The translations under genes were made by a program, and so were the position numbers. From the NCBI RefSeq assembly GCF_014192055.1, contig NZ_JACHXM010000012.1:1-64000 (forward strand): a stretch of 64,000 nucleotides of DNA, given 5' to 3'. The stretch is from Halomonas organivorans. Lineage in GTDB: Bacteria; Pseudomonadota; Gammaproteobacteria; Pseudomonadales; Halomonadaceae. The notes below the pieces were generated by a model. That model ran no database searches, was not told where the DNA came from, and saw only the letters and a program-made list of their open reading frames with translations. Below, one piece after another: positions 1 to 64,000 of this stretch (within the stretch, counting starts at the first letter, position 1; every line of letters starts with the position of its first letter).

Positions 1-2
1 GA

Positions 3-56
3 CTGCCGGACTTCGCAGAGGAACTCAACTACGGAGTCGATCTATCAACCATCTGA
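3..56 (+). CDS. 3' end of an unidentified CDS (partial)
   Basis: The window opens inside what may be a gene reading on the plus strand: 17 codons ending in FAEELNYGVDLSTI and a TGA at 54-56, with C/G-rich third positions. A perfect hairpin follows 12 bases later, which fits a gene end. The piece is too short to identify, and the coding call rests only on codon look and context. Confidence 0.25.
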   Translation: MPDFAEELNYGVDLSTI

Positions 57-67
57 GGGTGGTATCA

Positions 68-97
68 GATTGATGGGGTGAAGGTGCCCCATCAATC
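68..97 (+). terminator. Perfect 11-bp stem-loop, probable terminator
   Basis: Arms 68-78 and 87-97 are exact reverse complements (GATTGATGGGG / CCCCATCAATC) around an 8-base loop. No T-run follows at once, but a run of seven T lies at 115-121. It probably ends transcription of the partial gene upstream. It could instead be the end of a lost mobile element. Confidence 0.45.
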
Positions 98-122
98 ATT
101 AAATCCGTATACCCATTTTTTC

Positions 123-227
123 CTAGGCCTGGCTGAAAGCTTCGGCTACGGCTGGTACATGGCCCTGGTCTTCGGCCCGCTCTACAACTTCTTTGCCACA
201 CGCCTCAACCGGCACAGTGGGGCCTAG
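123..227 (+). pseudogene. C-terminal remnant of a small membrane protein
   Basis: This frame encodes about 34 residues ending in MALVFGPLYNFFATRLNRHSGA and a TAG at 225-227, four bases before the next gene. The hydrophobic stretch looks like the last membrane helix of a small inner-membrane protein. Upstream the same frame runs through the terminator-like hairpin and has no convincing start, so the gene appears to have lost its 5' part. The family is not recognised. Confidence 0.3.
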
Positions 228-230
228 GCC

Positions 231-902
231 ATGAATGCATCCATCGATCATACCGGAGCCTGGGGCCTCGCGCTGATCGTCATCGTCCTGGTCTCCTGGT
301 TCTTCTATCGCCATTTCGCACCGAAGAACTGGCACGAATGGGCCGGTGCCGGCGCGGTGCAGGCCTTTATCATCGCGCTCTACGCCGAGATGTATGGCTT
401 CCCACTCACCATCTATCTGCTGGTGCGTTTCTTCGGTCTGGATGGCGAGTATGTCAGCGCCAGTCTCTGGTCGACGCTGGTGGGGCTGGGAGAAACCGGC
501 ATGCTTGTCTCCATGCTGCTCGGCTACGGGCTCGCCTTTACCGGCATCGGGATCTTCATCCAGGGCTGGCGGCACGTCTACAAGGCACGGCGCGAGGACC
601 GCCTGGTGACCGGCGGACTCTATGCCCTGGTACGGCATCCCCAATACACCGGCTTGTTCATCGCCTTGTTCGGCGAAGGCGTGGTGCATTGGCCGACGCT
701 ATTCTCGGTCGGCCTGTTTCCGGTGATCGTGCTGGCCTATACCTGGCTGGCCCACCGGGAGGAACGGCAGATGCTGGGCCGGTTCGGAGATGCCTATCGC
801 GCCTATCAGCGGCGGGTACCGATGTTCATTCCTCGCTGGGGACAGTGGCGGGAGCTGGCGGAGAGTTCACGCAATACTCACGATGCACAGAGGGGGAAAT
901 AA
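231..902 (+). CDS. Isoprenylcysteine carboxyl methyltransferase (ICMT/PEMT)-family membrane protein
   Basis: This is a 223-residue polytopic protein with about five hydrophobic segments. The C-terminal half carries the ICMT/phospholipid-methyltransferase signature: GGLYALVRHPQYTG near residues 126-139, then a hydrophobic helix, and HREERQMLGRFGDAYRAY near residue 175, which in this superfamily shapes the SAM-binding site. Members methylate small or lipid substrates at the inner membrane. Bacterial copies next to copper genes are common and their substrate is unknown. It is the first gene of the plus-strand metal cluster, but a separate MerR-type promoter lies downstream, so it may be transcribed apart from copA. 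Confidence 0.75.
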   Translation: MNASIDHTGAWGLALIVIVLVSWFFYRHFAPKNWHEWAGAGAVQAFIIALYAEMYGFPLTIYLLVRFFGLDGEYVSASLWSTLVGLGETGMLVSMLLGYGLAFTGIGIFIQGWRHVYKARREDRLVTGGLYALVRHPQYTGLFIALFGEGVVHWPTLFSVGLFPVIVLAYTWLAHREERQMLGRFGDAYRAYQRRVPMFIPRWGQWRELAESSRNTHDAQRGK

Positions 903-988
903 CATCCTGAATTCACAGATTCCATTCCACCGAAGATGCCGAAAGCTGACCGGAATCAAGAACCGCATGCTTTTCCCTCATCCCTATC

Positions 989-1020
989 TTGACCCTTGGG
1001 CTACCCGTAGGTTTTAGCCT
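989..1020 (+). promoter_or_regulatory. MerR/CueR-type metal-responsive promoter of the copA cluster
   Basis: TTGACC (989-994) and TAGCCT (1015-1020) are separated by 20 bp, the over-long spacing typical of MerR-family activators. The spacer holds an imperfect dyad starting ACCCTTGGG and ending CCCGTAGGT. The predicted transcript starts about 44 bases before the SHOCT gene. The same -35, spacer length and -10 recur at 7527-7558 on the other strand. No merR/cueR gene is in the window. Confidence 0.7.
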
Positions 1021-1063
1021 GACATCAGGGCAAGGCGATTCGACATGTAAAGGAGACCCGACC

Positions 1064-1318
1064 ATGTGGGGCGACATGATGGCGTATATGGGGAGTTACG
1101 GCTGGGGGCATATGCTCTTCGGCGGGCTCATGATGGTGTTGTTCTGGGGCGCCGTCATTGCCCTGGCCGTTCTCCTGGTGCGTGGCCTGACCCGGAGCCG
1201 GGGCGAGGCCATTTCTCACCAGCGGCCAACGGCACTGAACCTTCTGCAGGAACGCTACGCCCGGGGCGAGATCGACCGCGAGGAGTACGAGCAACGCAAG
1301 CGCGACCTTGCGTCTTGA
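1064..1318 (+). CDS. SHOCT-domain small membrane protein
   Basis: This 84-residue protein has one hydrophobic helix (about residues 17-42, after a Met/Gly/Tyr-rich N-terminus) and a C-terminal SHOCT motif, [23 protein letters not shown]. Such proteins often sit with copper ATPases; SHOCT is thought to mediate oligomerisation. The ATG at 1064 follows AAAGGAGA and lies just after the MerR-type promoter; an in-frame start at 989 would fall inside the promoter and is rejected. The short N-terminus, with Met and His residues, could contact metal, but that is inference. It is first in the operon with copA. Confidence 0.8.
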
Positions 1319-1349
1319 ATCGAGGCGCGAAAGCGATGGAGACGATTCC

Positions 1350-3647
1350 ATGACTCAGCACCAGAACTTACATCAGCAAGAGCACTCGCATCACGATACG
1401 GGGGGAGACAGCGCTCATGGCGACCCTGGCCATGGCGAGTGTCACGGGCATGGCCATCACGCCGGCCATGAGGCCGCTGCGCCGATTCGCGGCGGCCAGT
1501 ACGACAAGGTGCCGGCCGGGCATGCCGGCGCCGTCTACACCTGCCCCATGCACCCGGAAGTGCGCCAGACCCAACCCGGCGCCTGCCCGCTGTGCGGCAT
1601 GGGGCTGGAGCTCGAATCGGCGACGGTCGGCGATGAAGGGCCGAATCCCGAGTTGATCGACTTCACCCGCCGTTTCTGGGTCGCGGCCGTGCTCACGCTG
1701 CCGGTGCTGGTTCTGACGATGAGCCCCTTTCTTGGCCTCACGGCGATCCGCGAGTTTTTCGGCGAACGCACAGCGATGTGGATCGAGCTGGTGCTGAGCA
1801 CACCAGTCATCCTGTGGGCTGGCTGGCCATTCTTCGTGCGCGGCATCAACTCCTTCCGCACCTGGAACCTCAACATGTTCAGCCTGATCAGCATGGGGGT
1901 TGGTGCCGCCTATCTGTTCTCGATCGTCGCGCTGCTGGTCCCCGACATCTTCCCCGACGGCTTCCGCCGGGAAGACGGTACCGTGGGTGTCTATTTCGAG
2001 GCCGCGGCGGTGATCGTGACCCTGGTGCTGCTGGGGCAGGTGATGGAGCTGCGCGCCCGGGAAGGCACCGGCAAGGCGATCCGTGCGCTGCTCGACATGG
2101 CCGCCAAGACCGCGCGGGTGATCCGACCCGACGGCAGCGAGGAGGAGGTGCCGCTGGAAGAGGTGCAGGTGGGCGATCAACTGAGGGTACGGCCCGGTGA
2201 CAAGGTCCCGGTGGACGGCGTGGTGGTCGAGGGCCGCTCCTCGGTCGACGAGTCGATGATCTCGGGCGAGCCGGTGCCGGTGGAGAAGGTCGCAGGCGAC
2301 AAGGTCACCGGGGCCACGATCAACGGCACGGGCAGCCTGATCATGGAGGCCACGCGGGTCGGTGCCGACACCATGCTCAGCCAGATCGTCGAGATGGTCG
2401 CTGCGGCACAGCGATCTCAGGCGCCGATCCAGAAGTTCGCCGACAAGGTGGCGGGCACCTTCGTCCCCGCGGTGATCGGTGTCGCCATCGTCGCCTTCAT
2501 CGCCTGGGCGATCTGGGGCCCGGCGCCGGCGCTGTCCTATGCGCTGGTCTCAGCGGTCGCGGTGCTGATCATCGCCTGCCCCTGTGCCCTGGGCCTGGCC
2601 ACCCCGATGTCGATCATGACGGCCACCGGGCGCGGCGCCCAGGCCGGCGTACTGATCAAGAATGCCGAGGCGCTGGAGCGTTTCGCCAAGGTCGACACCC
2701 TGATGGTCGACAAGACCGGCACCCTGACCGAAGGCAAGCCGAAGCTGGTGGCGGTGCTGCCGGAGGAGGGGCATGACGAGGCCGAAGTGTTGCGCCTGGC
2801 GGCCAGCCTCGAGAAGGGCTCCGAGCACCCGCTGGCCGAGGCCATCGTCGCCGGCGCCGAGGAGCGCAGCGTCTCCCTCGCCGCGGCCAGCGATTTCGAG
2901 GCGGTGACCGGCAAGGGCGTCACAGGGGTCGTGGACGGCCACTCGGTAGCACTAGGCAACGCCAAGCTGATGGCCGAACTGGGCCTCGACGGCGGCCGGA
3001 TCGCCGAGACCGCGAACGCCCGCCGCGATCAGGGCGAAACGGTGATGTTCGTCGTGCTCGACGGTGCCATCGCCGGCCTGGTCAGCGTGGCCGACCCGGT
3101 GAAGGAGACCACGCCCGATGCCCTGAAGGCGCTGCACCGACTCGGCTTTCGCATCATCATGGCCACCGGCGACAACGAGCGCACGGCCAAGGCGGTGGCC
3201 GGCCGGCTGGGCATCGATGAGATCCGCGCCGACGTGCTGCCCGAGGACAAGGCGCGCATCATCCGTGAATTGCAGGAACAAGGCCGCAAGGTGGCCATGG
3301 CGGGCGACGGGGTAAATGACGCTCCTGCCCTGGCCCAGGCCGATGTGGGCATCGCCATGGGCACCGGCGCCGACGTGGCGATCGAAAGCGCCGGTTTCAC
3401 CCTGGTCAAGGGCAACCTCGACGGCATCGTCCGTGCCCGCAAGCTGTCGCTGGCCACCATGCGCAACATCAAGCAGAACCTGTTCTTCGCCCTGGTCTAC
3501 AACGGGGCCGGCGTGCCGATCGCGGCCGGGCTCCTCTATCCGTTCCTCGGCCTTTTGATCGGGCCAATGTTCGCCGCCTTTGCGATGAGCGCCTCATCGC
3601 TGTCGGTGGTGATGAATTCACTGCGCCTGCGCCGAGTGAGGATCTGA
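1350..3647 (+). CDS. copA: Cu(I)-exporting P1B-type ATPase (CopA)
   Basis: This 765-residue pump uses ATP to export Cu(I) (possibly Ag(I)) across the inner membrane. The N-terminus is His-rich (residues 1-40) and is followed by a heavy-metal-binding YTCPMHP...CPLCGMGL domain (about 63-86) in place of a classical GMTCxxC domain. Also seen are the metal-site CPC (410-412), the phosphorylation motif DKTGT (D454), SEHPLAEA and [10 protein letters not shown]. The last helices carry YN and MSASS, as in P1B-1 copper pumps. The ATG at 1350 has a GGAG upstream; an upstream in-frame start at 1308 overlaps the SHOCT gene and lacks support. A DUF2933 gene follows 2 bases after the stop. Confidence 0.95.
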
Positions 3648-3649
3648 CC

Positions 3650-3886
3650 ATGCATGACGAGAAAAACTGGCTGGACCGCAGACCGAGCAAGGGCACCTTC
3701 TGGCTGATGGTGGCGATCGCCCTGGCGGTGATGGGCTTCCTGCTCTGGGAGGAGCACAAGGTCCACCTGCTCGGTGCCCTGCCCTGGCTGATCTTGCTCG
3801 CCTGCCCGCTGATGCACCTGTTCATGCACAGAAGACATGACAGACACCGCGAGCATGATCCCCAAGAGAAGCCTCCTGACGAGTGA
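3650..3886 (+). CDS. DUF2933 small membrane protein
   Basis: A 78-residue protein with two hydrophobic stretches (about 19-32 and 39-58) around EEHKVHLLGALPWLILLACPLMHLFMH, the hallmark of DUF2933, and a His/Arg-rich tail. The family is found next to heavy-metal pumps. Its function is unknown; the histidines and CPLMH motif suggest copper binding or pump support, which is inference. It is coupled to copA (2-base gap). The next 150 bases hold a possible remnant frame from a GTG near 3896 to a TAA near 3997 but no recognisable gene. Confidence 0.85.
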   Translation: MHDEKNWLDRRPSKGTFWLMVAIALAVMGFLLWEEHKVHLLGALPWLILLACPLMHLFMHRRHDRHREHDPQEKPPDE

Positions 3887-4037
3887 CATCAGGTCGTGGC
3901 GACCCGCGACAGCCTGTGCGAAATCGCCATTCACAGCCTCTACGGCTGGGCGGGTCAGGTGAGAACGGCAAGCCGAGCACAGGCCGACGCAAACTAACAC
4001 CAAAACTGGTAGTGCCGCCTCTCAAAGGAGAGCCGTA

Positions 4038-4496
4038 ATGAAGATCGAAACCTTTCAGGACCTGATCGACTGGACCCGCCAGCTGCATGTCCATCTGGCA
4101 GAGTGCTTCAGGCATTGTGCCACCCAGCAGGAGGAAGCCCGAGCCAAGTGGCTGCTAGAGTATCTCGCCGATCACGAGGCGAGGCTGGAGCACACCGTGG
4201 CCCGCTTCGAGCAGCAGGCCGACCCCAAGGCCCTGCACACCTGGGTCTACGACTATCTGTCCCATAACCCCATCGCCCCCCACCAGGCATGCAGCGCCCC
4301 TTACGCTGAGATGAGCTTCGACGAAATCTGTCAGGAAGTCTTCTCGCTTCATGACCAGGCCACCGAGCTGTACCGCTATCTGGCGGGTCGGGCTGAGATC
4401 CCCGAGGCTCGCGACTTGGTCGACGAGCTCCTCAAGCTCGAGGAGCACGAGGCGATGCGCCTGGCCCAGCAAGCCAACCGGGCTCGAGACCTGTAG
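4038..4496 (+). CDS. Ferritin-like (rubrerythrin-type) helical protein
   Basis: 152 residues, predicted almost wholly helical, with regularly placed His and Glu residues (HVHLAE, DHEARLEHTVARFEQQ, FSLHDQATELYRYLAGRA, LLKLEEHEAMRLAQQ). This pattern resembles a four-helix ferritin-like fold that could bind metal, though I cannot confirm a diiron site. The ATG follows AAAGGAGAG. It lies between the DUF2933 gene and the Met-rich periplasmic protein, so a metal-stress role is likely. No signal peptide is present, so it should be cytoplasmic. Some databases label relatives only as hypothetical. Confidence 0.55.
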   Translation: MKIETFQDLIDWTRQLHVHLAECFRHCATQQEEARAKWLLEYLADHEARLEHTVARFEQQADPKALHTWVYDYLSHNPIAPHQACSAPYAEMSFDEICQEVFSLHDQATELYRYLAGRAEIPEARDLVDELLKLEEHEAMRLAQQANRARDL

Positions 4497-4552
4497 TCGA
4501 GCGATAGATAACCCTGATGTCAGCAGCGTGCCTGCTAAGAAGGAGATAACAC

Positions 4553-5143
4553 ATGAACATTCGCATGCACACTCTCGCCCTCGGCTTGGCTTTGGCGCTC
4601 AGCAGCAGTGCTGACTTCGTCCTTGCTCAGGAGATGCCCCGCGGCATAATGGAGGAGGGACAGCCAGGCCAAGGCGCTGGCATGATGATGGGCGGCCAGG
4701 GCGGCATGGGCCCGGGCATGATGATGGGCGGTCAGGGCGGCATGGGGCCCGGCATGATGATGGGCGGCATTAGCTCCGGCATGATGCCCTGCCCGATGAT
4801 GGACGGAAAAGGCATGGGCATGCAGCAGATGCTCGATCCCGAACAGCGCGACGAGATGCGTGCGCTGATGCAGGAGCATCGCCCCGCCCAGTTCGAGCGC
4901 TTGGGTCGGCTGATGAACCTGCGTGATGACCTGATGGCCGAGCTACACGGCGAGCGCCCCGACCCGGAAGAGGTCAAGACCCTGCATGGACGTATGGCCG
5001 AGCTGCACGGTGAAATGATGGCCGAGAAGGTCCGACTGCACAACGCCATGCAGGATCTGCTGACCGCTGAGCAGCGCCAACGGCTCAGCAAGGCTCCCTC
5101 TTCCGATAACGTCGCCCCCGAGGAGCACGACTCGCATCACTGA
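4553..5143 (+). CDS. Methionine-rich Spy/CpxP-like periplasmic protein
   Basis: A 196-residue exported protein: signal peptide to about residue 25 (cleavage near LAQE), a Met/Gly-rich low-complexity stretch (about 43-90) built from MMMGGQGGMGPG repeats, then a helical domain with MLDPEQRDEMRALMQEH and LLTAEQRQRLSK, the LTxxQ-type pattern of the Spy/CpxP family. Such proteins act as periplasmic chaperones or metal-binding proteins. The Met-rich segment suggests soft-metal binding (Cu(I), Ag(I)), which is inference. The start has AAGGAG 8 bases upstream. It is the last plus-strand gene of the metal cluster. Confidence 0.75.
   Translation: MNIRMHTLALGLALALSSSADFVLAQEMPRGIMEEGQPGQGAGMMMGGQGGMGPGMMMGGQGGMGPGMMMGGISSGMMPCPMMDGKGMGMQQMLDPEQRDEMRALMQEHRPAQFERLGRLMNLRDDLMAELHGERPDPEEVKTLHGRMAELHGEMMAEKVRLHNAMQDLLTAEQRQRLSKAPSSDNVAPEEHDSHH
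4682..4768 (+). repeat. 36-bp tandem repeat coding for the Met-rich motif
   Basis: Two 36-base units (4682-4717 and 4718-4753) and a 15-base partial third (4754-4768) repeat the codons for MMMGGQGGMGPG. Units differ at single third-codon positions, so the array arose by duplication and could vary in copy number between strains. Confidence 0.85.
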
Positions 5144-5150
5144 CACGGCT

Positions 5151-5206
5151 ATCCCCGACGCCCGGGGATGCCCCCATAACTGGCCAGGACGGTAGCATCC
5201 TGGTCA
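5151..5206 (+). terminator. Two stem-loops after the Met-rich gene
   Basis: A 7-bp stem (ATCCCCG 5151-5157 / CGGGGAT 5163-5169) is followed by a 10-bp imperfect stem (5181-5190 / 5197-5206). Neither has a T-run, so termination may be weak or factor-assisted. They sit between convergent transcription units. Confidence 0.45.
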
Positions 5207-5303
5207 GCTGTCCGGGGCCATACCGTATAGCGTGCTGGAGGCCCTGCTGTAACGCAGTGCCAAGCTTTCAGCGCCAGCCACGAAAGGCCATGTCCGATCA
5301 AAG

Positions 5304-6647
5304 TCAATGAGTGTGCGAGTGGTCATCGCCGGCCGGCGATTCACGTTTTGACAGGAACAGCCCCTCACCGATCAGGATAAGTGCCATCACCACGGCGGCG
5401 ACGATCAATACCAGCGGGTCGGAGGTGGCCTTCACCCAGACGAAACCACCCAAGACGATGATATCCAGCACAATGGCAATGATCGGGATCGCAGGCTTGG
5501 CGCTGACCTCCTGCCTGAGGTGGCGAAATACCCCCCAGTGAATCGCGATATCCATGATCAGGTAGAAGATGATGCCCAGAGCCGCAATGCGGCTGAGGTC
5601 GAAGAACGCAGTCAGCAGCAAGCCCAGCACGATCGTGTAGACCAGGGTGTGCTTCTGGATGCTGCCGGGCATATGAAAATGGCGGTGAGGCACCAGCCGC
5701 ATTTCGGTCAGCATGGCCAGCATGCGGGAGACCGCAAAGACACTGGCGATGATGCCACCCGCCGTGGCCAGCATCGCCAGGATAACCGTGAACCAAACCG
5801 CGGCCTCGCCCAGTACCGGCCTGGCGGCAGCCGCCAGGGAATAATCTTGGGTCTTGATGATCTCCTGAAGCGACAGGTTGCTGGCGACGGCGAAGCCCAC
5901 CAGCGCGTAGATCACCACGCACAAGGCGATCGAGATCATGATCGCCCTGCCCACATTGCGGTGGGGGTCCTTGAGCTCCGACCCACTGTTGGTAATGGTG
6001 GTGAACCCCTTGAAGGCCAGGATACCCAGGGCCGTGGCCCCCAGAAAACCTGACAGGGAAGCCTGGGGCGCTGTTGATGATGACACGTCCGTCTTCAGCG
6101 AGTCGGCGACGAAGACCCCGACCACGCCGAACACGACGATCCCCACGATCTTGATGACACCCAGCACGGAGGCGACTCCCTCGATCAGCCGATTGGCCGA
6201 CAGGTTGATCAGGAAGGCCGCCAACAGCAGCCCTACCCCCAGTAACGGCACCAGCAGGGAGCGGTTCTCGACGTCGAACAGCTGCAGGGTATAGGACCCG
6301 AAGGTTCTGGCCAGAAAGCTCTGGGCGATCACCATGGAACAGTACATCAGCAAGGCATGAAAGGCGGTCGGCAATGTCGAGCCATAGGCCTTCTGCAGAT
6401 ACATGCCGATCCCCCCGGCGGAGGGATAGGTGCTGGACATTCGGACATAGGAGTAGGCACTGAAGGAGACGATCACGGCCGCCGACAGAAAAGCCAGGGG
6501 GAACAGCCACCCCGTCATCTGTGCCATCTGGCCGGTCAGGGCGAAGATACCGGCCCCGATCATGACCCCCGTGCCTAGGGCAACCGCGCCCGCCAGGGTC
6601 AGGCTACCCTCCTCGTATTCGGGTGCACGATCCGAGGAGTCGTTCAT
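5304..6647 (-). CDS. APC-superfamily amino-acid permease-like transporter
   Basis: A 447-residue inner-membrane protein with about 12 helices. The first helix carries GTGVMIGAGIFALTG, the substrate-binding signature of APC transporters; FKGFTTITNSGSELKDP matches the helix-6 region of the family. The C-terminus ends DDHSHTH and a loop reads PHRHFHMP. I chose the ATG at 6647 because GGAGG lies 5 bases before it; the ATG at 6659 has its purine run too close. It lies 16 bases downstream of the glutaredoxin-MauE gene and is likely co-transcribed from the MerR-type promoter. The substrate is unknown; a thiol or amino acid linked to metal stress is a guess. Confidence 0.75.
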   Translation of the reverse strand: MNDSSDRAPEYEEGSLTLAGAVALGTGVMIGAGIFALTGQMAQMTGWLFPLAFLSAAVIVSFSAYSYVRMSSTYPSAGGIGMYLQKAYGSTLPTAFHALLMYCSMVIAQSFLARTFGSYTLQLFDVENRSLLVPLLGVGLLLAAFLINLSANRLIEGVASVLGVIKIVGIVVFGVVGVFVADSLKTDVSSSTAPQASLSGFLGATALGILAFKGFTTITNSGSELKDPHRNVGRAIMISIALCVVIYALVGFAVASNLSLQEIIKTQDYSLAAAARPVLGEAAVWFTVILAMLATAGGIIASVFAVSRMLAMLTEMRLVPHRHFHMPGSIQKHTLVYTIVLGLLLTAFFDLSRIAALGIIFYLIMDIAIHWGVFRHLRQEVSAKPAIPIIAIVLDIIVLGGFVWVKATSDPLVLIVAAVVMALILIGEGLFLSKRESPAGDDHSHTH

Positions 6648-6663
6648 CCCTGCCTCCATTTCC

Positions 6664-7437
6664 TCAAAGAATGAGTTGTTTCAGCGGCATCCAGAGCCCC
6701 ATGGCCATCATGATCAGGTTCTCGGTTAAGGAGACGAAGCCCAAGGGCACGTTGCTGTTGCCGCCCACGCAGGCGCACTTCAGCTCGCGCTTGTCGATAT
6801 AGACAGCCTTGAATACCGAAACGGCCCCCACCGTGCCGATAAACAGCGCCAGGGGTGCTGCAAGCCAGATCAGGGCCCCCGTCAGCATCAGGATACCGGC
6901 CAGGGTCTCGGCGAAGGGATAGACGTAGCTGTAAGGCACATGCCTCTGGGCGAGCAGGTCATAGTTGAGAAACATGGTGCTGAAGCTTTCGACATCCTGC
7001 ATCTTCTGCAGCCCCAGCAGGGTCATGGCGGTGGCAATCGCATATTCCGGCATGCGCAATGACACGAGGGTGCCGCTGGCCGTCCAGCTCACCGCCAGGC
7101 CGATCAGCAAGGATGTCGCGAAGATGGCGATGACCGGCTGATAGGTGGTCTCCTTCTCGCCGGGCACGCTCATGCCCAGGTGGGCGCGAACCTCCTCATA
7201 GCCCCCCACGCGCTCCTCGCCGATGTAGACCTGAGGCGTGGTATCGACACCGGCCTGCTCCTTGAACGCCTCGATCGCCTCCCGCGAGGTGAGGGTGTGA
7301 TCATCGACTCGATAGCCCTTGCGCTTGAGAAGATCCACGGTCTTCAGGCCAAACGGGCAGAGGTGCTCTTCCGTCTTCATACGGTAGACACGGGCCGTCT
7401 TGTGCGGTGCAGCAGACGCCGACGCAACGCTACTCAT
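6664..7437 (-). CDS. Glutaredoxin-MauE/DoxX fusion membrane protein
   Basis: 257 residues. An N-terminal glutaredoxin fold (about 15-90) has active site HLCPFG (C27) and TTPQVYIG, then GGYEEV, the usual glutathione-binding surface. The second active-site cysteine is replaced by glycine, so a monothiol mechanism is expected. Residues 100-255 form four or five helices of the MauE/DoxX type, with a CACVGG pair (C221, C223). MauE-type proteins handle disulphide redox at the membrane. The start has GGAGG 9 bases upstream. It is the first gene of a minus-strand operon with the APC permease, behind a MerR-type promoter. Electron donor and target are unknown. Confidence 0.75.
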   Translation of the reverse strand: MSSVASASAAPHKTARVYRMKTEEHLCPFGLKTVDLLKRKGYRVDDHTLTSREAIEAFKEQAGVDTTPQVYIGEERVGGYEEVRAHLGMSVPGEKETTYQPVIAIFATSLLIGLAVSWTASGTLVSLRMPEYAIATAMTLLGLQKMQDVESFSTMFLNYDLLAQRHVPYSYVYPFAETLAGILMLTGALIWLAAPLALFIGTVGAVSVFKAVYIDKRELKCACVGGNSNVPLGFVSLTENLIMMAMGLWMPLKQLIL

Positions 7438-7526
7438 AGGCTTTCACCTCCTTCAGTGCCTGAAAGGCATTCGCGAATGTGGCATTCACAGCCAAGCACT
7501 TCGGCCATGACCCTGATAAAATCAAT

Positions 7527-7558
7527 AGGCTAGAACCATTGTGCAACCCAAAGGTCAA
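7527..7558 (-). promoter_or_regulatory. MerR/CueR-type metal-responsive promoter of the glutaredoxin-MauE operon
   Basis: Read on the minus strand: TTGACC (7558-7553), a 20-bp spacer with an imperfect dyad (ACCTTTGGG ... CAATGGTT), and TAGCCT (7532-7527). The architecture and both hexamers match the promoter at 989-1020. This suggests one MerR-family regulator acts on both units. Confidence 0.65.
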
Positions 7559-7630
7559 GCTGCCTGCTTTGACAAGGTTGCGCAGTCGAACGGTTGCGGT
7601 GACCGGTACGAGTGATGAGTTGTCACCCAT

Positions 7631-7960
7631 AGAAGGCTAACGGCGTTATATATAGAGCCTGACGAATATTTAGGGCGCATAGTCGACGGACTCGATAGTT
7701 CCGCATCGTCCTAATAGGTCGATTTACCCTCATTCTCACCGGCCAGTGGATGATCCGCTCGGCGGGCAGGTAATGAGCGACGTGGTGGAGCGTGGAACCG
7801 AGTCAGGGCGAGAGGTTCTCGGTGTCCAGCACCAGCGACATGCGGTAGTAGATCGCCTTGAATATGCCGCGGACTGGCTCGGCGAGAGTGGTACAGCCTG
7901 GTTTACCGTCAGGCCGCCCGCTCCTATGCGATCCAGTAACTTCATCTGTATCAGCCCTTC
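7631..7960. other. Degenerate intergenic region, no recognisable gene
   Basis: About 330 bases between the metal operon promoter and the IS66 scrap. On the minus strand one frame reads KAIYYRMSLVLDTENLSP, a stop, then LHHVAHYLPAERIIHWP, which looks like decayed coding sequence, possibly of another transposase. I could not assign it. There is an AT-rich patch (TATATATAG) near 7650. Confidence 0.4.
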
Positions 7961-8197
7961 TCAAGCCGGTAGGATCTCCTTCCAGTGCCAGGACAGCAGG
8001 GAGCTGAGTCCATCTTCCTCGCCGAAGGTCGGCAGCGTCTCGAACACGAACTGCAGGTACTCGTAGGGCAAGAGGCCACTGGTCTCGGCCGTCTCGACCA
8101 GGTTGTAGAGAGCCGCGCTGGACCGCGCATCGCTCTGAGTGAGGTTGAACAGCCAGTACTCTCGACCCACCACGAAGGGATGGCGATTGGGAGTCAT
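7961..8197 (-). mobile_element. IS66-family transposase C-terminal remnant
   Basis: About 78 residues on the minus strand, FVVGREYWLFNLTQSDARSS followed by ALYNLVETAETSGLLPYEYLQ, match the C-terminal domain of IS66 TnpC transposases, normally GRKNWLFSDT...SLVETAKANGLEPYAYLR. The frame stays open to about 8230 but the DDE catalytic domain and the rest of the roughly 500-residue protein are missing. It is therefore inactive. It sits at the junction between the metal cluster and what looks like core chromosome. Confidence 0.8.
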
Positions 8198-8203
8198 CAG
8201 CCA

Positions 8204-8225
8204 ACCGGGTAGTATACCGGGTAGT
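8204..8225 (+). repeat. Short direct repeat at the IS66 scrap edge
   Basis: ACCGGGTAGT occurs at 8204-8213 and again at 8216-8225, two bases apart. It may be a duplication left by a mobile element. Just beyond, 8260-8310 is strongly AT-rich and may contain the promoter of the sensor kinase gene. Confidence 0.5.
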
Positions 8226-8327
8226 CCCTCATGAAAAACTCACCACTCACATTCTTCAAGCAATTGATTAATAATATATTTTTTAAGAAAATCAACCTTA
8301 AGATCCAGAACATCGAGTAGCTTCGCG

Positions 8328-10082
8328 ATGCCCGTGCTATCGAGCGCCTCCCCCCTGTCGACGGGCCTCGGATTGGCCTTGCTGGTCTCGCTATGCCTCG
8401 TCGCCTGGCCGGCCGCCGGCCAGACCACGCCGGGCACGGCAGGTGACCCGCGCGGCAGCGATGATGTGATCGTGGTCGGCGGCGACCACTACCATCCACC
8501 CTACGAGTTCCTCGACGAGGACGGTCGGCCCACCGGCTACGACGTCGAGCTGACTCGGGCCATCGCCGAGGTGATGGGCATCGAGGTACGCATCGAGCTG
8601 GGCCCCTGGAGCGAGATGCGCCACAAGCTGGAAACCGGCGAGATCGACGTCCTGGAGGGCATGTCCTACTCCGAGGCTCGCGACGCCAGCTTCGACTTCG
8701 CCCCGCCCCACGCCATCGTCCACCAGTCGATCTTCGCCCGCCGCGGCACGCCGCCCGTGGAACGCCTGGAGGAGCTGCGCGGCAAGGAGGTCATCGTCCA
8801 GCGCGGCGACATCATGCAGGACCTGCTGATCGAGCAGGACGTGGGGGCCGAGCTGTTCACCACCGACACCCATGCCGACGCGCTGCGCGCCCTCGCCGCC
8901 GGTCAGCACGACTACGCCCTGGTGGCCAATCTTCCGGCGCTGTACCTGAGCCGCGAGCTGGGGCTGACCAACCTGGTGCCGGTCGCCCGTCCCTTCTCGC
9001 TGCGCTACGGCTATGCCGTGAAGGAGGGCAACGCCGACGTGCTCGCCCAGTTCAGCGAGGGGCTGGCGATCCTCAAGAACACCGGTCGCCACCAGGCCAT
9101 CTACGACAAGTGGCTGGGCCCGCTGGAGCAGGGGGAGGGGCTGCCGTGGAAGCGGCTTGGCATGATCGGAGCCATCGCCTCGGCGCTGCTGCTGTTGATC
9201 CTGGGCGGCATCGTGATCTGGAATCGCCTGCTCAAGCGCGAGGTGGCAAGCCGCACGGCGGAGCTGCACCGCCAGCAGCAGCAGCTGATCCAGGCCGACA
9301 AGATGTCCTCGCTGGGCGTGCTGGTCTCCGGCGTCGCCCATGAGATCAACAATCCCAGCGGTCTGCTGCTGCTGAACCTGCCGGTGCTGCGGGATGCCCA
9401 CGACGACGCCCGGCCCATTCTCGAGGCCCACTATCGCGAGCACGGCGACTTCCCGTTCGGCGGTCTGCCCTACTCGCGCATGCGTGACGAGGTGCCCTCG
9501 ATGCTCGACGAGATGCTGGAAGGCACCCAGCGCATCAAGCGCATCGTCGGCGATCTCAAGGACTTCGCCCGCCAGGGCAGCCACGATCTCGGCGAGCGCC
9601 TCGATCTCGACGAGGTAACCAGGACCGCGGTGCGGCTGGTCGATAACTCGATCCGCCAGGCCACCGACCGCTTCGAGGCGCACTACGCGGGCGATCTGCC
9701 CGCGGTGTGGGGCAATGCCCAGCGCATCGAACAGGTGGTGATCAACCTGGTGCTGAACGCCTGCCAGGCGCTCGAGGATCGCGATCGGGGCATACGCCTG
9801 ACGACCCGTTTTCTCCCTGGCGACGGGACCGTGACCCTGGAAGTGCACGACGAGGGACGGGGCATCGATCCGGCGGCGCTGTCCAGGCTGACCGACCCCT
9901 TCTTCACCACTCGGCGGGAGTCCGGCGGCACCGGCCTGGGGCTGTCGGTCTCCGCCGGCATCGTCCGCGAGCATGACGGCGACCTGGCCTTCGCCTCGCG
10001 CCCAGGCGAGGGCACCAACGTCACCTTGACGTTGCCCGTGGCCCCGCCCGACGACGCTGTCCCCCATCGGAACGAGCGATGA
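8328..10082 (+). CDS. Sensor histidine kinase with periplasmic amino-acid-binding (SBP_bac_3) domain
   Basis: 584 residues. A signal peptide or anchor (1-31) is followed by an SBP family-3 domain (about 46-265; YHPPYEFLDEDGRPTGYDVEL, GEIDVLEGMSYSEAR), one helix (about 278-300), a short coiled coil, a HisKA-type domain with H338 in SGVAHEINNP and an HATPase domain (NLVLNACQAL, DEGRGIDP, GGTGLGLS). It should sense a small amino-acid-like ligand in the periplasm and phosphorylate the regulator encoded next, with which it overlaps by 4 bases. The genes downstream point to glutamine, glutamate or another amino acid as ligand, which is inference. The ATG at 8328 gives a good signal peptide, but its Shine-Dalgarno is weak. 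Confidence 0.9.
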   Translation: MPVLSSASPLSTGLGLALLVSLCLVAWPAAGQTTPGTAGDPRGSDDVIVVGGDHYHPPYEFLDEDGRPTGYDVELTRAIAEVMGIEVRIELGPWSEMRHKLETGEIDVLEGMSYSEARDASFDFAPPHAIVHQSIFARRGTPPVERLEELRGKEVIVQRGDIMQDLLIEQDVGAELFTTDTHADALRALAAGQHDYALVANLPALYLSRELGLTNLVPVARPFSLRYGYAVKEGNADVLAQFSEGLAILKNTGRHQAIYDKWLGPLEQGEGLPWKRLGMIGAIASALLLLILGGIVIWNRLLKREVASRTAELHRQQQQLIQADKMSSLGVLVSGVAHEINNPSGLLLLNLPVLRDAHDDARPILEAHYREHGDFPFGGLPYSRMRDEVPSMLDEMLEGTQRIKRIVGDLKDFARQGSHDLGERLDLDEVTRTAVRLVDNSIRQATDRFEAHYAGDLPAVWGNAQRIEQVVINLVLNACQALEDRDRGIRLTTRFLPGDGTVTLEVHDEGRGIDPAALSRLTDPFFTTRRESGGTGLGLSVSAGIVREHDGDLAFASRPGEGTNVTLTLPVAPPDDAVPHRNER

Positions 10083-11509
10083 GCATGAACCTCTATCCCG
10101 CCTTCGGCCTGCTGCTGGTCGACGACGAGCCCTCCTTCCTGCGCAGCCTGAGCATCGCCCTGGAGCGCAGCGGCGGCATCAATCACCTCCATCGCTGCGA
10201 GGACAGCCGCCAGGTGATGGACATCCTGGCACGGGAGAACATCGGCCTGGTGACGCTGGACCTCACCATGCCCCATCTGTCAGGCGAGGCACTGCTGCGC
10301 CGGATCGTCGAGGAGCATCCCGACGTCGGCGTGATCGTGATCAGCGGCCTGAACCAGGTGGAAACCGCCGTCGACTGCATCAAGCACGGGGCCTTCGACT
10401 ACTTCGTCAAGACCGACGAGCAGAGCCGGCTGATCGAGGGCATCAAGCGGGCCATCCGCCTGCAGGAGCTGCGTCAGGAGAACCAGGAGCTGCGGCGGCG
10501 CTTCCTCAACGACACCCTGGAACATCCCGAGGCGTTCGCCGACATCGTCACCGACGACAAGGGCATGCGCTCGGTCTTCCAGTACCTCGAGTCGGTGGCC
10601 CCGAGCGGCCAGCCGCTGCTGATCGGCGGGGAGAGCGGCGTCGGCAAGGAACTGATCGCCCGGGCGGCCCATGCCCTGAGCGGTCGGCCCGGGCCGCTGG
10701 TCTGCGTCAATGCGGCGGGGCTCGACGATGGCGTCTTCGCCGACACCCTGTTCGGTCACGAGAAGGGCGCCTTCACCGGGGCCGACCGCCCCCGCGCCGG
10801 GATGGTCGAGCAGGCCGCCGAGGGCACCCTGTTCCTCGACGAGATCGGCGATCTGAACCCGGCCTCCCAGGTCAAGCTGCTGCGCCTGCTGCAGGAGGGA
10901 GAGTATTACCCGCTGGGCAGCGACCGCCCCAAGCGGGCGCGGGCGCGCATCGTGGTGGCGACGCATCACGACCTCGAGGCACGCCAGCGGGCAGGCGACT
11001 TCCGCAAGGACCTCTACTACCGGCTGCGCACCCACCAGGTGTGGATTCCCCCGCTGCGACGGCGCCGCGGCGACATCCCGCTGCTGCTGGACCACTTCCT
11101 CGCCGAGGCCGCCGACGAGCTCGGCAAGCCGCGGCCGACCTATCCCCCGGAGCTGCCGGTGCTGCTGGCCAACCACCCCTTCCCGGGTAACGTGCGTGAA
11201 CTGCGCGCCATGGCCTATGACGCCATGAGCGTCCACCGCTCGCGGACGCTGTCCATGGAGGTGTTCCGTCGCGCCATCGAGCCGGGACACCCGGCCCCCG
11301 AGCCGCCGGATACCTGCGATGAACGCCACGTCTTTGCCCCCGACGAGCCCCTGCCGACGCTGCACGAGGTCGCCGACCTGCTGGTCCGCGAGGCCATGCA
11401 CCGCGCCGAGGGCAACCAGTCGATCGCCTCGCGGCTGCTGGGCATCTCCCAGCCGGCGCTCAGCAAGCGGCTGAAGAAATTGCGCGAGGCCGGCTCGGAA
11501 CCCCTATAA
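10079..11509 (+). CDS. Sigma-54-dependent response regulator (NtrC family)
   Basis: 476 residues: receiver domain (1-125; acidic D15/D16, phospho-acceptor D61 in TLDLTMP), AAA+ domain with Walker [10 protein letters not shown] (183-191), the sigma-54 contact loop GAFTGA (230-235), Walker B LFLDEIGD (251-258), and a Fis-type helix-turn-helix at the C-terminus ([20 protein letters not shown]). It activates RpoN promoters after phosphorylation. Its start overlaps the kinase stop. The obvious target is the sigma-54 promoter at 11686-11701 in front of the symporter gene. Confidence 0.95.
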
Positions 11510-11522
11510 CCCGTACGCCCGA

Positions 11523-11536
11523 ATAACCTTGGTTAT
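11523..11536. promoter_or_regulatory. Palindrome ATAACC-TT-GGTTAT, candidate activator site
   Basis: A perfect 6-bp dyad with a 2-bp centre lies about 150 bp upstream of the sigma-54 promoter, the usual distance for an enhancer bound by an NtrC-type regulator. It also sits 14 bases after the regulator stop codon, so it could be part of a weak terminator. Only one clear copy was found. Confidence 0.4.
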
Positions 11537-11685
11537 ATCGCCATAAACTTCTTTATTTTCAATTATTTGTATCAATAATAGCGCCACGGCGTGTCGCGAA
11601 GTTATACCCCTTCACCATCGTGCCTTGCCCAAAGAACCACTCTTTAAACCATACAAAACAATGAGCTAACGGAAACTCCACCATC

Positions 11686-11701
11686 TGGCACGCGCCTTGC
11701 T
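11686..11701 (+). promoter_or_regulatory. Sigma-54 (RpoN) promoter
   Basis: TGGCACGCGCCTTGCT matches the consensus TGGCACG-N4-TTGCW, with GG at 11687-11688 and GC at 11699-11700 in the required -24/-12 spacing. It lies directly behind a sigma-54 activator gene and in front of agcS and glsA. Transcription should start near 11712. Confidence 0.9.
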
Positions 11702-11763
11702 CCATGGGAAGTGGCTCCGCGACGGGAGCCACCACATTCCAAGAGCAAGAGGTTCGACGACCA

Positions 11764-11843
11764 ATGCCAACAACAACGAAGGCGGCCACACCGGCCGCGA
11801 CCGCCTCCCCCGCCTTGATCATCGCCAACGTGGGAGGTGCCGC

Positions 11844-11856
<13 letters not shown>
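11764..11856 (+). CDS. Candidate 30-residue leader peptide overlapping agcS
   Basis: An ATG at 11764, about 50 bases after the predicted start of transcription, opens a frame reading MPTTTKAATPAATASPAL and ending in ...AACSR with a TGA at 11854-11856. It overlaps the first 13 bases of agcS, whose Shine-Dalgarno (GGAGGT, 11833-11838) lies inside it. Translation of the leader could control access to the agcS ribosome site. Its own ribosome site (AGAGG) is poor and the peptide may not be made. Confidence 0.3.
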
Positions 11857-13310
<1,454 letters not shown>

Positions 13311-13321
13311 CGCCCCCCGAG

Positions 13322-13365
13322 CGCGACGGCCCAGCCACGGATGACTCCGTGGCTGGGCCGTCGCG
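13322..13365 (+). terminator. 20-bp perfect hairpin between agcS and glsA
   Basis: Arms 13322-13341 and 13346-13365 pair over 20 bases without mismatch around a TGAC loop, 12 bases after the agcS stop. There is no T-run after it. It may end part of the transcripts, or act as an mRNA 3' stabiliser that sets agcS above glsA. Confidence 0.75.
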
Positions 13366-13404
13366 TCCTGATCCCTCTCGATACGAGCCCATCGGAGAGA
13401 CTTC

Positions 13405-14370
13405 ATGGAAGCCATGCAGCAATGGGTGGAAAGCCTGGAACGCCGCGCCAGGTCCCGCCTGGGCATCGGCCGCGTCGCCGACTATATTCCGGCGCTGGCG
13501 GAGCAGGACGCCAACCGGTTCGGCATCGCGATCTGCACCAATCAGGGCAAGATCTACCACGCCGGCGAGGCCCAGGTGCCCTTCTCGATCCAGAGCATCG
13601 CCAAGGTGCTGCTGCTGACCCTGGCCCTGCGCGTCCAAGGTGATGCGCTGTGGACGCGCGTGGGCCGCAATCCCTCGGGCATGCCCTTCAATTCCCTGAC
13701 CCAACTGGAGGCGGAAGGCGGCAAGCCCCGCAACCCCTTCATCAACGCCGGTGCCATCGCGGTGACCGACCGCCTGGTCGGCGCCTTCGCCACGCCCTCG
13801 AAGCACCTGCGCGACGTCGCCCGCCGCCTGTCCGGCAACCCGGCGATTCACATCGACGATGCCGTGCAGGCTTCCGAGTGGCGACATCGGGCCCGCAACG
13901 CGGCCATGGCCTACCTCATGAAGGCCTTCTGCCACCTCGACAACGAGGTGGACGAGGTCCTGACGGCCTACTTCGCCTGCTGCGCGCTGTCCATGAGCTG
14001 CGTCGACCTCGCCCGCGCCTTCAACTTCCTGGCCGCCGAGGGCCATGCCCTGTCCCTGGGCGAACGCTTCATCGCCCCCGACCTGGCGCGGCGGATCAAC
14101 TCGCTGCTGTTCACCTGCGGTATGTACGATGCGGCGGGCGACTTCGCCTACCGGGCCGGTTTGCCGGCCAAGAGCGGCGTCGGCGGCGGCATCGTCGCCA
14201 TCGTGCCCGGCCGCTTCTCGGTCTGCGCCTGGTCGCCGGCGCTGGATGAACGCGGCAACTCGGTGGCCGCCCAGTACGCCCTAGAACTGCTCGCCGACGA
14301 TCTGGGCCGCTGGTCCGGTATCGTTCCCGCCGGCTTGCCTTCGGGGGGCAGGATGACGCCCATCATGTAG
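13405..14370 (+). CDS. glsA: Glutaminase A
   Basis: This 321-residue enzyme hydrolyses L-glutamine to glutamate and ammonia. It is a serine-dependent beta-lactamase-fold enzyme: PFSIQSIAKVLLLTLAL (about 57-73) contains the catalytic Ser-x-x-Lys, NPFINAGAI the conserved substrate loop, and KSGVGGGIVAIVPG the C-terminal glycine-rich motif. The length is close to the usual 305-330. Lying after the AgcS symporter and the sigma-54 control genes, it completes an uptake-and-deamidation pathway. The ATG follows GGAGAGACTTC. Confidence 0.93.
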   Translation: MEAMQQWVESLERRARSRLGIGRVADYIPALAEQDANRFGIAICTNQGKIYHAGEAQVPFSIQSIAKVLLLTLALRVQGDALWTRVGRNPSGMPFNSLTQLEAEGGKPRNPFINAGAIAVTDRLVGAFATPSKHLRDVARRLSGNPAIHIDDAVQASEWRHRARNAAMAYLMKAFCHLDNEVDEVLTAYFACCALSMSCVDLARAFNFLAAEGHALSLGERFIAPDLARRINSLLFTCGMYDAAGDFAYRAGLPAKSGVGGGIVAIVPGRFSVCAWSPALDERGNSVAAQYALELLADDLGRWSGIVPAGLPSGGRMTPIM

Positions 14371-14496
14371 TTTTATTACTTTCATAAAGACAAAAATCCG
14401 CTCAATTGGCGCCGATATTTAGACTTTGGTCGCAAATGAAGAGTAAGATTCCTGGCTTCACTCGTACTAGATCGGGCGCTGCCCAGGAGGTTCGCC

Positions 14497-15693
14497 ATGT
14501 CGACCACCCCGTCCGGCGCCACCGCGCGCCACCCACGCCTGGCTGAGCTGGCGCTCGCCCTCGGCGGCTTCGGGATCGGCACCAGCGAGTTCGTGATCAT
14601 GGGCCTGCTGGAGCGCGTGGCCGGCGACCTCCAGGTCGCCGCCGCCGACGTCGGCTACGCCATCTCCAGCTATGCGCTAGGCGTGGTGGTCGGCGCACCG
14701 CTGATCTCGGCGCTGGCCGCCCGGGTGCCGCGCCGCACCCTGCTCATCGTGCTGATGCTGGTGTTCGCCGTGGGCAACATCGCCAGCGCCATGGCCACGT
14801 CCTTCTGGCCCTTCGTCGGGCTGCGCTTCCTGGCCGGCCTGCCCCACGGCGCCTACTTCGGCGTGGCCGCCCTGGTCGCCGCTGCCGCGGTGCCGGTCGA
14901 GCAGCGCGCCCAGGCGATCAGCCGGGTGATGCTGGGCCTGACCAGCGCCATCGTGATCGGTGCGCCGCTGGCCACCTGGGCCGGCCAGTGGCTGGGCTGG
15001 CAAAGCGCCTTCCTCGGCGTCGGCGTGATCGCCCTGACCACCGCCGTGCTGATCCGCCTGTGGGTCCCTCGCCAGCCCCATAACCCGAATGCCAGCCCCA
15101 GGCGGGAGCTCTCCGCACTGGTCAAGCGGCGGGTGTTGTTCACCCTGGGCGTCGCAAGCATCGGCTTCGGCGGCATGTTCGCGGTGTTCAGCTATGTAGT
15201 GCCGACGCTCTCGAGCCAGGCCGGCATGAGCGAGGCGGTGGGCCCCTGGGTGCTGGCAATCTTCGGCATCGGCACCATCCTCGGCAACCTGATCGGCGCG
15301 CGGCTGGCCGACAAGAATCTTCTCAAGGCGATCCCCCGCATCCTGGTGTGGTGCCTGCTGGTCCAAGGCGGCTTCTTCTTCGCCGCCAATCACCTGATCG
15401 CCGGCCTGCTGTTCGTCGGCCTGGTGGGCACCAGCATGGCCTTGGGGCCGGCGCTGCAGACCCGGCTGATGGATGTCGCCGGCGATGCCCAGACCATGGC
15501 CGCCTCGATGAACCATGCCGCCTTCAACTGCGCCAACGCCCTCGGTGCCTGGCTGGCGGCGGTAGTGATCAAGGGCGGAGCGCCCTGGTCGGCCAGCGGC
15601 CTGGTCGGCGCCGTGCTGGCGCTCGGCGGGCTGGCGGTGTTCGTCGTGGGACGCCACCTGGAACGTCGCGAGGCCAAAGCCGCCGCAGCATGA
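14497..15693 (+). CDS. MFS exporter, DHA1/AraJ-like
   Basis: 398 residues with 12 predicted helices. The first helix contains FGIGTSEFVIMGLLERVAGDLQV, typical of the AraJ/YdhP/Cmx group of drug:H+ antiporters, and the motif-A equivalent in loop 2-3 is ALAARVPRRTLL. The substrate is not predictable. The ATG at 14497 follows CAGGAGG. The 126 bases upstream are AT-richer and probably carry its promoter. It is not clearly linked to the glutaminase operon. Confidence 0.85.
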   Translation: MSTTPSGATARHPRLAELALALGGFGIGTSEFVIMGLLERVAGDLQVAAADVGYAISSYALGVVVGAPLISALAARVPRRTLLIVLMLVFAVGNIASAMATSFWPFVGLRFLAGLPHGAYFGVAALVAAAAVPVEQRAQAISRVMLGLTSAIVIGAPLATWAGQWLGWQSAFLGVGVIALTTAVLIRLWVPRQPHNPNASPRRELSALVKRRVLFTLGVASIGFGGMFAVFSYVVPTLSSQAGMSEAVGPWVLAIFGIGTILGNLIGARLADKNLLKAIPRILVWCLLVQGGFFFAANHLIAGLLFVGLVGTSMALGPALQTRLMDVAGDAQTMAASMNHAAFNCANALGAWLAAVVIKGGAPWSASGLVGAVLALGGLAVFVVGRHLERREAKAAAA

Positions 15694-16468
<775 letters not shown>

Positions 16469-16578
16469 TGTCAAGGGAACCGGGCGTCGAGTAATCTATT
16501 CGATCTATTCATCGGTGAATCCCCGGGGCGCAGCGACGCCAGCCGGGGTTTCGCCCGTCAGCATTCAGGAAGGCATTC

Positions 16579-16839
16579 ATGGCGCGAGTCACAGTCGAAG
16601 ATTGTCTGGAAAACGTCGAAAACCGCTTCAAGCTGGTGATGATCTCCACCCAGCGTGCGCGACAGCTGGCCCGCGGCTCCCGCGATGCCCTGCTGCCCTG
16701 GGAGAACGACAAGCCCACCGTGATGGCGCTGCGTGAGATCGCCGAAGGCCTGGTCGACTCCAGCGTGCTGGACGAGCCCATCGAGGCCCCCGTGCGCCCT
16801 CGCCCCGAAGGCGAGCCGGGCATCCCCGCCGAGGAGTGA
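16579..16839 (+). CDS. rpoZ: RNA polymerase omega subunit
   Basis: 86 residues. The N-terminus [20 protein letters not shown] and [10 protein letters not shown] are diagnostic for omega, which binds the beta-prime subunit, helps assemble the polymerase and contributes to the ppGpp site. The ATG is preceded by AGGAAGG. It sits between gmk and spoT as in most gammaproteobacteria. The C-terminal tail ([20 protein letters not shown]) is acidic and proline-rich, as is common. Confidence 0.97.
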
Positions 16840-16893
16840 TGCCGCCGTCGTCGCCATCCGCACGGCCATCATGCAACCTTCAGGGCGCGCCGC

Positions 16894-19026
16894 ATGTTCA
16901 CCATCGATGACCTGGCCGACCGCCTCGGCGGCTACCTACCCCCGGACGAGATTCAGCAGGTCAAGCGTGCCTTCTACTATGCCGAGCAGGCCCACGACGG
17001 CCAGCGTCGGCGCTCCGGCGAGCCCTATGTAACCCACCCGCTGGCGGTGGCCAATATCCTGGCCAACATGCACATGGACCATCAGAGCCTGATGGCCGCC
17101 ATGCTGCATGACGTCATCGAGGACACCGGCGTCTCCAAGACGGCCCTCGGCGAGCAGTTCGGCGAGCCGGTGGCCGAGCTGGTCGACGGGGTCTCGAAGC
17201 TGACCCAGATCACCTTCGAGGACAAGGCGGTCGCCCAGGCCGAGAACTTCCAGAAGATGGTGCTGGCGATGTCCCGGGACATCCGGGTGATCATCGTCAA
17301 GCTGGCCGACCGGCTGCATAACATGCGCACCCTGGGCGCACTTCGCCCGGAGAAGAAGCGCCGCATCGCCCGCGAAACGCTGGAGATCTACTCGCGGATC
17401 GCCAACCGGCTGGGCATCAACACCATCCGAGTGGAGCTCGAGGACCTGTCCTTCCAGGCCTTGCACCCGATGCGCGCCGAGCGCATCAAGCGCGCCGTGG
17501 CCAGCGCCCGCGGCCATCGTCGCTCGGCGATTCGTCAGGTCCAGAACAGCCTGCAGAACAGCCTCGACGACGAGGGGCTGACCGGCTCGGTGGTGGGTCG
17601 TCAGAAGCACCTGCTGTCGATCTACCGAAAGATGCGCGACCAGCGCAAGTCGTTCGCCGAGATCATGGACGTGTTCGGCTTCCGCATCATCACCGATGAC
17701 GTCGACAGCTGCTATCGCATCCTTGGCGTGGTCCACAACCTCTACAAGCCGGTGCCCGGCAGGTTCAAGGATTACATCGCCATCCCCAAGGCCAACGGCT
17801 ACCAGAGCCTGCACACCACGCTGTTCGGCAGCGGCGGCATGCCCATCGAGGTGCAGATCCGCACCCGCGAGATGGAGGCCATGGCCAACAACGGCATCGC
17901 CGCCCACTGGCTGTACAAGGCCGGCCAGACCGAGCATCCGATCGCCGAGGGCAGCCACGCCCGGGCCCGGGCCTGGGTCAAGGGCCTGCTCGAGATGCAG
18001 CGCCATGCCGGGGATTCGCTGGAGTTCATCGAACACGTCAAGAACGACCTGTTCCCCGATGATATCTACGTGTTCACGCCCAAGGGCGACATCATGGAGC
18101 TGCCTCAGGGCGCCACGGTGATCGACTTCGCCTACAGCGTGCATACCGACATCGGCAACAGCTGCATCGCCTGCCGCATCGACCGCCACCTGGCGCCGCT
18201 CTCCACCCGCCTGCAGAGCGGCCAGACGCTGGAGATCATCACCGCGCCCGGGGCCCGGCCCAACCTGGCCTGGCTCAACGTAGTGGTCACCGCCAAGGCA
18301 CGCTCGGCGATCCGCCACGCGCTCAAGCACCAGCAGCACACCGAAGCCGTCCAACTGGGGCGCCGGCTGCTCAACAAGGCACTGGCGGAGTTCGAGACCA
18401 GCCTCGAGGAGCTGCCGGCCAAGCCGCTGGAAAGCCTGCTGGCCGAGCTCGAACTCAAGAGCGAGGACACGCTGCTGGAATCCATCGGCCTGGGCACCCG
18501 CGTCGCCCACGTGGTGGCTCGCCGCCTGGCGGACCTCCAGCACGGCGACCAGGCGCCGATCCAGGACGCAGGGCACCATCAGGGTCCGATCGTGATCAGC
18601 GGCGCCGAGGGCATGGTGATCAAGTTCGCCCGCTGCTGTCATCCGCTGCCCGGCGACCCGGTGATCGGCCACCTCTCGGTGGGCAAGGGCATCGTCGTCC
18701 ACCGCGCCGAGTGCCGCAACCTGGCCGAGCTGAGGAGCGACCCGGACAAGCTGTTCGCCCTCGAGTGGTCGGAGCAGTCCGACGAGGACTTCCCGGTGCC
18801 GCTGCGCCTGGAGATCGAGAGCCGTCGGGGCCTGGTGGCCGAGCTGGCCAGCCTGGTCACCGATGCCGACGCCAACATCGAGCGCATCGGCATCGAGGAG
18901 CGCGACGCCCGACTGTCGATCGTCAACCTCACCCTGTCCGTACGCAATCGCGTGCACCTGGCGCGGATCATCAAGCGCCTGCGCAACCTGTCCCACGTCG
19001 GCAAGATCACCCGCCTGGGCAACTGA
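16894..19026 (+). CDS. spoT: Bifunctional (p)ppGpp hydrolase/synthetase
   Basis: 710 residues. It degrades and weakly makes the alarmone (p)ppGpp. Order of domains: HD hydrolase with H48 and LHDVIEDT (H72/D73), synthetase ([27 protein letters not shown]), TGS ([26 protein letters not shown]), the zinc-finger-like helical region ([16 protein letters not shown]) and a C-terminal ACT domain. The intact HDxxED motif supports hydrolase activity. Length and order match SpoT rather than RelA. It follows rpoZ by 54 bases. Confidence 0.97.
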
Positions 19027-19111
19027 AAGATGCCACTCCCGCCCGTCGCGGTCGCGGCGGGCGAGGGGCTTCATTGGTCATTCCCTCATCGCCAACAATA
19101 CGGAGCACACC

Positions 19112-19501
19112 ATGAGCAACAAGGCCGTCATCAACACCGACCAGGCGCCCGCCGCCATCGGCCCCTACTCCCAGGCCATCAAGGCCGGCAACACCGTCTA
19201 TCTCTCCGGCCAGATCCCGCTGGACCCGGCCACCATGGAGATCGTCTCCGACGACTTCGAGGCCCAGGCACGCCAGGTCTTCACCAACCTGAAGGCCGTC
19301 GCCGACGAGGCCGCCGGCGGCCTCAAGGACGTGGTCAAGCTCAACCTCTACCTGGTGGACCTGGACAACTTCGCCATCGTCAACGGCATCATGGAAGAGT
19401 TCTTCGACGCCCCCTACCCGGCTCGCGCCGCGGTCGGCGTCAAGGCGCTGCCCAAGGGCAGCCAGGTCGAGGCCGAGGCCGTGCTGGTCATCGGCGACTG
19501 A
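19112..19501 (+). CDS. ridA: Enamine/imine deaminase RidA
   Basis: 129 residues of the YjgF/YER057c/UK114 family. It hydrolyses reactive 2-aminoacrylate and other imines made by PLP enzymes. Signatures: [60 protein letters not shown] with the conserved arginine. The ATG at 19112 follows CGGAGCACACC; the frame is open further upstream without conserved sequence. The spoT-ridA neighbourhood is usual. Confidence 0.95.
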
Positions 19502-19521
19502 GGAAAGGCCGATTCATGGCT

Positions 19522-19588
19522 GCGCTCGACGACCCACATGGATGTGGGAAGTGCGCAGGTTCGTAGGGAACGAACCTAGCGATCCTGG
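19522..19588 (+). repeat. 67-bp dispersed repeat, copy 1
   Basis: Its first 60 bases match the reverse complement of 49912-49971 at 55 of 60 positions, and the next 7 at 6 of 7. It contains the inverted repeat AGGTTCGT ... ACGAACCT, so it can form a hairpin. It lies in the gap after ridA. It may act as a terminator or be a REP-like element. Confidence 0.8.
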
Positions 19589-19725
19589 CCGCCGGCGGTG
19601 CCGAAGCGTCGGACCGTCGCTATCCTCATGTAGGCTCCGGCGGCGACCAGACTAGGCGTCCCCGCCTCTCATCGCTCGCGACATGAATCCGCTCTTTCCT
19701 CCACGCCTCCGGGTGTAAATCTGCC

Positions 19726-20283
19726 ATGCGCCTGTTTCTGGCCCTGGTTCCGCCGCCGCCCCTGCGCCGGCGGCTCGGCGTCCTGGCCGATGCCGCCCAG
19801 GCCCGCTGCGGCGGCCGACGCATGCCGGACGACAGCGTCCATCTCACGCTCGCCTTCCTCGGCGAGCAGCCACCGGCGCGGGCCACGGCCATCGCCGACT
19901 GGCTGGCGAGCATGACCCTGCTACCCGGCCGCTGGCAGCTCGACCGCTGGGGCCAGTTCCGTCGGCCCGGTATCGTCTGGGTCGGGGCCACCCACGTCGA
20001 TCCGGCGCTGGCGAGCCTGCAATGCCAGCTGTGGGACGGCCTGGAGCGCCTCGGCGCCGGCACGCGGCCCGGCCGCTTCGTGCCCCATGTCACCCTGCTG
20101 CGACATGCCCAACGCCCCCCGTCACCGGAACTCCCGGCCGTTTCGCTGACTTGGGACTACACTCAGGTTGAGCTAATACAGTCGACGATCACGCATGAAG
20201 GCAGCCACTATCGCCGCCTCGCGCGAACGGCTCACCTCGAGGAGTCGCCATGTCGCCCAGAGTCGTCCCCCGGACCATCCTGA
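19726..20283 (+). CDS. thpR: RNA 2',3'-cyclic phosphodiesterase (2H family)
   Basis: 185 residues with the paired 2H-phosphoesterase motifs HLTLAF (H39) and HVTLLR (H121), spaced as in ThpR/LigT. The family opens 2',3'-cyclic phosphates to 2'-phosphates on RNA and can ligate tRNA halves in vitro. The last third runs over the start of the pagL-like gene (34-base overlap, different frame), so the C-terminal tail may vary. No clear Shine-Dalgarno is seen before the ATG. Confidence 0.85.
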   Translation: MRLFLALVPPPPLRRRLGVLADAAQARCGGRRMPDDSVHLTLAFLGEQPPARATAIADWLASMTLLPGRWQLDRWGQFRRPGIVWVGATHVDPALASLQCQLWDGLERLGAGTRPGRFVPHVTLLRHAQRPPSPELPAVSLTWDYTQVELIQSTITHEGSHYRRLARTAHLEESPCRPESSPGPS

Positions 20284-20750
20284 TACTCGGCGCACTGGCC
20301 ACCGCCCAGGCCAGCGCCGCCCCCAACATCGAGCTCGGCATCACCAGCGAGAGTACACCCGCGCTAAGCGTCACGTTCGACACTCTCCTCGGTCTGTTCC
20401 CGCGCTATCCCGCCATCGACCTGCGTCTCGCCACCGGCCTGCTGTGGCTACCCGGTGACCATTATCAGGACAATCTCGCCTGGCGACTGACGCCGGCCCT
20501 GCGCTACGGCTTTGCCGACGGCCGAGCCTATGTCGAGGCCGGCGTGGGAGGCGCGCTGTTCGTCGAGACGCGCCTCGAGGAGCGGGACCTGTCCACCGCT
20601 TTCCAGTTCGAGGATCGCCTGGCGGCCGGCATCCGACTCGGCCGGGAGAGCGAGCTGGGAATCAGCGCCAGCCATTACTCCAATGCCGGCCTCGACCTGC
20701 CCAATGACGGCTTCGAGGTCTATTCGCTGAGCTATCGCCTGGCCCTATGA
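20250..20750 (+). CDS. pagL: PagL-type lipid A 3-O-deacylase
   Basis: 166 residues: signal peptide to about residue 24 (ASAAPN), then an eight-strand beta-barrel outer-membrane enzyme that removes the 3-O acyl chain from lipid A. The catalytic residues are visible in ISASHYSNAGLDLPNDGFEVYS: H142, S144 and E156, with the same spacing as the H126/S128/E140 triad known from Pseudomonas PagL. The protein ends in a hydrophobic residue, as outer-membrane barrels do. AGGAG lies before the ATG, within thpR. Its stop is 19 bases from that of the convergent epimerase gene. Confidence 0.88.
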   Translation: MSPRVVPRTILILGALATAQASAAPNIELGITSESTPALSVTFDTLLGLFPRYPAIDLRLATGLLWLPGDHYQDNLAWRLTPALRYGFADGRAYVEAGVGGALFVETRLEERDLSTAFQFEDRLAAGIRLGRESELGISASHYSNAGLDLPNDGFEVYSLSYRLAL

Positions 20751-20769
20751 ATCGGGGCGACGGAACCGC

Positions 20770-21642
20770 TCAGGTCGTCGGCTGAAGATAGCCGCCCTCA
20801 CGAAGCACCTGGGCATAGCCCTCTCGGAAGCTCGGATAGCGGAAGCGATAGCCGCTCTCGAGCAAACGAGCGTTGTCGCAACGCTTGCTGGCACGGCGGC
20901 GCAGCGGCGACTGAATGGTCTCGGTGGCCTCGACCTTGAGCTGCTTGGCCAGCCATGCCATCACCTCGTGGAGGGGCGCAGGCTCGCAGTCGCTGGCCAG
21001 GTACAGCTCATGCAGGGCCTCCCCGTCGAGCGCACGGGCGATGAGATGGGCCAATACGCCGGCACAGTCGTCGCGGTGAATGCGGTTGGAGTACATCGTC
21101 GGGGTCGCTGCGGCGATGCGACCCTCGCCGACCTGGCGAATCAGGCGATCACGACCCGGCCCATAGATGCCGGAGAAACGTACCGCGGTACCGGGTAGTG
21201 CGTGGTCGATCAGCGTCTGCTCGGCCTCGCGCATCAGCAGCCCGGAGAAGCCGGTGGGCACGGTGGCGCTGTCCTCGTCGACCACCTCGCCCTCCTGCTG
21301 GGCATAGACGCTGGTGGAAGAGACGAAGAAGACATGCCGCGGCGGACGCTGGCGACCACCGAACTCGTCCAGCACCGCCTTGAGACCGTCCGGGTAGGCG
21401 GCCCGATAGGCCGCTTCCTCGAAGCGGTCGGCGCTAACCACATAGACCAGGATGTCGGCGTCCGGCAGCTCGGTCAGGGCCGTCGCGTCATTCAGGTCCG
21501 CCGATACGCCCTCCAGGCCGCTTTCGGCCAACCTGGCAGCATCGCGGCGCACCCCGATCACTCGCTGCCCGGACGCCTTGAGTTCGCCTCCCAGCGTCGT
21601 TCCAATGTCTCCACAGCCCAGAATCAGCGTCGTTGTCTTCAC
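20770..21642 (-). CDS. NAD(P)-dependent epimerase/dehydratase-like protein (YeeZ-like)
   Basis: 290 residues of the extended short-chain dehydrogenase fold: N-terminal LILGCGDIGTTLGGEL for dinucleotide binding, VFFVSSTSVYAQQEGEVVDEDS, and RFSGIYGPGR near residue 175. Substrate unknown. I place the start at the GTG (21642), preceded by GAAGGAAAG; the frame is open to an ATG at 21711, but that would leave 31 bases to the divergent oxyR start. The gene is convergent with pagL and divergent from oxyR. Confidence 0.8.
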   Translation of the reverse strand: MKTTTLILGCGDIGTTLGGELKASGQRVIGVRRDAARLAESGLEGVSADLNDATALTELPDADILVYVVSADRFEEAAYRAAYPDGLKAVLDEFGGRQRPPRHVFFVSSTSVYAQQEGEVVDEDSATVPTGFSGLLMREAEQTLIDHALPGTAVRFSGIYGPGRDRLIRQVGEGRIAAATPTMYSNRIHRDDCAGVLAHLIARALDGEALHELYLASDCEPAPLHEVMAWLAKQLKVEATETIQSPLRRRASKRCDNARLLESGYRFRYPSFREGYAQVLREGGYLQPTT

Positions 21643-21742
21643 CTTTCCTTCGCCCCCTGATAAAAAGTCCCTATGACCCGATGGGGTGCCCTGGGATGGG
21701 GCCCGCGACACACAGCACTATCGAGGAAGCCCCGGCACCGAA

Positions 21743-22663
21743 ATGACTCTAACAGAACTCCGTTACATCGTAACCCTGGCCCAGGAGCGCCACTTCGGTC
21801 GCGCTGCCGAGCGCTGTTTCGTGTCCCAGCCTACCCTCTCGGTGGCCGTCAAGAAGCTCGAGGAAGAGCTGGGCGTGGCGCTGTTCGAGCGTTCCAAGTC
21901 CACCGTGCAGGTGACGCCGCTGGGCGAGAAGATCGTCGAGCAGGCCCAGCGCGTGCTGGAACAGAGCAGCGTGATCAAGGAGCTGGCCACCGCCGGACGC
22001 GACCAGTTGGCGAGCCCGCTGCGCATCGGCGCGATCTACACCATCGGCCCCTACCTGTTTCCGCATCTGGTCCCGGAGCTGACCCGGCGCGCACCGCAGA
22101 TGCCGCTCTACATCGAGGAAGGCTTCACCGGCGATCTGCGCCGCAAGCTGCGCAGCGGCGAGCTGGATGCCATCATCGTCGCGCTGCCGTTCACCGAGAC
22201 CGATGTGGTGACCAAGCCGCTCTACGAGGAAGCCTTCGAGGTGCTGATGCCGGCCGACCATCCGTGGGCCGAACGCCAGACCATCGACAAGGAGGCCCTG
22301 CTCGAAGAACGGCTGCTGCTGCTCGGCGAGGGCCACTGCTTCCGCGACCAGATCCTCGAGGCCTGCCCGGCCATCAGTCAGAAGCTCAATAGCCCCAACA
22401 ACACCCTGACCGCCGAGGGCGGCTCGCTGGAAACGATTCGCCATATGGTGGCCTCGCGGTTGGGCGTCACCGTACTACCGCGCTCGGCGATCGGCACCGG
22501 GCACTATGAGAGCGGCCTGTTGACCAGCCGGCCCTTCACGCCTCCGGGGCCGGGACGCACCGTGGCCATCGCCTGGCGCGCCAGCTTTCCGCGTCCCCAG
22601 GCCATCGATGCGATCACCGATGCCATCGCCCACTGTCGCGCGGCCGCGCCCGAGCCGGCATGA
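21743..22663 (+). CDS. oxyR: Peroxide-sensing LysR-type regulator OxyR
   Basis: 306 residues. N-terminal winged helix (FGRAAERCFVSQPTLSVAVKKLEEELGVALFER) and a LysR substrate domain with GEGHCFRDQILEACP: C199 and C208 match the two cysteines that form the peroxide-induced disulphide of OxyR. It activates catalase, alkyl hydroperoxide reductase and related genes. The ATG at 21743 gives the standard start MTLTELRYIV. Its stop overlaps recG by 4 bases, a pairing known in several gammaproteobacteria. Confidence 0.96.
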   Translation: MTLTELRYIVTLAQERHFGRAAERCFVSQPTLSVAVKKLEEELGVALFERSKSTVQVTPLGEKIVEQAQRVLEQSSVIKELATAGRDQLASPLRIGAIYTIGPYLFPHLVPELTRRAPQMPLYIEEGFTGDLRRKLRSGELDAIIVALPFTETDVVTKPLYEEAFEVLMPADHPWAERQTIDKEALLEERLLLLGEGHCFRDQILEACPAISQKLNSPNNTLTAEGGSLETIRHMVASRLGVTVLPRSAIGTGHYESGLLTSRPFTPPGPGRTVAIAWRASFPRPQAIDAITDAIAHCRAAAPEPA

Positions 22664-24741
22664 GCGGCCTCGACGCCCCCGTCACGGAGCTCAAGGGCGT
22701 CGGTGAGGCACTGGCCCAGAAGCTGGCCCGGCTGCGCATCGACGTCGTCGCCGACCTGCTGTTCCATCTGCCGCTGCGCTATCAGGACCGCACCCGCATC
22801 ACACCCATCGCCACCCTGCGCTCCGGCGACGAGGCGGTGGTGGAAGGCGAGGTGATGGCCGCCGACGTGGTGCGCGGTCGGCGCCGCAGCCTGCTGATCC
22901 GCCTGCGCGACGGCTCCGGCATTCTCAGCCTGCGCTTCTTTCATTTCTCGCCGGCCCAGCAGCAGCAGTTCCGTCCGGGAACCCGGGTGCGCGCCTTCGG
23001 CGAGGCCAGGGCCGGCGCCACCGGGCTCGAGCTCTACCATCCGGAATATCGCCTGCTGGGCGAGGGCGCCCCGCCAGTAGAAGACCACCTGACGCCGATC
23101 TACCCGACCACCGAAGGGCTACACCAGACGCGCCTGCGGGCGCTGATCGATCAGGCCCTGGCGCGGCTGGACGCCACCCCCGAGGCGCTGCCGGAATGGA
23201 TCCCCGAGCCGCTGCGGCGTCGCTTCGAGCTGCCCGAGCTCCACGGCTGCCTGCGCGCACTGCACCACCCGGCGCCCGACGCCGATCCCGAGGCCCTGGG
23301 CGCGGGGCAACATCCCGCCGTGCGACGCCTGGCCATGGAGGAGCTGCTGGCCCATCAGTTGAGCCTGCGCGAGGTACGCCTGCGGATCCAGGAAGACGGC
23401 GCCCCCTCGCTGCCCGATGGTCGCGGCCTGCAGGCTCGCTTCCTCACCCAGCTGCCGTTCTCGCTGACCGCCGCCCAGCGCCGCGTGCTTGACGAGATTC
23501 GCGCCGACCTGGCCGAGGAGCGTCCCATGCTGCGCCTGGTGCAGGGCGACGTGGGCTCCGGCAAGACGGTGGTCGCCGCCATGGCAGCGCTATCGGCCAT
23601 CGCCGGCGGCTGCCAGGCGGCGATGATGGCCCCCACCGAGATCCTCGCCGAGCAGCACTATCGCGCCTTCAAGGCCTGGTTCGAGCCGCTCGGCATCGAG
23701 GTGGCCTGGCTGGCCGGCAAGCTCAAGGGCAAGGCGCGGCTCGATGCCAAGGCAGCGATCCTCGACGGCCGAGCGCAGATGGTGATCGGCACCCATGCCC
23801 TGTTCCAGGGCGACGTGCACTTCCAGCGCCTGGGCCTGGCGATCATCGACGAGCAGCATCGCTTCGGCGTCCATCAGCGCCTGGCGCTGCGCGAGAAGGG
23901 CGAGGCCGGCGGCCTGACGCCCCACCAGCTGGTGATGACCGCTACGCCCATCCCGCGCACCCTGGCGATGAGCGCCTACGCCGACCTGGACGTCTCGGTG
24001 ATCGACGAGCTGCCCCCCGGGCGCACCCCGGTGAAGACCGTGGTCGTGCCCGACGAGCGCCGCCCCGAGGTGGTGGCACGGATTCGTCATGCCTGCGCCG
24101 AGGGCCGACAGGCCTACTGGGTGTGTACCTTGATCGAGGAGTCGGAAGCGCTGCAGTGCCAGGCCGCCGAAGCCACGCGAGACGAGCTGGTGGAGGCGCT
24201 GCCGGAGCTGGCCATCGGCCTGGTCCACGGCCGCATGAAGGCCGCCGAGAAGGCCGAGGTCATGGCCGATTTCAAGGCCGGAGAGCTGGACCTGCTGGTG
24301 GCCACTACGGTGATCGAGGTCGGCGTCGACGTGCCCAACGCCAGCCTGATGATCATCGAGAACCCCGAACGGCTGGGGCTATCCCAGCTCCACCAGCTGC
24401 GCGGCCGGGTCGGCCGTGGTGCCACCGCGAGCTTCTGCGTGCTGCTCTATCACCCGCCGCTGTCCGATCACTCCCGCAAGCGACTGACGGTCATGCGCGA
24501 GACCACCGACGGCTTTCGCATCGCCGAGCAGGACCTGGAAATCCGCGGTCCCGGCGAGGTGCTGGGCACTCGCCAGACGGGCCTGGCACAGATGAAGATC
24601 GCCGACCTGGAGCGCGACGCCGACCTGCTGCCACGCGTCTCGCCGCTGGCCGAGTCGCTGCTGGCCGAGCACCCCGAGGCCAGCCGGCCGCTGATTCGCC
24701 GCTGGCTGGGCGAGGAAGCCGGGCGTTATGGGCAGGTCTGA
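22660..24741 (+). CDS. recG: ATP-dependent DNA helicase RecG
   Basis: 693 residues. It regresses stalled replication forks and processes Holliday junctions and R-loops. The N-terminal wedge/OB domain (PLRYQDRTRI) is followed by helicase motifs: Walker A QGDVGSGKTVVA (near residue 296), IIDEQHRFGVHQR, MTATPIPRTL, and the C-terminal QLRGRVGRG. Length agrees with the family. The ATG overlaps the oxyR stop. A 14-copy heptamer array starts directly after its stop codon. Confidence 0.97.
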   Translation: MSGLDAPVTELKGVGEALAQKLARLRIDVVADLLFHLPLRYQDRTRITPIATLRSGDEAVVEGEVMAADVVRGRRRSLLIRLRDGSGILSLRFFHFSPAQQQQFRPGTRVRAFGEARAGATGLELYHPEYRLLGEGAPPVEDHLTPIYPTTEGLHQTRLRALIDQALARLDATPEALPEWIPEPLRRRFELPELHGCLRALHHPAPDADPEALGAGQHPAVRRLAMEELLAHQLSLREVRLRIQEDGAPSLPDGRGLQARFLTQLPFSLTAAQRRVLDEIRADLAEERPMLRLVQGDVGSGKTVVAAMAALSAIAGGCQAAMMAPTEILAEQHYRAFKAWFEPLGIEVAWLAGKLKGKARLDAKAAILDGRAQMVIGTHALFQGDVHFQRLGLAIIDEQHRFGVHQRLALREKGEAGGLTPHQLVMTATPIPRTLAMSAYADLDVSVIDELPPGRTPVKTVVVPDERRPEVVARIRHACAEGRQAYWVCTLIEESEALQCQAAEATRDELVEALPELAIGLVHGRMKAAEKAEVMADFKAGELDLLVATTVIEVGVDVPNASLMIIENPERLGLSQLHQLRGRVGRGATASFCVLLYHPPLSDHSRKRLTVMRETTDGFRIAEQDLEIRGPGEVLGTRQTGLAQMKIADLERDADLLPRVSPLAESLLAEHPEASRPLIRRWLGEEAGRYGQV

Positions 24742-24957
24742 AAGCTGGAAGCTGGAAGCTGGAAGCTGGAAGCTGGAAGCTGGAAGCTGGAAGCTGGAAG
24801 CTGGAAGCTGGAAGCTGGAAGCTGGAAGCTGGAAGCTGGAAAACAGCATGAACCCCGCCATCATCGGGTCAAGGGTTTTCTTCCAGCTTCAAGCTTATGA
24901 CTTCAAGCTCGGGGCGAAGCCCGGCCCTTCCAGGCGCGAAGCGTCGCTCTTCAAGCT
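24742..24957. repeat. Heptamer array plus 78-bp repeat core, copy 1
   Basis: Fourteen perfect AAGCTGG heptamers run from 24742 to 24839. They are followed by a 78-base core (24848-24925) that matches 41459-41536 at 75 of 78 positions, then by hairpin-rich sequence up to the stop codon of the convergent gene. The whole gap between recG and the next gene is this element. Inverted copies of the heptamer (CTTCCAGCTT) lie in the core, so it can fold back. It probably serves as a bidirectional terminator. Confidence 0.85.
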
Positions 24958-25314
24958 TTACAAGTGCTTGAGCAACCCCTGCAGCCGTTCGAGATCCTTG
25001 GCATCGCCGACCAGCCGCACGTGGCCGGCCATCATGCCGTCGAGGAAGGCCTTCTGGGTGGGTTTCCTGAGCACCCGAACCGCGCTGTCCACGTCATCGA
25101 AACGCAGCTCCAGGTCGAGATCCACCGGTAGCCCGGCCCCGGTCTCGATGCCGCGGGGAGACATCCGATAGTAACGAGCGATGCGAAGATCCTCGGTGCC
25201 GATGCCCCAATCGAGGCCTCGCAGTTCGGCCAGACGCTCGCGAAACGCGGCCTTGCGCTTCAAGGCACGCTTGAGCATGACGCCCAGTACCCAGAGCATC
25301 AGGCGTAGCTTCAT
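24958..25314 (-). CDS. Hypothetical protein, SCP2-like
   Basis: 118 residues. After a short hydrophobic, basic N-terminus (MKLRLMLWVLGVMLKRALKR) comes a mixed domain with LPVDLDLELRFDDVDSAVRVLRKPTQKAFLDGMMAGHVRLVGDAKDLERLQGLL. The pattern of acidic strand, then helix and a GHVRLVGD strand resembles the SCP2 sterol-carrier fold, a weak match by eye. I start at 25314 because GGAG lies 5 bases upstream. It is located between recG and hupB, both conserved, and may belong to a small uncharacterised family of this order. Confidence 0.55.
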   Translation of the reverse strand: MKLRLMLWVLGVMLKRALKRKAAFRERLAELRGLDWGIGTEDLRIARYYRMSPRGIETGAGLPVDLDLELRFDDVDSAVRVLRKPTQKAFLDGMMAGHVRLVGDAKDLERLQGLLKHL

Positions 25315-25382
25315 GACGGCTCCGTCCATGAGGATGAGGTGAGGAAGGGAACCGCGGCCCGCCAGGCGGGCCGCGTCGGGTC

Positions 25383-25658
25383 TCACTTGGAGACGGCGTC
25401 CTTGAGCCCCTTGCCCGGCTTGAAGGCCACGGTCTTGCTGGCCGGGATGGTGAGCGATTCACCGGTCTGGGGATTCTTGCCGGTACGGGCGGCACGCTCG
25501 CGCACGGTGAAAGTGCCAAAGCCGATCAGCGAGACGTCCTTGCCGCCAGACACGCTGCCGGTAATCTCATCGAGAATGACGTTCAGCACCTGGCTGGCCT
25601 TGTCCTTGGAAAGATCGGCACGCTCGGCGATCGCCGCGGCGAGTTCAGGTTTGCGCAT
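25383..25658 (-). CDS. hupB: DNA-binding protein HU (beta-type)
   Basis: 91 residues, the standard HU length. MRKPELAAAIAERADLSKDKASQVLN and FGTFTVRERAARTGKNPQTGE with the DNA-intercalating NPQTG tip identify an HU/IHF protein; composition favours HU. HU bends and compacts DNA. The ATG at 25658 has AGGAGGG upstream. A perfect hairpin lies in the leader at 25683-25700. Confidence 0.95.
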   Translation of the reverse strand: MRKPELAAAIAERADLSKDKASQVLNVILDEITGSVSGGKDVSLIGFGTFTVRERAARTGKNPQTGESLTIPASKTVAFKPGKGLKDAVSK

Positions 25659-25682
25659 ACAGCCCTCCTGGTTTGACATCCT

Positions 25683-25700
25683 GCCGATGATCCCATCGGC
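25683..25700 (-). promoter_or_regulatory. 7-bp hairpin in the hupB leader
   Basis: GCCGATG (25683-25689) and CATCGGC (25694-25700) pair perfectly around ATCC, 24 bases upstream of the hupB start codon. It might affect translation of hupB mRNA or be a small operator; nothing more can be said from sequence. Confidence 0.35.
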
Positions 25701-25855
25701 CACATTGTTGTACGCAGTGATTCTGGGTGTTGCCCCACTCGCATGCGGCCCGGTCGAGCATGGCTTCCGGCCCGCTCGATGGAGCGGCATGCGAATGACG
25801 CCGTGATGCAACGTTGTGCCTCGCCGGGAAATCGGGGGCTCCGTCGTTGACGTCA

Positions 25856-27016
25856 CTAGCCTAGCAATGGCGGTGCAGCCCGCGCCAGTTCGACTTTCCG
25901 ACGTACACGGGCCCCTGTCAACGCAAATCCGATCAAACGTCCGTCTTCATCCTCGGCCAGGGCACTCAGATCCCGGCCTTCGCCCTCGACCCGCCAGCGA
26001 GCGGGCACCCCGGTGGGCGGCAGCGAAACCACCGGCAGCAGCGGCGTCTTGACCAGCACCGGCCAGGGCCCATAGCGCACCGCGGTGGGCGAGCCGGCGA
26101 GCGTGGCGGCCAACGCCTTGGCCCCGGCCTGCAGCGGCTGGACGTACATGGCATTGATCCCGTCCACACAGGCCACGTCACCCAGGGCATGGATGTTCGG
26201 TGCCGAGGTCGCCAGATAGCGGTCCGTGAGGATGCCTGCCGGCCCCACCTCGAGCCCGGCCGCCTCGGCCAGTTGCGTGCGCGGGCGCAGGCCGGTGGCC
26301 ACCAACACCAGGTCGGCCTCCAGCGTCGTGCCGTCATTCAGCCCCAGTCCCACTCGACTGCCGCCTTCCTCCAGCGTCTCGACCAGGCGTCCGGTATGCA
26401 ACTCGATGCCGGCCTCGATGAACGCCTCGCCAAGGGCATGGCCCAGCGGCTCGGGCAGCAGCCTCGGCAGCGGCGCCGCCTCCGGGGCAATCAGCTCGAC
26501 CCGGTGGCCGCCGGCGGCCAGGTCGTTGGCGAACTCGCAGCCCACCAGGCCGATGCCGACGATGGCCACCCGGGCGGGCCGCCCCAGCGCCGCCAGGGCA
26601 GTGTGGAAGGCGCGGTAGTCGTCGAGATCGTTGATGGTATGGACCCGGCCGGCCAGCGTTTCCGGAATCGCGAAGGGTGGCTCGGGCACGGCACCGGTCG
26701 CCAGCACCAGCTCACCGTAGGGCAGCCGCTCGGCGCCGAGGGTCAGGGTGCGCGCGGCCGGATCGATGCCCTCGACCCGGGTATGGGTGCGCATCACCAC
26801 GTTCAGTGACTCGGCCGCCTCCAGGGCGCTGCGGGCCGCCAGGCGCTCGGGAGGCAGACGCTTGGCGAAGCCGGTGGAGAGCAGCGGCTTGGAGTAGTCG
26901 TCGCCGCCGTCAGCGGTGATCAGGGTGATGGCACGCTCGGGCTGCCGGGCCCGAACCTGGCGCGCCAGGCCCAGCCCGGCCATGCCGGAGCCGATGATGG
27001 TCAGGGGTGCAGTCAT
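25856..27016 (-). CDS. Rubredoxin reductase-like FAD-dependent oxidoreductase
   Basis: 386 residues. FAD-binding GSGMAGLGLARQVRARQPE at the N-terminus, a second dinucleotide motif VAIVGIGLVGCEFAND in the middle, and SAPNIHALGDVACVDG near the C-terminus define a pyridine nucleotide-disulphide oxidoreductase close to rubredoxin-NAD+ reductase, which passes NADH electrons to rubredoxin. No rubredoxin gene is adjacent, unlike the usual rubAB pair. The ATG at 27016 matches the family start (TIIGSGMAG). It is divergent from ubiC. Confidence 0.85.
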   Translation of the reverse strand: MTAPLTIIGSGMAGLGLARQVRARQPERAITLITADGGDDYSKPLLSTGFAKRLPPERLAARSALEAAESLNVVMRTHTRVEGIDPAARTLTLGAERLPYGELVLATGAVPEPPFAIPETLAGRVHTINDLDDYRAFHTALAALGRPARVAIVGIGLVGCEFANDLAAGGHRVELIAPEAAPLPRLLPEPLGHALGEAFIEAGIELHTGRLVETLEEGGSRVGLGLNDGTTLEADLVLVATGLRPRTQLAEAAGLEVGPAGILTDRYLATSAPNIHALGDVACVDGINAMYVQPLQAGAKALAATLAGSPTAVRYGPWPVLVKTPLLPVVSLPPTGVPARWRVEGEGRDLSALAEDEDGRLIGFALTGARVRRKVELARAAPPLLG

Positions 27017-27062
27017 GGAGTCCTCGCTGCGAGAGCGCTTGGAGTGGCCGGTCGGCGCGCCA

Positions 27063-27071
27063 TGGTACACT
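27063..27071 (+). promoter_or_regulatory. Extended -10 element of ubiC
   Basis: TGGTACACT is an extended -10 of the TGnTAnnnT type, 33 bases before the proposed ubiC start. No good -35 is seen. Confidence 0.35.
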
Positions 27072-27103
27072 AGCCGCCCTTTGGATTGGATGCGGAGCAC
27101 GAC

Positions 27104-27640
27104 GTGGAGCACGGCCCTGCCCTCGCCCCCCGATGGCGCCCCCTGGCGGCGGCCCGACCGGCAATGAGCACGGCCTGGTGGCACTGGGTGGCCTCTCGCG
27201 ACTCGCTGACCCAGCGACTGATCGACGCCGGCACCCCGCGCCGCTTCCGGGTCCGCCTGCTCGACCAGCGCCTGGGGCGGCCGCGACGCGACGAAGCCCG
27301 GGCACTGCAGATATCGCCCAGCCGGCAAGTCTGGCTACGCGAGGTGGCACTGTGTCTCGACGACCGCCCCTGGGTGGTCGCCCGCTCGGTGGCCCCGCTG
27401 CGCAGCCTGCGGGGCCAGCGGCTCGAACGCCTGGGCGAGCGTTCGCTGGGGCACTGGCTGTTCCGCCAGCCGGGCCTGGAGCGAGGCCCCATCGAGGTCA
27501 GCGCCGATCCGGCCCCCTTTCGAGCGGCGCCGGGACCCTGGGGCCGCCGCTCGGTGCTGCGTCACGGCCGCTTCGCGGTGCTGGTCCAGGAGTTCTTCCT
27601 CGACGACATGGCGGATGACCTGGCGCTTCCGGCACGGTAG
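27104..27640 (+). CDS. ubiC: Chorismate pyruvate-lyase
   Basis: 178 residues. It makes 4-hydroxybenzoate and pyruvate from chorismate, the first step of ubiquinone synthesis. Family features are WLREVALCLDDRPWVVARSVAP with the active-site arginine and a C-terminal LVQEFFLDDM containing the conserved glutamate. The frame is open from a TTG at 27086, but I prefer the GTG at 27104, which has CGGAG 7 bases upstream. ubiA follows, separated by a MITE-like element. Confidence 0.88.
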   Translation: MEHGPALAPRWRPLAAARPAMSTAWWHWVASRDSLTQRLIDAGTPRRFRVRLLDQRLGRPRRDEARALQISPSRQVWLREVALCLDDRPWVVARSVAPLRSLRGQRLERLGERSLGHWLFRQPGLERGPIEVSADPAPFRAAPGPWGRRSVLRHGRFAVLVQEFFLDDMADDLALPAR

Positions 27641-27647
27641 GCTGCTC

Positions 27648-27811
27648 AGGAGCCTGTCGGACTTCACGCTGATCTGCTACGAAGCCCGGGCTTTCGGCCA
27701 TTTTCATTCGATCTGATTCGTTGAATAGCGGGCTATTCGGCTCATCAGATCGATAAACTTGTCGCGAAATGCGTGATTCTCGCGACGATCGGTCAAATCC
27801 GACAGGCACCT
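27648..27811. mobile_element. 164-bp MITE-like element between ubiC and ubiA
   Basis: Terminal inverted repeats AGGAGCCTGTCGGA (27648-27661) and TCCGACAGGCACCT (27798-27811) pair at 13 of 14 positions. The interior has further palindromes (GAATAGC-GG-GCTATTC; TCGCGA repeats) and no coding frame. The size and ends fit a non-autonomous miniature transposable element. No clear target duplication is seen. It lies 8 bases after ubiC and may end its transcription. Confidence 0.7.
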
Positions 27812-27858
27812 AGACATCGCCCGAAACCCGTGTTGCCTGATCCAACCGAGAGACCCGA

Positions 27859-28752
27859 ATGGAACGTTCGCTGATGCGCCCCAGGGGGCTGGCCCGGCTG
27901 CCCGATTTCCTGCACCTGACCCGCCTCGACCGCCCCATCGGCACCTGGCTGTTGATGTGGCCGACGCTATGGGCGCTATGGGCGGCCGCCGAGGGAATTC
28001 CCGAGCGACGGCTGCTGCTGATCTTCGTCGCCGGCGTCTATCTGATGCGCGCCGCAGGCTGCGTGGTCAACGACTACGCCGACCGCCACTTCGACGGCCA
28101 TGTGAAGCGCACCAAGGACCGTCCCCTGGCCACCGGGCGCATCAGCGAGGGCGAAGCCAAGTCGCTGTTCGTGGCCCTGGTGCTGGCGGCCTTCACGCTG
28201 GTGTGGTTCACCAATCCCTTCACCGTGATGCTCTCGGTGGGTGGCGTCATCCTGGCCTTCGTCTACCCCTTCATGAAGCGCTATACCCACCTGCCCCAGG
28301 TGGTACTGGGAGCGGCCTTCTCCTGGGCGATCCCCATGGCCTTCGGCGCGGTGCTCGGCCATCTGCCTCTCGAGGCGTGGCTGCTGTTCGCCGCCAACGT
28401 GCTGTGGACCGTGGCCTATGACACCGAGTACGCCATGGTCGACCGCGACGACGACTTGCGCATCGGCATCAAGTCCACCGCGGTGCTGTTCGGCCGCGCC
28501 GACAAGCTGATCATCGGCCTGCTGCAGCTGGCGACCCTCGCCCTGCTGGCCTGGGCCGGTCAGCGGCTCGAGCTGGGCGGTTTCTTCTGGCTGGGGCTTG
28601 CCGCCATGGCGGCCACCTTCGTCCACCAGCAGCGGCTGATCCGCCACCGGGAGCGCGAGCGCTGCTTCCAGGCCTTCCTCAACAACCACTGGTCGGGGCT
28701 GCTGGTATTCGCCGGCATCGCGCTGTCGCTATGGCCCGGCATGAGCGCCTGA
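27859..28752 (+). CDS. ubiA: 4-hydroxybenzoate octaprenyltransferase
   Basis: 297 residues with about eight or nine membrane helices. It attaches the polyprenyl chain to 4-hydroxybenzoate, the second step of ubiquinone synthesis. The two Asp-rich Mg-prenyl-diphosphate sites are visible: NDYADRHFD (about 73-81) and DRDDDLRIG (about 195-203). It starts with CGAGAGACCCGA upstream of the ATG. An ATG six codons later is an alternative start. Confidence 0.95.
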
Positions 28753-28762
28753 CAGACGGCGG

Positions 28763-28813
28763 CTGTCACGGTATTGTCACAAGGACATGCTGTCATCGTC
28801 ACCAACCTGTCAT
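28763..28813 (+). promoter_or_regulatory. Two Pho boxes upstream of phoB
   Basis: CTGTCAC-GGTA-TTGTCAC (28763-28780) and TCGTCAC-CAAC-CTGTCAT (28796-28813) each show two 7-base PhoB half-sites 11 bases apart. The first is a close match to the consensus, the second weaker. They predict autoregulation of phoBR by PhoB-P. Confidence 0.8.
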
Positions 28814-28837
28814 TGACCTTGACCATGAGGCCCCGGG

Positions 28838-29527
28838 ATGACCGCCAAGACCGTACTGATCGTCGATGATGAGGCGCCGATCCGCGAAATGATCGCCGTG
28901 GCGCTGGAGATGGCCGACTATCGCGTCCTCGAGGCGGACAATGCCCAGACCGCCCATGCCATCGTCGTCGACCACCAGCCCGACCTGGTGCTGCTGGACT
29001 GGATGATGCCCGGCACCAGCGGCATCGAGCTCGCCCGCCGGCTCAAGCGCGAGGAGAGCACCGCCGAACTGCCGATCATCATGCTCACCGCCAAGGGCGA
29101 GGAAGACAACAAGATCCAGGGGCTGGAATCGGGCGCCGACGACTACATCACCAAGCCCTTTTCCCCGCGGGAGCTAGTGGCTCGCCTCAAGGCGGTGCTG
29201 CGCCGGGCCACGCCGCGCGGCGTCGAGGAGCCGGTGGAAGTCGAGGGGCTGATGCTCGACCCGGTGAGCCACCGCGTCAGCATCGACGGCCAGTCGCTGG
29301 AGATCGGCCCCACCGAGTATCGGCTGCTGCAGTTCTTCATGACCCATCAGGAACGCGCCTACACCCGCGGCCAGCTGCTCGACCAGGTATGGGGCGGCAA
29401 CGTCTATGTCGAGGAACGCACGGTGGACGTGCATATTCGCCGCCTGCGCAAGGCGCTGGGCGAACCGCACCAGCAGCTGATCCAGACCGTGCGCGGCACC
29501 GGCTACCGCTTCTCCACCAAGGGCTGA
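28838..29527 (+). CDS. phoB: Phosphate regulon response regulator PhoB
   Basis: 229 residues: receiver domain with D10/D11, phospho-acceptor D54 in [12 protein letters not shown] and K in [11 protein letters not shown], then an OmpR-type winged helix ([39 protein letters not shown]). Activated by PhoR under phosphate starvation, it turns on pst and other Pho genes through the boxes seen here and at 36223-36251. It is followed by phoR after 1 base. Confidence 0.97.
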
Positions 29528-29528
29528 C

Positions 29529-30872
29529 GTGAGCCGGCTGTGGCGACGCGAACTGTGGCGACTGGCGGCCCTGGTGGCCGTCGGCGCCCTGGTGGGTTGG
29601 CCCTTCGCGCTGATCGGCACCGGCGTCGCCGTGGGGCTGGGCCTGTATCTCTTCTATCAGCTGCGCCAGCTGCACGCCCTGCAGGAATGGCTGACCCACC
29701 ATCCCCATGACGAGCCCCCTGCGGCCTCGGGACTATGGGGCGAATTGTTCGACAGGCTGTACCGCTACCAGAAGGGCCAGCGCATCACCCAGCGGCGGCT
29801 GCGGGACACCCTGCGCCGCATCCAGGAGTCTTCCGAGGCCATGCGCGACAGCGTGGTGATGCTCGACCGCCACGGCGACATGGAGTGGTGGAACAGCGCC
29901 GCCGAGCGCATGCTGGGACTGCAGCCAGCCCACGATCGCGGCCAGCACATCACCAACCTGCTGCGCGATCCGCGCTTCGTCGACTACTTCCATGCCCGCG
30001 CCTACAGCGAGCCGCTGACCCTGTCGTCACCGATCGACGACAACATGATCCTGCAGTTCCAGATCACCCTCTACGGCGACGACGAACGCCTGCTGATGGC
30101 CCGCGACATCACCCGTCTGCACCGCCTCGAGCAGATGCGGCGCGATTTCGTGGCCAACGTCTCCCATGAGCTGCGCACCCCACTTACCGTGCTGACGGGC
30201 TATCTCGAGACCTACGGCGACATGGCCGAGCTGCTGCCCGACCGGCTCAGCCGAGGCATCGGACAGATGCAGAGCCAGACGCGACGCATGCAGAACCTGG
30301 TCAACGACCTGCTGCTGCTGTCGCGCCTGGAGAATGATCGCGGCGGCCTGGACGACGTGCGCCTCGATCCCGCCAGCCTGCTTGAGGCCGTGCGCCGCGA
30401 CGCCGAGGCGCTGTCCGCAGGGCAGCATCATATCGAGGTCGAGATCGCGGAGCCCCGCGGACTGCGAGGCTCGGAGAAGGAACTGCACAGCGCCGTCTCC
30501 AACCTGGCCTTCAACGCCGTACGCTACGCCGGCGAGGGCAGCCACATCGTACTGCGCTGGCGTCCCTGGAAGGGCGGCGCCTGCCTGGAGGTGGAAGACG
30601 ACGGAGAGGGCATCGATCCCTTGCACATTCCGCGGCTGACCGAACGTTTCTACCGCGTCGACAAGGGCCGCAGCACCGCCACCGGCGGCACCGGCCTGGG
30701 GCTGGCGATCGTCAAGCACGTGCTGCTGCGACACGACGCCCGCCTGGAGATCGACTCGCGTCTCGGCGAGGGCGCGACCTTTCGCTGCCTGTTCCCGGTA
30801 GAGCGGCTGATCGCGACGAACGACGAGATCGCATCGACATCGAATGCCGCCCGACAGAGCGGCAGCGCCTGA
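29529..30872 (+). CDS. phoR: Phosphate regulon sensor kinase PhoR
   Basis: 447 residues with a GTG start. Two close N-terminal helices (about 10-47), a PAS domain (about 100-190), HisKA with H213 in VSHELRTPLTVLTGYLE, and HATPase motifs (NLAFNAVRYA, DDGEGIDPLHIPRL, GGTGLGLAIVKHVL). As in E. coli, it lacks a large periplasmic sensor and is thought to read the state of the Pst transporter through PhoU. The pst-phoU genes lie just downstream on the other strand. Confidence 0.96.
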   Translation: MSRLWRRELWRLAALVAVGALVGWPFALIGTGVAVGLGLYLFYQLRQLHALQEWLTHHPHDEPPAASGLWGELFDRLYRYQKGQRITQRRLRDTLRRIQESSEAMRDSVVMLDRHGDMEWWNSAAERMLGLQPAHDRGQHITNLLRDPRFVDYFHARAYSEPLTLSSPIDDNMILQFQITLYGDDERLLMARDITRLHRLEQMRRDFVANVSHELRTPLTVLTGYLETYGDMAELLPDRLSRGIGQMQSQTRRMQNLVNDLLLLSRLENDRGGLDDVRLDPASLLEAVRRDAEALSAGQHHIEVEIAEPRGLRGSEKELHSAVSNLAFNAVRYAGEGSHIVLRWRPWKGGACLEVEDDGEGIDPLHIPRLTERFYRVDKGRSTATGGTGLGLAIVKHVLLRHDARLEIDSRLGEGATFRCLFPVERLIATNDEIASTSNAARQSGSA

Positions 30873-30900
30873 GCACCGCGGCGCTCTCGAGCGACAAGGG

Positions 30901-30946
30901 CCGCTTATCCACACCCTGAGCGCTCTTTCTCCCTGTGGATAAGCGG
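30901..30946. repeat. Inverted pair of perfect DnaA boxes in a 13-bp dyad
   Basis: CCGCTTATCCACA (30901-30913) and TGTGGATAAGCGG (30934-30946) are exact inverted repeats 20 bases apart. Each contains TTATCCACA, a perfect DnaA-binding 9-mer. The dyad lies between convergent phoR and cysZ, so it can also act as a bidirectional terminator stem. Which role applies cannot be settled from sequence. Confidence 0.65.
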
Positions 30947-30953
30947 GCGTCTC

Positions 30954-30969
30954 AGGCGAGAGTTCGCCT
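30954..30969 (-). terminator. Small hairpin after cysZ
   Basis: AGGCGA (30954-30959) and TCGCCT (30964-30969) pair around GAGT, immediately downstream of the cysZ stop codon. It is short and lacks a T-run, so termination may depend on the larger dyad beyond it. Confidence 0.35.
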
Positions 30970-30971
30970 CA

Positions 30972-31739
30972 TCAGCGCACCGGGGGCGTGGCCCGGCCCG
31001 CCTTCGGCGCCAGCGCACGATAATGGCCGTCCCACATCAACACCGCTCCGGCCACCGCGCCGGGCAGCAGGAACAGATTGGCCAGCGGCAGCCAGGTGAT
31101 CAGCATCACCCAGCCGCCATAGGTGAGCGTCGGCCAGCGGCGCGCGGCGAGCCGGCGGCGCATGTCGGCAAAGGTCACCTTGTTGTTGTCCATGGGATAG
31201 TCGAGATAGGTGACCGCCATCATCCAGGCCGAGAACAGCAGCCACAGCAGCGGGGCGACCAGGTTGAGCAGCGGAATCCAGCCGATCACGAACAGCGCCA
31301 GCATACGCGGCAGGATATAGCCCAGCTTGACCAGCTCGCGACCCAGGGCATCGACGCCGGTGCGCATCAGGCCGCGATCGTCCAGCGGCGGGCGCCCGGT
31401 GACCTCGCGCTCGACCCTTTCGGCCAGCAGGCCATAGAAGGGCGCGGCAATCAGCTGGGTTACCAGGGTAAAACTGAAGAACACGATCAATCCCAGGCTG
31501 AGCACGAACAGCGGCCAGATCAGCCACGACAGCCAGTCGAGCCAGCTCGGCACCATGGCCATCCAGCTCTCCAGCCAGCCGCCGAAGTGGGTCAGCACAT
31601 AGCTCAGCATGGCGGCGTAGACCACCAGGTTGGCCAGGATCGGCAGGAACACGTAGCGGCGCAGGCCAGGGGTATAGACCAGGCGCGTCCCCCGGGACAG
31701 CGCCGTGAAGGCATCCAGCATCGGTGTCATTTCCTCCAT
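30972..31739 (-). CDS. cysZ: CysZ/EI24-family membrane protein
   Basis: 255 residues, four to six helices. LDAFTALSRGTRLVYTPGLRRYVFLPILANL and the pair IAAPFYGLLAERVE and DYPMDNNKVTFADMRRRL mark the CysZ/EI24 family; CysZ is a sulphate uptake channel feeding cysteine synthesis. It is unusual to find it after phoU, though spacing (66 bases) and strand suggest possible read-through from the pst operon. The first ATG (31739) lacks a clear ribosome site; the ATG at 31730 has GGAGG only 2 bases away. Confidence 0.85.
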   Translation of the reverse strand: MEEMTPMLDAFTALSRGTRLVYTPGLRRYVFLPILANLVVYAAMLSYVLTHFGGWLESWMAMVPSWLDWLSWLIWPLFVLSLGLIVFFSFTLVTQLIAAPFYGLLAERVEREVTGRPPLDDRGLMRTGVDALGRELVKLGYILPRMLALFVIGWIPLLNLVAPLLWLLFSAWMMAVTYLDYPMDNNKVTFADMRRRLAARRWPTLTYGGWVMLITWLPLANLFLLPGAVAGAVLMWDGHYRALAPKAGRATPPVR

Positions 31740-31805
31740 ACACGACGACGTCGGCCGTCGCCAGGGGCGACGGCCGACTCATGGACAGCGCCGGTCGACC
31801 GGGGT

Positions 31806-32531
31806 TCAGCGGTCGCCGCGCACCTCGTCGCCGAGATCATCCGGGTCCGTGTGGCGGATGTCGAGTCCCTTGACCAGATAGATCACGTATTCGGCCAGAT
31901 TGTTGGCGTGATCGCCGACGCGCTCCAGCGCGCGCAGGATCCACATGATGCCGAGCACCGGCGAGATCGCGCGAGCGTCTTCCATCATGAAGGTCATCAG
32001 CGAGCGCATCGCGGACTGATACTCACTGTCGACCTGATCGTCCTCCTGAACCACCTGCAGCGCCAGCTCGGTGTCGAAGCGGGCAAAGGCGGTCAGGGAG
32101 TCGCGCACCATCTTGCGCACGTGTTCGCTGATGATACGCACCTCGACGAAACCGCGGCTGCCGTCGTGGTTTTCCACCAGCTCCAGGGCATTGCGGGCCA
32201 CCTTGCTGGCCTCGTCGCCGATCCGCTCCAGGTCGGAGGCGGCACGGATCACCGCCAAGACCAGGCGCAGATCGGAGGCGGCGGGCTGTCGACGCGCCAG
32301 CACCCGGGTGCACTCGTCGTCGATCTTGATCTGCATGTCGTTGACGGCACGATCATTGTCGACCACCCGTTCGGCCAGGGCGGAATCGCCGTCGAGCAGT
32401 GAGCGGACGGCGTCCTGCACCTGTTTCTCGACCAGGCCGCCCATGGCCATCAGGTGGGTCTTGAGCTCCTCGAGCTCATGATTGAACTGCCGCGAGATAT
32501 GCTGGCTGTGGATATCGCTGGTGATGTCCAT
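31806..32531 (-). CDS. phoU: Phosphate signalling protein PhoU
   Basis: 241 residues, two three-helix PhoU repeats. Each repeat carries an E/DxxxD-type metal site (AASDLERIGDEASKVARNAL and RALERVGDHANNLAEYVIYLV). It links Pst transporter status to PhoR and represses the Pho regulon when phosphate is plentiful. It comes after pstB by 24 bases, as the last gene of a standard pst operon. Confidence 0.97.
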   Translation of the reverse strand: MDITSDIHSQHISRQFNHELEELKTHLMAMGGLVEKQVQDAVRSLLDGDSALAERVVDNDRAVNDMQIKIDDECTRVLARRQPAASDLRLVLAVIRAASDLERIGDEASKVARNALELVENHDGSRGFVEVRIISEHVRKMVRDSLTAFARFDTELALQVVQEDDQVDSEYQSAMRSLMTFMMEDARAISPVLGIMWILRALERVGDHANNLAEYVIYLVKGLDIRHTDPDDLGDEVRGDR

Positions 32532-32555
32532 GAGACTCTCCTGAGGGCGCCGGCG

Positions 32556-33368
32556 TCAGGCCATGCGTCCAGTGATGTAATTCTCGGTACGCGCGAGGCG
32601 CGGGTTGGTGAACAGGGTATCGGTGGGGGCGTACTCCACCAGCTCGCCGTCCTGCAGGAAGGCGGTGTAGTCCGAGACCCGCGCCGCCTGCTGCATGTTG
32701 TGGGTGACCAGCACCAGGGTCAGGCTCGACTTCAGGTTGCGGATCAGCTCTTCCACCTTGAGCGTCGAGATCGGGTCCAGGGCCGAGGCCGGCTCGTCGA
32801 GCAGCAAGACCTCGGGGCCTACCGCCAGGGTCCGGGCGATCACCAGACGCTGTTGCTGGCCGCCGGACAGCGACCAGGCCGAGGCCTGGAGCCGATCCTC
32901 CACCTCTTCCCACAGGGCTGCCGAGCGCAGCGCCCACTCGACGATGTCGTCGATGCGTCGCTTGCGCAGCCCGCCCTGCAGCCGCAGCCCGAAGGCCACG
33001 TTGTCGTAGATCGACATCGGGAAAGGGTTGGGTGCCTGGAACACCATGCCCACTCGCCGGCGCAGCTCGGCCACCGCCACCTCGGGAGCATGGATGTCCT
33101 GCCCCTCGAGACGAATCTCACCCTCCATCTGCACGTCCTCGTTGAGGTCGTGCAGGCGGTTGAGGGCCCTCAACAACGTCGACTTGCCACACCCCGAGGG
33201 GCCGATGAAGGCGGTGACCCGATGACGCGGCACTCGCAGGGTCAGGTCGCGCAGGGCCGGCTTGTCGCCATAGCGCAAGTCAAGCCCCGAGATCTCCAGG
33301 CAGGAGGTCTCGGGCGTGAAATCGACGAAGGCCCCGCGCCGCGGAGCCGTGTCCTGCTTGACCGGCAT
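32556..33368 (-). CDS. pstB: Phosphate ABC transporter ATPase PstB
   Basis: 270 residues. Walker [10 protein letters not shown] (56-64), Q-loop [19 protein letters not shown], signature [16 protein letters not shown], and Walker [13 protein letters not shown] are present. It powers high-affinity phosphate import with PstS, PstC and PstA. It lies 29 bases downstream of pstA. Confidence 0.97.
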
Positions 33369-33397
33369 CGCATACCCCTTGCTGCCACGACGACGTC

Positions 33398-34963
33398 TCA
33401 GTATCGCGAGAGGCTGCCGTGGCGTGATCTCAGATGATGGCGCAGAAATATTGCAGTCAGGTTAAGCACCAGAATCACCAGCACCAGCAGCAACGCCGTG
33501 GCATAGACCAGCGGCATCGCCGCCTGCACATCGTTGCCGTGGAAGGCGGCATCGAAGATGTGATAGCCCAGATGCATGAACTTCCTCTCAAGATGCAGGA
33601 AGGGAAAGTCGCCGTCCACCGGCACCTGGGGCGCCAGCTTGGCCACCCCTACCAGCATCAGCGGCGCCACTTCGCCTGCGGCCCTGGCCACCGCCAGGAT
33701 CATGCCGGTCAGCATCGCCGGAGTGGCCATGGGCAGCACCACGCGGCTCAGCATCTCCAGCCGGGTCGCCCCCAGCGCCAGGGCCCCCTCACGCTGGCGG
33801 TCGGGGATCCGCGCCAGGCCCTCCTCGGTGGCCACGATCACCACCGGCAGGGTCAGCAGCGCCAGCGTCAGTGACGCCCACAGCAGGCCACCGGTGCCGA
33901 AGGTCGGCGAGGGCAGCGAGTCCTCGAAGAACCATTGGTCCAGGCGCCCCCCCAGGCCGTAGACGAACACCCCCAGACCGAACACGCCATAGACGATGGA
34001 AGGTACCCCCGCCAGGTTGCGCACGCCGATGCGCACCAGTCGGGTCAGGCGCCCCTGGTGCGCCACCTCGTTGAGATAGACCGCCGCCAGCACCCCGAAA
34101 GGCGTCACCACCAGCGACATCAGCATCACCAGCAGGATGGTGCCGAAGATCGCCGGCCAGACCCCGCCTTCGGCATTGGCCGCCCGGGGCCCCTCGGACA
34201 AGAAACGCCACACGCCGTCTCCCCAGGCCACCAGCTTGGCGCCCGGCCCCATCGCATTGGGGCGCATGGCACCAAGCACCTCCTCGACCGGCTGGCGAAG
34301 ACGGCGGCCGTCGACGCTCTCCAGTATCAGGACGTCCCCGGCCATGGCCTCGTGCAGGGCGCGAATTCGCGCCTGCACCTCGGTCAGGGCGCGTACCGTC
34401 CGGGGGTGCTCGCCCTCGGCTTCGAGCCGGCGGGCCAACGGCAGAAGCGATTCCTCGCGCAGCCGGGCGATCGCGTCGCGCTGGCGATCCAGGGCCGCGA
34501 GTCGCGCCTGCAAGGCGTCCCAGGCCGCCGCCCCCTCGCGGCGTTCGCCCTGGGCGGGCAACCAGGCGACCAGCCGACCGATGAAGGCGCCCCAGCGGCG
34601 GCGCTCCAGCACCACCAGGTCACGGGGCTGGGACAGTGTCTCTATATCGGGCACCGGCACCCACTCCCAGATGTCACCGTCCAGGTCGCGGTTATCGGTG
34701 CGATACAGTCGCTCCATCCCCTGATCGTCAGGCAGCGGCGCTTCCTTCACCGCGCGACCGGCCAGGACCCGACCGTCCGCGAGCGTCACCTGGTCCACGT
34801 CACTCGGCCAGAAGTGGCCCAGCCCCCGGGTCGCCAGCAGCATCAGCAGCAAGGCCAGCAGCAACAGCGACAGCGACACGCTGCCGGCGGCCAGCCAGGC
34901 CCAGGGGCCCTCGCCACGGGGCAGCCGGACGCGTCCCGATCGATGCCAGGCCACGACCTTCAT
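33398..34963 (-). CDS. pstA: Phosphate ABC transporter permease PstA (long form)
   Basis: 521 residues, much longer than the roughly 300-residue E. coli form. After a first helix (about 22-44) there is a large extracytoplasmic and coiled-coil insert (about 50-270; [35 protein letters not shown]), then six permease helices with the ABC coupling motif [20 protein letters not shown]. Long PstA proteins occur in pseudomonads and relatives. Its ATG overlaps the pstC stop by 4 bases. Confidence 0.93.
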
Positions 34964-36201
34964 GACGACACTCCCAGACGCCGGTAGCGACGCCGCAGGC
35001 GCGTGCGCACCACCTCCGCCAAGGTATTGACCAGGAAGGTGAAGATGAACAGCAGGAGTGCGGCCAGCAGCAGCAGACGATAGTGGGTCCCGCCCGGTGC
35101 GGCTTCGGGCAGCTCGATGGCGATGCTGGCCGCCATCGAGCGCAGCCCGTCGAAGGGACTGGCGGTCATCAGCGCGGTGTTGCCGCTGGCCATCAGCACG
35201 ATCATGGTCTCGCCAACGGCCCGCCCGGCGCCGATCATCACCGCCGAGAACACGCCGGGACCGGCCGCGGGCAGTACCACCCGCCACAGGGTCTGCCAGC
35301 GCGTCGCGCCCAGTGCCTGGGCACCTTCGGACAGGCTCGACGGCACTCCGGAGAGGGCATCCTCGGCGAGGGCGTAGATACTCGGCATCACCGCGAAACC
35401 CATGGCCATGCCGACGATGATGGCATTGCGGTTGGTGTAGTCGAGCCCCAGGGTAGCGGCGAGCCAGCCGCGCAGGTCGCCGCCGAACCACCAGCCTTCG
35501 ACACCGGGTGCCAGCCAACGGGCCAGCGCCCACAGCAGCAGCAGCCAGGGCACCAGCCACAGCGCCGACCAGCCCAGCGGCAGCCAGCGCCGAATCCGCG
35601 CGGGCAAGCGGCTCCACAGGGCACCGCCCACGACCAGTCCGGGTGGCAGCAGCAGCAGCAGGGTCAGGCCCAGCCCCAGGTGGCGCTCCAGCCAGGGCGC
35701 CAGCACCAGCCCGGCGAGGAAACCGATGACCACGCCGGGCAAGGCTTCCATCAGCTCCAGGGTCGGCTTGAGATGGGCCCGCAGGCGACGCGACATGAAC
35801 AGCGCCGAGTGGGCGGCCGCGCCCAGCGCCAGGGGTACCGCGATCACCAGCGACCAGGCCGCCGCTTCCAGGGTGCCCCAGGCCAGCGGCGCCATGCCGA
35901 AGCGCGGCCCCGGATCGCTGTCCGGCAGTGCGGGCTGCCAGCGATGGACGGGCGCCTCCAGGCCAGGATAGGTCTGGGGCTGCCAAAGCGCGTCCAGGTC
36001 GACCTGCGGCGCCTCGGGCGAGCCCGACCAGAACAGCGGCAGGACCTCCACCACCAGAAAGACGCCGATCGCCATCACCGCGGCGATGACGCCGATGCCG
36101 CCGGCGGTGATCAGCGCCGTGGCCAGGCGGTCACGGCCCTGTCGCAGGCGGCGTCGCAGCAGCGGTGAGGAGGACGATTTGGGCATGATGGGCGGCGGCA
36201 C
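34960..36201 (-). CDS. pstC: Phosphate ABC transporter permease PstC
   Basis: 413 residues. An N-terminal helix (about 29-55), a short periplasmic part, then permease helices with ALGATRWQTLWRVVLPAAGPG (coupling motif) and GAGRAVGETMIVLMASGN, both typical of PstC. It is longer than the E. coli protein but shorter than the about 680-residue form of pseudomonads. A triple Pho box directly precedes the gene (36223-36251). Start at 36201, with an alternative ATG at 36186. Confidence 0.93.
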   Translation of the reverse strand: MPPPIMPKSSSSPLLRRRLRQGRDRLATALITAGGIGVIAAVMAIGVFLVVEVLPLFWSGSPEAPQVDLDALWQPQTYPGLEAPVHRWQPALPDSDPGPRFGMAPLAWGTLEAAAWSLVIAVPLALGAAAHSALFMSRRLRAHLKPTLELMEALPGVVIGFLAGLVLAPWLERHLGLGLTLLLLLPPGLVVGGALWSRLPARIRRWLPLGWSALWLVPWLLLLWALARWLAPGVEGWWFGGDLRGWLAATLGLDYTNRNAIIVGMAMGFAVMPSIYALAEDALSGVPSSLSEGAQALGATRWQTLWRVVLPAAGPGVFSAVMIGAGRAVGETMIVLMASGNTALMTASPFDGLRSMAASIAIELPEAAPGGTHYRLLLLAALLLFIFTFLVNTLAEVVRTRLRRRYRRLGVSS

Positions 36202-36222
36202 TCGAGGGGGTAGCGGAACGAT

Positions 36223-36251
36223 ACGACATTGTCATGACAATCGGGTGACAC
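36223..36251 (-). promoter_or_regulatory. Triple Pho box before pstC
   Basis: On the minus strand GTGTCAC-CCGA-TTGTCAT-GACA-ATGTCGT places three 7-base PhoB half-sites in exact 11-base phase. It lies between the pstS stop codon (36254) and the pstC start (36201), so pstCAB-phoU should have its own phosphate-starvation promoter besides any read-through from pstS. Confidence 0.85.
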
Positions 36252-36253
36252 TG

Positions 36254-37204
36254 TCACGCCCCGTCATCCACTAACCCGAGCTCTCGCCGCTGGCGTGCCA
36301 GGGTCGAGGCCGATAACGACGCGAAGCCCAGCTCATCGACCACGGCCTGCCCCTCGTCGGAAAGTACCAGCGCGAGAAAGGCCCGTTCGGCAGGCGGCAG
36401 CGGTTCTCCCGGGGGCTGATTGACGTAGAGGCGCAGATCCCGCGCCAGGGGGTACGCGCCGCGGCGCACCGCTTGGGGATCGGGAGCATGCAGCCGCCCC
36501 GCCGCATCGCGCAGGGGCACCGCGCGCACGCTGGGCGTCAAGTGATTGAGGCCGGCATAGCCGATGGCCAGGGGATCATCGGCCACGGCAGCCACCACGG
36601 CGGCCGAGCCCGGATGCTCGTTGACCTCGGGACGGAAACTGCCGCCGCACAGCGCCTCACGCCGGAACAGCCCATGTGTGCCGGACACGGCGTTGCGACC
36701 ATGCAACACGATGCGTCCTTTCGGCTGCGAGAGCCCCAGGGCCTGCCAGCGTCGAATCCCCTTCGCGGCTCCACAGCGCCGGGTCTCCGAGAAAATGGCA
36801 TCGACCTGGCGCCGCGAAAGGCTCGCCAGGGGATTGTGTCGGTGTACCACCACCACCAACGCATCCTGGGCCACCACCACTGCTCGCGGCGGGTAGCCGA
36901 AGCGGTCGACGAACGCCTCGCGTTCGGGCTCGGTCATCGGGCGCGACATGGGGCCCACCAGGGTCGTGCCGGCGGTCAGGGCCGGTGGCGCGCTGGCCGA
37001 GCCGCTGGCCTGGAGCTGCACCCTGAGCCCCGGATAGCGTCGTCCGAGAAGCTCTCCCCAGCGCAGCATCAGGCCTGCCATGGTGTCGGAACCCACGGTG
37101 TCCAGGGTGCCGACCGGCGGGGCATCCGCCGCCACGGGAATGGCCCAGGCCCCTGCCAGGACCAGCAGCCAGGCCAGCAAGGATCGACGAAGGGCAGGCA
37201 GCAT
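36254..37204 (-). CDS. pstS: PstS-family phosphate-binding protein
   Basis: 316 residues with a signal peptide (1-26). GTLDTVGSDTMAGLMLRWGELLGRRYPGLRVQLQASGSASAPPAL is the PstS-like phosphate-binding N-terminus; VSGTHGLFRREALCGG and DPLAIGYAG continue the fold. It delivers phosphate to PstCAB from the periplasm. It belongs to the PstS-like subgroup with two cysteines rather than the E. coli type. A weak Pho-box-like pair (37305-37322) lies upstream. Confidence 0.9.
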   Translation of the reverse strand: MLPALRRSLLAWLLVLAGAWAIPVAADAPPVGTLDTVGSDTMAGLMLRWGELLGRRYPGLRVQLQASGSASAPPALTAGTTLVGPMSRPMTEPEREAFVDRFGYPPRAVVVAQDALVVVVHRHNPLASLSRRQVDAIFSETRRCGAAKGIRRWQALGLSQPKGRIVLHGRNAVSGTHGLFRREALCGGSFRPEVNEHPGSAAVVAAVADDPLAIGYAGLNHLTPSVRAVPLRDAAGRLHAPDPQAVRRGAYPLARDLRLYVNQPPGEPLPPAERAFLALVLSDEGQAVVDELGFASLSASTLARQRRELGLVDDGA

Positions 37205-37356
37205 GAGACTTTCCTCCAGCAGCAGCGAATCGCGCGGTGACGGGCTTCACAAGGGTGGAGCGGCCGCTCCCTTGGCGTTTATCATGGCTCACCTATCCGG
37301 GCCGGTGATGGCTCCGTGACGATCCTCCACAACAACAAGCCAGGCGAGCCAATGCC

Positions 37357-37764
37357 ATGAGCGAACTCGACGACATCCCGGCCCCGCGCGGCCGACTGAC
37401 CCTCAAGCTGGTCGCCAGCCGCCAGGACACCAACTTCCACGGCGATATCTCCGCCGGCTGGCTGGTCGGCCACATGGACCAGGCCGCCGAGCTGGCCGCC
37501 GGCCGCGAAGCCAGGGGACGCACCGCCACGGTGGCCATCGAGGCCATGGACTTCCTGTGCCCGGTGCGAGTGGGTTCGATGGTCAACATCTTCACCGAAG
37601 TCCGCGAGATCGGCCACAGTTCGATCAAGATCGACGTCGAGGTGTGGAGCCGCTCTCCCCAGGAGCGCGACCCCGATGAACTGCACAAGGTCACCGAGGC
37701 CCGTTTCGTGACGGTTGCCCTGGACGACAACGGGCGCATCCGAGCGGTGCGTCAAGGCGGCTGA
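37357..37764 (+). CDS. Acyl-CoA thioesterase, YciA-like hotdog protein
   Basis: 135 residues. DTNFHGDISAGWLVGHMDQAAELAA contains the hotdog active-site aspartate region, with ATVAIEAMDFLCPVRVGSMVNIFTEVREIGHSSIKIDVEVW following as in YciA and other hexameric acyl-CoA thioesterases. It hydrolyses acyl-CoAs of broad range. It stands alone, divergent from pstS and convergent with the TRAP binding protein. Confidence 0.85.
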   Translation: MSELDDIPAPRGRLTLKLVASRQDTNFHGDISAGWLVGHMDQAAELAAGREARGRTATVAIEAMDFLCPVRVGSMVNIFTEVREIGHSSIKIDVEVWSRSPQERDPDELHKVTEARFVTVALDDNGRIRAVRQGG

Positions 37765-37810
37765 GCCACCCGCCGCATATTGTCACGCAGCGAGCGGCCG
37801 GCGCCTCGTC

Positions 37811-38908
37811 TCAGACCAGGCGTTCCCGCGCCTTCAGGTAGGCAAACTCGCCCACGTCGGTGAAGGGGCTCACCTTCTGCTGGAAGTCGCGGTACGCATC
37901 GTGAATCCGCTTTGATGCCTCGTCGCTTTCCACCTGTCGCTGAATGACCTGCTTGGACGACTCGTGCAGCGCGGCCATGACGTCGTCGGGGAAGCTGCGC
38001 AGCTTGACGCCGTGCTCGTCGACCAGCGAACGCAGCGCCTCGGCGTTGCGGAAGGCGAACTCGCTGATCATCGCCAGGTTGGAGGCGCGGGCCGCCTCGG
38101 TGACCACCGCCTTGAGGTCGTCCGGCAGCGCATTCCAGGCCTCCAGATTGACGGTGCCCTCGAGGATCGCACTGGGCTCGTTCCAGGCCGAGGTGTAGTA
38201 GTAATCGGCCACCTGGTGCAGGCCGAAGGCCAGGTCGTTGTAAGGGCCGACCCAGTCGGCGGCGTCCAGCACCCCGGTTTCCATGGAGGTGAAGATCTCG
38301 CTGCCGGGAATCGTCATGGTGGTCACGCCGATGCCGCTCATGGCCTCGCCGGCAAGCCCGGGCAGGCGCAGCTTGAGCCCCTGCATGTCGTCCAGCGAGT
38401 TGATTTCCTTCTTGAACCAGCCGGCCATCTGGGTGCCGGTATTCCCCACCGCGAAGGGTTTGAGGTTGTGCTCGGCGTAGAGTTCGTCCCACAGCGCCTG
38501 ACCGCCGCCGTAGTAGAGCCAGGCGTTGGTTTCGGTGGTGGTCATGCCGAAGGGCACCGCGGTGAAGAACTGGGCGGCCGCGACCTTGCCGCGCCAGTAA
38601 TAGGAAGCGGAGTGGCCCATCTCGGCGGTGCCGGCGGACACCGCATCGAACACCTCCAGCGCCGGCACCATCTCGCCGGCGCCGTGGACGCGCACCCGCA
38701 TGCGGCCGCCGGACATGCGTTCGATGCGCTCGGCGAGGTCATTGGCGCCGGTGCCCAGCGCCGGGAAGTTCTTGGGCCAGGAGGTCACCATGTTCCAGGT
38801 GATGGTCTCCTGTGCGCTGGCCGTGTTGACGAAGGGGGCGGCGACGACGCCGGCGGTGCCGGCGCCCAGGGTCTTGAGGCTGGTCTTGAGAAAGTTGCGA
38901 CGCTCCAT
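37811..38908 (-). CDS. TRAP transporter solute-binding protein (DctP/YiaO family), Tat-type signal
   Basis: 365 residues. The start MERRNFLKTSLKTLGAG has a twin-arginine motif, with cleavage near TASAQE. TWNMVTSWPKNFPALGTGANDLAERIERMSGGRMRV and GLKLRLPGLAGEAMSGIGVTTMTIPGSEIFTSMETG are DctP-family signatures; the arginine in KLRLPG binds the carboxylate of the ligand. Ligands of this subgroup are often keto acids or hydroxy acids. No DctQ/DctM permease is adjacent. The ATG at 38908 is chosen because it yields the signal peptide. Confidence 0.9.
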   Translation of the reverse strand: MERRNFLKTSLKTLGAGTAGVVAAPFVNTASAQETITWNMVTSWPKNFPALGTGANDLAERIERMSGGRMRVRVHGAGEMVPALEVFDAVSAGTAEMGHSASYYWRGKVAAAQFFTAVPFGMTTTETNAWLYYGGGQALWDELYAEHNLKPFAVGNTGTQMAGWFKKEINSLDDMQGLKLRLPGLAGEAMSGIGVTTMTIPGSEIFTSMETGVLDAADWVGPYNDLAFGLHQVADYYYTSAWNEPSAILEGTVNLEAWNALPDDLKAVVTEAARASNLAMISEFAFRNAEALRSLVDEHGVKLRSFPDDVMAALHESSKQVIQRQVESDEASKRIHDAYRDFQQKVSPFTDVGEFAYLKARERLV

Positions 38909-39115
38909 GGCGAGGGTGGCTCCTTGATGTTCTTTTATGCCGCGTGCCGGCGGCACGCGTGTCCGTTCGGCAGTATGCGTGAAAGCCGAATTCATCAGCA
39001 AGCGAACGACCGACTCACTTCACCCTGCCAAACGATAAGTATGGGAAGCGCTGGATATATCGGCGAGCGGAGTAACAGGAGAGACGTTGCAGCGTCTTTG
39101 GACGGGCCCGCAGGG

Positions 39116-39137
39116 TAGCCGCCAGGGATGGCGGCTA
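39116..39137 (-). terminator. Hairpin after uvrD
   Basis: TAGCCGCCA (39116-39124) and TGGCGGCTA (39129-39137) pair perfectly around GGGA, 44 bases downstream of the uvrD stop. There is no long T-run. Confidence 0.5.
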
Positions 39138-39180
39138 TAGCGCAGCGATTCGCCCCCGCAGGCGCCTATCCAGTGTCTTC

Positions 39181-41385
39181 CTAGAGAGGGGTGAGCTTGG
39201 CGAATCCCAACACCAGCCACTTGTCACCCTCGCCCTCGAAGCTGACCTGCACCCTGGCGCGCTCACCCTCGCCCTCGGCGTTGAGGATCACTCCCTCGCC
39301 GAACACCGGGTGGCTGACCCGCTGGCCCAGCGACAGCGACGGCAGGTCGGCGCCGCCGTCGACGCCGGTCTGGCGCAGCCCCGGCGCGGGGCGCGAGGCG
39401 GTGACGGGGCGCGAGACCTGGCCGCGCAGGCGCACCTCCTCGAGGAACTCCTCGGGAAGTTCGCGCAGGAAGCGCGACGGCCGCTGGAAGGTCTCCTTGC
39501 CATGCAGCCGGCGCAGCTCGGCGTGGGTCAGGTAGAGCTTCTTCATCGCTCGGGTCAGGCCCACGTAGCACAGCCGGCGCTCTTCCTCGAGGCGGCCGGG
39601 CTCCTCCAGCGACATCTTGTGGGGAAACAGCCCTTCTTCCACGCCGGCGACGAAGACCACCGGGAACTCCAGGCCCTTGGCCGAGTGCAGGGTCATCAGC
39701 TGCACGCAGTCCTCGAACTCGTCGGCCTCGTGCTCGCCGGCGTTGAGCGCCGCCTCGGCGAGGAACGCCTCCAGGGCGGCCATGCCCTCGCCGGCCTCCA
39801 CGGTGTCCAGGGTCTCGCCCTGGGTGAAGGCCTTGGCGGCGGTGACCAGCTCCTCGAGATTCTCGACCCGCGCCTGGCCCTTCTCGCCCTTCTCGTTGCG
39901 GTGGTGCTCGACCAGCCCGGTGCGCTCGTTGACGTGGTCGATGATCTCGTGGAGCGCCATGCCGGAGGTCTCGTCGTCGAGTCGCTCGATCAGGTCGGCG
40001 AAGGCCGTCAGCGAGGACACCGCACGCCCCTTGAGCGAGCCGTCCAACTGGGCGTCGTGAAGCGCCTGCCACAGCGAGATGCCCGTCTGGCGCGCGCGCT
40101 CGCGCAACACCTCCACGGTGCGGGTGCCGATGCCGCGCGCCGGCACGTTGATGACCCGCTCCAGCGAGGCGTCGTCGTCGCGGTTGAGCAGCAGCCGCAG
40201 GTAGGCCAGGGCATTCTTGATCTCCAGGCGCTCGTAGAAACGCTGGCCGCCGTAGATGCGATAGGGCACGCCCTGGCGAATCAGCGTCTCCTCGATCACT
40301 CGCGACTGGGCGTTGGAGCGATAGAGAATGGCGATCTCGCGGCGCGTCATGCCCTCCTCGACCTTCTCGCGGATGGTGTCGACGATGAAGCGCGCCTCGT
40401 CCAGGTCGTTGAAGCCGCCGTAGAGCGAGATCGGCTCGCCGCGGTCGCCGGCGGTCCACAGCTCCTTGCCCATGCGCTCCGAGTTGTGGCGAATCAGGGC
40501 GTTGGCGGCGTCGAGAATGGCGCTGGTCGAGCGATAGTTCTGCTCCAGGCGCACCGTCCTGGTGGCCGGGAACTCGTCCTCGAAGCGGCGGATGTTCTCG
40601 ATCCGCGCGCCGCGCCAACCGTAGATCGACTGGTCGTCGTCGCCGACCACGGTCATCGGCGTGGTCATGCCGGTGAGCAGCTTCAGCCAGGCGTACTGCA
40701 GGGTGTTGGTGTCCTGGAACTCGTCGACCAGCACGTGGGCGAAGCGCTCCTGGTAGTGGGCCAGCAGGGCGGGATTGTCGCGCAAGAGCTCGAGGCTTCT
40801 CAGCAGAAGTTCACCGAAGTCGACCAGGCCGCCGCGCTCGCAGGTCAGTTGGTAGCGCTCGTAGAGCTCGACCATCTGGGTCATGTAGGCGTCGCCGTGG
40901 GCGTCCACCTGGTGCGGGCGCAGGCCCTCCTCCTTGCAGCCCGAGATGAAGGACTGCACCTGGCGCGGCGGGTAGCGCTCGTCATCGATGCGGTGGTCCT
41001 TGAGCAGCCGCTTGATCAGGCGCAGCTGGTCGTCGCTGTCGATGATCTGGAAGTGCTGGGGCAGTCGTGCGTCCTGCCAGTGGGTGCGCAGCAGGCGATG
41101 AGCGATGGAGTGGAAGGTGCCGACCCACACGTGGCGCAGCGAGATGCCGAGCAGGGCCTCCAGGCGGGTGCGCATCTCGCGGGCCGCCTTGTTGGTGAAG
41201 GTCACCGCCAGCACGGCGTAGGGCGAGAGCCCCTCGGCCTGCATCAGCCAGGCGATACGATGCACCAGCACCCGGGTCTTGCCCGAGCCGGCTCCGGCCA
41301 GCACCAGCATATTGCCCTGGGGAGCGCTGACCGCCTCGCGCTGAGCCGGGTTCATGTGATCGAGAATCGCCGTGACGTCGTCCAT
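39181..41385 (-). CDS. uvrD: DNA helicase II UvrD
   Basis: 734 residues. A superfamily-1 3'-5' helicase of nucleotide excision and mismatch repair. Motifs: NPAQREAV (Q motif), LAGAGSGKTRVL (Walker A, 30-37), TFTNKAAREMRTRL, VDEFQDTNTLQYAWLKLL (Walker B), VGDDDQSIYGWRGA, EQNYRSTSAILDAAN, TLHSAKGLEFPVVF and VGLTRAMKKLYLTHAE. The ATG at 41385 is the family start (MDDVTAILDHMNPAQ). An open frame upstream reads into a repeat element and is not part of the protein. Confidence 0.97.
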   Translation of the reverse strand: MDDVTAILDHMNPAQREAVSAPQGNMLVLAGAGSGKTRVLVHRIAWLMQAEGLSPYAVLAVTFTNKAAREMRTRLEALLGISLRHVWVGTFHSIAHRLLRTHWQDARLPQHFQIIDSDDQLRLIKRLLKDHRIDDERYPPRQVQSFISGCKEEGLRPHQVDAHGDAYMTQMVELYERYQLTCERGGLVDFGELLLRSLELLRDNPALLAHYQERFAHVLVDEFQDTNTLQYAWLKLLTGMTTPMTVVGDDDQSIYGWRGARIENIRRFEDEFPATRTVRLEQNYRSTSAILDAANALIRHNSERMGKELWTAGDRGEPISLYGGFNDLDEARFIVDTIREKVEEGMTRREIAILYRSNAQSRVIEETLIRQGVPYRIYGGQRFYERLEIKNALAYLRLLLNRDDDASLERVINVPARGIGTRTVEVLRERARQTGISLWQALHDAQLDGSLKGRAVSSLTAFADLIERLDDETSGMALHEIIDHVNERTGLVEHHRNEKGEKGQARVENLEELVTAAKAFTQGETLDTVEAGEGMAALEAFLAEAALNAGEHEADEFEDCVQLMTLHSAKGLEFPVVFVAGVEEGLFPHKMSLEEPGRLEEERRLCYVGLTRAMKKLYLTHAELRRLHGKETFQRPSRFLRELPEEFLEEVRLRGQVSRPVTASRPAPGLRQTGVDGGADLPSLSLGQRVSHPVFGEGVILNAEGEGERARVQVSFEGEGDKWLVLGFAKLTPL

Positions 41386-41437
41386 GGGGAAGGCATCGCT
41401 GCTCGGGAAATGGCCGAACAGCTTACCATATCCGCCC

Positions 41438-41615
41438 AGCTGGAAGCTGGAAGCCAGCATGAACCCCGCCATCATGGGGTCAAGGGTTTTCTTCCAGCTT
41501 CCAGCTTATGACTTCAAGCTCCGGGCGAAGCCCGGCCGGGTTTTCTTCAAGCTTCCAGCTTAAGCCCGCGAAGCGGGCGTTCTTCCAGCTCCGGGCGTAG
41601 CCCGGCTCTTAAAGC
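41438..41615. repeat. 78-bp repeat core with heptamers and hairpins, copy 2
   Basis: Two AAGCTGG-type heptamers (41438-41454) precede the 78-base core (41459-41536) that matches 24848-24925 at 75 of 78 positions. Three 6-bp hairpins with 3-base loops follow: CCGGGC/GCCCGG (41521-41535), GCCCGC/GCGGGC (41564-41578) and CCGGGC/GCCCGG (41591-41605). The element fills most of the gap between hexR and uvrD. Confidence 0.85.
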
Positions 41616-42473
41616 TTACGGCTCCTGCTCCGGGTAACGCAGCGAGTTGAGGCTCTTCTTCACCGACTTGAGCTGCTCGGCGAGCCTGGGTCCGCGGGAC
41701 TTGGCCACGCCGACCGCTAGCACGTCGATCATCACCAGATGGGCGATCCGGGAGCTCATCGGCGTATAGATCTCGGTGTCTTCGTGGACGTCGATATACA
41801 AAGGCAGGGTCACCTCCTCGGCCAGCGGCGAGCCGCTGGGACACAAGCCGATCACCGTGGCGCCGGCCTCGCGGGCCAGGCGCACGCTGGCGACCAGCGC
41901 CCGAGTACGGCCGGTCTGGGAAATGGCCACCACCACGTCGCCTTCCCGGAGGGTCACCGCCGACATGTTCTGCATGTGCGGGTCGGTATAGGCGGCGGTG
42001 GAAATCTGCAGGCGGAAGAACTTGTGCTGGGCATCGAAGGCCACTGCACCGGAAGCCCCGAAGCCGTAGAACTCCACCCGATTGGCCATGCCCAGGGCAT
42101 TGATCGCACGGCTCAAGGCGTCATTGTCCAGCCGGTCGCGCACCGAGAGCAGGGTGCCCACGGTAGAGTCGAAGATGCTTTGCGAGAATTCGGCCACCGA
42201 GTCGCTGTCGTTCATCGAGAACTGGGCAAACTGGCTACCGGTCGCCAGCATCTGCGCCAGCTTGAGCTTGAAGTCCTGGAAACCGTTGCAGCCCAGGGCC
42301 CGACAGAAGCGCACCACCGTCGGCTCGCTGACCTTGGCCTCGGTGGCCAGGTCGACGATGCGCATATGAATCACTTCGTCGGGGTTGCGCAGCACGAAAC
42401 GCGCCACCTTCTGCTCAGAGCGGCGGAAGTGCTCCATGCGGCGTCTCATCTCATCGAACAGGCCTAGGCTCAC
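41616..42473 (-). CDS. hexR: HexR-like MurR/RpiR-family regulator
   Basis: 285 residues with a GTG start (42473) behind GAGGAGTGCC. An N-terminal RpiR helix-turn-helix (VIHMRIVDLATEAKVSEPTVVRFCRALGCNGFQDFKLKL) and a SIS sugar-phosphate domain (VEFYGFGASGAVAFDAQHKFFRL, VVVAISQTGRTRALVASVRLAREAGATVIGL) are clear. Close similarity in layout to HexR, which controls glucose (Entner-Doudoroff) genes in response to KDPG. No sugar genes are next to it, so the name rests on protein sequence only. Confidence 0.85.
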   Translation of the reverse strand: MSLGLFDEMRRRMEHFRRSEQKVARFVLRNPDEVIHMRIVDLATEAKVSEPTVVRFCRALGCNGFQDFKLKLAQMLATGSQFAQFSMNDSDSVAEFSQSIFDSTVGTLLSVRDRLDNDALSRAINALGMANRVEFYGFGASGAVAFDAQHKFFRLQISTAAYTDPHMQNMSAVTLREGDVVVAISQTGRTRALVASVRLAREAGATVIGLCPSGSPLAEEVTLPLYIDVHEDTEIYTPMSSRIAHLVMIDVLAVGVAKSRGPRLAEQLKSVKKSLNSLRYPEQEP

Positions 42474-42667
42474 ACGGCACTCCTCGTCGTCGGATCGGGA
42501 ATTCTCGCTACAGTATGCCCCAGCACTCCCGAGATGGGCACTCCAGGGCATCGCATGGGCGTTGGTGGCCCGACATTCATCATTCTGTCAAGTGGGGTAT
42601 AGTAAGAATTGCAGTGTCGCGCAGCGCCATCGATGCGGCACCCTCACTGCAGACAGGAGAGTCGATC

Positions 42668-42880
42668 ATGCGCAATGTCGAACGGTTAACCTCCGTAAAG
42701 AGCGAACTTCTCGACATCTTCATGAGCATGGAAGTCGCCGAACACGAACAACGCTCACGCACCGCGGCCCAGCGCAACCTGCGCGCTCGCCGGGGCATCG
42801 AGCTCCACGAGGAATTCAAGCGTCTCCGCCAGGACATCGCCGAAATGCCCGAGGACGAGACCGAAGACGAGATGCACTGA
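42668..42880 (+). CDS. Small hypothetical charged protein
   Basis: 70 residues starting at the ATG behind ACAGGAGAG. It is highly charged and helical: HEQRSRTAAQRNLRARRGIELHEEFKRLRQDIAEMPEDETEDEMH. No signal peptide or membrane helix is seen. The central basic helix faintly resembles the small PA3496-type family, which is not a secure call. Divergent from hexR; ends in a good terminator hairpin, which supports its being a real gene. Confidence 0.6.
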   Translation: MRNVERLTSVKSELLDIFMSMEVAEHEQRSRTAAQRNLRARRGIELHEEFKRLRQDIAEMPEDETEDEMH

Positions 42881-42894
42881 GCCTGGATGCGAAT

Positions 42895-42915
42895 AGCCCC
42901 GCACGGGGCGGGGCT
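42895..42915. terminator. Bidirectional terminator hairpin
   Basis: AGCCCCGC (42895-42902) and GCGGGGCT (42908-42915) pair perfectly around ACGGG, 15 bases after the small gene and 39 bases from the convergent transporter stop. Confidence 0.7.
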
Positions 42916-42953
42916 CTTGGACAGGGGGCACGGCCCCATTCACTCCGGCCGGC

Positions 42954-44300
42954 TTACAGGCTGGAGAAGAACACCACTGCTACGCCGATCGGCGCGATGA
43001 AGCGGGTAATCAGGCTCCACAGGCTGAAGTCGTAGACATCCATCCCGAGTTCGCGGCGCACACTTTCCTTGTCGAGATACCAGGAAGTGAAGACGATGGC
43101 GCCCAGGCCGGTCAGCGGCAGCATGAACTTGCTGGTCAGCTTGTCCAGCAGGTCGAAGACGTTCAGGCCGAACAGCACCGGGTCGCTCCACAGGTTGAAC
43201 GACAGCAGCGCGGCGATACCCAGCGCCCAGGCCCCGACGCCGGACACCAGGGTGGAAGCCACGCGGGACAGCGGCGTGCGCTCCTCGACGAATTCCACCA
43301 CCGGCTCGAGCAGCGAGATGGCCGAGGTCAGGGCGGCGAAGGTCAGCAGCAGGAAGAACATCAGCCCGACGACGATGCCCCCCCCCATCTGGCCGAAGGC
43401 CAGGGGCAGCGTGACGAAGATCAGGCCCGGTCCCGAGGCCAGGTCGAGGTCGTTGGCGAACACCAGCGGGAAGATGGCCAGGCCAGCGCCCAGGGCGATC
43501 ACGGTGTCCATGATCACCACGGTGCGTGCGGTCTTTAGCAGGTTGACCTCTTCGCCCAGGTAGGAGCCGTAGGCCATCATGATCCCCATGCCCAGCGACA
43601 GGGTGAAGAAGGCATGGCCCAGGGCTGCCAGCACGGTCTCACCGCTCAGCTTGCTCCAGTCCGGGTTGAACAGGTAGGAGACGGCCTCGCCGAAGTGGCC
43701 AGTGGACATGCCGTAACCGACCAACACGACCAGCAGCACGCCCAGCGCCGGCATCAACAGGCGCGCGGCGCTCTCGATACCCTTGGTCACGCCACGCGCC
43801 ACGATGCCGATGACCAGCAGCATGAACACCGAGTGACCGGCCAGCAGCAGGCCGGGATTGCCCAGCATGGCATTGAACAGCGCGCCGATACCGTCGGCGT
43901 CCTGACCGCTGAACGCGCCGGTGACCGAGTTGAGGGTGTAGTACAGCGACCAGCCGCCGATCACGCTGTAGAAGGAAAGGATCAGGAAGGCGCCGAGGAT
44001 GCCGCTGATGCCGACCAGCATCCAGGCCCTGGGCCTGCCGGCGGCCTTGGCCAGGTCGGCCATGGCGTTGGCCGGATTGTTCTGCCCGCGACGACCGATC
44101 AGCCATTCCGTTACCAGGATCGGCAGGCCGATCAGCGCGATGCACAGCAGATAGACCAGCACGAAGGCGGCGCCCCCGCTCTCGCCCACCATGTAGGGAA
44201 ACTTCCAGATATTCCCCAGGCCGACCGCGGAGCCGGTAGCGGCGAGGATGAAGCCCAGTCGGGATGACCAGTGGGCATGTTGGTGTTGCTTGATGGACAT
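42954..44300 (-). CDS. NSS/SNF-family sodium-dependent transporter
   Basis: 448 residues, 11 to 12 helices. Helix 1 contains GFILAATGSAVGLGNIWKFPYMVGE, the sodium/substrate signature of the neurotransmitter:sodium symporter family (LeuT fold). GMGIMMAYGSYLG and FAALTSAISLLEP mark helices 6 and 8. Bacterial members import amino acids; the substrate is unknown. The shorter C-terminus resembles TnaT/MhsT-like transporters. No partner gene is adjacent. Confidence 0.92.
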   Translation of the reverse strand: MSIKQHQHAHWSSRLGFILAATGSAVGLGNIWKFPYMVGESGGAAFVLVYLLCIALIGLPILVTEWLIGRRGQNNPANAMADLAKAAGRPRAWMLVGISGILGAFLILSFYSVIGGWSLYYTLNSVTGAFSGQDADGIGALFNAMLGNPGLLLAGHSVFMLLVIGIVARGVTKGIESAARLLMPALGVLLVVLVGYGMSTGHFGEAVSYLFNPDWSKLSGETVLAALGHAFFTLSLGMGIMMAYGSYLGEEVNLLKTARTVVIMDTVIALGAGLAIFPLVFANDLDLASGPGLIFVTLPLAFGQMGGGIVVGLMFFLLLTFAALTSAISLLEPVVEFVEERTPLSRVASTLVSGVGAWALGIAALLSFNLWSDPVLFGLNVFDLLDKLTSKFMLPLTGLGAIVFTSWYLDKESVRRELGMDVYDFSLWSLITRFIAPIGVAVVFFSSL

Positions 44301-44623
44301 AATTCACCCTGAAGGTACGTGTCGTCATCGATCGATCGGATGCGATGACGGCGTTGTGGTTGTAGTCGCCACGTCCGCGGGACGCCGGATCACGGCGCAC
44401 CGCATTCAAGGGCATAACGCATGCCAAGCAGGATCGCTGCCGAGGCAACGCTTCCGCCGAGTCGGTGAACGGCGAAAACCTCGTGGAGATATCGTCATGA
44501 ATCACGCGGGATAGGCGTGAAAGACAACAATATCCGATGGCAAGTGACGATCGAGGCGTAAAAATATCCGATCATACGCTTGGTGGCCAGTCGTGGGGCA
44601 AAACCGGGGCGTACTGACGACTC
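44301..44623. other. Non-coding gap, one short direct repeat
   Basis: This 323-base stretch between the NSS transporter start and the DUF72 stop contains no credible gene. AATATCCGAT occurs at 44529-44538 and 44563-44572, each preceded by GGCGT(G/A)AA. It likely holds the transporter's promoter; no operator could be named. Confidence 0.6.
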
Positions 44624-45514
44624 TCAGAACAGAGAGGCCTGGCATTCGCCGGGGAACGCCGTCAGCGCCGGCAGGCCAGCCCGTGTCGCCACGCTGTCGA
44701 AGAGCCGGCGAGCTAGCTGTGGCGCCCGGAGATTGTCGGCAGTGTGCACAAAGAGGAAAGGGGTTTTCCCCTGTTTTATCCACAGCGCGAGACGTTCGAT
44801 CCAGGGCTGGAAGTAGTCGAGGTTGGTGGCTTCGTCAACATGGCCGATGAACCGCACCACCGGAAAATCCCCTGTGGAAATCACGTGTAACGGGCGTTTC
44901 GGCTTTTCATGCTGAGCCTTTTGCAGCCCCGGGTGATCGCCGGCGGGAGTGGAGAACAGCGGGCGAACATCGAGCATCACCCGGTTCGCCCCATGACTTA
45001 TCAACAACCTGTTGAGAACTGTCTCGGCGTCCCCCTTGTGGAAAAATTCGCTGTGGCGAACTTCGACCGCACAGGGCAGCCAGCTCGGCCACCGCGACAG
45101 CAGGGCTTGCAGGCGCGGAAGCTCTTCGCCACCGAAATCGCGGGGCAACTGAACCAGCAGCGGACCCAGTCGATCATGCAGTGGCGCCAGGGCCTCCAGG
45201 AAGTCGTCGAACGCAGCCTCGATGTCGGCCAGGCGTCGCTGGTGGGTCAGCTCGGCCGGTAGCTTGAAACAGAAGCGAAATCCGCAAGGCACCTGGCGTG
45301 CCCAGGCGGCAACCGTCTCGGCACGGGGCACACCGCTGTAGAAGGTCGTGTTGCCCTCTACGGCGGAAAACACGCGGGCATAGTCGTCCAACAGGCGTTC
45401 GTTGCCCCCATGGGGCGGATAGAGGCCGCCGCGCCAGTCGGGATTGGCCCACATCGGCAGGCCCAGGTGCAGGCGCGGCCCGACATCATCACCGGGTTCA
45501 GCGGCGCCCATCAC
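44624..45514 (-). CDS. DUF72 (YecE-like) protein
   Basis: 296 residues with a TIM-barrel-like pattern typical of DUF72: LGLPMWANPDWRGGLYPP, FSAVEGNTTFYSGVPRAETVAAWARQVPCGFRFCFKLP, LGPLLVQLPRDF, AVEVRHSEFF, and LFVHTADNL. The biochemical role of the family is unknown. Its ATG overlaps the glmS stop (ATGA), so it is co-translated with glmS. A perfect DnaA box (44776-44784) lies within the coding sequence. Confidence 0.88.
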   Translation of the reverse strand: MMGAAEPGDDVGPRLHLGLPMWANPDWRGGLYPPHGGNERLLDDYARVFSAVEGNTTFYSGVPRAETVAAWARQVPCGFRFCFKLPAELTHQRRLADIEAAFDDFLEALAPLHDRLGPLLVQLPRDFGGEELPRLQALLSRWPSWLPCAVEVRHSEFFHKGDAETVLNRLLISHGANRVMLDVRPLFSTPAGDHPGLQKAQHEKPKRPLHVISTGDFPVVRFIGHVDEATNLDYFQPWIERLALWIKQGKTPFLFVHTADNLRAPQLARRLFDSVATRAGLPALTAFPGECQASLF

Positions 45515-47346
45515 TCGACGGTCACGGACTTGGCCAGGTTGCGAGGTTGGTCGACGTCGGTGCCCTTGAGCACGGCGACATGGTACGACAGCAGCTGCAG
45601 GGGCACCGTATAGAGGATCGGTGCCAGGGCATCGCTCACCCGCGGCAGGCGCAGCACGCGGATGCCTTCGCCGTCCTCCAGCGCCACGCCCTCGTCGGCG
45701 AACACGAACAGCTCGCCGCCCCGAGCCCTGACCTCCTGGAGGTTGGACTTGAGCTTGTCGAGCAGGGCATCGTTGGGCGCCACCGCAATCACCGGCATCT
45801 CACCGTCGACCAGCGCCAGGGGGCCGTGCTTGAGCTCACCGGCCGGATAGGCCTCGGCGTGGATATAGGAGATCTCCTTGAGCTTCAGTGCGCCCTCCAG
45901 GGCCACCGGGAATTCGGCCCCGCGGCCGAGGAAAAGCGCATGATGCTTCTCGGCGAAGGCGGCAGACAGCGCTTCGACGGCCGGGTCCAGGGCCAGCACT
46001 TCCCCCACCTGGGCCGGCAGGCCCCGCAAGGCCTCGACCAGCGCCGCCTGCTCGTCGGCGTCCTGTCCACGCACGCGCCCCAGCGCCAGCGTCAGCAGCA
46101 TCAGCGCGGTGAGCTGGGTGGTGAAGGCCTTGGTGGAAGCCACGCCGATCTCGGGGCCCGCCTGGGTCATCAGCGTCAGGTCCGACTCGCGCACCAGGGA
46201 ACTCCCCGGCACGTTGCAGATCGCCAGGCTGCCCAGGTAGCCGAGCTGCTTGGCAAAACGCAGCGCCGCCAGGGTGTCGGCGGTCTCGCCGGACTGCGAG
46301 AGGGTCACGAACAGCGTGCCCTCGGGCACCACTACGCGGCGATAGCGATATTCCGAGGCCACCTCGACCTGCACCGGCACCCCCGCGTAGCGCTCCAGCC
46401 AGTAGCGCGCCACCATGCCGGCATGGTAGCTGGTACCGCACGCCACGACATGGATCTGGCGCACCTTGCCGAACAGCGTCTCCGCTTCGGGGCCGAAGCT
46501 CTCCACCAGAGCGCTGCGCTCGCCCAGCCGCCCCTCCAGGGCCGCGGCGATCACCGCCGGCTGCTCGTGGATCTCCTTGAGCATGAAGTGTCGATAGCCG
46601 CCCTTGCTGGCGGCGCCGTCGCCATATTCGAAAGTCTGTACCTGCCGCGTTACCGGCGTCCCGTCGGCATCGAAGATCTCCACCTTGCCAGCGGACGACA
46701 GCCGCACCATGTCACCTTCTTCAAGGTATATGAAGCGGTCGGTGACCTGCAGCAGCGCCAGCGGGTCCGAAGCCAGGAAGGCCTCCTCGATGCCGACGCC
46801 GACCACCAGCGGGCTTCCCTGGCGGGCGCCGATCACCACCCCCGGCTCGTCGGCGTGGACCACGCCCAGTGCGTAGGCACCGTCGAGACGCGCCAGCACG
46901 CGCTGCACGCCTCCCAGCAGGTCGCCCTGGCGCCCCGTCTCACGGGAGATCAGGTGGGCCATCACCTCGGTGTCGGTCTCGGAGGTAAAGACATAGCCAT
47001 CGGCTTCGAGCTCAGCTCTCAGCGCCTCGTGATTCTCGATGATGCCGTTATGCACCAGTGCCAGGCGCTCGCCGGACTGGTGGGGGTGGGCGTTCTCCTC
47101 GCTGGGCCGGCCGTGGGTGGCCCAGCGGGTGTGGGCGATGCCGGTATGGCCCGACAGGGGCGCGGCGACAAGCTTTTCCTCCAGGGCCGCCACCTTGCCC
47201 AGGGCACGGCGACGCGCCAGCTGCCCGTCATGGCCCGAGACGGCCATGCCGGCGGAATCGTAACCGCGGTACTCCAACCGCTTGAGCCCTTCCAGGAGGA
47301 TGCCTTGAACGTTACGTTGGGCGACGGCGCCGACGATGCCACACAT
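45511..47346 (-). CDS. glmS: Glutamine-fructose-6-phosphate aminotransferase
   Basis: 611 residues. MCGIVGAVAQRN places the nucleophilic cysteine right after the initiator methionine. An N-terminal glutaminase domain (HTRWATHGRPSEENAHPH) and two SIS domains (VACGTSYHAGMVARYWLE, SQSGETADTLAALRFAK, LGRGAEFPVALEGALKLKEISYIHAEAY) complete the enzyme. It makes glucosamine-6-phosphate for peptidoglycan and LPS. It follows glmU by 10 bases and ends in SVTVE like its relatives. Confidence 0.98.
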   Translation of the reverse strand: MCGIVGAVAQRNVQGILLEGLKRLEYRGYDSAGMAVSGHDGQLARRRALGKVAALEEKLVAAPLSGHTGIAHTRWATHGRPSEENAHPHQSGERLALVHNGIIENHEALRAELEADGYVFTSETDTEVMAHLISRETGRQGDLLGGVQRVLARLDGAYALGVVHADEPGVVIGARQGSPLVVGVGIEEAFLASDPLALLQVTDRFIYLEEGDMVRLSSAGKVEIFDADGTPVTRQVQTFEYGDGAASKGGYRHFMLKEIHEQPAVIAAALEGRLGERSALVESFGPEAETLFGKVRQIHVVACGTSYHAGMVARYWLERYAGVPVQVEVASEYRYRRVVVPEGTLFVTLSQSGETADTLAALRFAKQLGYLGSLAICNVPGSSLVRESDLTLMTQAGPEIGVASTKAFTTQLTALMLLTLALGRVRGQDADEQAALVEALRGLPAQVGEVLALDPAVEALSAAFAEKHHALFLGRGAEFPVALEGALKLKEISYIHAEAYPAGELKHGPLALVDGEMPVIAVAPNDALLDKLKSNLQEVRARGGELFVFADEGVALEDGEGIRVLRLPRVSDALAPILYTVPLQLLSYHVAVLKGTDVDQPRNLAKSVTVE

Positions 47347-47356
47347 GGTTCACTCC

Positions 47357-48724
47357 TCAGAGATCGTCTTTCTTGACCGGCCGCTGCCAGTCTTCCTTGT
47401 TGATCAGGCGCCCCCGGCTCACTGCCAGGGTGTTGTCGGCCACGTCACGGCTGAGCGTGGAGCCGGCACCCACGGTGGCGCCCTTGCCTACGCTGATCGG
47501 CGCCACCAGGGCGGTGTTGGAACCGATGAAGGCGCCGTCACCGATCTCGGTACGATGCTTGTTGGCTCCATCGTAGTTGCAGGTGATGGTTCCCGCGCCC
47601 ACGTTGACATCACGCCCCAAACGGGCGTCGCCCACATAGCTGAGGTGGTTGATCTTGCTGCCCTCGCCTACCTCGGCGTTCTTGGTCTCGACGAAGTTGC
47701 CAACCTTGGCGCCCACTGCCAGGCGCGAACCGGGGCGCAGCCGGGCGAAGGGACCGATGCGGTTGCGACCGGCCGCCACGGCGCCCTCGATGACACTGTG
47801 AGCTTCGATGACCGTTTCGGCGCCGACATGGCTGTCGCGGATCACGCAGTAGGGGCCGACGCGCACGCCCTCGCCGAGCTCGACGTCGCCCTCGAAGACG
47901 CAGCCCACGTCGATCTCCACGTCATGACCGCAGCGCAGGGTGCCGCGCACGTCGAGACGCTCGGGATCGGCCAGGGCCACACCCGCGGCCATCAGCGCCT
48001 CGGCGGAATCGCGCTGGCAGGCCCGCTCCAGGCGTGCCATCTGGGCGCGGTCATTGACCCCCTCGACCTCCAGTGCCCGCGCCGGCTGAGCGGTGGCGAT
48101 CTTCACGCCCTCCGCGGCGGCCATGGCAATGACGTCGGTCAGGTAATACTCGCCCTGGGCATTGTCGGCAGACAGCCTCGGCAGCCAGCGGCGCAGCTGG
48201 GCGGCGGTCATGGCCATGATCCCGGTATTGCACTCGCGCACCGCGCGTTCGGCCTCGGAGGCGTCCTTGTGCTCGACGATGGCCACGGCCTCGCCGGCCT
48301 CATCGCGCAGGATGCGGCCATAGCCGTTGGGATCCTCGAGCGTCACGGTGAGCAGCCCCAGGTGCTGCTCGTCGACGCGTGCCAGCAGGTCGCGCAGGGT
48401 CTCGCGCCGGATCAGCGGCACGTCGCCGTAGAGCACCAGCACCTTGCCTTCCCCCAGGCCCTCGAGGGCCTGGGCCACGGCGTGCCCGGTGCCCTTCTGC
48501 TCGGTCTGGCGGGCAAAACGCACCCGGCAGTCGGCCAGCGCTTCGCGGACATGCTCGGCGCCATGGCCGACCACCACATGAGTCCGCTCGGCCTCGAGCC
48601 CGGCGGCGGTATCGATCACGTGACGCACCAGGGGCTTGCCGGCCAGGCGGTGCAGCACCTTGGGCAGGGTCGAACGCATCCGGGTCCCCTGCCCGGCCGC
48701 CAGTATCACCACGTCGAGGCTCAT
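47357..48724 (-). CDS. glmU: Bifunctional GlcNAc-1-P uridyltransferase / GlcN-1-P acetyltransferase
   Basis: 455 residues. N-terminal pyrophosphorylase LAAGQGTRMRSTLPKVLHRLAGKP (8-31) and YGDVPLI; C-terminal left-handed beta-helix with hexapeptide repeats (GRNRIGPFARLRPGSRLAVGAKVGNFVETKNAEVGEGSKINHLSYVGDA) holding the acetyltransferase site. It yields UDP-GlcNAc, using the product pathway of glmS. The ATG at 48724 is the family start. Upstream it is 32 bases from apbE. Confidence 0.98.
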   Translation of the reverse strand: MSLDVVILAAGQGTRMRSTLPKVLHRLAGKPLVRHVIDTAAGLEAERTHVVVGHGAEHVREALADCRVRFARQTEQKGTGHAVAQALEGLGEGKVLVLYGDVPLIRRETLRDLLARVDEQHLGLLTVTLEDPNGYGRILRDEAGEAVAIVEHKDASEAERAVRECNTGIMAMTAAQLRRWLPRLSADNAQGEYYLTDVIAMAAAEGVKIATAQPARALEVEGVNDRAQMARLERACQRDSAEALMAAGVALADPERLDVRGTLRCGHDVEIDVGCVFEGDVELGEGVRVGPYCVIRDSHVGAETVIEAHSVIEGAVAAGRNRIGPFARLRPGSRLAVGAKVGNFVETKNAEVGEGSKINHLSYVGDARLGRDVNVGAGTITCNYDGANKHRTEIGDGAFIGSNTALVAPISVGKGATVGAGSTLSRDVADNTLAVSRGRLINKEDWQRPVKKDDL

Positions 48725-48756
48725 CGTGACTCCTTGTCCATCATCGTTGAATCGGT

Positions 48757-49881
48757 TCATTCTAGTGCGTCGGAGGCCTCGGCATCCACGCCAGCGGCGT
48801 CGCCCGAGCCATCGGCCACCCGGATGCCCATTTCCTCGAGCCTGTCGCGACCGAAGCGAGCGGCGAAGGCCGGGCTGGCCTGGCTCCACCAGCCATCGCC
48901 GGCATCGTTGCGTACCAGCATCAGCACGGCCAGATCATGACGGCGTGCCAGCGTCATGCCCTCATCCTCGCCGAGCACCGACATGGCCGTGGCCCAGGCG
49001 TCGGCCCTGGCATTGGAGGCATCCACCACCGTCACCGAGGCCAGACGATGGCGAATCGGCCGCCCGGTACGCGGATCGATGGTGTGCGAGTAGCGGCGTC
49101 CATCCTGCTCGAAGTAGTTGCGGTAGTCGCCGGAGGTGGCCACCGAGGTGTTCTCGAGCGGCAGCACGAACTTGGCTTGGGGACGGCCATCGCGGGGAAT
49201 CTCGACGCCGATGCGCCAGGGCTCGGCTTCGCCGTCGCGATGCCCGGCCACCTCGAGTTCGCCACCGATGTTGACCAGGTAGTCGTCGATGCCTTGATCG
49301 GCCAGATAGGCCGCGACTCGGTCGGTGGCATACCCCTTGGCCACCCCGGACAGGTCGACGAACACGTCCTTCAGCCGTCGTGCGCGATTCGCCGCGACAT
49401 CGAGCTCCAGGGTATCCATGCCCACTTCGGCGAGTCGCTGCTCGATCAGTTCGTCCTCCGGCACGGCACGGGGGCGTGCCTCGGGCCCGAAGCTCCACAG
49501 GTTGACCAGCCCTCCCACGGTGACGTCAAAGGCACCGCCGCTGGCTTCGCCCACCTGGTGAGCGATCGACAATACCTTGATCAGCGGCGCCGACAGCGTC
49601 TGCCACTCGCCCAGGGGCGCATGATTGAAGGCCACCAGCTCGGCGTCGTCGCGATAGGTGGACATGGATGCATCGATGCTCTCGAGCTCGTCGAGGATGC
49701 CGTCTTCAAGCGCATCGCGGCGCTCGGCGGTGATCGGGTCGGCGATGCTCACCTGATAGAAGGTACCGAAGATATCGCCCTCTAGCGTGACCGGGGTGTC
49801 CAGGGTCCGCTCCGAGCAGCCGGCCAGCAGGGCGACCAGCAGCAGCGTCAGGAAGGCGAGGCGATGGGTAGGAAGGGTCAT
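48757..49881 (-). CDS. apbE: FAD:protein FMN transferase ApbE
   Basis: 374 residues. A lipoprotein signal with lipobox LLAGC (C22) anchors it to the periplasmic side. FGTFYQVSI, FDVTVGGLVNLWSFGP, VFVDLSGVAKGYATDRVAAYL, YLVNIGGELEVAG, and SGDYRNYFEQDGRRYSHTIDPRTGRP are ApbE signatures. The enzyme attaches FMN to periplasmic threonines, for example in NqrB/NqrC or RnfG. It lies upstream of glmU with its own start; a dispersed repeat sits in its 5' gap. Confidence 0.95.
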   Translation of the reverse strand: MTLPTHRLAFLTLLLVALLAGCSERTLDTPVTLEGDIFGTFYQVSIADPITAERRDALEDGILDELESIDASMSTYRDDAELVAFNHAPLGEWQTLSAPLIKVLSIAHQVGEASGGAFDVTVGGLVNLWSFGPEARPRAVPEDELIEQRLAEVGMDTLELDVAANRARRLKDVFVDLSGVAKGYATDRVAAYLADQGIDDYLVNIGGELEVAGHRDGEAEPWRIGVEIPRDGRPQAKFVLPLENTSVATSGDYRNYFEQDGRRYSHTIDPRTGRPIRHRLASVTVVDASNARADAWATAMSVLGEDEGMTLARRHDLAVLMLVRNDAGDGWWSQASPAFAARFGRDRLEEMGIRVADGSGDAAGVDAEASDALE

Positions 49882-49904
49882 GGGGACTCCAACAAAGAAA
49901 TAAA

Positions 49905-49971
49905 CCAGAATCGCTAGGTTCGTTCCCGACGAACCAACGCACTTCCCTCGTCCATGTGGGTCGTCGAGCGC
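49905..49971 (-). repeat. 67-bp dispersed repeat, copy 2
   Basis: Reverse complement of the element at 19522-19588: 55 of 60 plus 6 of 7 positions identical. The inverted repeat AGGTTCG...CGAACC is kept in both copies although one loop base changed. It lies 24 bases upstream of the apbE start and 21 bases from the uppP stop, so it may be the uppP terminator. Confidence 0.8.
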
Positions 49972-49991
49972 AACAATAAATCAGGGTTTCC

Positions 49992-50789
49992 TCAGCCGAA
50001 CAGCCAGATCAGGGCTACACCCAGCAACAGCCGGTAGACCACGAAGGGCTGCATGCCGATTCGGCGGATGAAGGCCAGGAAGAAGTGGATGCACAGGTAG
50101 GCGCTGATGCCCGACAGCAGGGTACCCGCCGCCAGGTCGCCCCAGGCCACCGGTAGCGGCGTCTCGAGCAGGTCCAGGGTCTCAAGCCCGCCGGCCAGGA
50201 TGATCACCGGGATCGACAGCAGGAAGGAGAAGCGTGCCGCCGCCTCACGGGTCAGCCCCAGCATCAGCGCCGCGGTCATGGTGATGCCGGAGCGCGAGGT
50301 ACCGGGGATCAGCGCCAGGGCCTGGGCCAGGCCGATCCACAGGGCATCGCGCCAGCTCATTCGATACTCGCTGCGCGTGCCGCGATGGCGCCAGTCGGCG
50401 ACGCCCAATACCACGCCGAACACGATCAGTCCCCCGGCCAGCACCAGCGGCGAACGCATCACCGCCTCGATGGTGTCCTTGAACGCCAGCCCCGCCAGGC
50501 CCACCGGGGTGGTCGCCAGGATCACCCACCAGGCCAGCCGAGCGTCGTCGTCGGTCCCGTGGCCGGCGATGCTGCGGCACCAGCTGGTCACCATGGCGAC
50601 GAGTTCATGACGGAAATAGATCACCACCGCCGCCAGGCTGCCCAAGTGCAAGGCCACGTCGAAGGCCAGCCCCTGGTCGGGCCAGTCGGTGAACACCGGT
50701 ACCAGGATAAGATGGGCGGAACTGGAGATCGGCAGGAACTCGGTCAGCCCCTGAACGAGGGAAAGCAGGACGATCTGTAGCCAATCCAT
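49992..50789 (-). CDS. uppP: Undecaprenyl-diphosphate phosphatase
   Basis: 265 residues, about eight helices. VQGLTEFLPISSSAHLIL (about 13-30) and ALIPGTSRSGITMTAALMLGL carry the catalytic glutamate and the PGTSRSG phosphatase motif of the BacA/UppP family. It recycles the lipid carrier for peptidoglycan synthesis, and high expression gives bacitracin resistance. The ATG at 50789 is the family start (MDWLQIVLLSLVQG). Confidence 0.96.
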   Translation of the reverse strand: MDWLQIVLLSLVQGLTEFLPISSSAHLILVPVFTDWPDQGLAFDVALHLGSLAAVVIYFRHELVAMVTSWCRSIAGHGTDDDARLAWWVILATTPVGLAGLAFKDTIEAVMRSPLVLAGGLIVFGVVLGVADWRHRGTRSEYRMSWRDALWIGLAQALALIPGTSRSGITMTAALMLGLTREAAARFSFLLSIPVIILAGGLETLDLLETPLPVAWGDLAAGTLLSGISAYLCIHFFLAFIRRIGMQPFVVYRLLLGVALIWLFG

Positions 50790-50869
50790 GGGTGGCGATT
50801 CTCGGTGAGTGGAAACAGTGTTCGAAGCAGGGCCAGAGCATACAGGTCCCGGCGCTCGCTGTCCGCCCG

Positions 50870-52240
50870 TCAGCCGCCGGACAGCAACAGGGTGGCGATA
50901 CTGAAGTAGATCAGCACCCCGGAGGCATCGATCATGGTGGTGACCAGCGGCGCCGAGGCGGTGGCAGGATCCCATCCCAGTCGATCGAGAACGAAGGGCA
51001 GGCACATGCCCAGCAGGCTGCCGAACAGCACGATGGCGATCATGCTGATCGCCACCACCAGCGCCACCGTCTCACCACCGCGAAAGACGCCGATCGGGGC
51101 CACGGCGAGTGCCATGGTCAGCCCCAGCGAACCGGCTACCAGCAGCTCGCGGCCGAGCAGCTTGCCCCAGTCGCGCACCCCGACATCGCCAGTGGCCATG
51201 CCGCGCACCATCAGAGTGGCGGCCTGGGCACCGGCATTGCCGCCACTGCCGATCAGCAGCGGCAGGAAGAACACCAGGGCTACCTGGGCCGAGATGGTCG
51301 CTTCGTAATGGGCGATCCCGGCCCCCGACAGCAGGTTGCCGAACACCAGCAGCACCAGCCAGGTCACGCGCTTGCGATACAGGCTCCACAGCGGCACCCG
51401 GCTGACGCCGTCCTCCAGGGCACCGATCGACATCCCCTTGTGGATATCTTCGGTGGCCTCGGACTCCACCACGTCCAGTGCGTCGTCGTGGGTGACGATG
51501 CCCACCAGACGCCGCGCTTCGTCCACCACCGGCAGCGCCAGCAGGTCGTAGCGAGCCACGACCCGGGCCACCTCCTCCTGGGGGGTGTCCACGGTGGTAT
51601 GGATGACGTCGTGAATCATCAGGTCGTCGACCCGCGCCCCGGGCCGCGCCACCATCAGCTGACGCAGCGACATGGTACCGGCCAGCCGCCCCTCGGGATC
51701 GATCACGTACAACTGATAGACGGTCTCGGCATCCGGCGCGGTCTGACGCACCCGCATCATCGCCCGTGACACCGTCATGCCGGCGGGGATCGCCACGTAG
51801 TCCGAGGTCATCAACGCTCCGGCCGTGCCCTCCTCGTAACTCGCCAGGCGCTTGAGTTCCTCGCGCTCCTGGTGGGCCATGCGCCGCAGCAGCGCCTCAC
51901 GACGGTCGTCATCGAGCACCTTGAACAGGTCGGCCCGCTCGTCGGCCCCCATCTCCTCGAGCATCGCCTGAAGGCGGTCGTCGCCCATGCCGGCCGTGAA
52001 CGCCAGCTGCTCTTCACCATGAAGATGGCCGATGACGCTGGCCTGGCGCTCCAGCGGCAGGCAATCCAGCAGGGCCCGGGCGCGTAGCGCATCCTCGTCC
52101 TCGAGCAGATCCTGCAGGATCTCGGCGATGTCGGCGGAGCGCAGCTCCGGCAGCTGGGCGTCCAGCCGCGCGCGATCGTCCACCTCCAGGGCGGCGAGCA
52201 GAGAGTCCTTGTGACGGTTCAGGCTATCTTCGAGCGGCAT
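50870..52240 (-). CDS. mgtE: Magnesium transporter MgtE
   Basis: 456 residues: N-terminal helical superhelix (1-130; ILQDLLEDEDALRARALLDCLP, RREALLRRMAHQEREELKRL), two CBS domains (about 135-260; AGTMSLRQLMVARPGARVDDLMI, VGIVTHDDALDVVESEATED) and five helices (280-456) with GSGGNAGAQAATLMVRGMATGD, the Mg2+-selective pore. It is a Mg2+ gated channel closed by high internal Mg2+. It comes after the atp operon and a strong terminator. No ykoK-type riboswitch was recognised upstream. Confidence 0.95.
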   Translation of the reverse strand: MPLEDSLNRHKDSLLAALEVDDRARLDAQLPELRSADIAEILQDLLEDEDALRARALLDCLPLERQASVIGHLHGEEQLAFTAGMGDDRLQAMLEEMGADERADLFKVLDDDRREALLRRMAHQEREELKRLASYEEGTAGALMTSDYVAIPAGMTVSRAMMRVRQTAPDAETVYQLYVIDPEGRLAGTMSLRQLMVARPGARVDDLMIHDVIHTTVDTPQEEVARVVARYDLLALPVVDEARRLVGIVTHDDALDVVESEATEDIHKGMSIGALEDGVSRVPLWSLYRKRVTWLVLLVFGNLLSGAGIAHYEATISAQVALVFFLPLLIGSGGNAGAQAATLMVRGMATGDVGVRDWGKLLGRELLVAGSLGLTMALAVAPIGVFRGGETVALVVAISMIAIVLFGSLLGMCLPFVLDRLGWDPATASAPLVTTMIDASGVLIYFSIATLLLSGG

Positions 52241-52274
52241 GGGCCAAGTCCTTGCGGTGCCGACGCAAACGAAA

Positions 52275-52301
52275 GCGCCCCCCGACGGAATCGGGGGGCG
52301 C
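52275..52301 (-). terminator. Rho-independent terminator of the atp operon
   Basis: GCGCCCCCCGA (52275-52285) and TCGGGGGGCGC (52291-52301) form a perfect 11-bp stem with a 5-base loop. On the minus strand it is followed by TTTCGTTT. It lies 27 bases after the atpC stop. mgtE (start 52240) must therefore have its own promoter in a very short space or rely on read-through. Confidence 0.9.
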
Positions 52302-52327
52302 CATCATCGCACAGGGCGGGAGCAGCG

Positions 52328-52756
52328 TCAGCTGCGGCCCGCCTTGCGCCGCAGCTGCTGGATAGTCCGCAACTGGGCCGCGGCTTCAGCCAGCTCGGCC
52401 GTCGCGCGGGTGTAGTCCAGCTCGGCGGACTTGTCCTGCATGGCCTTGAGGGCCTGCTGGCGAGCCTCCTCGGCGGCGGCCTCGTCCAGGTCGTCGGCGC
52501 GCACGGCGGTATCGGCGAGCACGGTGACCACTTCGGGCTGCACCTCGAGGAAGCCGCCCGAGACATAGAAGTGATCCTCTTCACCTCCGCCACGGACGAT
52601 CCGCACCGGGCCGGGGGCCAGCTCGGTGAGCAGCGGCGTGTGCCCCGCCAGCACACCGAGATCCCCCGCCCGTCCGGCCGCCACGACCTGCTCGGCTTCG
52701 CCGGAGAAGATCGACGCCTCGGCGCTGACGATCTCGCACTTGAAGGTTTTCGTCAT
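52328..52756 (-). CDS. atpC: ATP synthase epsilon subunit
   Basis: 142 residues. TFKCEIVSAEASIFSGEAEQVVAAGRAGDLGVLAGHTPLLTEL is the beta-sandwich N-terminus; the C-terminal helices (AAAEEARQQALKAMQDKSAELDYTRATAELAEAAAQL) can inhibit ATP hydrolysis. It is part of the central stalk of F1. Last gene of the operon, 24 bases after atpD. Confidence 0.97.
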   Translation of the reverse strand: MTKTFKCEIVSAEASIFSGEAEQVVAAGRAGDLGVLAGHTPLLTELAPGPVRIVRGGGEEDHFYVSGGFLEVQPEVVTVLADTAVRADDLDEAAAEEARQQALKAMQDKSAELDYTRATAELAEAAAQLRTIQQLRRKAGRS

Positions 52757-52780
52757 GATGACGTCTCCCAGGTGGAGGGA

Positions 52781-54223
<1,443 letters not shown>

Positions 54224-55105
54224 TTATACGGCGGCGGCGCCACCGACGATCTCGGAGATTTCCTGGGTAATGGCCGCCTGACGGGCCTTGTTGTACACCA
54301 ACTCCAGGTCGTCGATCAGATTGCCGGCATTGTCGGTGGCGCTCTTCATGGCGATCATCCGCGCAGCCTGCTCGCAGGCCACGTTCTCGACCACCGCCTG
54401 ATAGACCTGCGCCTCGACGAAACGCACGAGCAGGCTATCCAACAGCTCCTTGGCATCCGGCTCATACAGGTAGTCCCAGCTTCCGGGACGCTTGTGTTCT
54501 TCGTTCTGCTCTTCGGCACCCATCTCGGGAGACAGGGGCAGCAGTTGGCGAACCACCGGCTTCTGCGTCATGGTGTTGACGAACTCGTTGAACACCACGT
54601 ACAGGCGGTCCAGCTTGCCCTCGTCGTAGGCATCCAGCATCACCTTCACGCTGCCGACCAGGTCGTCGGCCTCCGGCGCCTCGCCCAGGCCGCTCTTGGC
54701 CGCCACCAGGCTGCCGCCGTACTTGCGGAAGAAGGAGGTGGCCTTGCTGCCCAGGGCGCAGAAATCCAGCTCGGCACCGTTGTCGCGCCAGGCCTGGGCG
54801 TCCTTGACGACGGCCTTGAACATGTTGACGTTCAAGCCACCGCACAGGCCGCGGTCACTGGACACCACGATGTAGCCGACCCGCTTGACCTCGCGTTCGA
54901 GCATCCACGGATGCTTGTACTCGGGGTTGGCATCGGCGACGTGGCCGACCACCTTGCGGATCTGCTGGGCGTAGGGCTGGCTGGCCTTCATCCGGTCCTG
55001 CGCCTTGCGCATCTTCGACGCAGCGACCATCTCCATGGCACTGGTGATCTTCTGCGTGTTCTTGATGCTGCCGATCTTGGTGCGTATCTCTTTTGCAGCT
55101 GCCAT
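54224..55105 (-). CDS. atpG: ATP synthase gamma subunit
   Basis: 293 residues. [36 protein letters not shown] and the C-terminal [41 protein letters not shown] are the paired rotor helices of gamma. It turns inside the alpha3-beta3 ring. A perfect hairpin lies in the 71-base gap after atpA. Confidence 0.98.
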
Positions 55106-55143
55106 AGCGATCTACTCCGTTCGTGGCCCTCAGAAAGCTCCAG

Positions 55144-55169
55144 GGCCCGCTCCCCGAAGGGAGCGGGCC
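55144..55169 (-). terminator. Intra-operon hairpin between atpA and atpG
   Basis: GGCCCGCTCCC (55144-55154) and GGGAGCGGGCC (55159-55169) pair over 11 bases around CGAA (TTCG on the transcript strand, a very stable tetraloop). There is no T-run. It may tune expression of atpG, D and C or protect the atpA message end rather than end transcription. Confidence 0.7.
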
Positions 55170-55176
55170 GGCGGGG

Positions 55177-56721
55177 TCACCAGCTCTGAGTGGCCTTGAA
55201 CTTGTCGAGACCGGCCTTCAGGCCGCTCTTGATCTCGTCGCTGTAGTCGCCGGACTCATTGATCTTGTCGAGCAGCTCGGCGTGCTCCGACTTCATGTAG
55301 TCCTGCAGGGCACGCTCGAAATCCAGCACCTTGCTGACCTCGACGTCTTCCAGGTAGCCCTCGTTGGCGGCATACAGGGAGATGGCCATCTGGGCCACGG
55401 ACATCGGCGCGTACTGGTTCTGCTTCATCAGCTCGGTGACGCGCTGACCGTGCTCCAGCTGCTTGCGGGTGGCCTCGTCCAGATCGGAGGCGAACTGGGC
55501 GAAGGCCGCCAGCTCGCGGTACTGGGCCAGGGCCAGACGCACGCTGCCGCCGAGCTTCTTGATGATCTTGGTCTGGGCGGAGCCACCGACACGCGACACC
55601 GAGAGACCGGCGTTGATGGCCGGACGGATGCCCGAGTTGAACAGATCGGTCTCGAGGAAGATCTGGCCGTCGGTGATCGAGATCACGTTGGTCGGAACGA
55701 ACGCGGAGACGTCGCCGCCCTGGGTCTCGATGATCGGCAGCGCGGTCAGCGAGCCGGTCTTGCCCTTCACTTCGCCGTTGGTGAACTTCTCGACGTAGTC
55801 GGCATTGACGCGCGCGGCGCGCTCGAGCAGACGGGAGTGGAGGTAGAAGACGTCACCCGGGAAGGCTTCACGGCCCGGCGGACGACGCAGCAGCAGGGAG
55901 ACCTGACGATAGGCCACGGCCTGCTTGGACAGATCGTCATAGACGATCATGGCGTCTTCACCGCGGTCGCGGAAGTACTCGCCCATGGTGCAGCCGGAGT
56001 AGGCGGCCAGGAACTGCATCGGGGCCGGATCGGCGGCGCCGGCGGCGACCACGATGGTGTGCTCCATGGCGCCGTGCTCTTCCAGCTTGCGCACCACGTT
56101 GGCGATGGTCGACTGCTTCTGGCCGATGGCCACGTAGACGCAGGTGACACCGGTGCCCTTCTGGTTGATGATCGCGTCGACGGCGATCGCGGTCTTGCCG
56201 ATCTGGCGGTCGCCGATGATCAGCTCACGCTGGCCGCGGCCGATCGGCACCATGGCGTCGATGGACTTGAAGCCGGTCTGGATCGGCTGGTCGACGGATT
56301 GACGGGTGATGACGCCGGGGGCGACCTTTTCCACCGCGTCGGTGAGCTCGGTGCCGAGCTCGCCCTTGCCGTCGATCGGGTTACCCAGGGCGTCGACCAC
56401 GCGACCGCGCAGCTCGGGACCCACCGGCACCTCGAGGATGCGGCCGGTGCACTGGGCAGTCATGCCCTCTTCGAGCTGCAGGTAGTCGCCCAGCACCACG
56501 GCGCCGACGTTGTCGCGCTCGAGGTTGAGCGTCATGCCGAAGATGCCGCCCGGGAACTCGATCATCTCACCGAACATCGCGTCGGTGAGACCGTGGATCT
56601 GCACGATACCGTCAGACACGCTGACGATGGTGCCCTGGTTGCGGGCTTCGGATGCGACATCCAGCTTTTCGATACGCTGCTTGATGATGTCGCTGATCTC
56701 GGAAGGATTCAGTTGCTGCAT
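55177..56721 (-). CDS. atpA: ATP synthase alpha subunit
   Basis: 514 residues. [20 protein letters not shown], Walker A GDRQIGKT (170-177), and [32 protein letters not shown] identify alpha, which forms the F1 ring with beta and carries the non-catalytic nucleotide sites. Start 56721 follows GGGACATGGC; upstream codons overlap atpH poorly. It is 16 bases from the atpH stop. Confidence 0.98.
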
Positions 56722-56737
56722 GCCATGTCCCTCAGGC

Positions 56738-57277
56738 TCAGACGGAAAGGGCCTCGTGGAGGCGGTTGAGTCGACCACGCACCGAACCGTCGATGACGGT
56801 ATCGCCGGCGCGCAGGATCACGCCCCCCAGGAGACTCTCATCCACCTGAGTGGTAATGGAGATTTCGCGGTTCAGACGCTTGGCCAGAGCACTCGCGAGC
56901 TTGTCCTGCTGCGCGTCGTCCAACGGGAAAGCGGAGACGATATCGACGTCCATGCGCTTCTCCTGCTGGGCCTTGAGCAGCTCGAACTGCGCGGCGATGG
57001 CCGGCAGGGCCATCAGACGGCCCTTGTGGCTGACCAGGTGCAGGAAGTTGGCGACCTCGTCGTTTACGGCATCGCCGCAGACGTCGACCAGGGCCGCCAC
57101 CTTCTGTTCACTGGAAAGCCGCGGATTGCCCAGCACTCGACGGCGCATGTCGTCGTTGTCGACGACACGCGCCACGGTGGTGAGCATGCCGGACCAGTCC
57201 TCGAGCGCCTTGCGTTCAACGGCGTGTTCGAAAGCCGCCTTGGCGTAGGGGCGAGCGACGGTAGACAGTTCCGCCAT
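56738..57277 (-). CDS. atpH: ATP synthase delta subunit
   Basis: 179 residues. [28 protein letters not shown] at the N-terminus and [33 protein letters not shown] at the C-terminus are OSCP/delta signatures. It joins the peripheral stalk to F1. GGAGGTGACCC precedes the ATG; it is 11 bases from atpF. Confidence 0.97.
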
Positions 57278-57288
57278 GGGTCACCTCC

Positions 57289-57759
57289 TCAAAGCTCTTC
57301 GGCGAGTTTGTCAACGAGCTCTGCGTGCCGCTTCTCGTCGATGGAGGACTCCAGGATCCGCTCCGCGGCCACGACGGCGAGTCGTGACACCTGGCTACGC
57401 AGCTCATCCTTCGCGCGGTTCACTTCCTGCTCAATCTCGGACTTGGCCTGAGTGATCATGCGCTCGCCTTCCTGGCGGGCCTGCTCACGCGCCTCGTCGA
57501 TCATCTGGCTGGACCGCTTATGGGCCTGCTCCAGGATTTCTGCCGCCTGCTCCTTGCTTTCACGCAGCGTCTCACTGGCCTGCTGTTCGGCCAGTTCGAG
57601 GTCGCGTGAAGCACGGCTGGCAGCGTCCAGGCCATCGGCGATCTTCTTCTGACGGTCCCGCAGGGCTTGCATGACCGGCGGCCATACAAACCTCATGCAG
57701 AACCAGACGAAGAACGCAAAGGCGATAGCCTGGCCGATCAGGGTAAGGTTCAGGTTCAC
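57289..57759 (-). CDS. atpF: ATP synthase b subunit
   Basis: 156 residues. One N-terminal membrane helix ([30 protein letters not shown]) and a long charged coiled coil ([48 protein letters not shown]) form the dimeric peripheral stalk. The length equals that of the E. coli protein. It follows atpE by 64 bases, a gap carrying the GGTTAAGGG motif. Confidence 0.97.
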
Positions 57760-57787
57760 GCCAGCACCTCTCGCGTCACATGTTTGG

Positions 57788-57796
57788 GGTTAAGGG
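57788..57796 (+). repeat. GGTTAAGGG motif, atpE-atpF gap
   Basis: A 9-base motif found exactly here and twice more (58107-58115, 58127-58135), all in intercistronic gaps of the atp operon. On the mRNA strand it reads CCCTTAACC. Confidence 0.6.
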
Positions 57797-57823
57797 CTCG
57801 TCGGGTCTTGCGACCGCGGCGAG

Positions 57824-58087
<264 letters not shown>

Positions 58088-58106
58088 TTAGGTTATAGAG
58101 GTTTGT

Positions 58107-58135
58107 GGTTAAGGGTTGATGGTAAGGGTTAAGGG
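58107..58135 (+). repeat. Two GGTTAAGGG motifs, atpB-atpE gap
   Basis: GGTTAAGGG at 58107-58115 and 58127-58135, in a larger imperfect repeat (GGTTAAGGGTTGATGGTAAG then GGTTAAGGGTG). It lies in the 70-base leader of the highly translated atpE gene, a position where translation enhancers occur. The transcript strand is pyrimidine- and A-rich here. Confidence 0.6.
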
Positions 58136-58142
58136 TGAAACG

Positions 58143-59525
<1,383 letters not shown>

Positions 59526-59629
59526 TCACGGAGCGATTTCGCGCGATATCCCCCCAGCTTACGACTAAAAGTCGAGAAATCCGCGACACTTTGCTTAGCT
59601 GACTAATATTAGCGGTGAGCGTATCCCAC

Positions 59630-60553
<924 letters not shown>

Positions 60554-60590
60554 CGGCTTTCCCTCATCTGTAAGCGCAGGCCGGCGTTGG

Positions 60591-61361
60591 CTACAACGAC
60601 AGGCGACGGATCAGTTCCTTGGCCAGCACCCGGTGGGCCTGGCTGCCCCGCGAGAAGCGCGCGTACTTGGTGACCGGCAGGCCATGGCTGGGGGCCTCGG
60701 CGACCCGCACGTTGCGGGGGATGGTGGTCTTGAGCAGGGCGTCGCCGAAGTAGTCGCGCAGCTGCTTGCTGACGTCTCGGGTCAGGCTGTTGCGCGAGTC
60801 GAACATGGTGCGCAGGATGCCGAAGACCTCGAGACTCGGGTTCACACTGTCCTTGATCTGCTCGACGGTGTCGAGCAACGCCGACAGCCCCTCCAGGGCG
60901 TAGAATTCGCACTGCAGCGGAATCAGCACGCCGTGGGCGGCGGTCAGCCCATTGACGGTGAGCATGTTGAGCGACGGCGGACAGTCGATCAGCACCACGT
61001 CGTACTCGCCGGCCACCTCGCCGAGAGCCTTGACCAGGCTCTGCTCGCGGCCCTCGTCACGGTCGAGCAGTTCGACTTCGGCGGCGGTCAGGTCGCCGTT
61101 GCCCGGCAGCAGGGCATATCCCGCCTCGGGACAGTCGAGGATCACCTCGGTGGGGCGGCGCTCCCCGAGCACCACGTCAAGCACGCTGCCGTCGAGCTCG
61201 TGCTTGTCGACGCCGCTGCCCATGGTGGCATGGCCCTGGGGGTCCAGGTCGACCAGCAGCACGCGACGATCCAGGGCGGCCAGGCTGGCGGCCAGGTTGA
61301 CGGCAGTGGTGGTCTTGCCCACGCCACCCTTCTGGTTGGTCAAGGCGATAATCTTGGTCAC
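60591..61361 (-). CDS. parA: Chromosome-partitioning ATPase ParA (Soj)
   Basis: 256 residues with a GTG start (61361) behind AAGGATG. Deviant Walker A NQKGGVGKTTTAVNLAA (K11 and K16), YDVVLIDCPPSLNML, and TMFDSRNSLTRDVSKQLRDYFGD are present. The ATPase dimerises on DNA and pulls ParB-parS complexes apart. The frame is open far upstream through rsmG sequence, so the GTG is needed. It sits in the typical rsmG-parA-parB order. Confidence 0.97.
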   Translation of the reverse strand: MTKIIALTNQKGGVGKTTTAVNLAASLAALDRRVLLVDLDPQGHATMGSGVDKHELDGSVLDVVLGERRPTEVILDCPEAGYALLPGNGDLTAAEVELLDRDEGREQSLVKALGEVAGEYDVVLIDCPPSLNMLTVNGLTAAHGVLIPLQCEFYALEGLSALLDTVEQIKDSVNPSLEVFGILRTMFDSRNSLTRDVSKQLRDYFGDALLKTTIPRNVRVAEAPSHGLPVTKYARFSRGSQAHRVLAKELIRRLSL

Positions 61362-61417
61362 GGCGACATCCTTGCGTTGGGAGACAGGGTTCTCGGCAGC
61401 GTCCGGCGCATCCCGCC

Positions 61418-62062
61418 TCAGCGCGCACGCTCGAGGATCACCAGGCGGCGGTCGCCGGCCGAAAACGGCACTCTCAGCGAGTGGCAAGCCACCGCTGCGA
61501 CCCCCTCCGGCAGGCCGGCGAGTTCGTCCTCCACGGCGGGCCCCTTCATGGCCAGCCATTGTCCGCCCTCCCCCGGCAACCTCTGGCTCAGGGCGATGAA
61601 GTCCTCGAGACTGGCGAAGGCCCGCGAGATCACTTGGTCGAAGCCCTCGGCGGGCGCCTCGAAGGCCTCCACCCGGGCCTGGACCGGGGTGACCCGCTCG
61701 AGGCCCAGCTCCATCACCGCCTGGCGCTGGAAGCGCACCTTCTTGCCATTGCTGTCGAGCAGCGTGACCTCGAGCTCCGGCGCGAGAATCGCCAGCACCA
61801 GCCCCGGCAGGCCGGGACCGGCCCCGACGTCGAGCAGGCTTGGCCCCTTCACGAAGGGCAGCACGGCGGCGCTGTCGAGCAGGTGCCGAGCGACCATCTC
61901 TTCGGGATCGCGTACCGCGGTGAGGTTATAGGCGCGGTTCCACTTGTGCAACAGGCCCACCAGGGCCAACAGGCGTTCGCGTCGCTCCGGGGTCACGTCG
62001 AGACCGAGTTCGGCCAGGCCACGCTCGAGGCGGTCTCTGAGGGTCGTCTCGTTCGGGATCAT
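61418..62062 (-). CDS. rsmG: 16S rRNA m7G527 methyltransferase
   Basis: 214 residues. [56 protein letters not shown] has the SAM-binding motif [26 protein letters not shown] and [10 protein letters not shown] are typical of RsmG/GidB. Its ATG overlaps the mnmG stop by 4 bases, as is normal. Confidence 0.97.
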
Positions 62063-63954
62063 CCGTTGGCCACTCGGCTGTCGTCCAGCAGTCGACGCTT
62101 CTTGAGGTGAATCAGCAGGATCGAGACCGCCGCGGGCGTGACCCCGGAGATGCGCGAGGCCTGGGCCAGGGTCTCCGGCCGAGCCTCGCCGAGTTTCTGG
62201 CGGATCTCGTTGGAGAGCCCCTCGACCCGCGCATAGTCCAGGTCATCGGGAAGCCGGGTGGCCTCGTGGCGCTTGAGCTTGTCGATCTCGTCCTGCTGGC
62301 GGTCGATGTAGCCCTGGTACTTGGCCTGGATCTGCACCTGTTCGGCGACACGTTCGTCGTCGACCGCCTCGCCGACCAGGCTGGCGAGATCGTCGTAACC
62401 GAGCTCCGGTCGCTTCAAAAGATCCATCAGGTTGTACTCGCGGGACAGCGGCTGGCCGGTCTTCTCGGCCACCCGCGAGGCAGCCTCGCTGCCGGGCTGG
62501 ACCCAGCTGGTCCGAAGGCGAGCGGTCTCTGCCTCGATGGCCTCGCGCTTGGCGCTGAAGGCGGCCCAGCGGCGCTCATCGATCAGCCCCAGCTCACGCC
62601 CCGCCTCGGTGAGGCGCAGATCGGCGTTGTCCTCGCGCAGCAGCAGGCGATATTCCGCCCGCGAGGTGAACATCCGATAGGGCTCCTTGGTGCCCAGGGT
62701 AATCAGATCATCCACCAACACGCCGAGGTAAGCCTCGTCGCGGCGCGGCCACCAGGCCTCTAGCTCACGGGCGCGACGGGCTGCGTTGAGCCCGGCCAGC
62801 AGGCCCTGGGCGCCGGCTTCCTCGTAGCCGGTGGTGCCGTTGATCTGGCCGGCGAAAAACAGGTTGTGGATGAATTTCGTTTCCAGCGAGTGCTTGAGAT
62901 CGCGGGGATCGAAGAAATCGTACTCGATGGCATAGCCCGGGCGGGTGATATGGGCGTTCTCCAGCCCCTTGATCGAGCGCACCACCTGCAGCTGCACGTC
63001 GAACGGCAGCGAGGTGGAGATGCCGTTGGGATACAGCTCGTGGGTATCCAGCCCCTCGGGTTCGATGAAGATCTGGTGGCTCGCCTTGTCGGCAAAGCGG
63101 TGCACCTTGTCCTCGATGGACGGGCAGTAGCGCGGCCCCACGCCCTCGATCGTGCCGGAGAACATCGGCGAACGATCCAGGTTGGCGCGGATGATCTCGT
63201 GGCTGCGCTCGCTGGTGTGAGCGATATGGCAACTGACCTGGCGAGGATGCATGTCACGGCTACCGAGGTAGGACATCACCGGCGTCGGGGCGTCCCCCGG
63301 CTGCTCCTCGAGTACCGAGAAATCCACGCTCTTGGCGTCGATACGGGGTGGCGTGCCGGTCTTCAGGCGGTCGACGCGAAACGGCAGCGCACGCAGGCGT
63401 TCGGCCAGGGCGTTGGAAGGCGGATCGCCGGCCCGGCCGCCGCGGCTGTTGTCGAGCCCGATGTGGATAACGCCGCCGAGGAAGGTGCCTGTGCATAACA
63501 CCACGGTATCGCTCATGAAGCGCACGCCGGTCTCGGTGACCACCCCGCGTACGGTGTCACCGTCGACGATCAGGTCGCCGGCCGCCTGCTGGAAGATCTC
63601 AAGGTTGGGCTGGTTCTCCAGCAGACCTCGAATCGCTGCCTTGTAGCGCACGCGATCGGCCTGGGCACGGGTCGCCCGCACGGCCGGCCCCTTGCGGGCA
63701 TTGAGTACCCGGAACTGGATGCCGCCTAGGTCGGTGGCCAGCCCCATGGCACCGCCGAGCGCATCGATCTCCTTGACCAGATGGCTCTTGCCGATCCCGC
63801 CGATGGCGGGATTGCAGGACATCTGGCCCAGGGTCTCGATGTTGTGGGTCAGCAGCAGGGTCCGGCAGCCCATGCGAGCCGAGGCCAGGGCGGCTTCGGT
63901 CCCGGCATGACCACCGCCGATGACGATGACGTCGAAGCGGTCGGGATACTCCAA
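62059..63954 (-). CDS. mnmG: tRNA uridine-5-carboxymethylaminomethyl modification enzyme MnmG (GidA)
   Basis: 631 residues. [22 protein letters not shown] (GxGxxG, 13-18) binds [36 protein letters not shown] and [23 protein letters not shown] are conserved; the C-terminal helical region starts near ARLRTSW. With MnmE it makes cmnm5U34 in tRNA anticodons. A DnaA-box 9-mer (63462-63470) lies within it. In related genomes this gene lies close to oriC. The remaining 46 bases to the window end are its leader. Confidence 0.98.
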
Positions 63955-64000
63955 GGTTCACCTCGATCGGCGCCGTCGCGCCGAATGTTGCGGATCAGGG

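Follow-up and report, generated by a model that had tools for sequence, protein, structure and literature searches.

Positions 8328 to 14370 of the window, meaning the whole analysed stretch of 64,000 nucleotides of Halomonas organivorans DNA (contig NZ_JACHXM010000012.1), carry genes for a sensor histidine kinase (HK) with an SBP_bac_3 domain and an NtrC-type response regulator (RR), then a sigma-54 promoter, an AgcS symporter gene and a glutaminase gene. This gene set, proposed in an earlier note, was recovered in full with Pfam and NCBIfam profiles and pattern searches (Table 1). The operators, the frame-conserved 30-codon leader open reading frame (ORF) and the perfect 20-bp hairpin between agcS and glsA are additional to that description.

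Table 1 Features of the HK-RR-agcS-glsA locus (window coordinates)
Feature	Position	Strand	Details
Sensor histidine kinase (HK)	8328..10082	+	584 aa
NtrC-type response regulator (RR)	10079..11509	+	476 aa; receiver, AAA+ and HTH_8 domains (Pfam)
Putative operator half-site	11505..11511	-	TATAACC; overlaps RR stop codon; weaker than the other two sites
Putative operator palindrome	11523..11536	.	ATAACC-TT-GGTTAT; sole copy of ATAACCNNGGTTAT in the genome
Putative operator	11600..11610	+	AGTTATACCCC; one mismatch to consensus GGTTATANCCC; 86 bp upstream of the -24 box
Sigma-54 promoter (-24/-12)	11686..11701	+	TGGCACG-N4-TTGCT; TGGCACGCGCCTTGCT, 12 of 12 specified bases
Leader ORF	11764..11856	+	30 codons (MPTTT...); its stop codon ends 10 nt beyond the first codon of agcS
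agcS	11844..13310	+	Alanine/glycine:cation symporter family (TIGR00835, PF01235; relative of 6cse); predicted amide amino-acid importer
Inverted repeat	13322..13365	.	Perfect, 20 bp; hairpin without U-run; between agcS and glsA
glsA	13405..14370	+	Glutaminase GlsA (NF002132, PF04960)

The kinase has the architecture of HK29S-type sensors, with a single N-terminal periplasmic SBP_bac_3 domain (residues 48-264, E 6.6e-31), a membrane helix that probably lies within residues 274-309 of the model, an H-box at H338 and a HATPase_c domain (463-572, E 6e-25); the HisKA match of 26.8 bits falls 0.1 bit under its cut-off of 26.9 bits. The RR start codon overlaps the HK stop codon by 4 nt, in agreement with the overlap described earlier. 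RR combines a receiver, a Sigma54_activat AAA+ domain (E 5.4e-53) containing the GAFTGA loop, and a Fis-type helix-turn-helix (HTH), as expected of an NtrC-type enhancer-binding regulator. The HTH core NQS(I/L)A..L.G(I/V)SQPALSKR(L/V) was present in all 14 regulators compared (the window and 13 chosen loci).

The sigma-54 promoter, previously described as near-perfect, is in fact an exact match; the exact pattern occurs three times in the 4.8-Mb genome and its reversed control once. All 26 sequences compared, the window among them, have a box before agcS, the best scoring 10 to 12 of 12. A count over both strands of the 1,285,516 bp of 80 loci, with the true sites left in, gave 150 boxes scoring at least 10. 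One strand of a 340-bp gap should then hold about 0.02 boxes, and because the box is conserved before agcS in every sequence a chance origin is very unlikely. Conserved sites lie upstream of this promoter, an arrangement typical of enhancer binding, and RR is predicted to bind them. The palindrome is intact at agcS in 15 of 25 agcS-bearing relatives. The consensus GGTTATANCCC occurs in 63 copies in the 80 named loci, 55 of them followed within 400 bp by a sigma-54 box and 43 at 84-87 bp (0 of 5 sites in the controls), and the spacing in the window is also the modal one among relatives. The strict consensus at 75-95 bp is missing from 7 of 25 agcS loci, and the window copy itself deviates at one base.

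AgcS scored 470 bits against TIGR00835 (cut-off 272.65) and also matched PF01235. A mechanically called agcS start at the TTG at 11697 was replaced by the start in Table 1, which by eye is preceded by GGGAGG. The leader ORF is a candidate translational-coupling leader; 22 of 23 Halomonadaceae sequences retain its start and frame. A conserved leader peptide was considered and is not established, although start, frame and the overlap with agcS are. Over 26 codons of the 12 sequences that have the -83 start, substitutions at codon positions 1/2/3 numbered 567/657/602, with no excess at the third position; over codons 2-13 of all 23 they numbered 1130/1198/1366, a mild excess there, so that there is no clear codon-position bias. 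GlsA scored 420 bits against the glutaminase B family NF002132 (cut-off 381), and its PDB relatives include 2pby and YbaS (1u60). A second AgcS in the same genome, 82.5 % identical, precedes an asparaginase-like gene that falls below its NCBIfam cut-offs.

The same gene order occurs in other genomes: glsA is also present in 22 of the 25 named loci with the kinase and agcS. The HK-RR pair, however, ranges more widely, adjoining a dicarboxylate-type (SDF) symporter and/or an aspartase-like lyase (AspA) in 41 of 80 loci, while 14 of 80 fall in neither the agcS nor the SDF/AspA class, some of these 14 being short contigs and two of them (L077, L084) having an SDF-like ORF truncated at the end of the locus. 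Other genes beside the pair, as candidate outputs, were AgcS with an NAD-GDH, an SBP_bac_3 importer protein, and perhaps a Na+/H+ antiporter family member with an asparaginase. These counts rule out a reading of the locus as one module with one history, and since so many loci carry SDF/AspA neighbours the pair is, judged by this distribution, older than the agcS-glsA module. The earlier term self-contained therefore holds only in part: HK, RR, agcS and glsA do keep together, but the pair and its operator outrange agcS-glsA and stand before other importers elsewhere, and glsA is missing in one locus (L045) and split into two matches in another (G070), with HK-RR-agcS kept in both. Pairs beside SDF or aspartase-like genes (Photobacterium, Oceanisphaera, Geomonas and others) share the kinase-regulator family, HTH core, operator and sigma-54 spacing with the Halomonas pair, and differ from it in neighbouring genes and in two pocket-region residues; no published description of them was found in the open-licence papers searched. 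The chances appear even that this is a sensor cassette with an exchangeable output, in which the HTH and the operator, placed some 86 bp ahead of the -24 box, stayed nearly frozen from Desulfobacterota to Halomonas, the importer was replaced, and the pocket switched between Y56/G161 and H56/D161 when the output moved to an amide importer.

It is very probable that the sensor and regulator of the Halomonas locus switch on the uptake and deamidation of an amide amino acid, with glutamine the likeliest, through the importer and the enzyme encoded next to them. In this scheme the kinase would bind its amino acid, most probably L-glutamine, in its periplasmic Venus-flytrap domain and would phosphorylate the regulator encoded by the overlapping gene. 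Bound as oligomers to the operators at 11523-11536 and 11600-11610, the regulator would activate RpoN-polymerase at 11686, the response presumably being induction; agcS would be transcribed, with glsA following by read-through past the hairpin, and the glutamine that AgcS is predicted to import would be deamidated to glutamate and ammonia. The outline of this scheme, from periplasmic sensor through NtrC-type activator and sigma-54 promoter to agcS and then glsA, had been proposed before and is well supported by the conserved order, promoter and operator. What can be read directly from the DNA and its relatives comprises the families to which the genes belong, a sigma-54 box that is both exact and conserved, the conserved operator at near-fixed spacing, the gene order and a clade-wide pocket difference at two positions. 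As the whole explanation of the locus, a local amide-amino-acid induction circuit is favoured with moderate confidence. Nothing found supports the earlier idea that the glutamate serves as a solute in a halophile: use of the deamidation products as a carbon or nitrogen source would explain the locus just as well, and the HK-RR pair also occurs, beside other genes, in Geomonas, which is not known to be halophilic.

L-glutamine is the best guess for the ligand, held slightly above even, because the GlnBP-type residues D53, S113 and R118 are present and the AgcS paralog precedes an asparaginase-like gene. GlnBP D10, T70, R75 and F50 have equivalents in HK D53, S113, R118 and W94, counting Ser for Thr and Trp for Phe as equivalent. 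The alpha-amine aspartate (GlnBP D157) is replaced by Ala200, adjacent to N201, and GlnBP F13 by His56; both replacements count against the circuit. The earlier assignment of glutamine as ligand or cargo thus keeps the AgcS-amidase pairing and GlnBP-like residues in its favour and loses the amine contact. R118, W94 and N201 were found in 121 of 121 proteins and D53 in 120 of 121, and Ala or Gly replaces the aspartate in all 121. The D53/R118 pair does not single out glutamine, because it is common to the clade with aspartate- or dicarboxylate-handling neighbours. Two pocket-region positions differ completely between the clades, H56/D161 on the agcS side and Y56/G161 on the SDF/AspA side (F56 accompanies D161 in two of 121 proteins); it corresponds to a single split of the tree and so does not amount to repeated co-evolution. 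Two of six literature pocket contacts were among the top five of 223 positions (P = 0.006), only a hint because the comparison was framed after the ranking had been seen.

The same circuit might instead answer another inducer (asparagine, histidine, alanine, glutamate or aspartate), with AgcS carrying that amino acid or several, a reading judged doubtful although it draws on the SDF/AspA neighbours, on the missing amine aspartate, on the name sodium/alanine symporter borne by the solved AGCS structure 6cse, on histidine being bound also by the CdgH PBPb-II domain, and on Pseudomonas AauS, which governs a similar gene set and, in the accessible passages of its description, is thought to be glutamate-responsive (PMC7962211). 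It sits poorly with Asp53, where GltI has Arg, with the glutaminase downstream in most agcS loci, and with the two positions that set this sensor apart from the SDF/AspA side. Slightly less probable still is that the regulator drives agcS alone and glsA is expressed on its own, which would make the module a switch for an importer and not a pathway of import and deamidation; this is compatible with the ligand reading and with the first half of the favoured circuit. The strong hairpin, found in 16 of 22 relatives, and the loss or splitting of glsA in L045 and G070 point this way and count against the full circuit, and a further glutaminase is encoded elsewhere both in G070 and in G081, whose contig equals that of L045 in length; against it, the agcS-glsA gap is just 94 nt and contains no sigma-54-like site with up to two mismatches, and glsA is kept in most agcS loci. 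That the sensor is a closed, ligand-free or otherwise tuned flytrap serving a general nitrogen or stress signal is very unlikely: HK29S of Geobacter sulfurreducens crystallised closed and empty, its authors being said in another paper (PMC4352136) to have proposed that it might not open, and the amine aspartate is gone throughout, but R118, W94, N201 and D53 are near-invariant and the neighbours are usually amino-acid importers or enzymes, save unrelated genes in L065 and L121 and an ammonium transporter in L106.

For the amide-amino-acid circuit, functional analogues may be seen in Bacillus GlnK-GlnL and Pseudomonas AauSR. The former is a glutamine-induced two-component circuit controlling glsA-glnT in Bacillus subtilis, and extracts of its descriptions (PMC2743287, PMC3412718) match the prediction here in placing an AGCS-family importer and a glutaminase under such control. 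The Bacillus order is glsA-glnT, and that in Halomonas agcS-glsA. GlnL is not known to be a sigma-54 activator. AauR is, by contrast, described in the accessible text as an RpoN-dependent enhancer-binding regulator for Glu/Asp/Gln use with a linked glutaminase-asparaginase, AauS-AauR acting on aatJQMP with putative sites at gltP and ansB and, as here, two operators upstream of a -12/-24 box (PMC7962211). The same passages call AauS DctBD-type, whereas the Halomonas sensor is of SBP_bac_3 and not DctB type; they give an ABC importer and periplasmic AnsB in place of AgcS/GlsA, and the operator TTCGG-N4-CCGAA in place of ATAACC-N2-GGTTAT. A pattern search for the AauR site gave 0 matches in the window. 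HK29S (PDB 3h7m, released without ligand in 2009) differs from the Halomonas kinase in having Y/G for H56/D161 and M for N201. No sigma-54 glutamine circuit in Halomonas was found by title in the open-licence papers searched, a search by PDB code gave no relevant title, and papers on Desulfovibrio and on sigma-54 across phyla yielded no passage on such a circuit under the terms tried.

Many other bacteria have the HK-RR pair and the same operator next to different amino-acid importers. Together they form a natural series open to experiment, with a single sensor-regulator lineage whose DNA address stays constant while its cargo changes. Residues 56, 113 and 161 may set the ligand specificity of the kinase and, being named, can be swapped. 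If the circuit holds, AgcS importers usually annotated as alanine carriers would have a likely glutamine role (asparagine for the paralog), and the HK29S sensor family, known from a structure released without a ligand, would gain a function. A sigma-70 scan of the region gave two candidates against 0.8 expected, one of them weak and located before HK at 8246-8275.

The SBP_bac_3 sensor histidine kinase (HK), NtrC-type regulator (RR), AGCS-family symporter gene (agcS) and glutaminase gene (glsA) lie where the earlier note placed them, as gene and family checks confirmed, and the architecture it described is close to certain. The sigma-54 promoter, reported there as near-perfect, proved exact. 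The exact pattern occurs in 3 copies in the 4.8 Mb genome against 1 for the reversed control, and searches of the same genome returned one sigma-54 gene, one glutaminase and three AgcS-family genes. The module follows the same functional logic as the Bacillus subtilis glutamine circuit GlnK-GlnL and is built from parts of the type found in Pseudomonas AauS-AauR, which is RpoN-dependent, but with a different sensor. A glutaredoxin domain fused to a MauE/DoxX-type membrane domain is encoded at 6664-7437, adjoining an amino-acid permease.

Features of the HK-RR-agcS-glsA locus in the window
Feature	Position	Remark
HK	8328-10082	
RR	10079-11509	
Operator copy	11600-11610	one mismatch; 86 bp ahead of the promoter, the modal distance
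Sigma-54 promoter	11686-11701	all specified bases of TGGCACGNNNNTTGCW
Leader ORF MPTTT...	11764-11856	frame kept; overlaps agcS start
agcS	start 11844	
Hairpin	13322-13365	20-bp perfect, no U-run; between agcS and glsA
glsA	13405-14370	

Of 151 family genomes searched, 19 had the sensor at E <= 1e-60. Among the best 80 of 286 relatives, taken from a scan of named genomes, agcS was detected by tblastn in 25 loci, and the gene order that the note proposed to seek elsewhere extended to glsA in 22 of these. The three exceptions are L045, where the glsA search gave no match, L057, where the contig stops within agcS, and L064, which carries an NAD-glutamate dehydrogenase gene after agcS in place of glsA. 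Among 19 regions from family genomes, a set overlapping the 80 loci, agcS was found in 15, and 14 of the 15 had glsA, in one case in two pieces. Onishia-like genomes keep HK-RR-agcS with the local glsA in two matches (genome G070, C1:1716178-1717009) or absent (L045); another glutaminase is encoded elsewhere in genomes G070 and G081.

With GG and GC held fixed, the best-scoring sigma-54 box upstream of agcS had 10-12 of 12 specified bases in all 26 sequences (the window and 25 others). Alignment of the gap upstream of agcS revealed two conserved blocks. The first is the palindrome ATAACC-N2-GGTTAT, which 15 of 25 relatives keep intact and which is single-copy in this genome; the second, downstream of it, is GTTATA, mostly followed by CCCTT. 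The operator pattern GGTTATANCCC was found in 63 copies spread over 56 of the 80 loci, 55 of them with a box at most 400 bp downstream and 43 of these at 84-87 bp, while one reversed and two shuffled control patterns gave 2, 2 and 1 sites with a box near none. A strict site 75-95 bp before a box was present in 18/25 loci with agcS, 23/41 with SDF/AspA neighbours and 6/14 others, and absent from 33 of the 80. The helix-turn-helix core of RR is almost identical across the 14 regulators compared, and we infer that RR binds these operators. Of more interest is that the operator stays conserved while the cargo changes.

Outside one group, the HK-RR pair has an SDF sodium:dicarboxylate symporter, an aspartase-type lyase or both as neighbours, as seen in 41 of the 80 loci. 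One representative of each family was scanned against profiles: the lyase passed the NCBIfam aspartate ammonia-lyase subfamily NF008909 and fell under the aspA equivalog cut-off, and the symporter fell under both the GltP and DctA cut-offs. Clustering showed 18 loci with a LysR-type regulator and 10 with an Asp/Glu racemase-like gene. Other neighbours include an SBP_bac_3 protein (L066 and, by clustering, L067 and L068), an ammonium transporter (L106 and, by clustering, L116) and an NMT1-like protein (L102); those at L065 and L121 appeared unrelated by eye. At the Desulfobacterales locus L095 (3721-7000) a Na+/H+ antiporter-family gene and an asparaginase come after the pair, and sigma-54 boxes and an operator precede these two genes. 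In a quick, midpoint-rooted kinase tree, with several long branches flagged, most outside the group in question, all 26 agcS rows fell within one 31-row group (SH-aLRT 100), whose remaining rows are L062 and L065-L068. Because the pair is widespread, it follows, given the midpoint rooting, that HK-RR is older than the agcS-glsA module.

Published accounts describe AGCS proteins as glutamine carriers in C. jejuni, S. aureus and B. subtilis, and the member with a solved structure, 6cse, is named an alanine symporter. A second AgcS of this genome, 82.5% identical, has a type I asparaginase-like gene 56 nt downstream (the two together at L160, 4831-7376, contig C43); the asparaginase-like gene scores under the curated cut-offs (329 vs 376 bits for NF006998; 254 vs 260.5 for TIGR00519). 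Within 8.8 kb at this locus, neither a GGTTATA site nor a sigma-54 box of at least 10 specified bases was found upstream of the pair. The pairing also occurs in 8 other genomes, and the second AgcS stood directly upstream of an asparaginase match in 9 of 30 loci examined (55 matches listed, 101 genomes). AgcS proteins of this branch are thus found paired with amidases for glutamine and for asparagine alike, and no other hint points as strongly to an amide amino acid as cargo; the note's choice of glutamine is a good guess, somewhat better than even. The resulting glutamate may serve as a solute in this halophile, as the note suggests.

In 22 of 23 Halomonadaceae sequences the leader ORF begins 77-86 nt upstream of the last base of the agcS start codon and stops at the agcS start or slightly beyond; in-frame ATGs outnumber out-of-frame ones in this stretch by 31 to 1 (26 sequences). 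No clear codon-position bias was seen, so the peptide itself is probably not what matters, and our guess is that the ORF acts in translational coupling. The window hairpin is not shared as such; different stems take its place in the agcS-glsA gap of 22 other sequences (perfect stems of 7-13 bp in 16 and 3-6 bp in 6). It may protect or process the mRNA, or reduce glsA expression.

Of the two other exact boxes in this genome, that at L162 4427 (contig C2) lies about 100 bp ahead of a haem-protein-like ORF, with a radical-SAM-like ORF next in line, judged by eye to be probably a quinohaemoprotein amine dehydrogenase operon; an ORF resembling an AAA+ regulator occupies L162 1-1518. The box at L163 5073 (contig C14) faces a molybdopterin oxidoreductase-like ORF, by eye probably an assimilatory nitrate reductase, which adjoins an ANTAR-type, NasT-like regulator.
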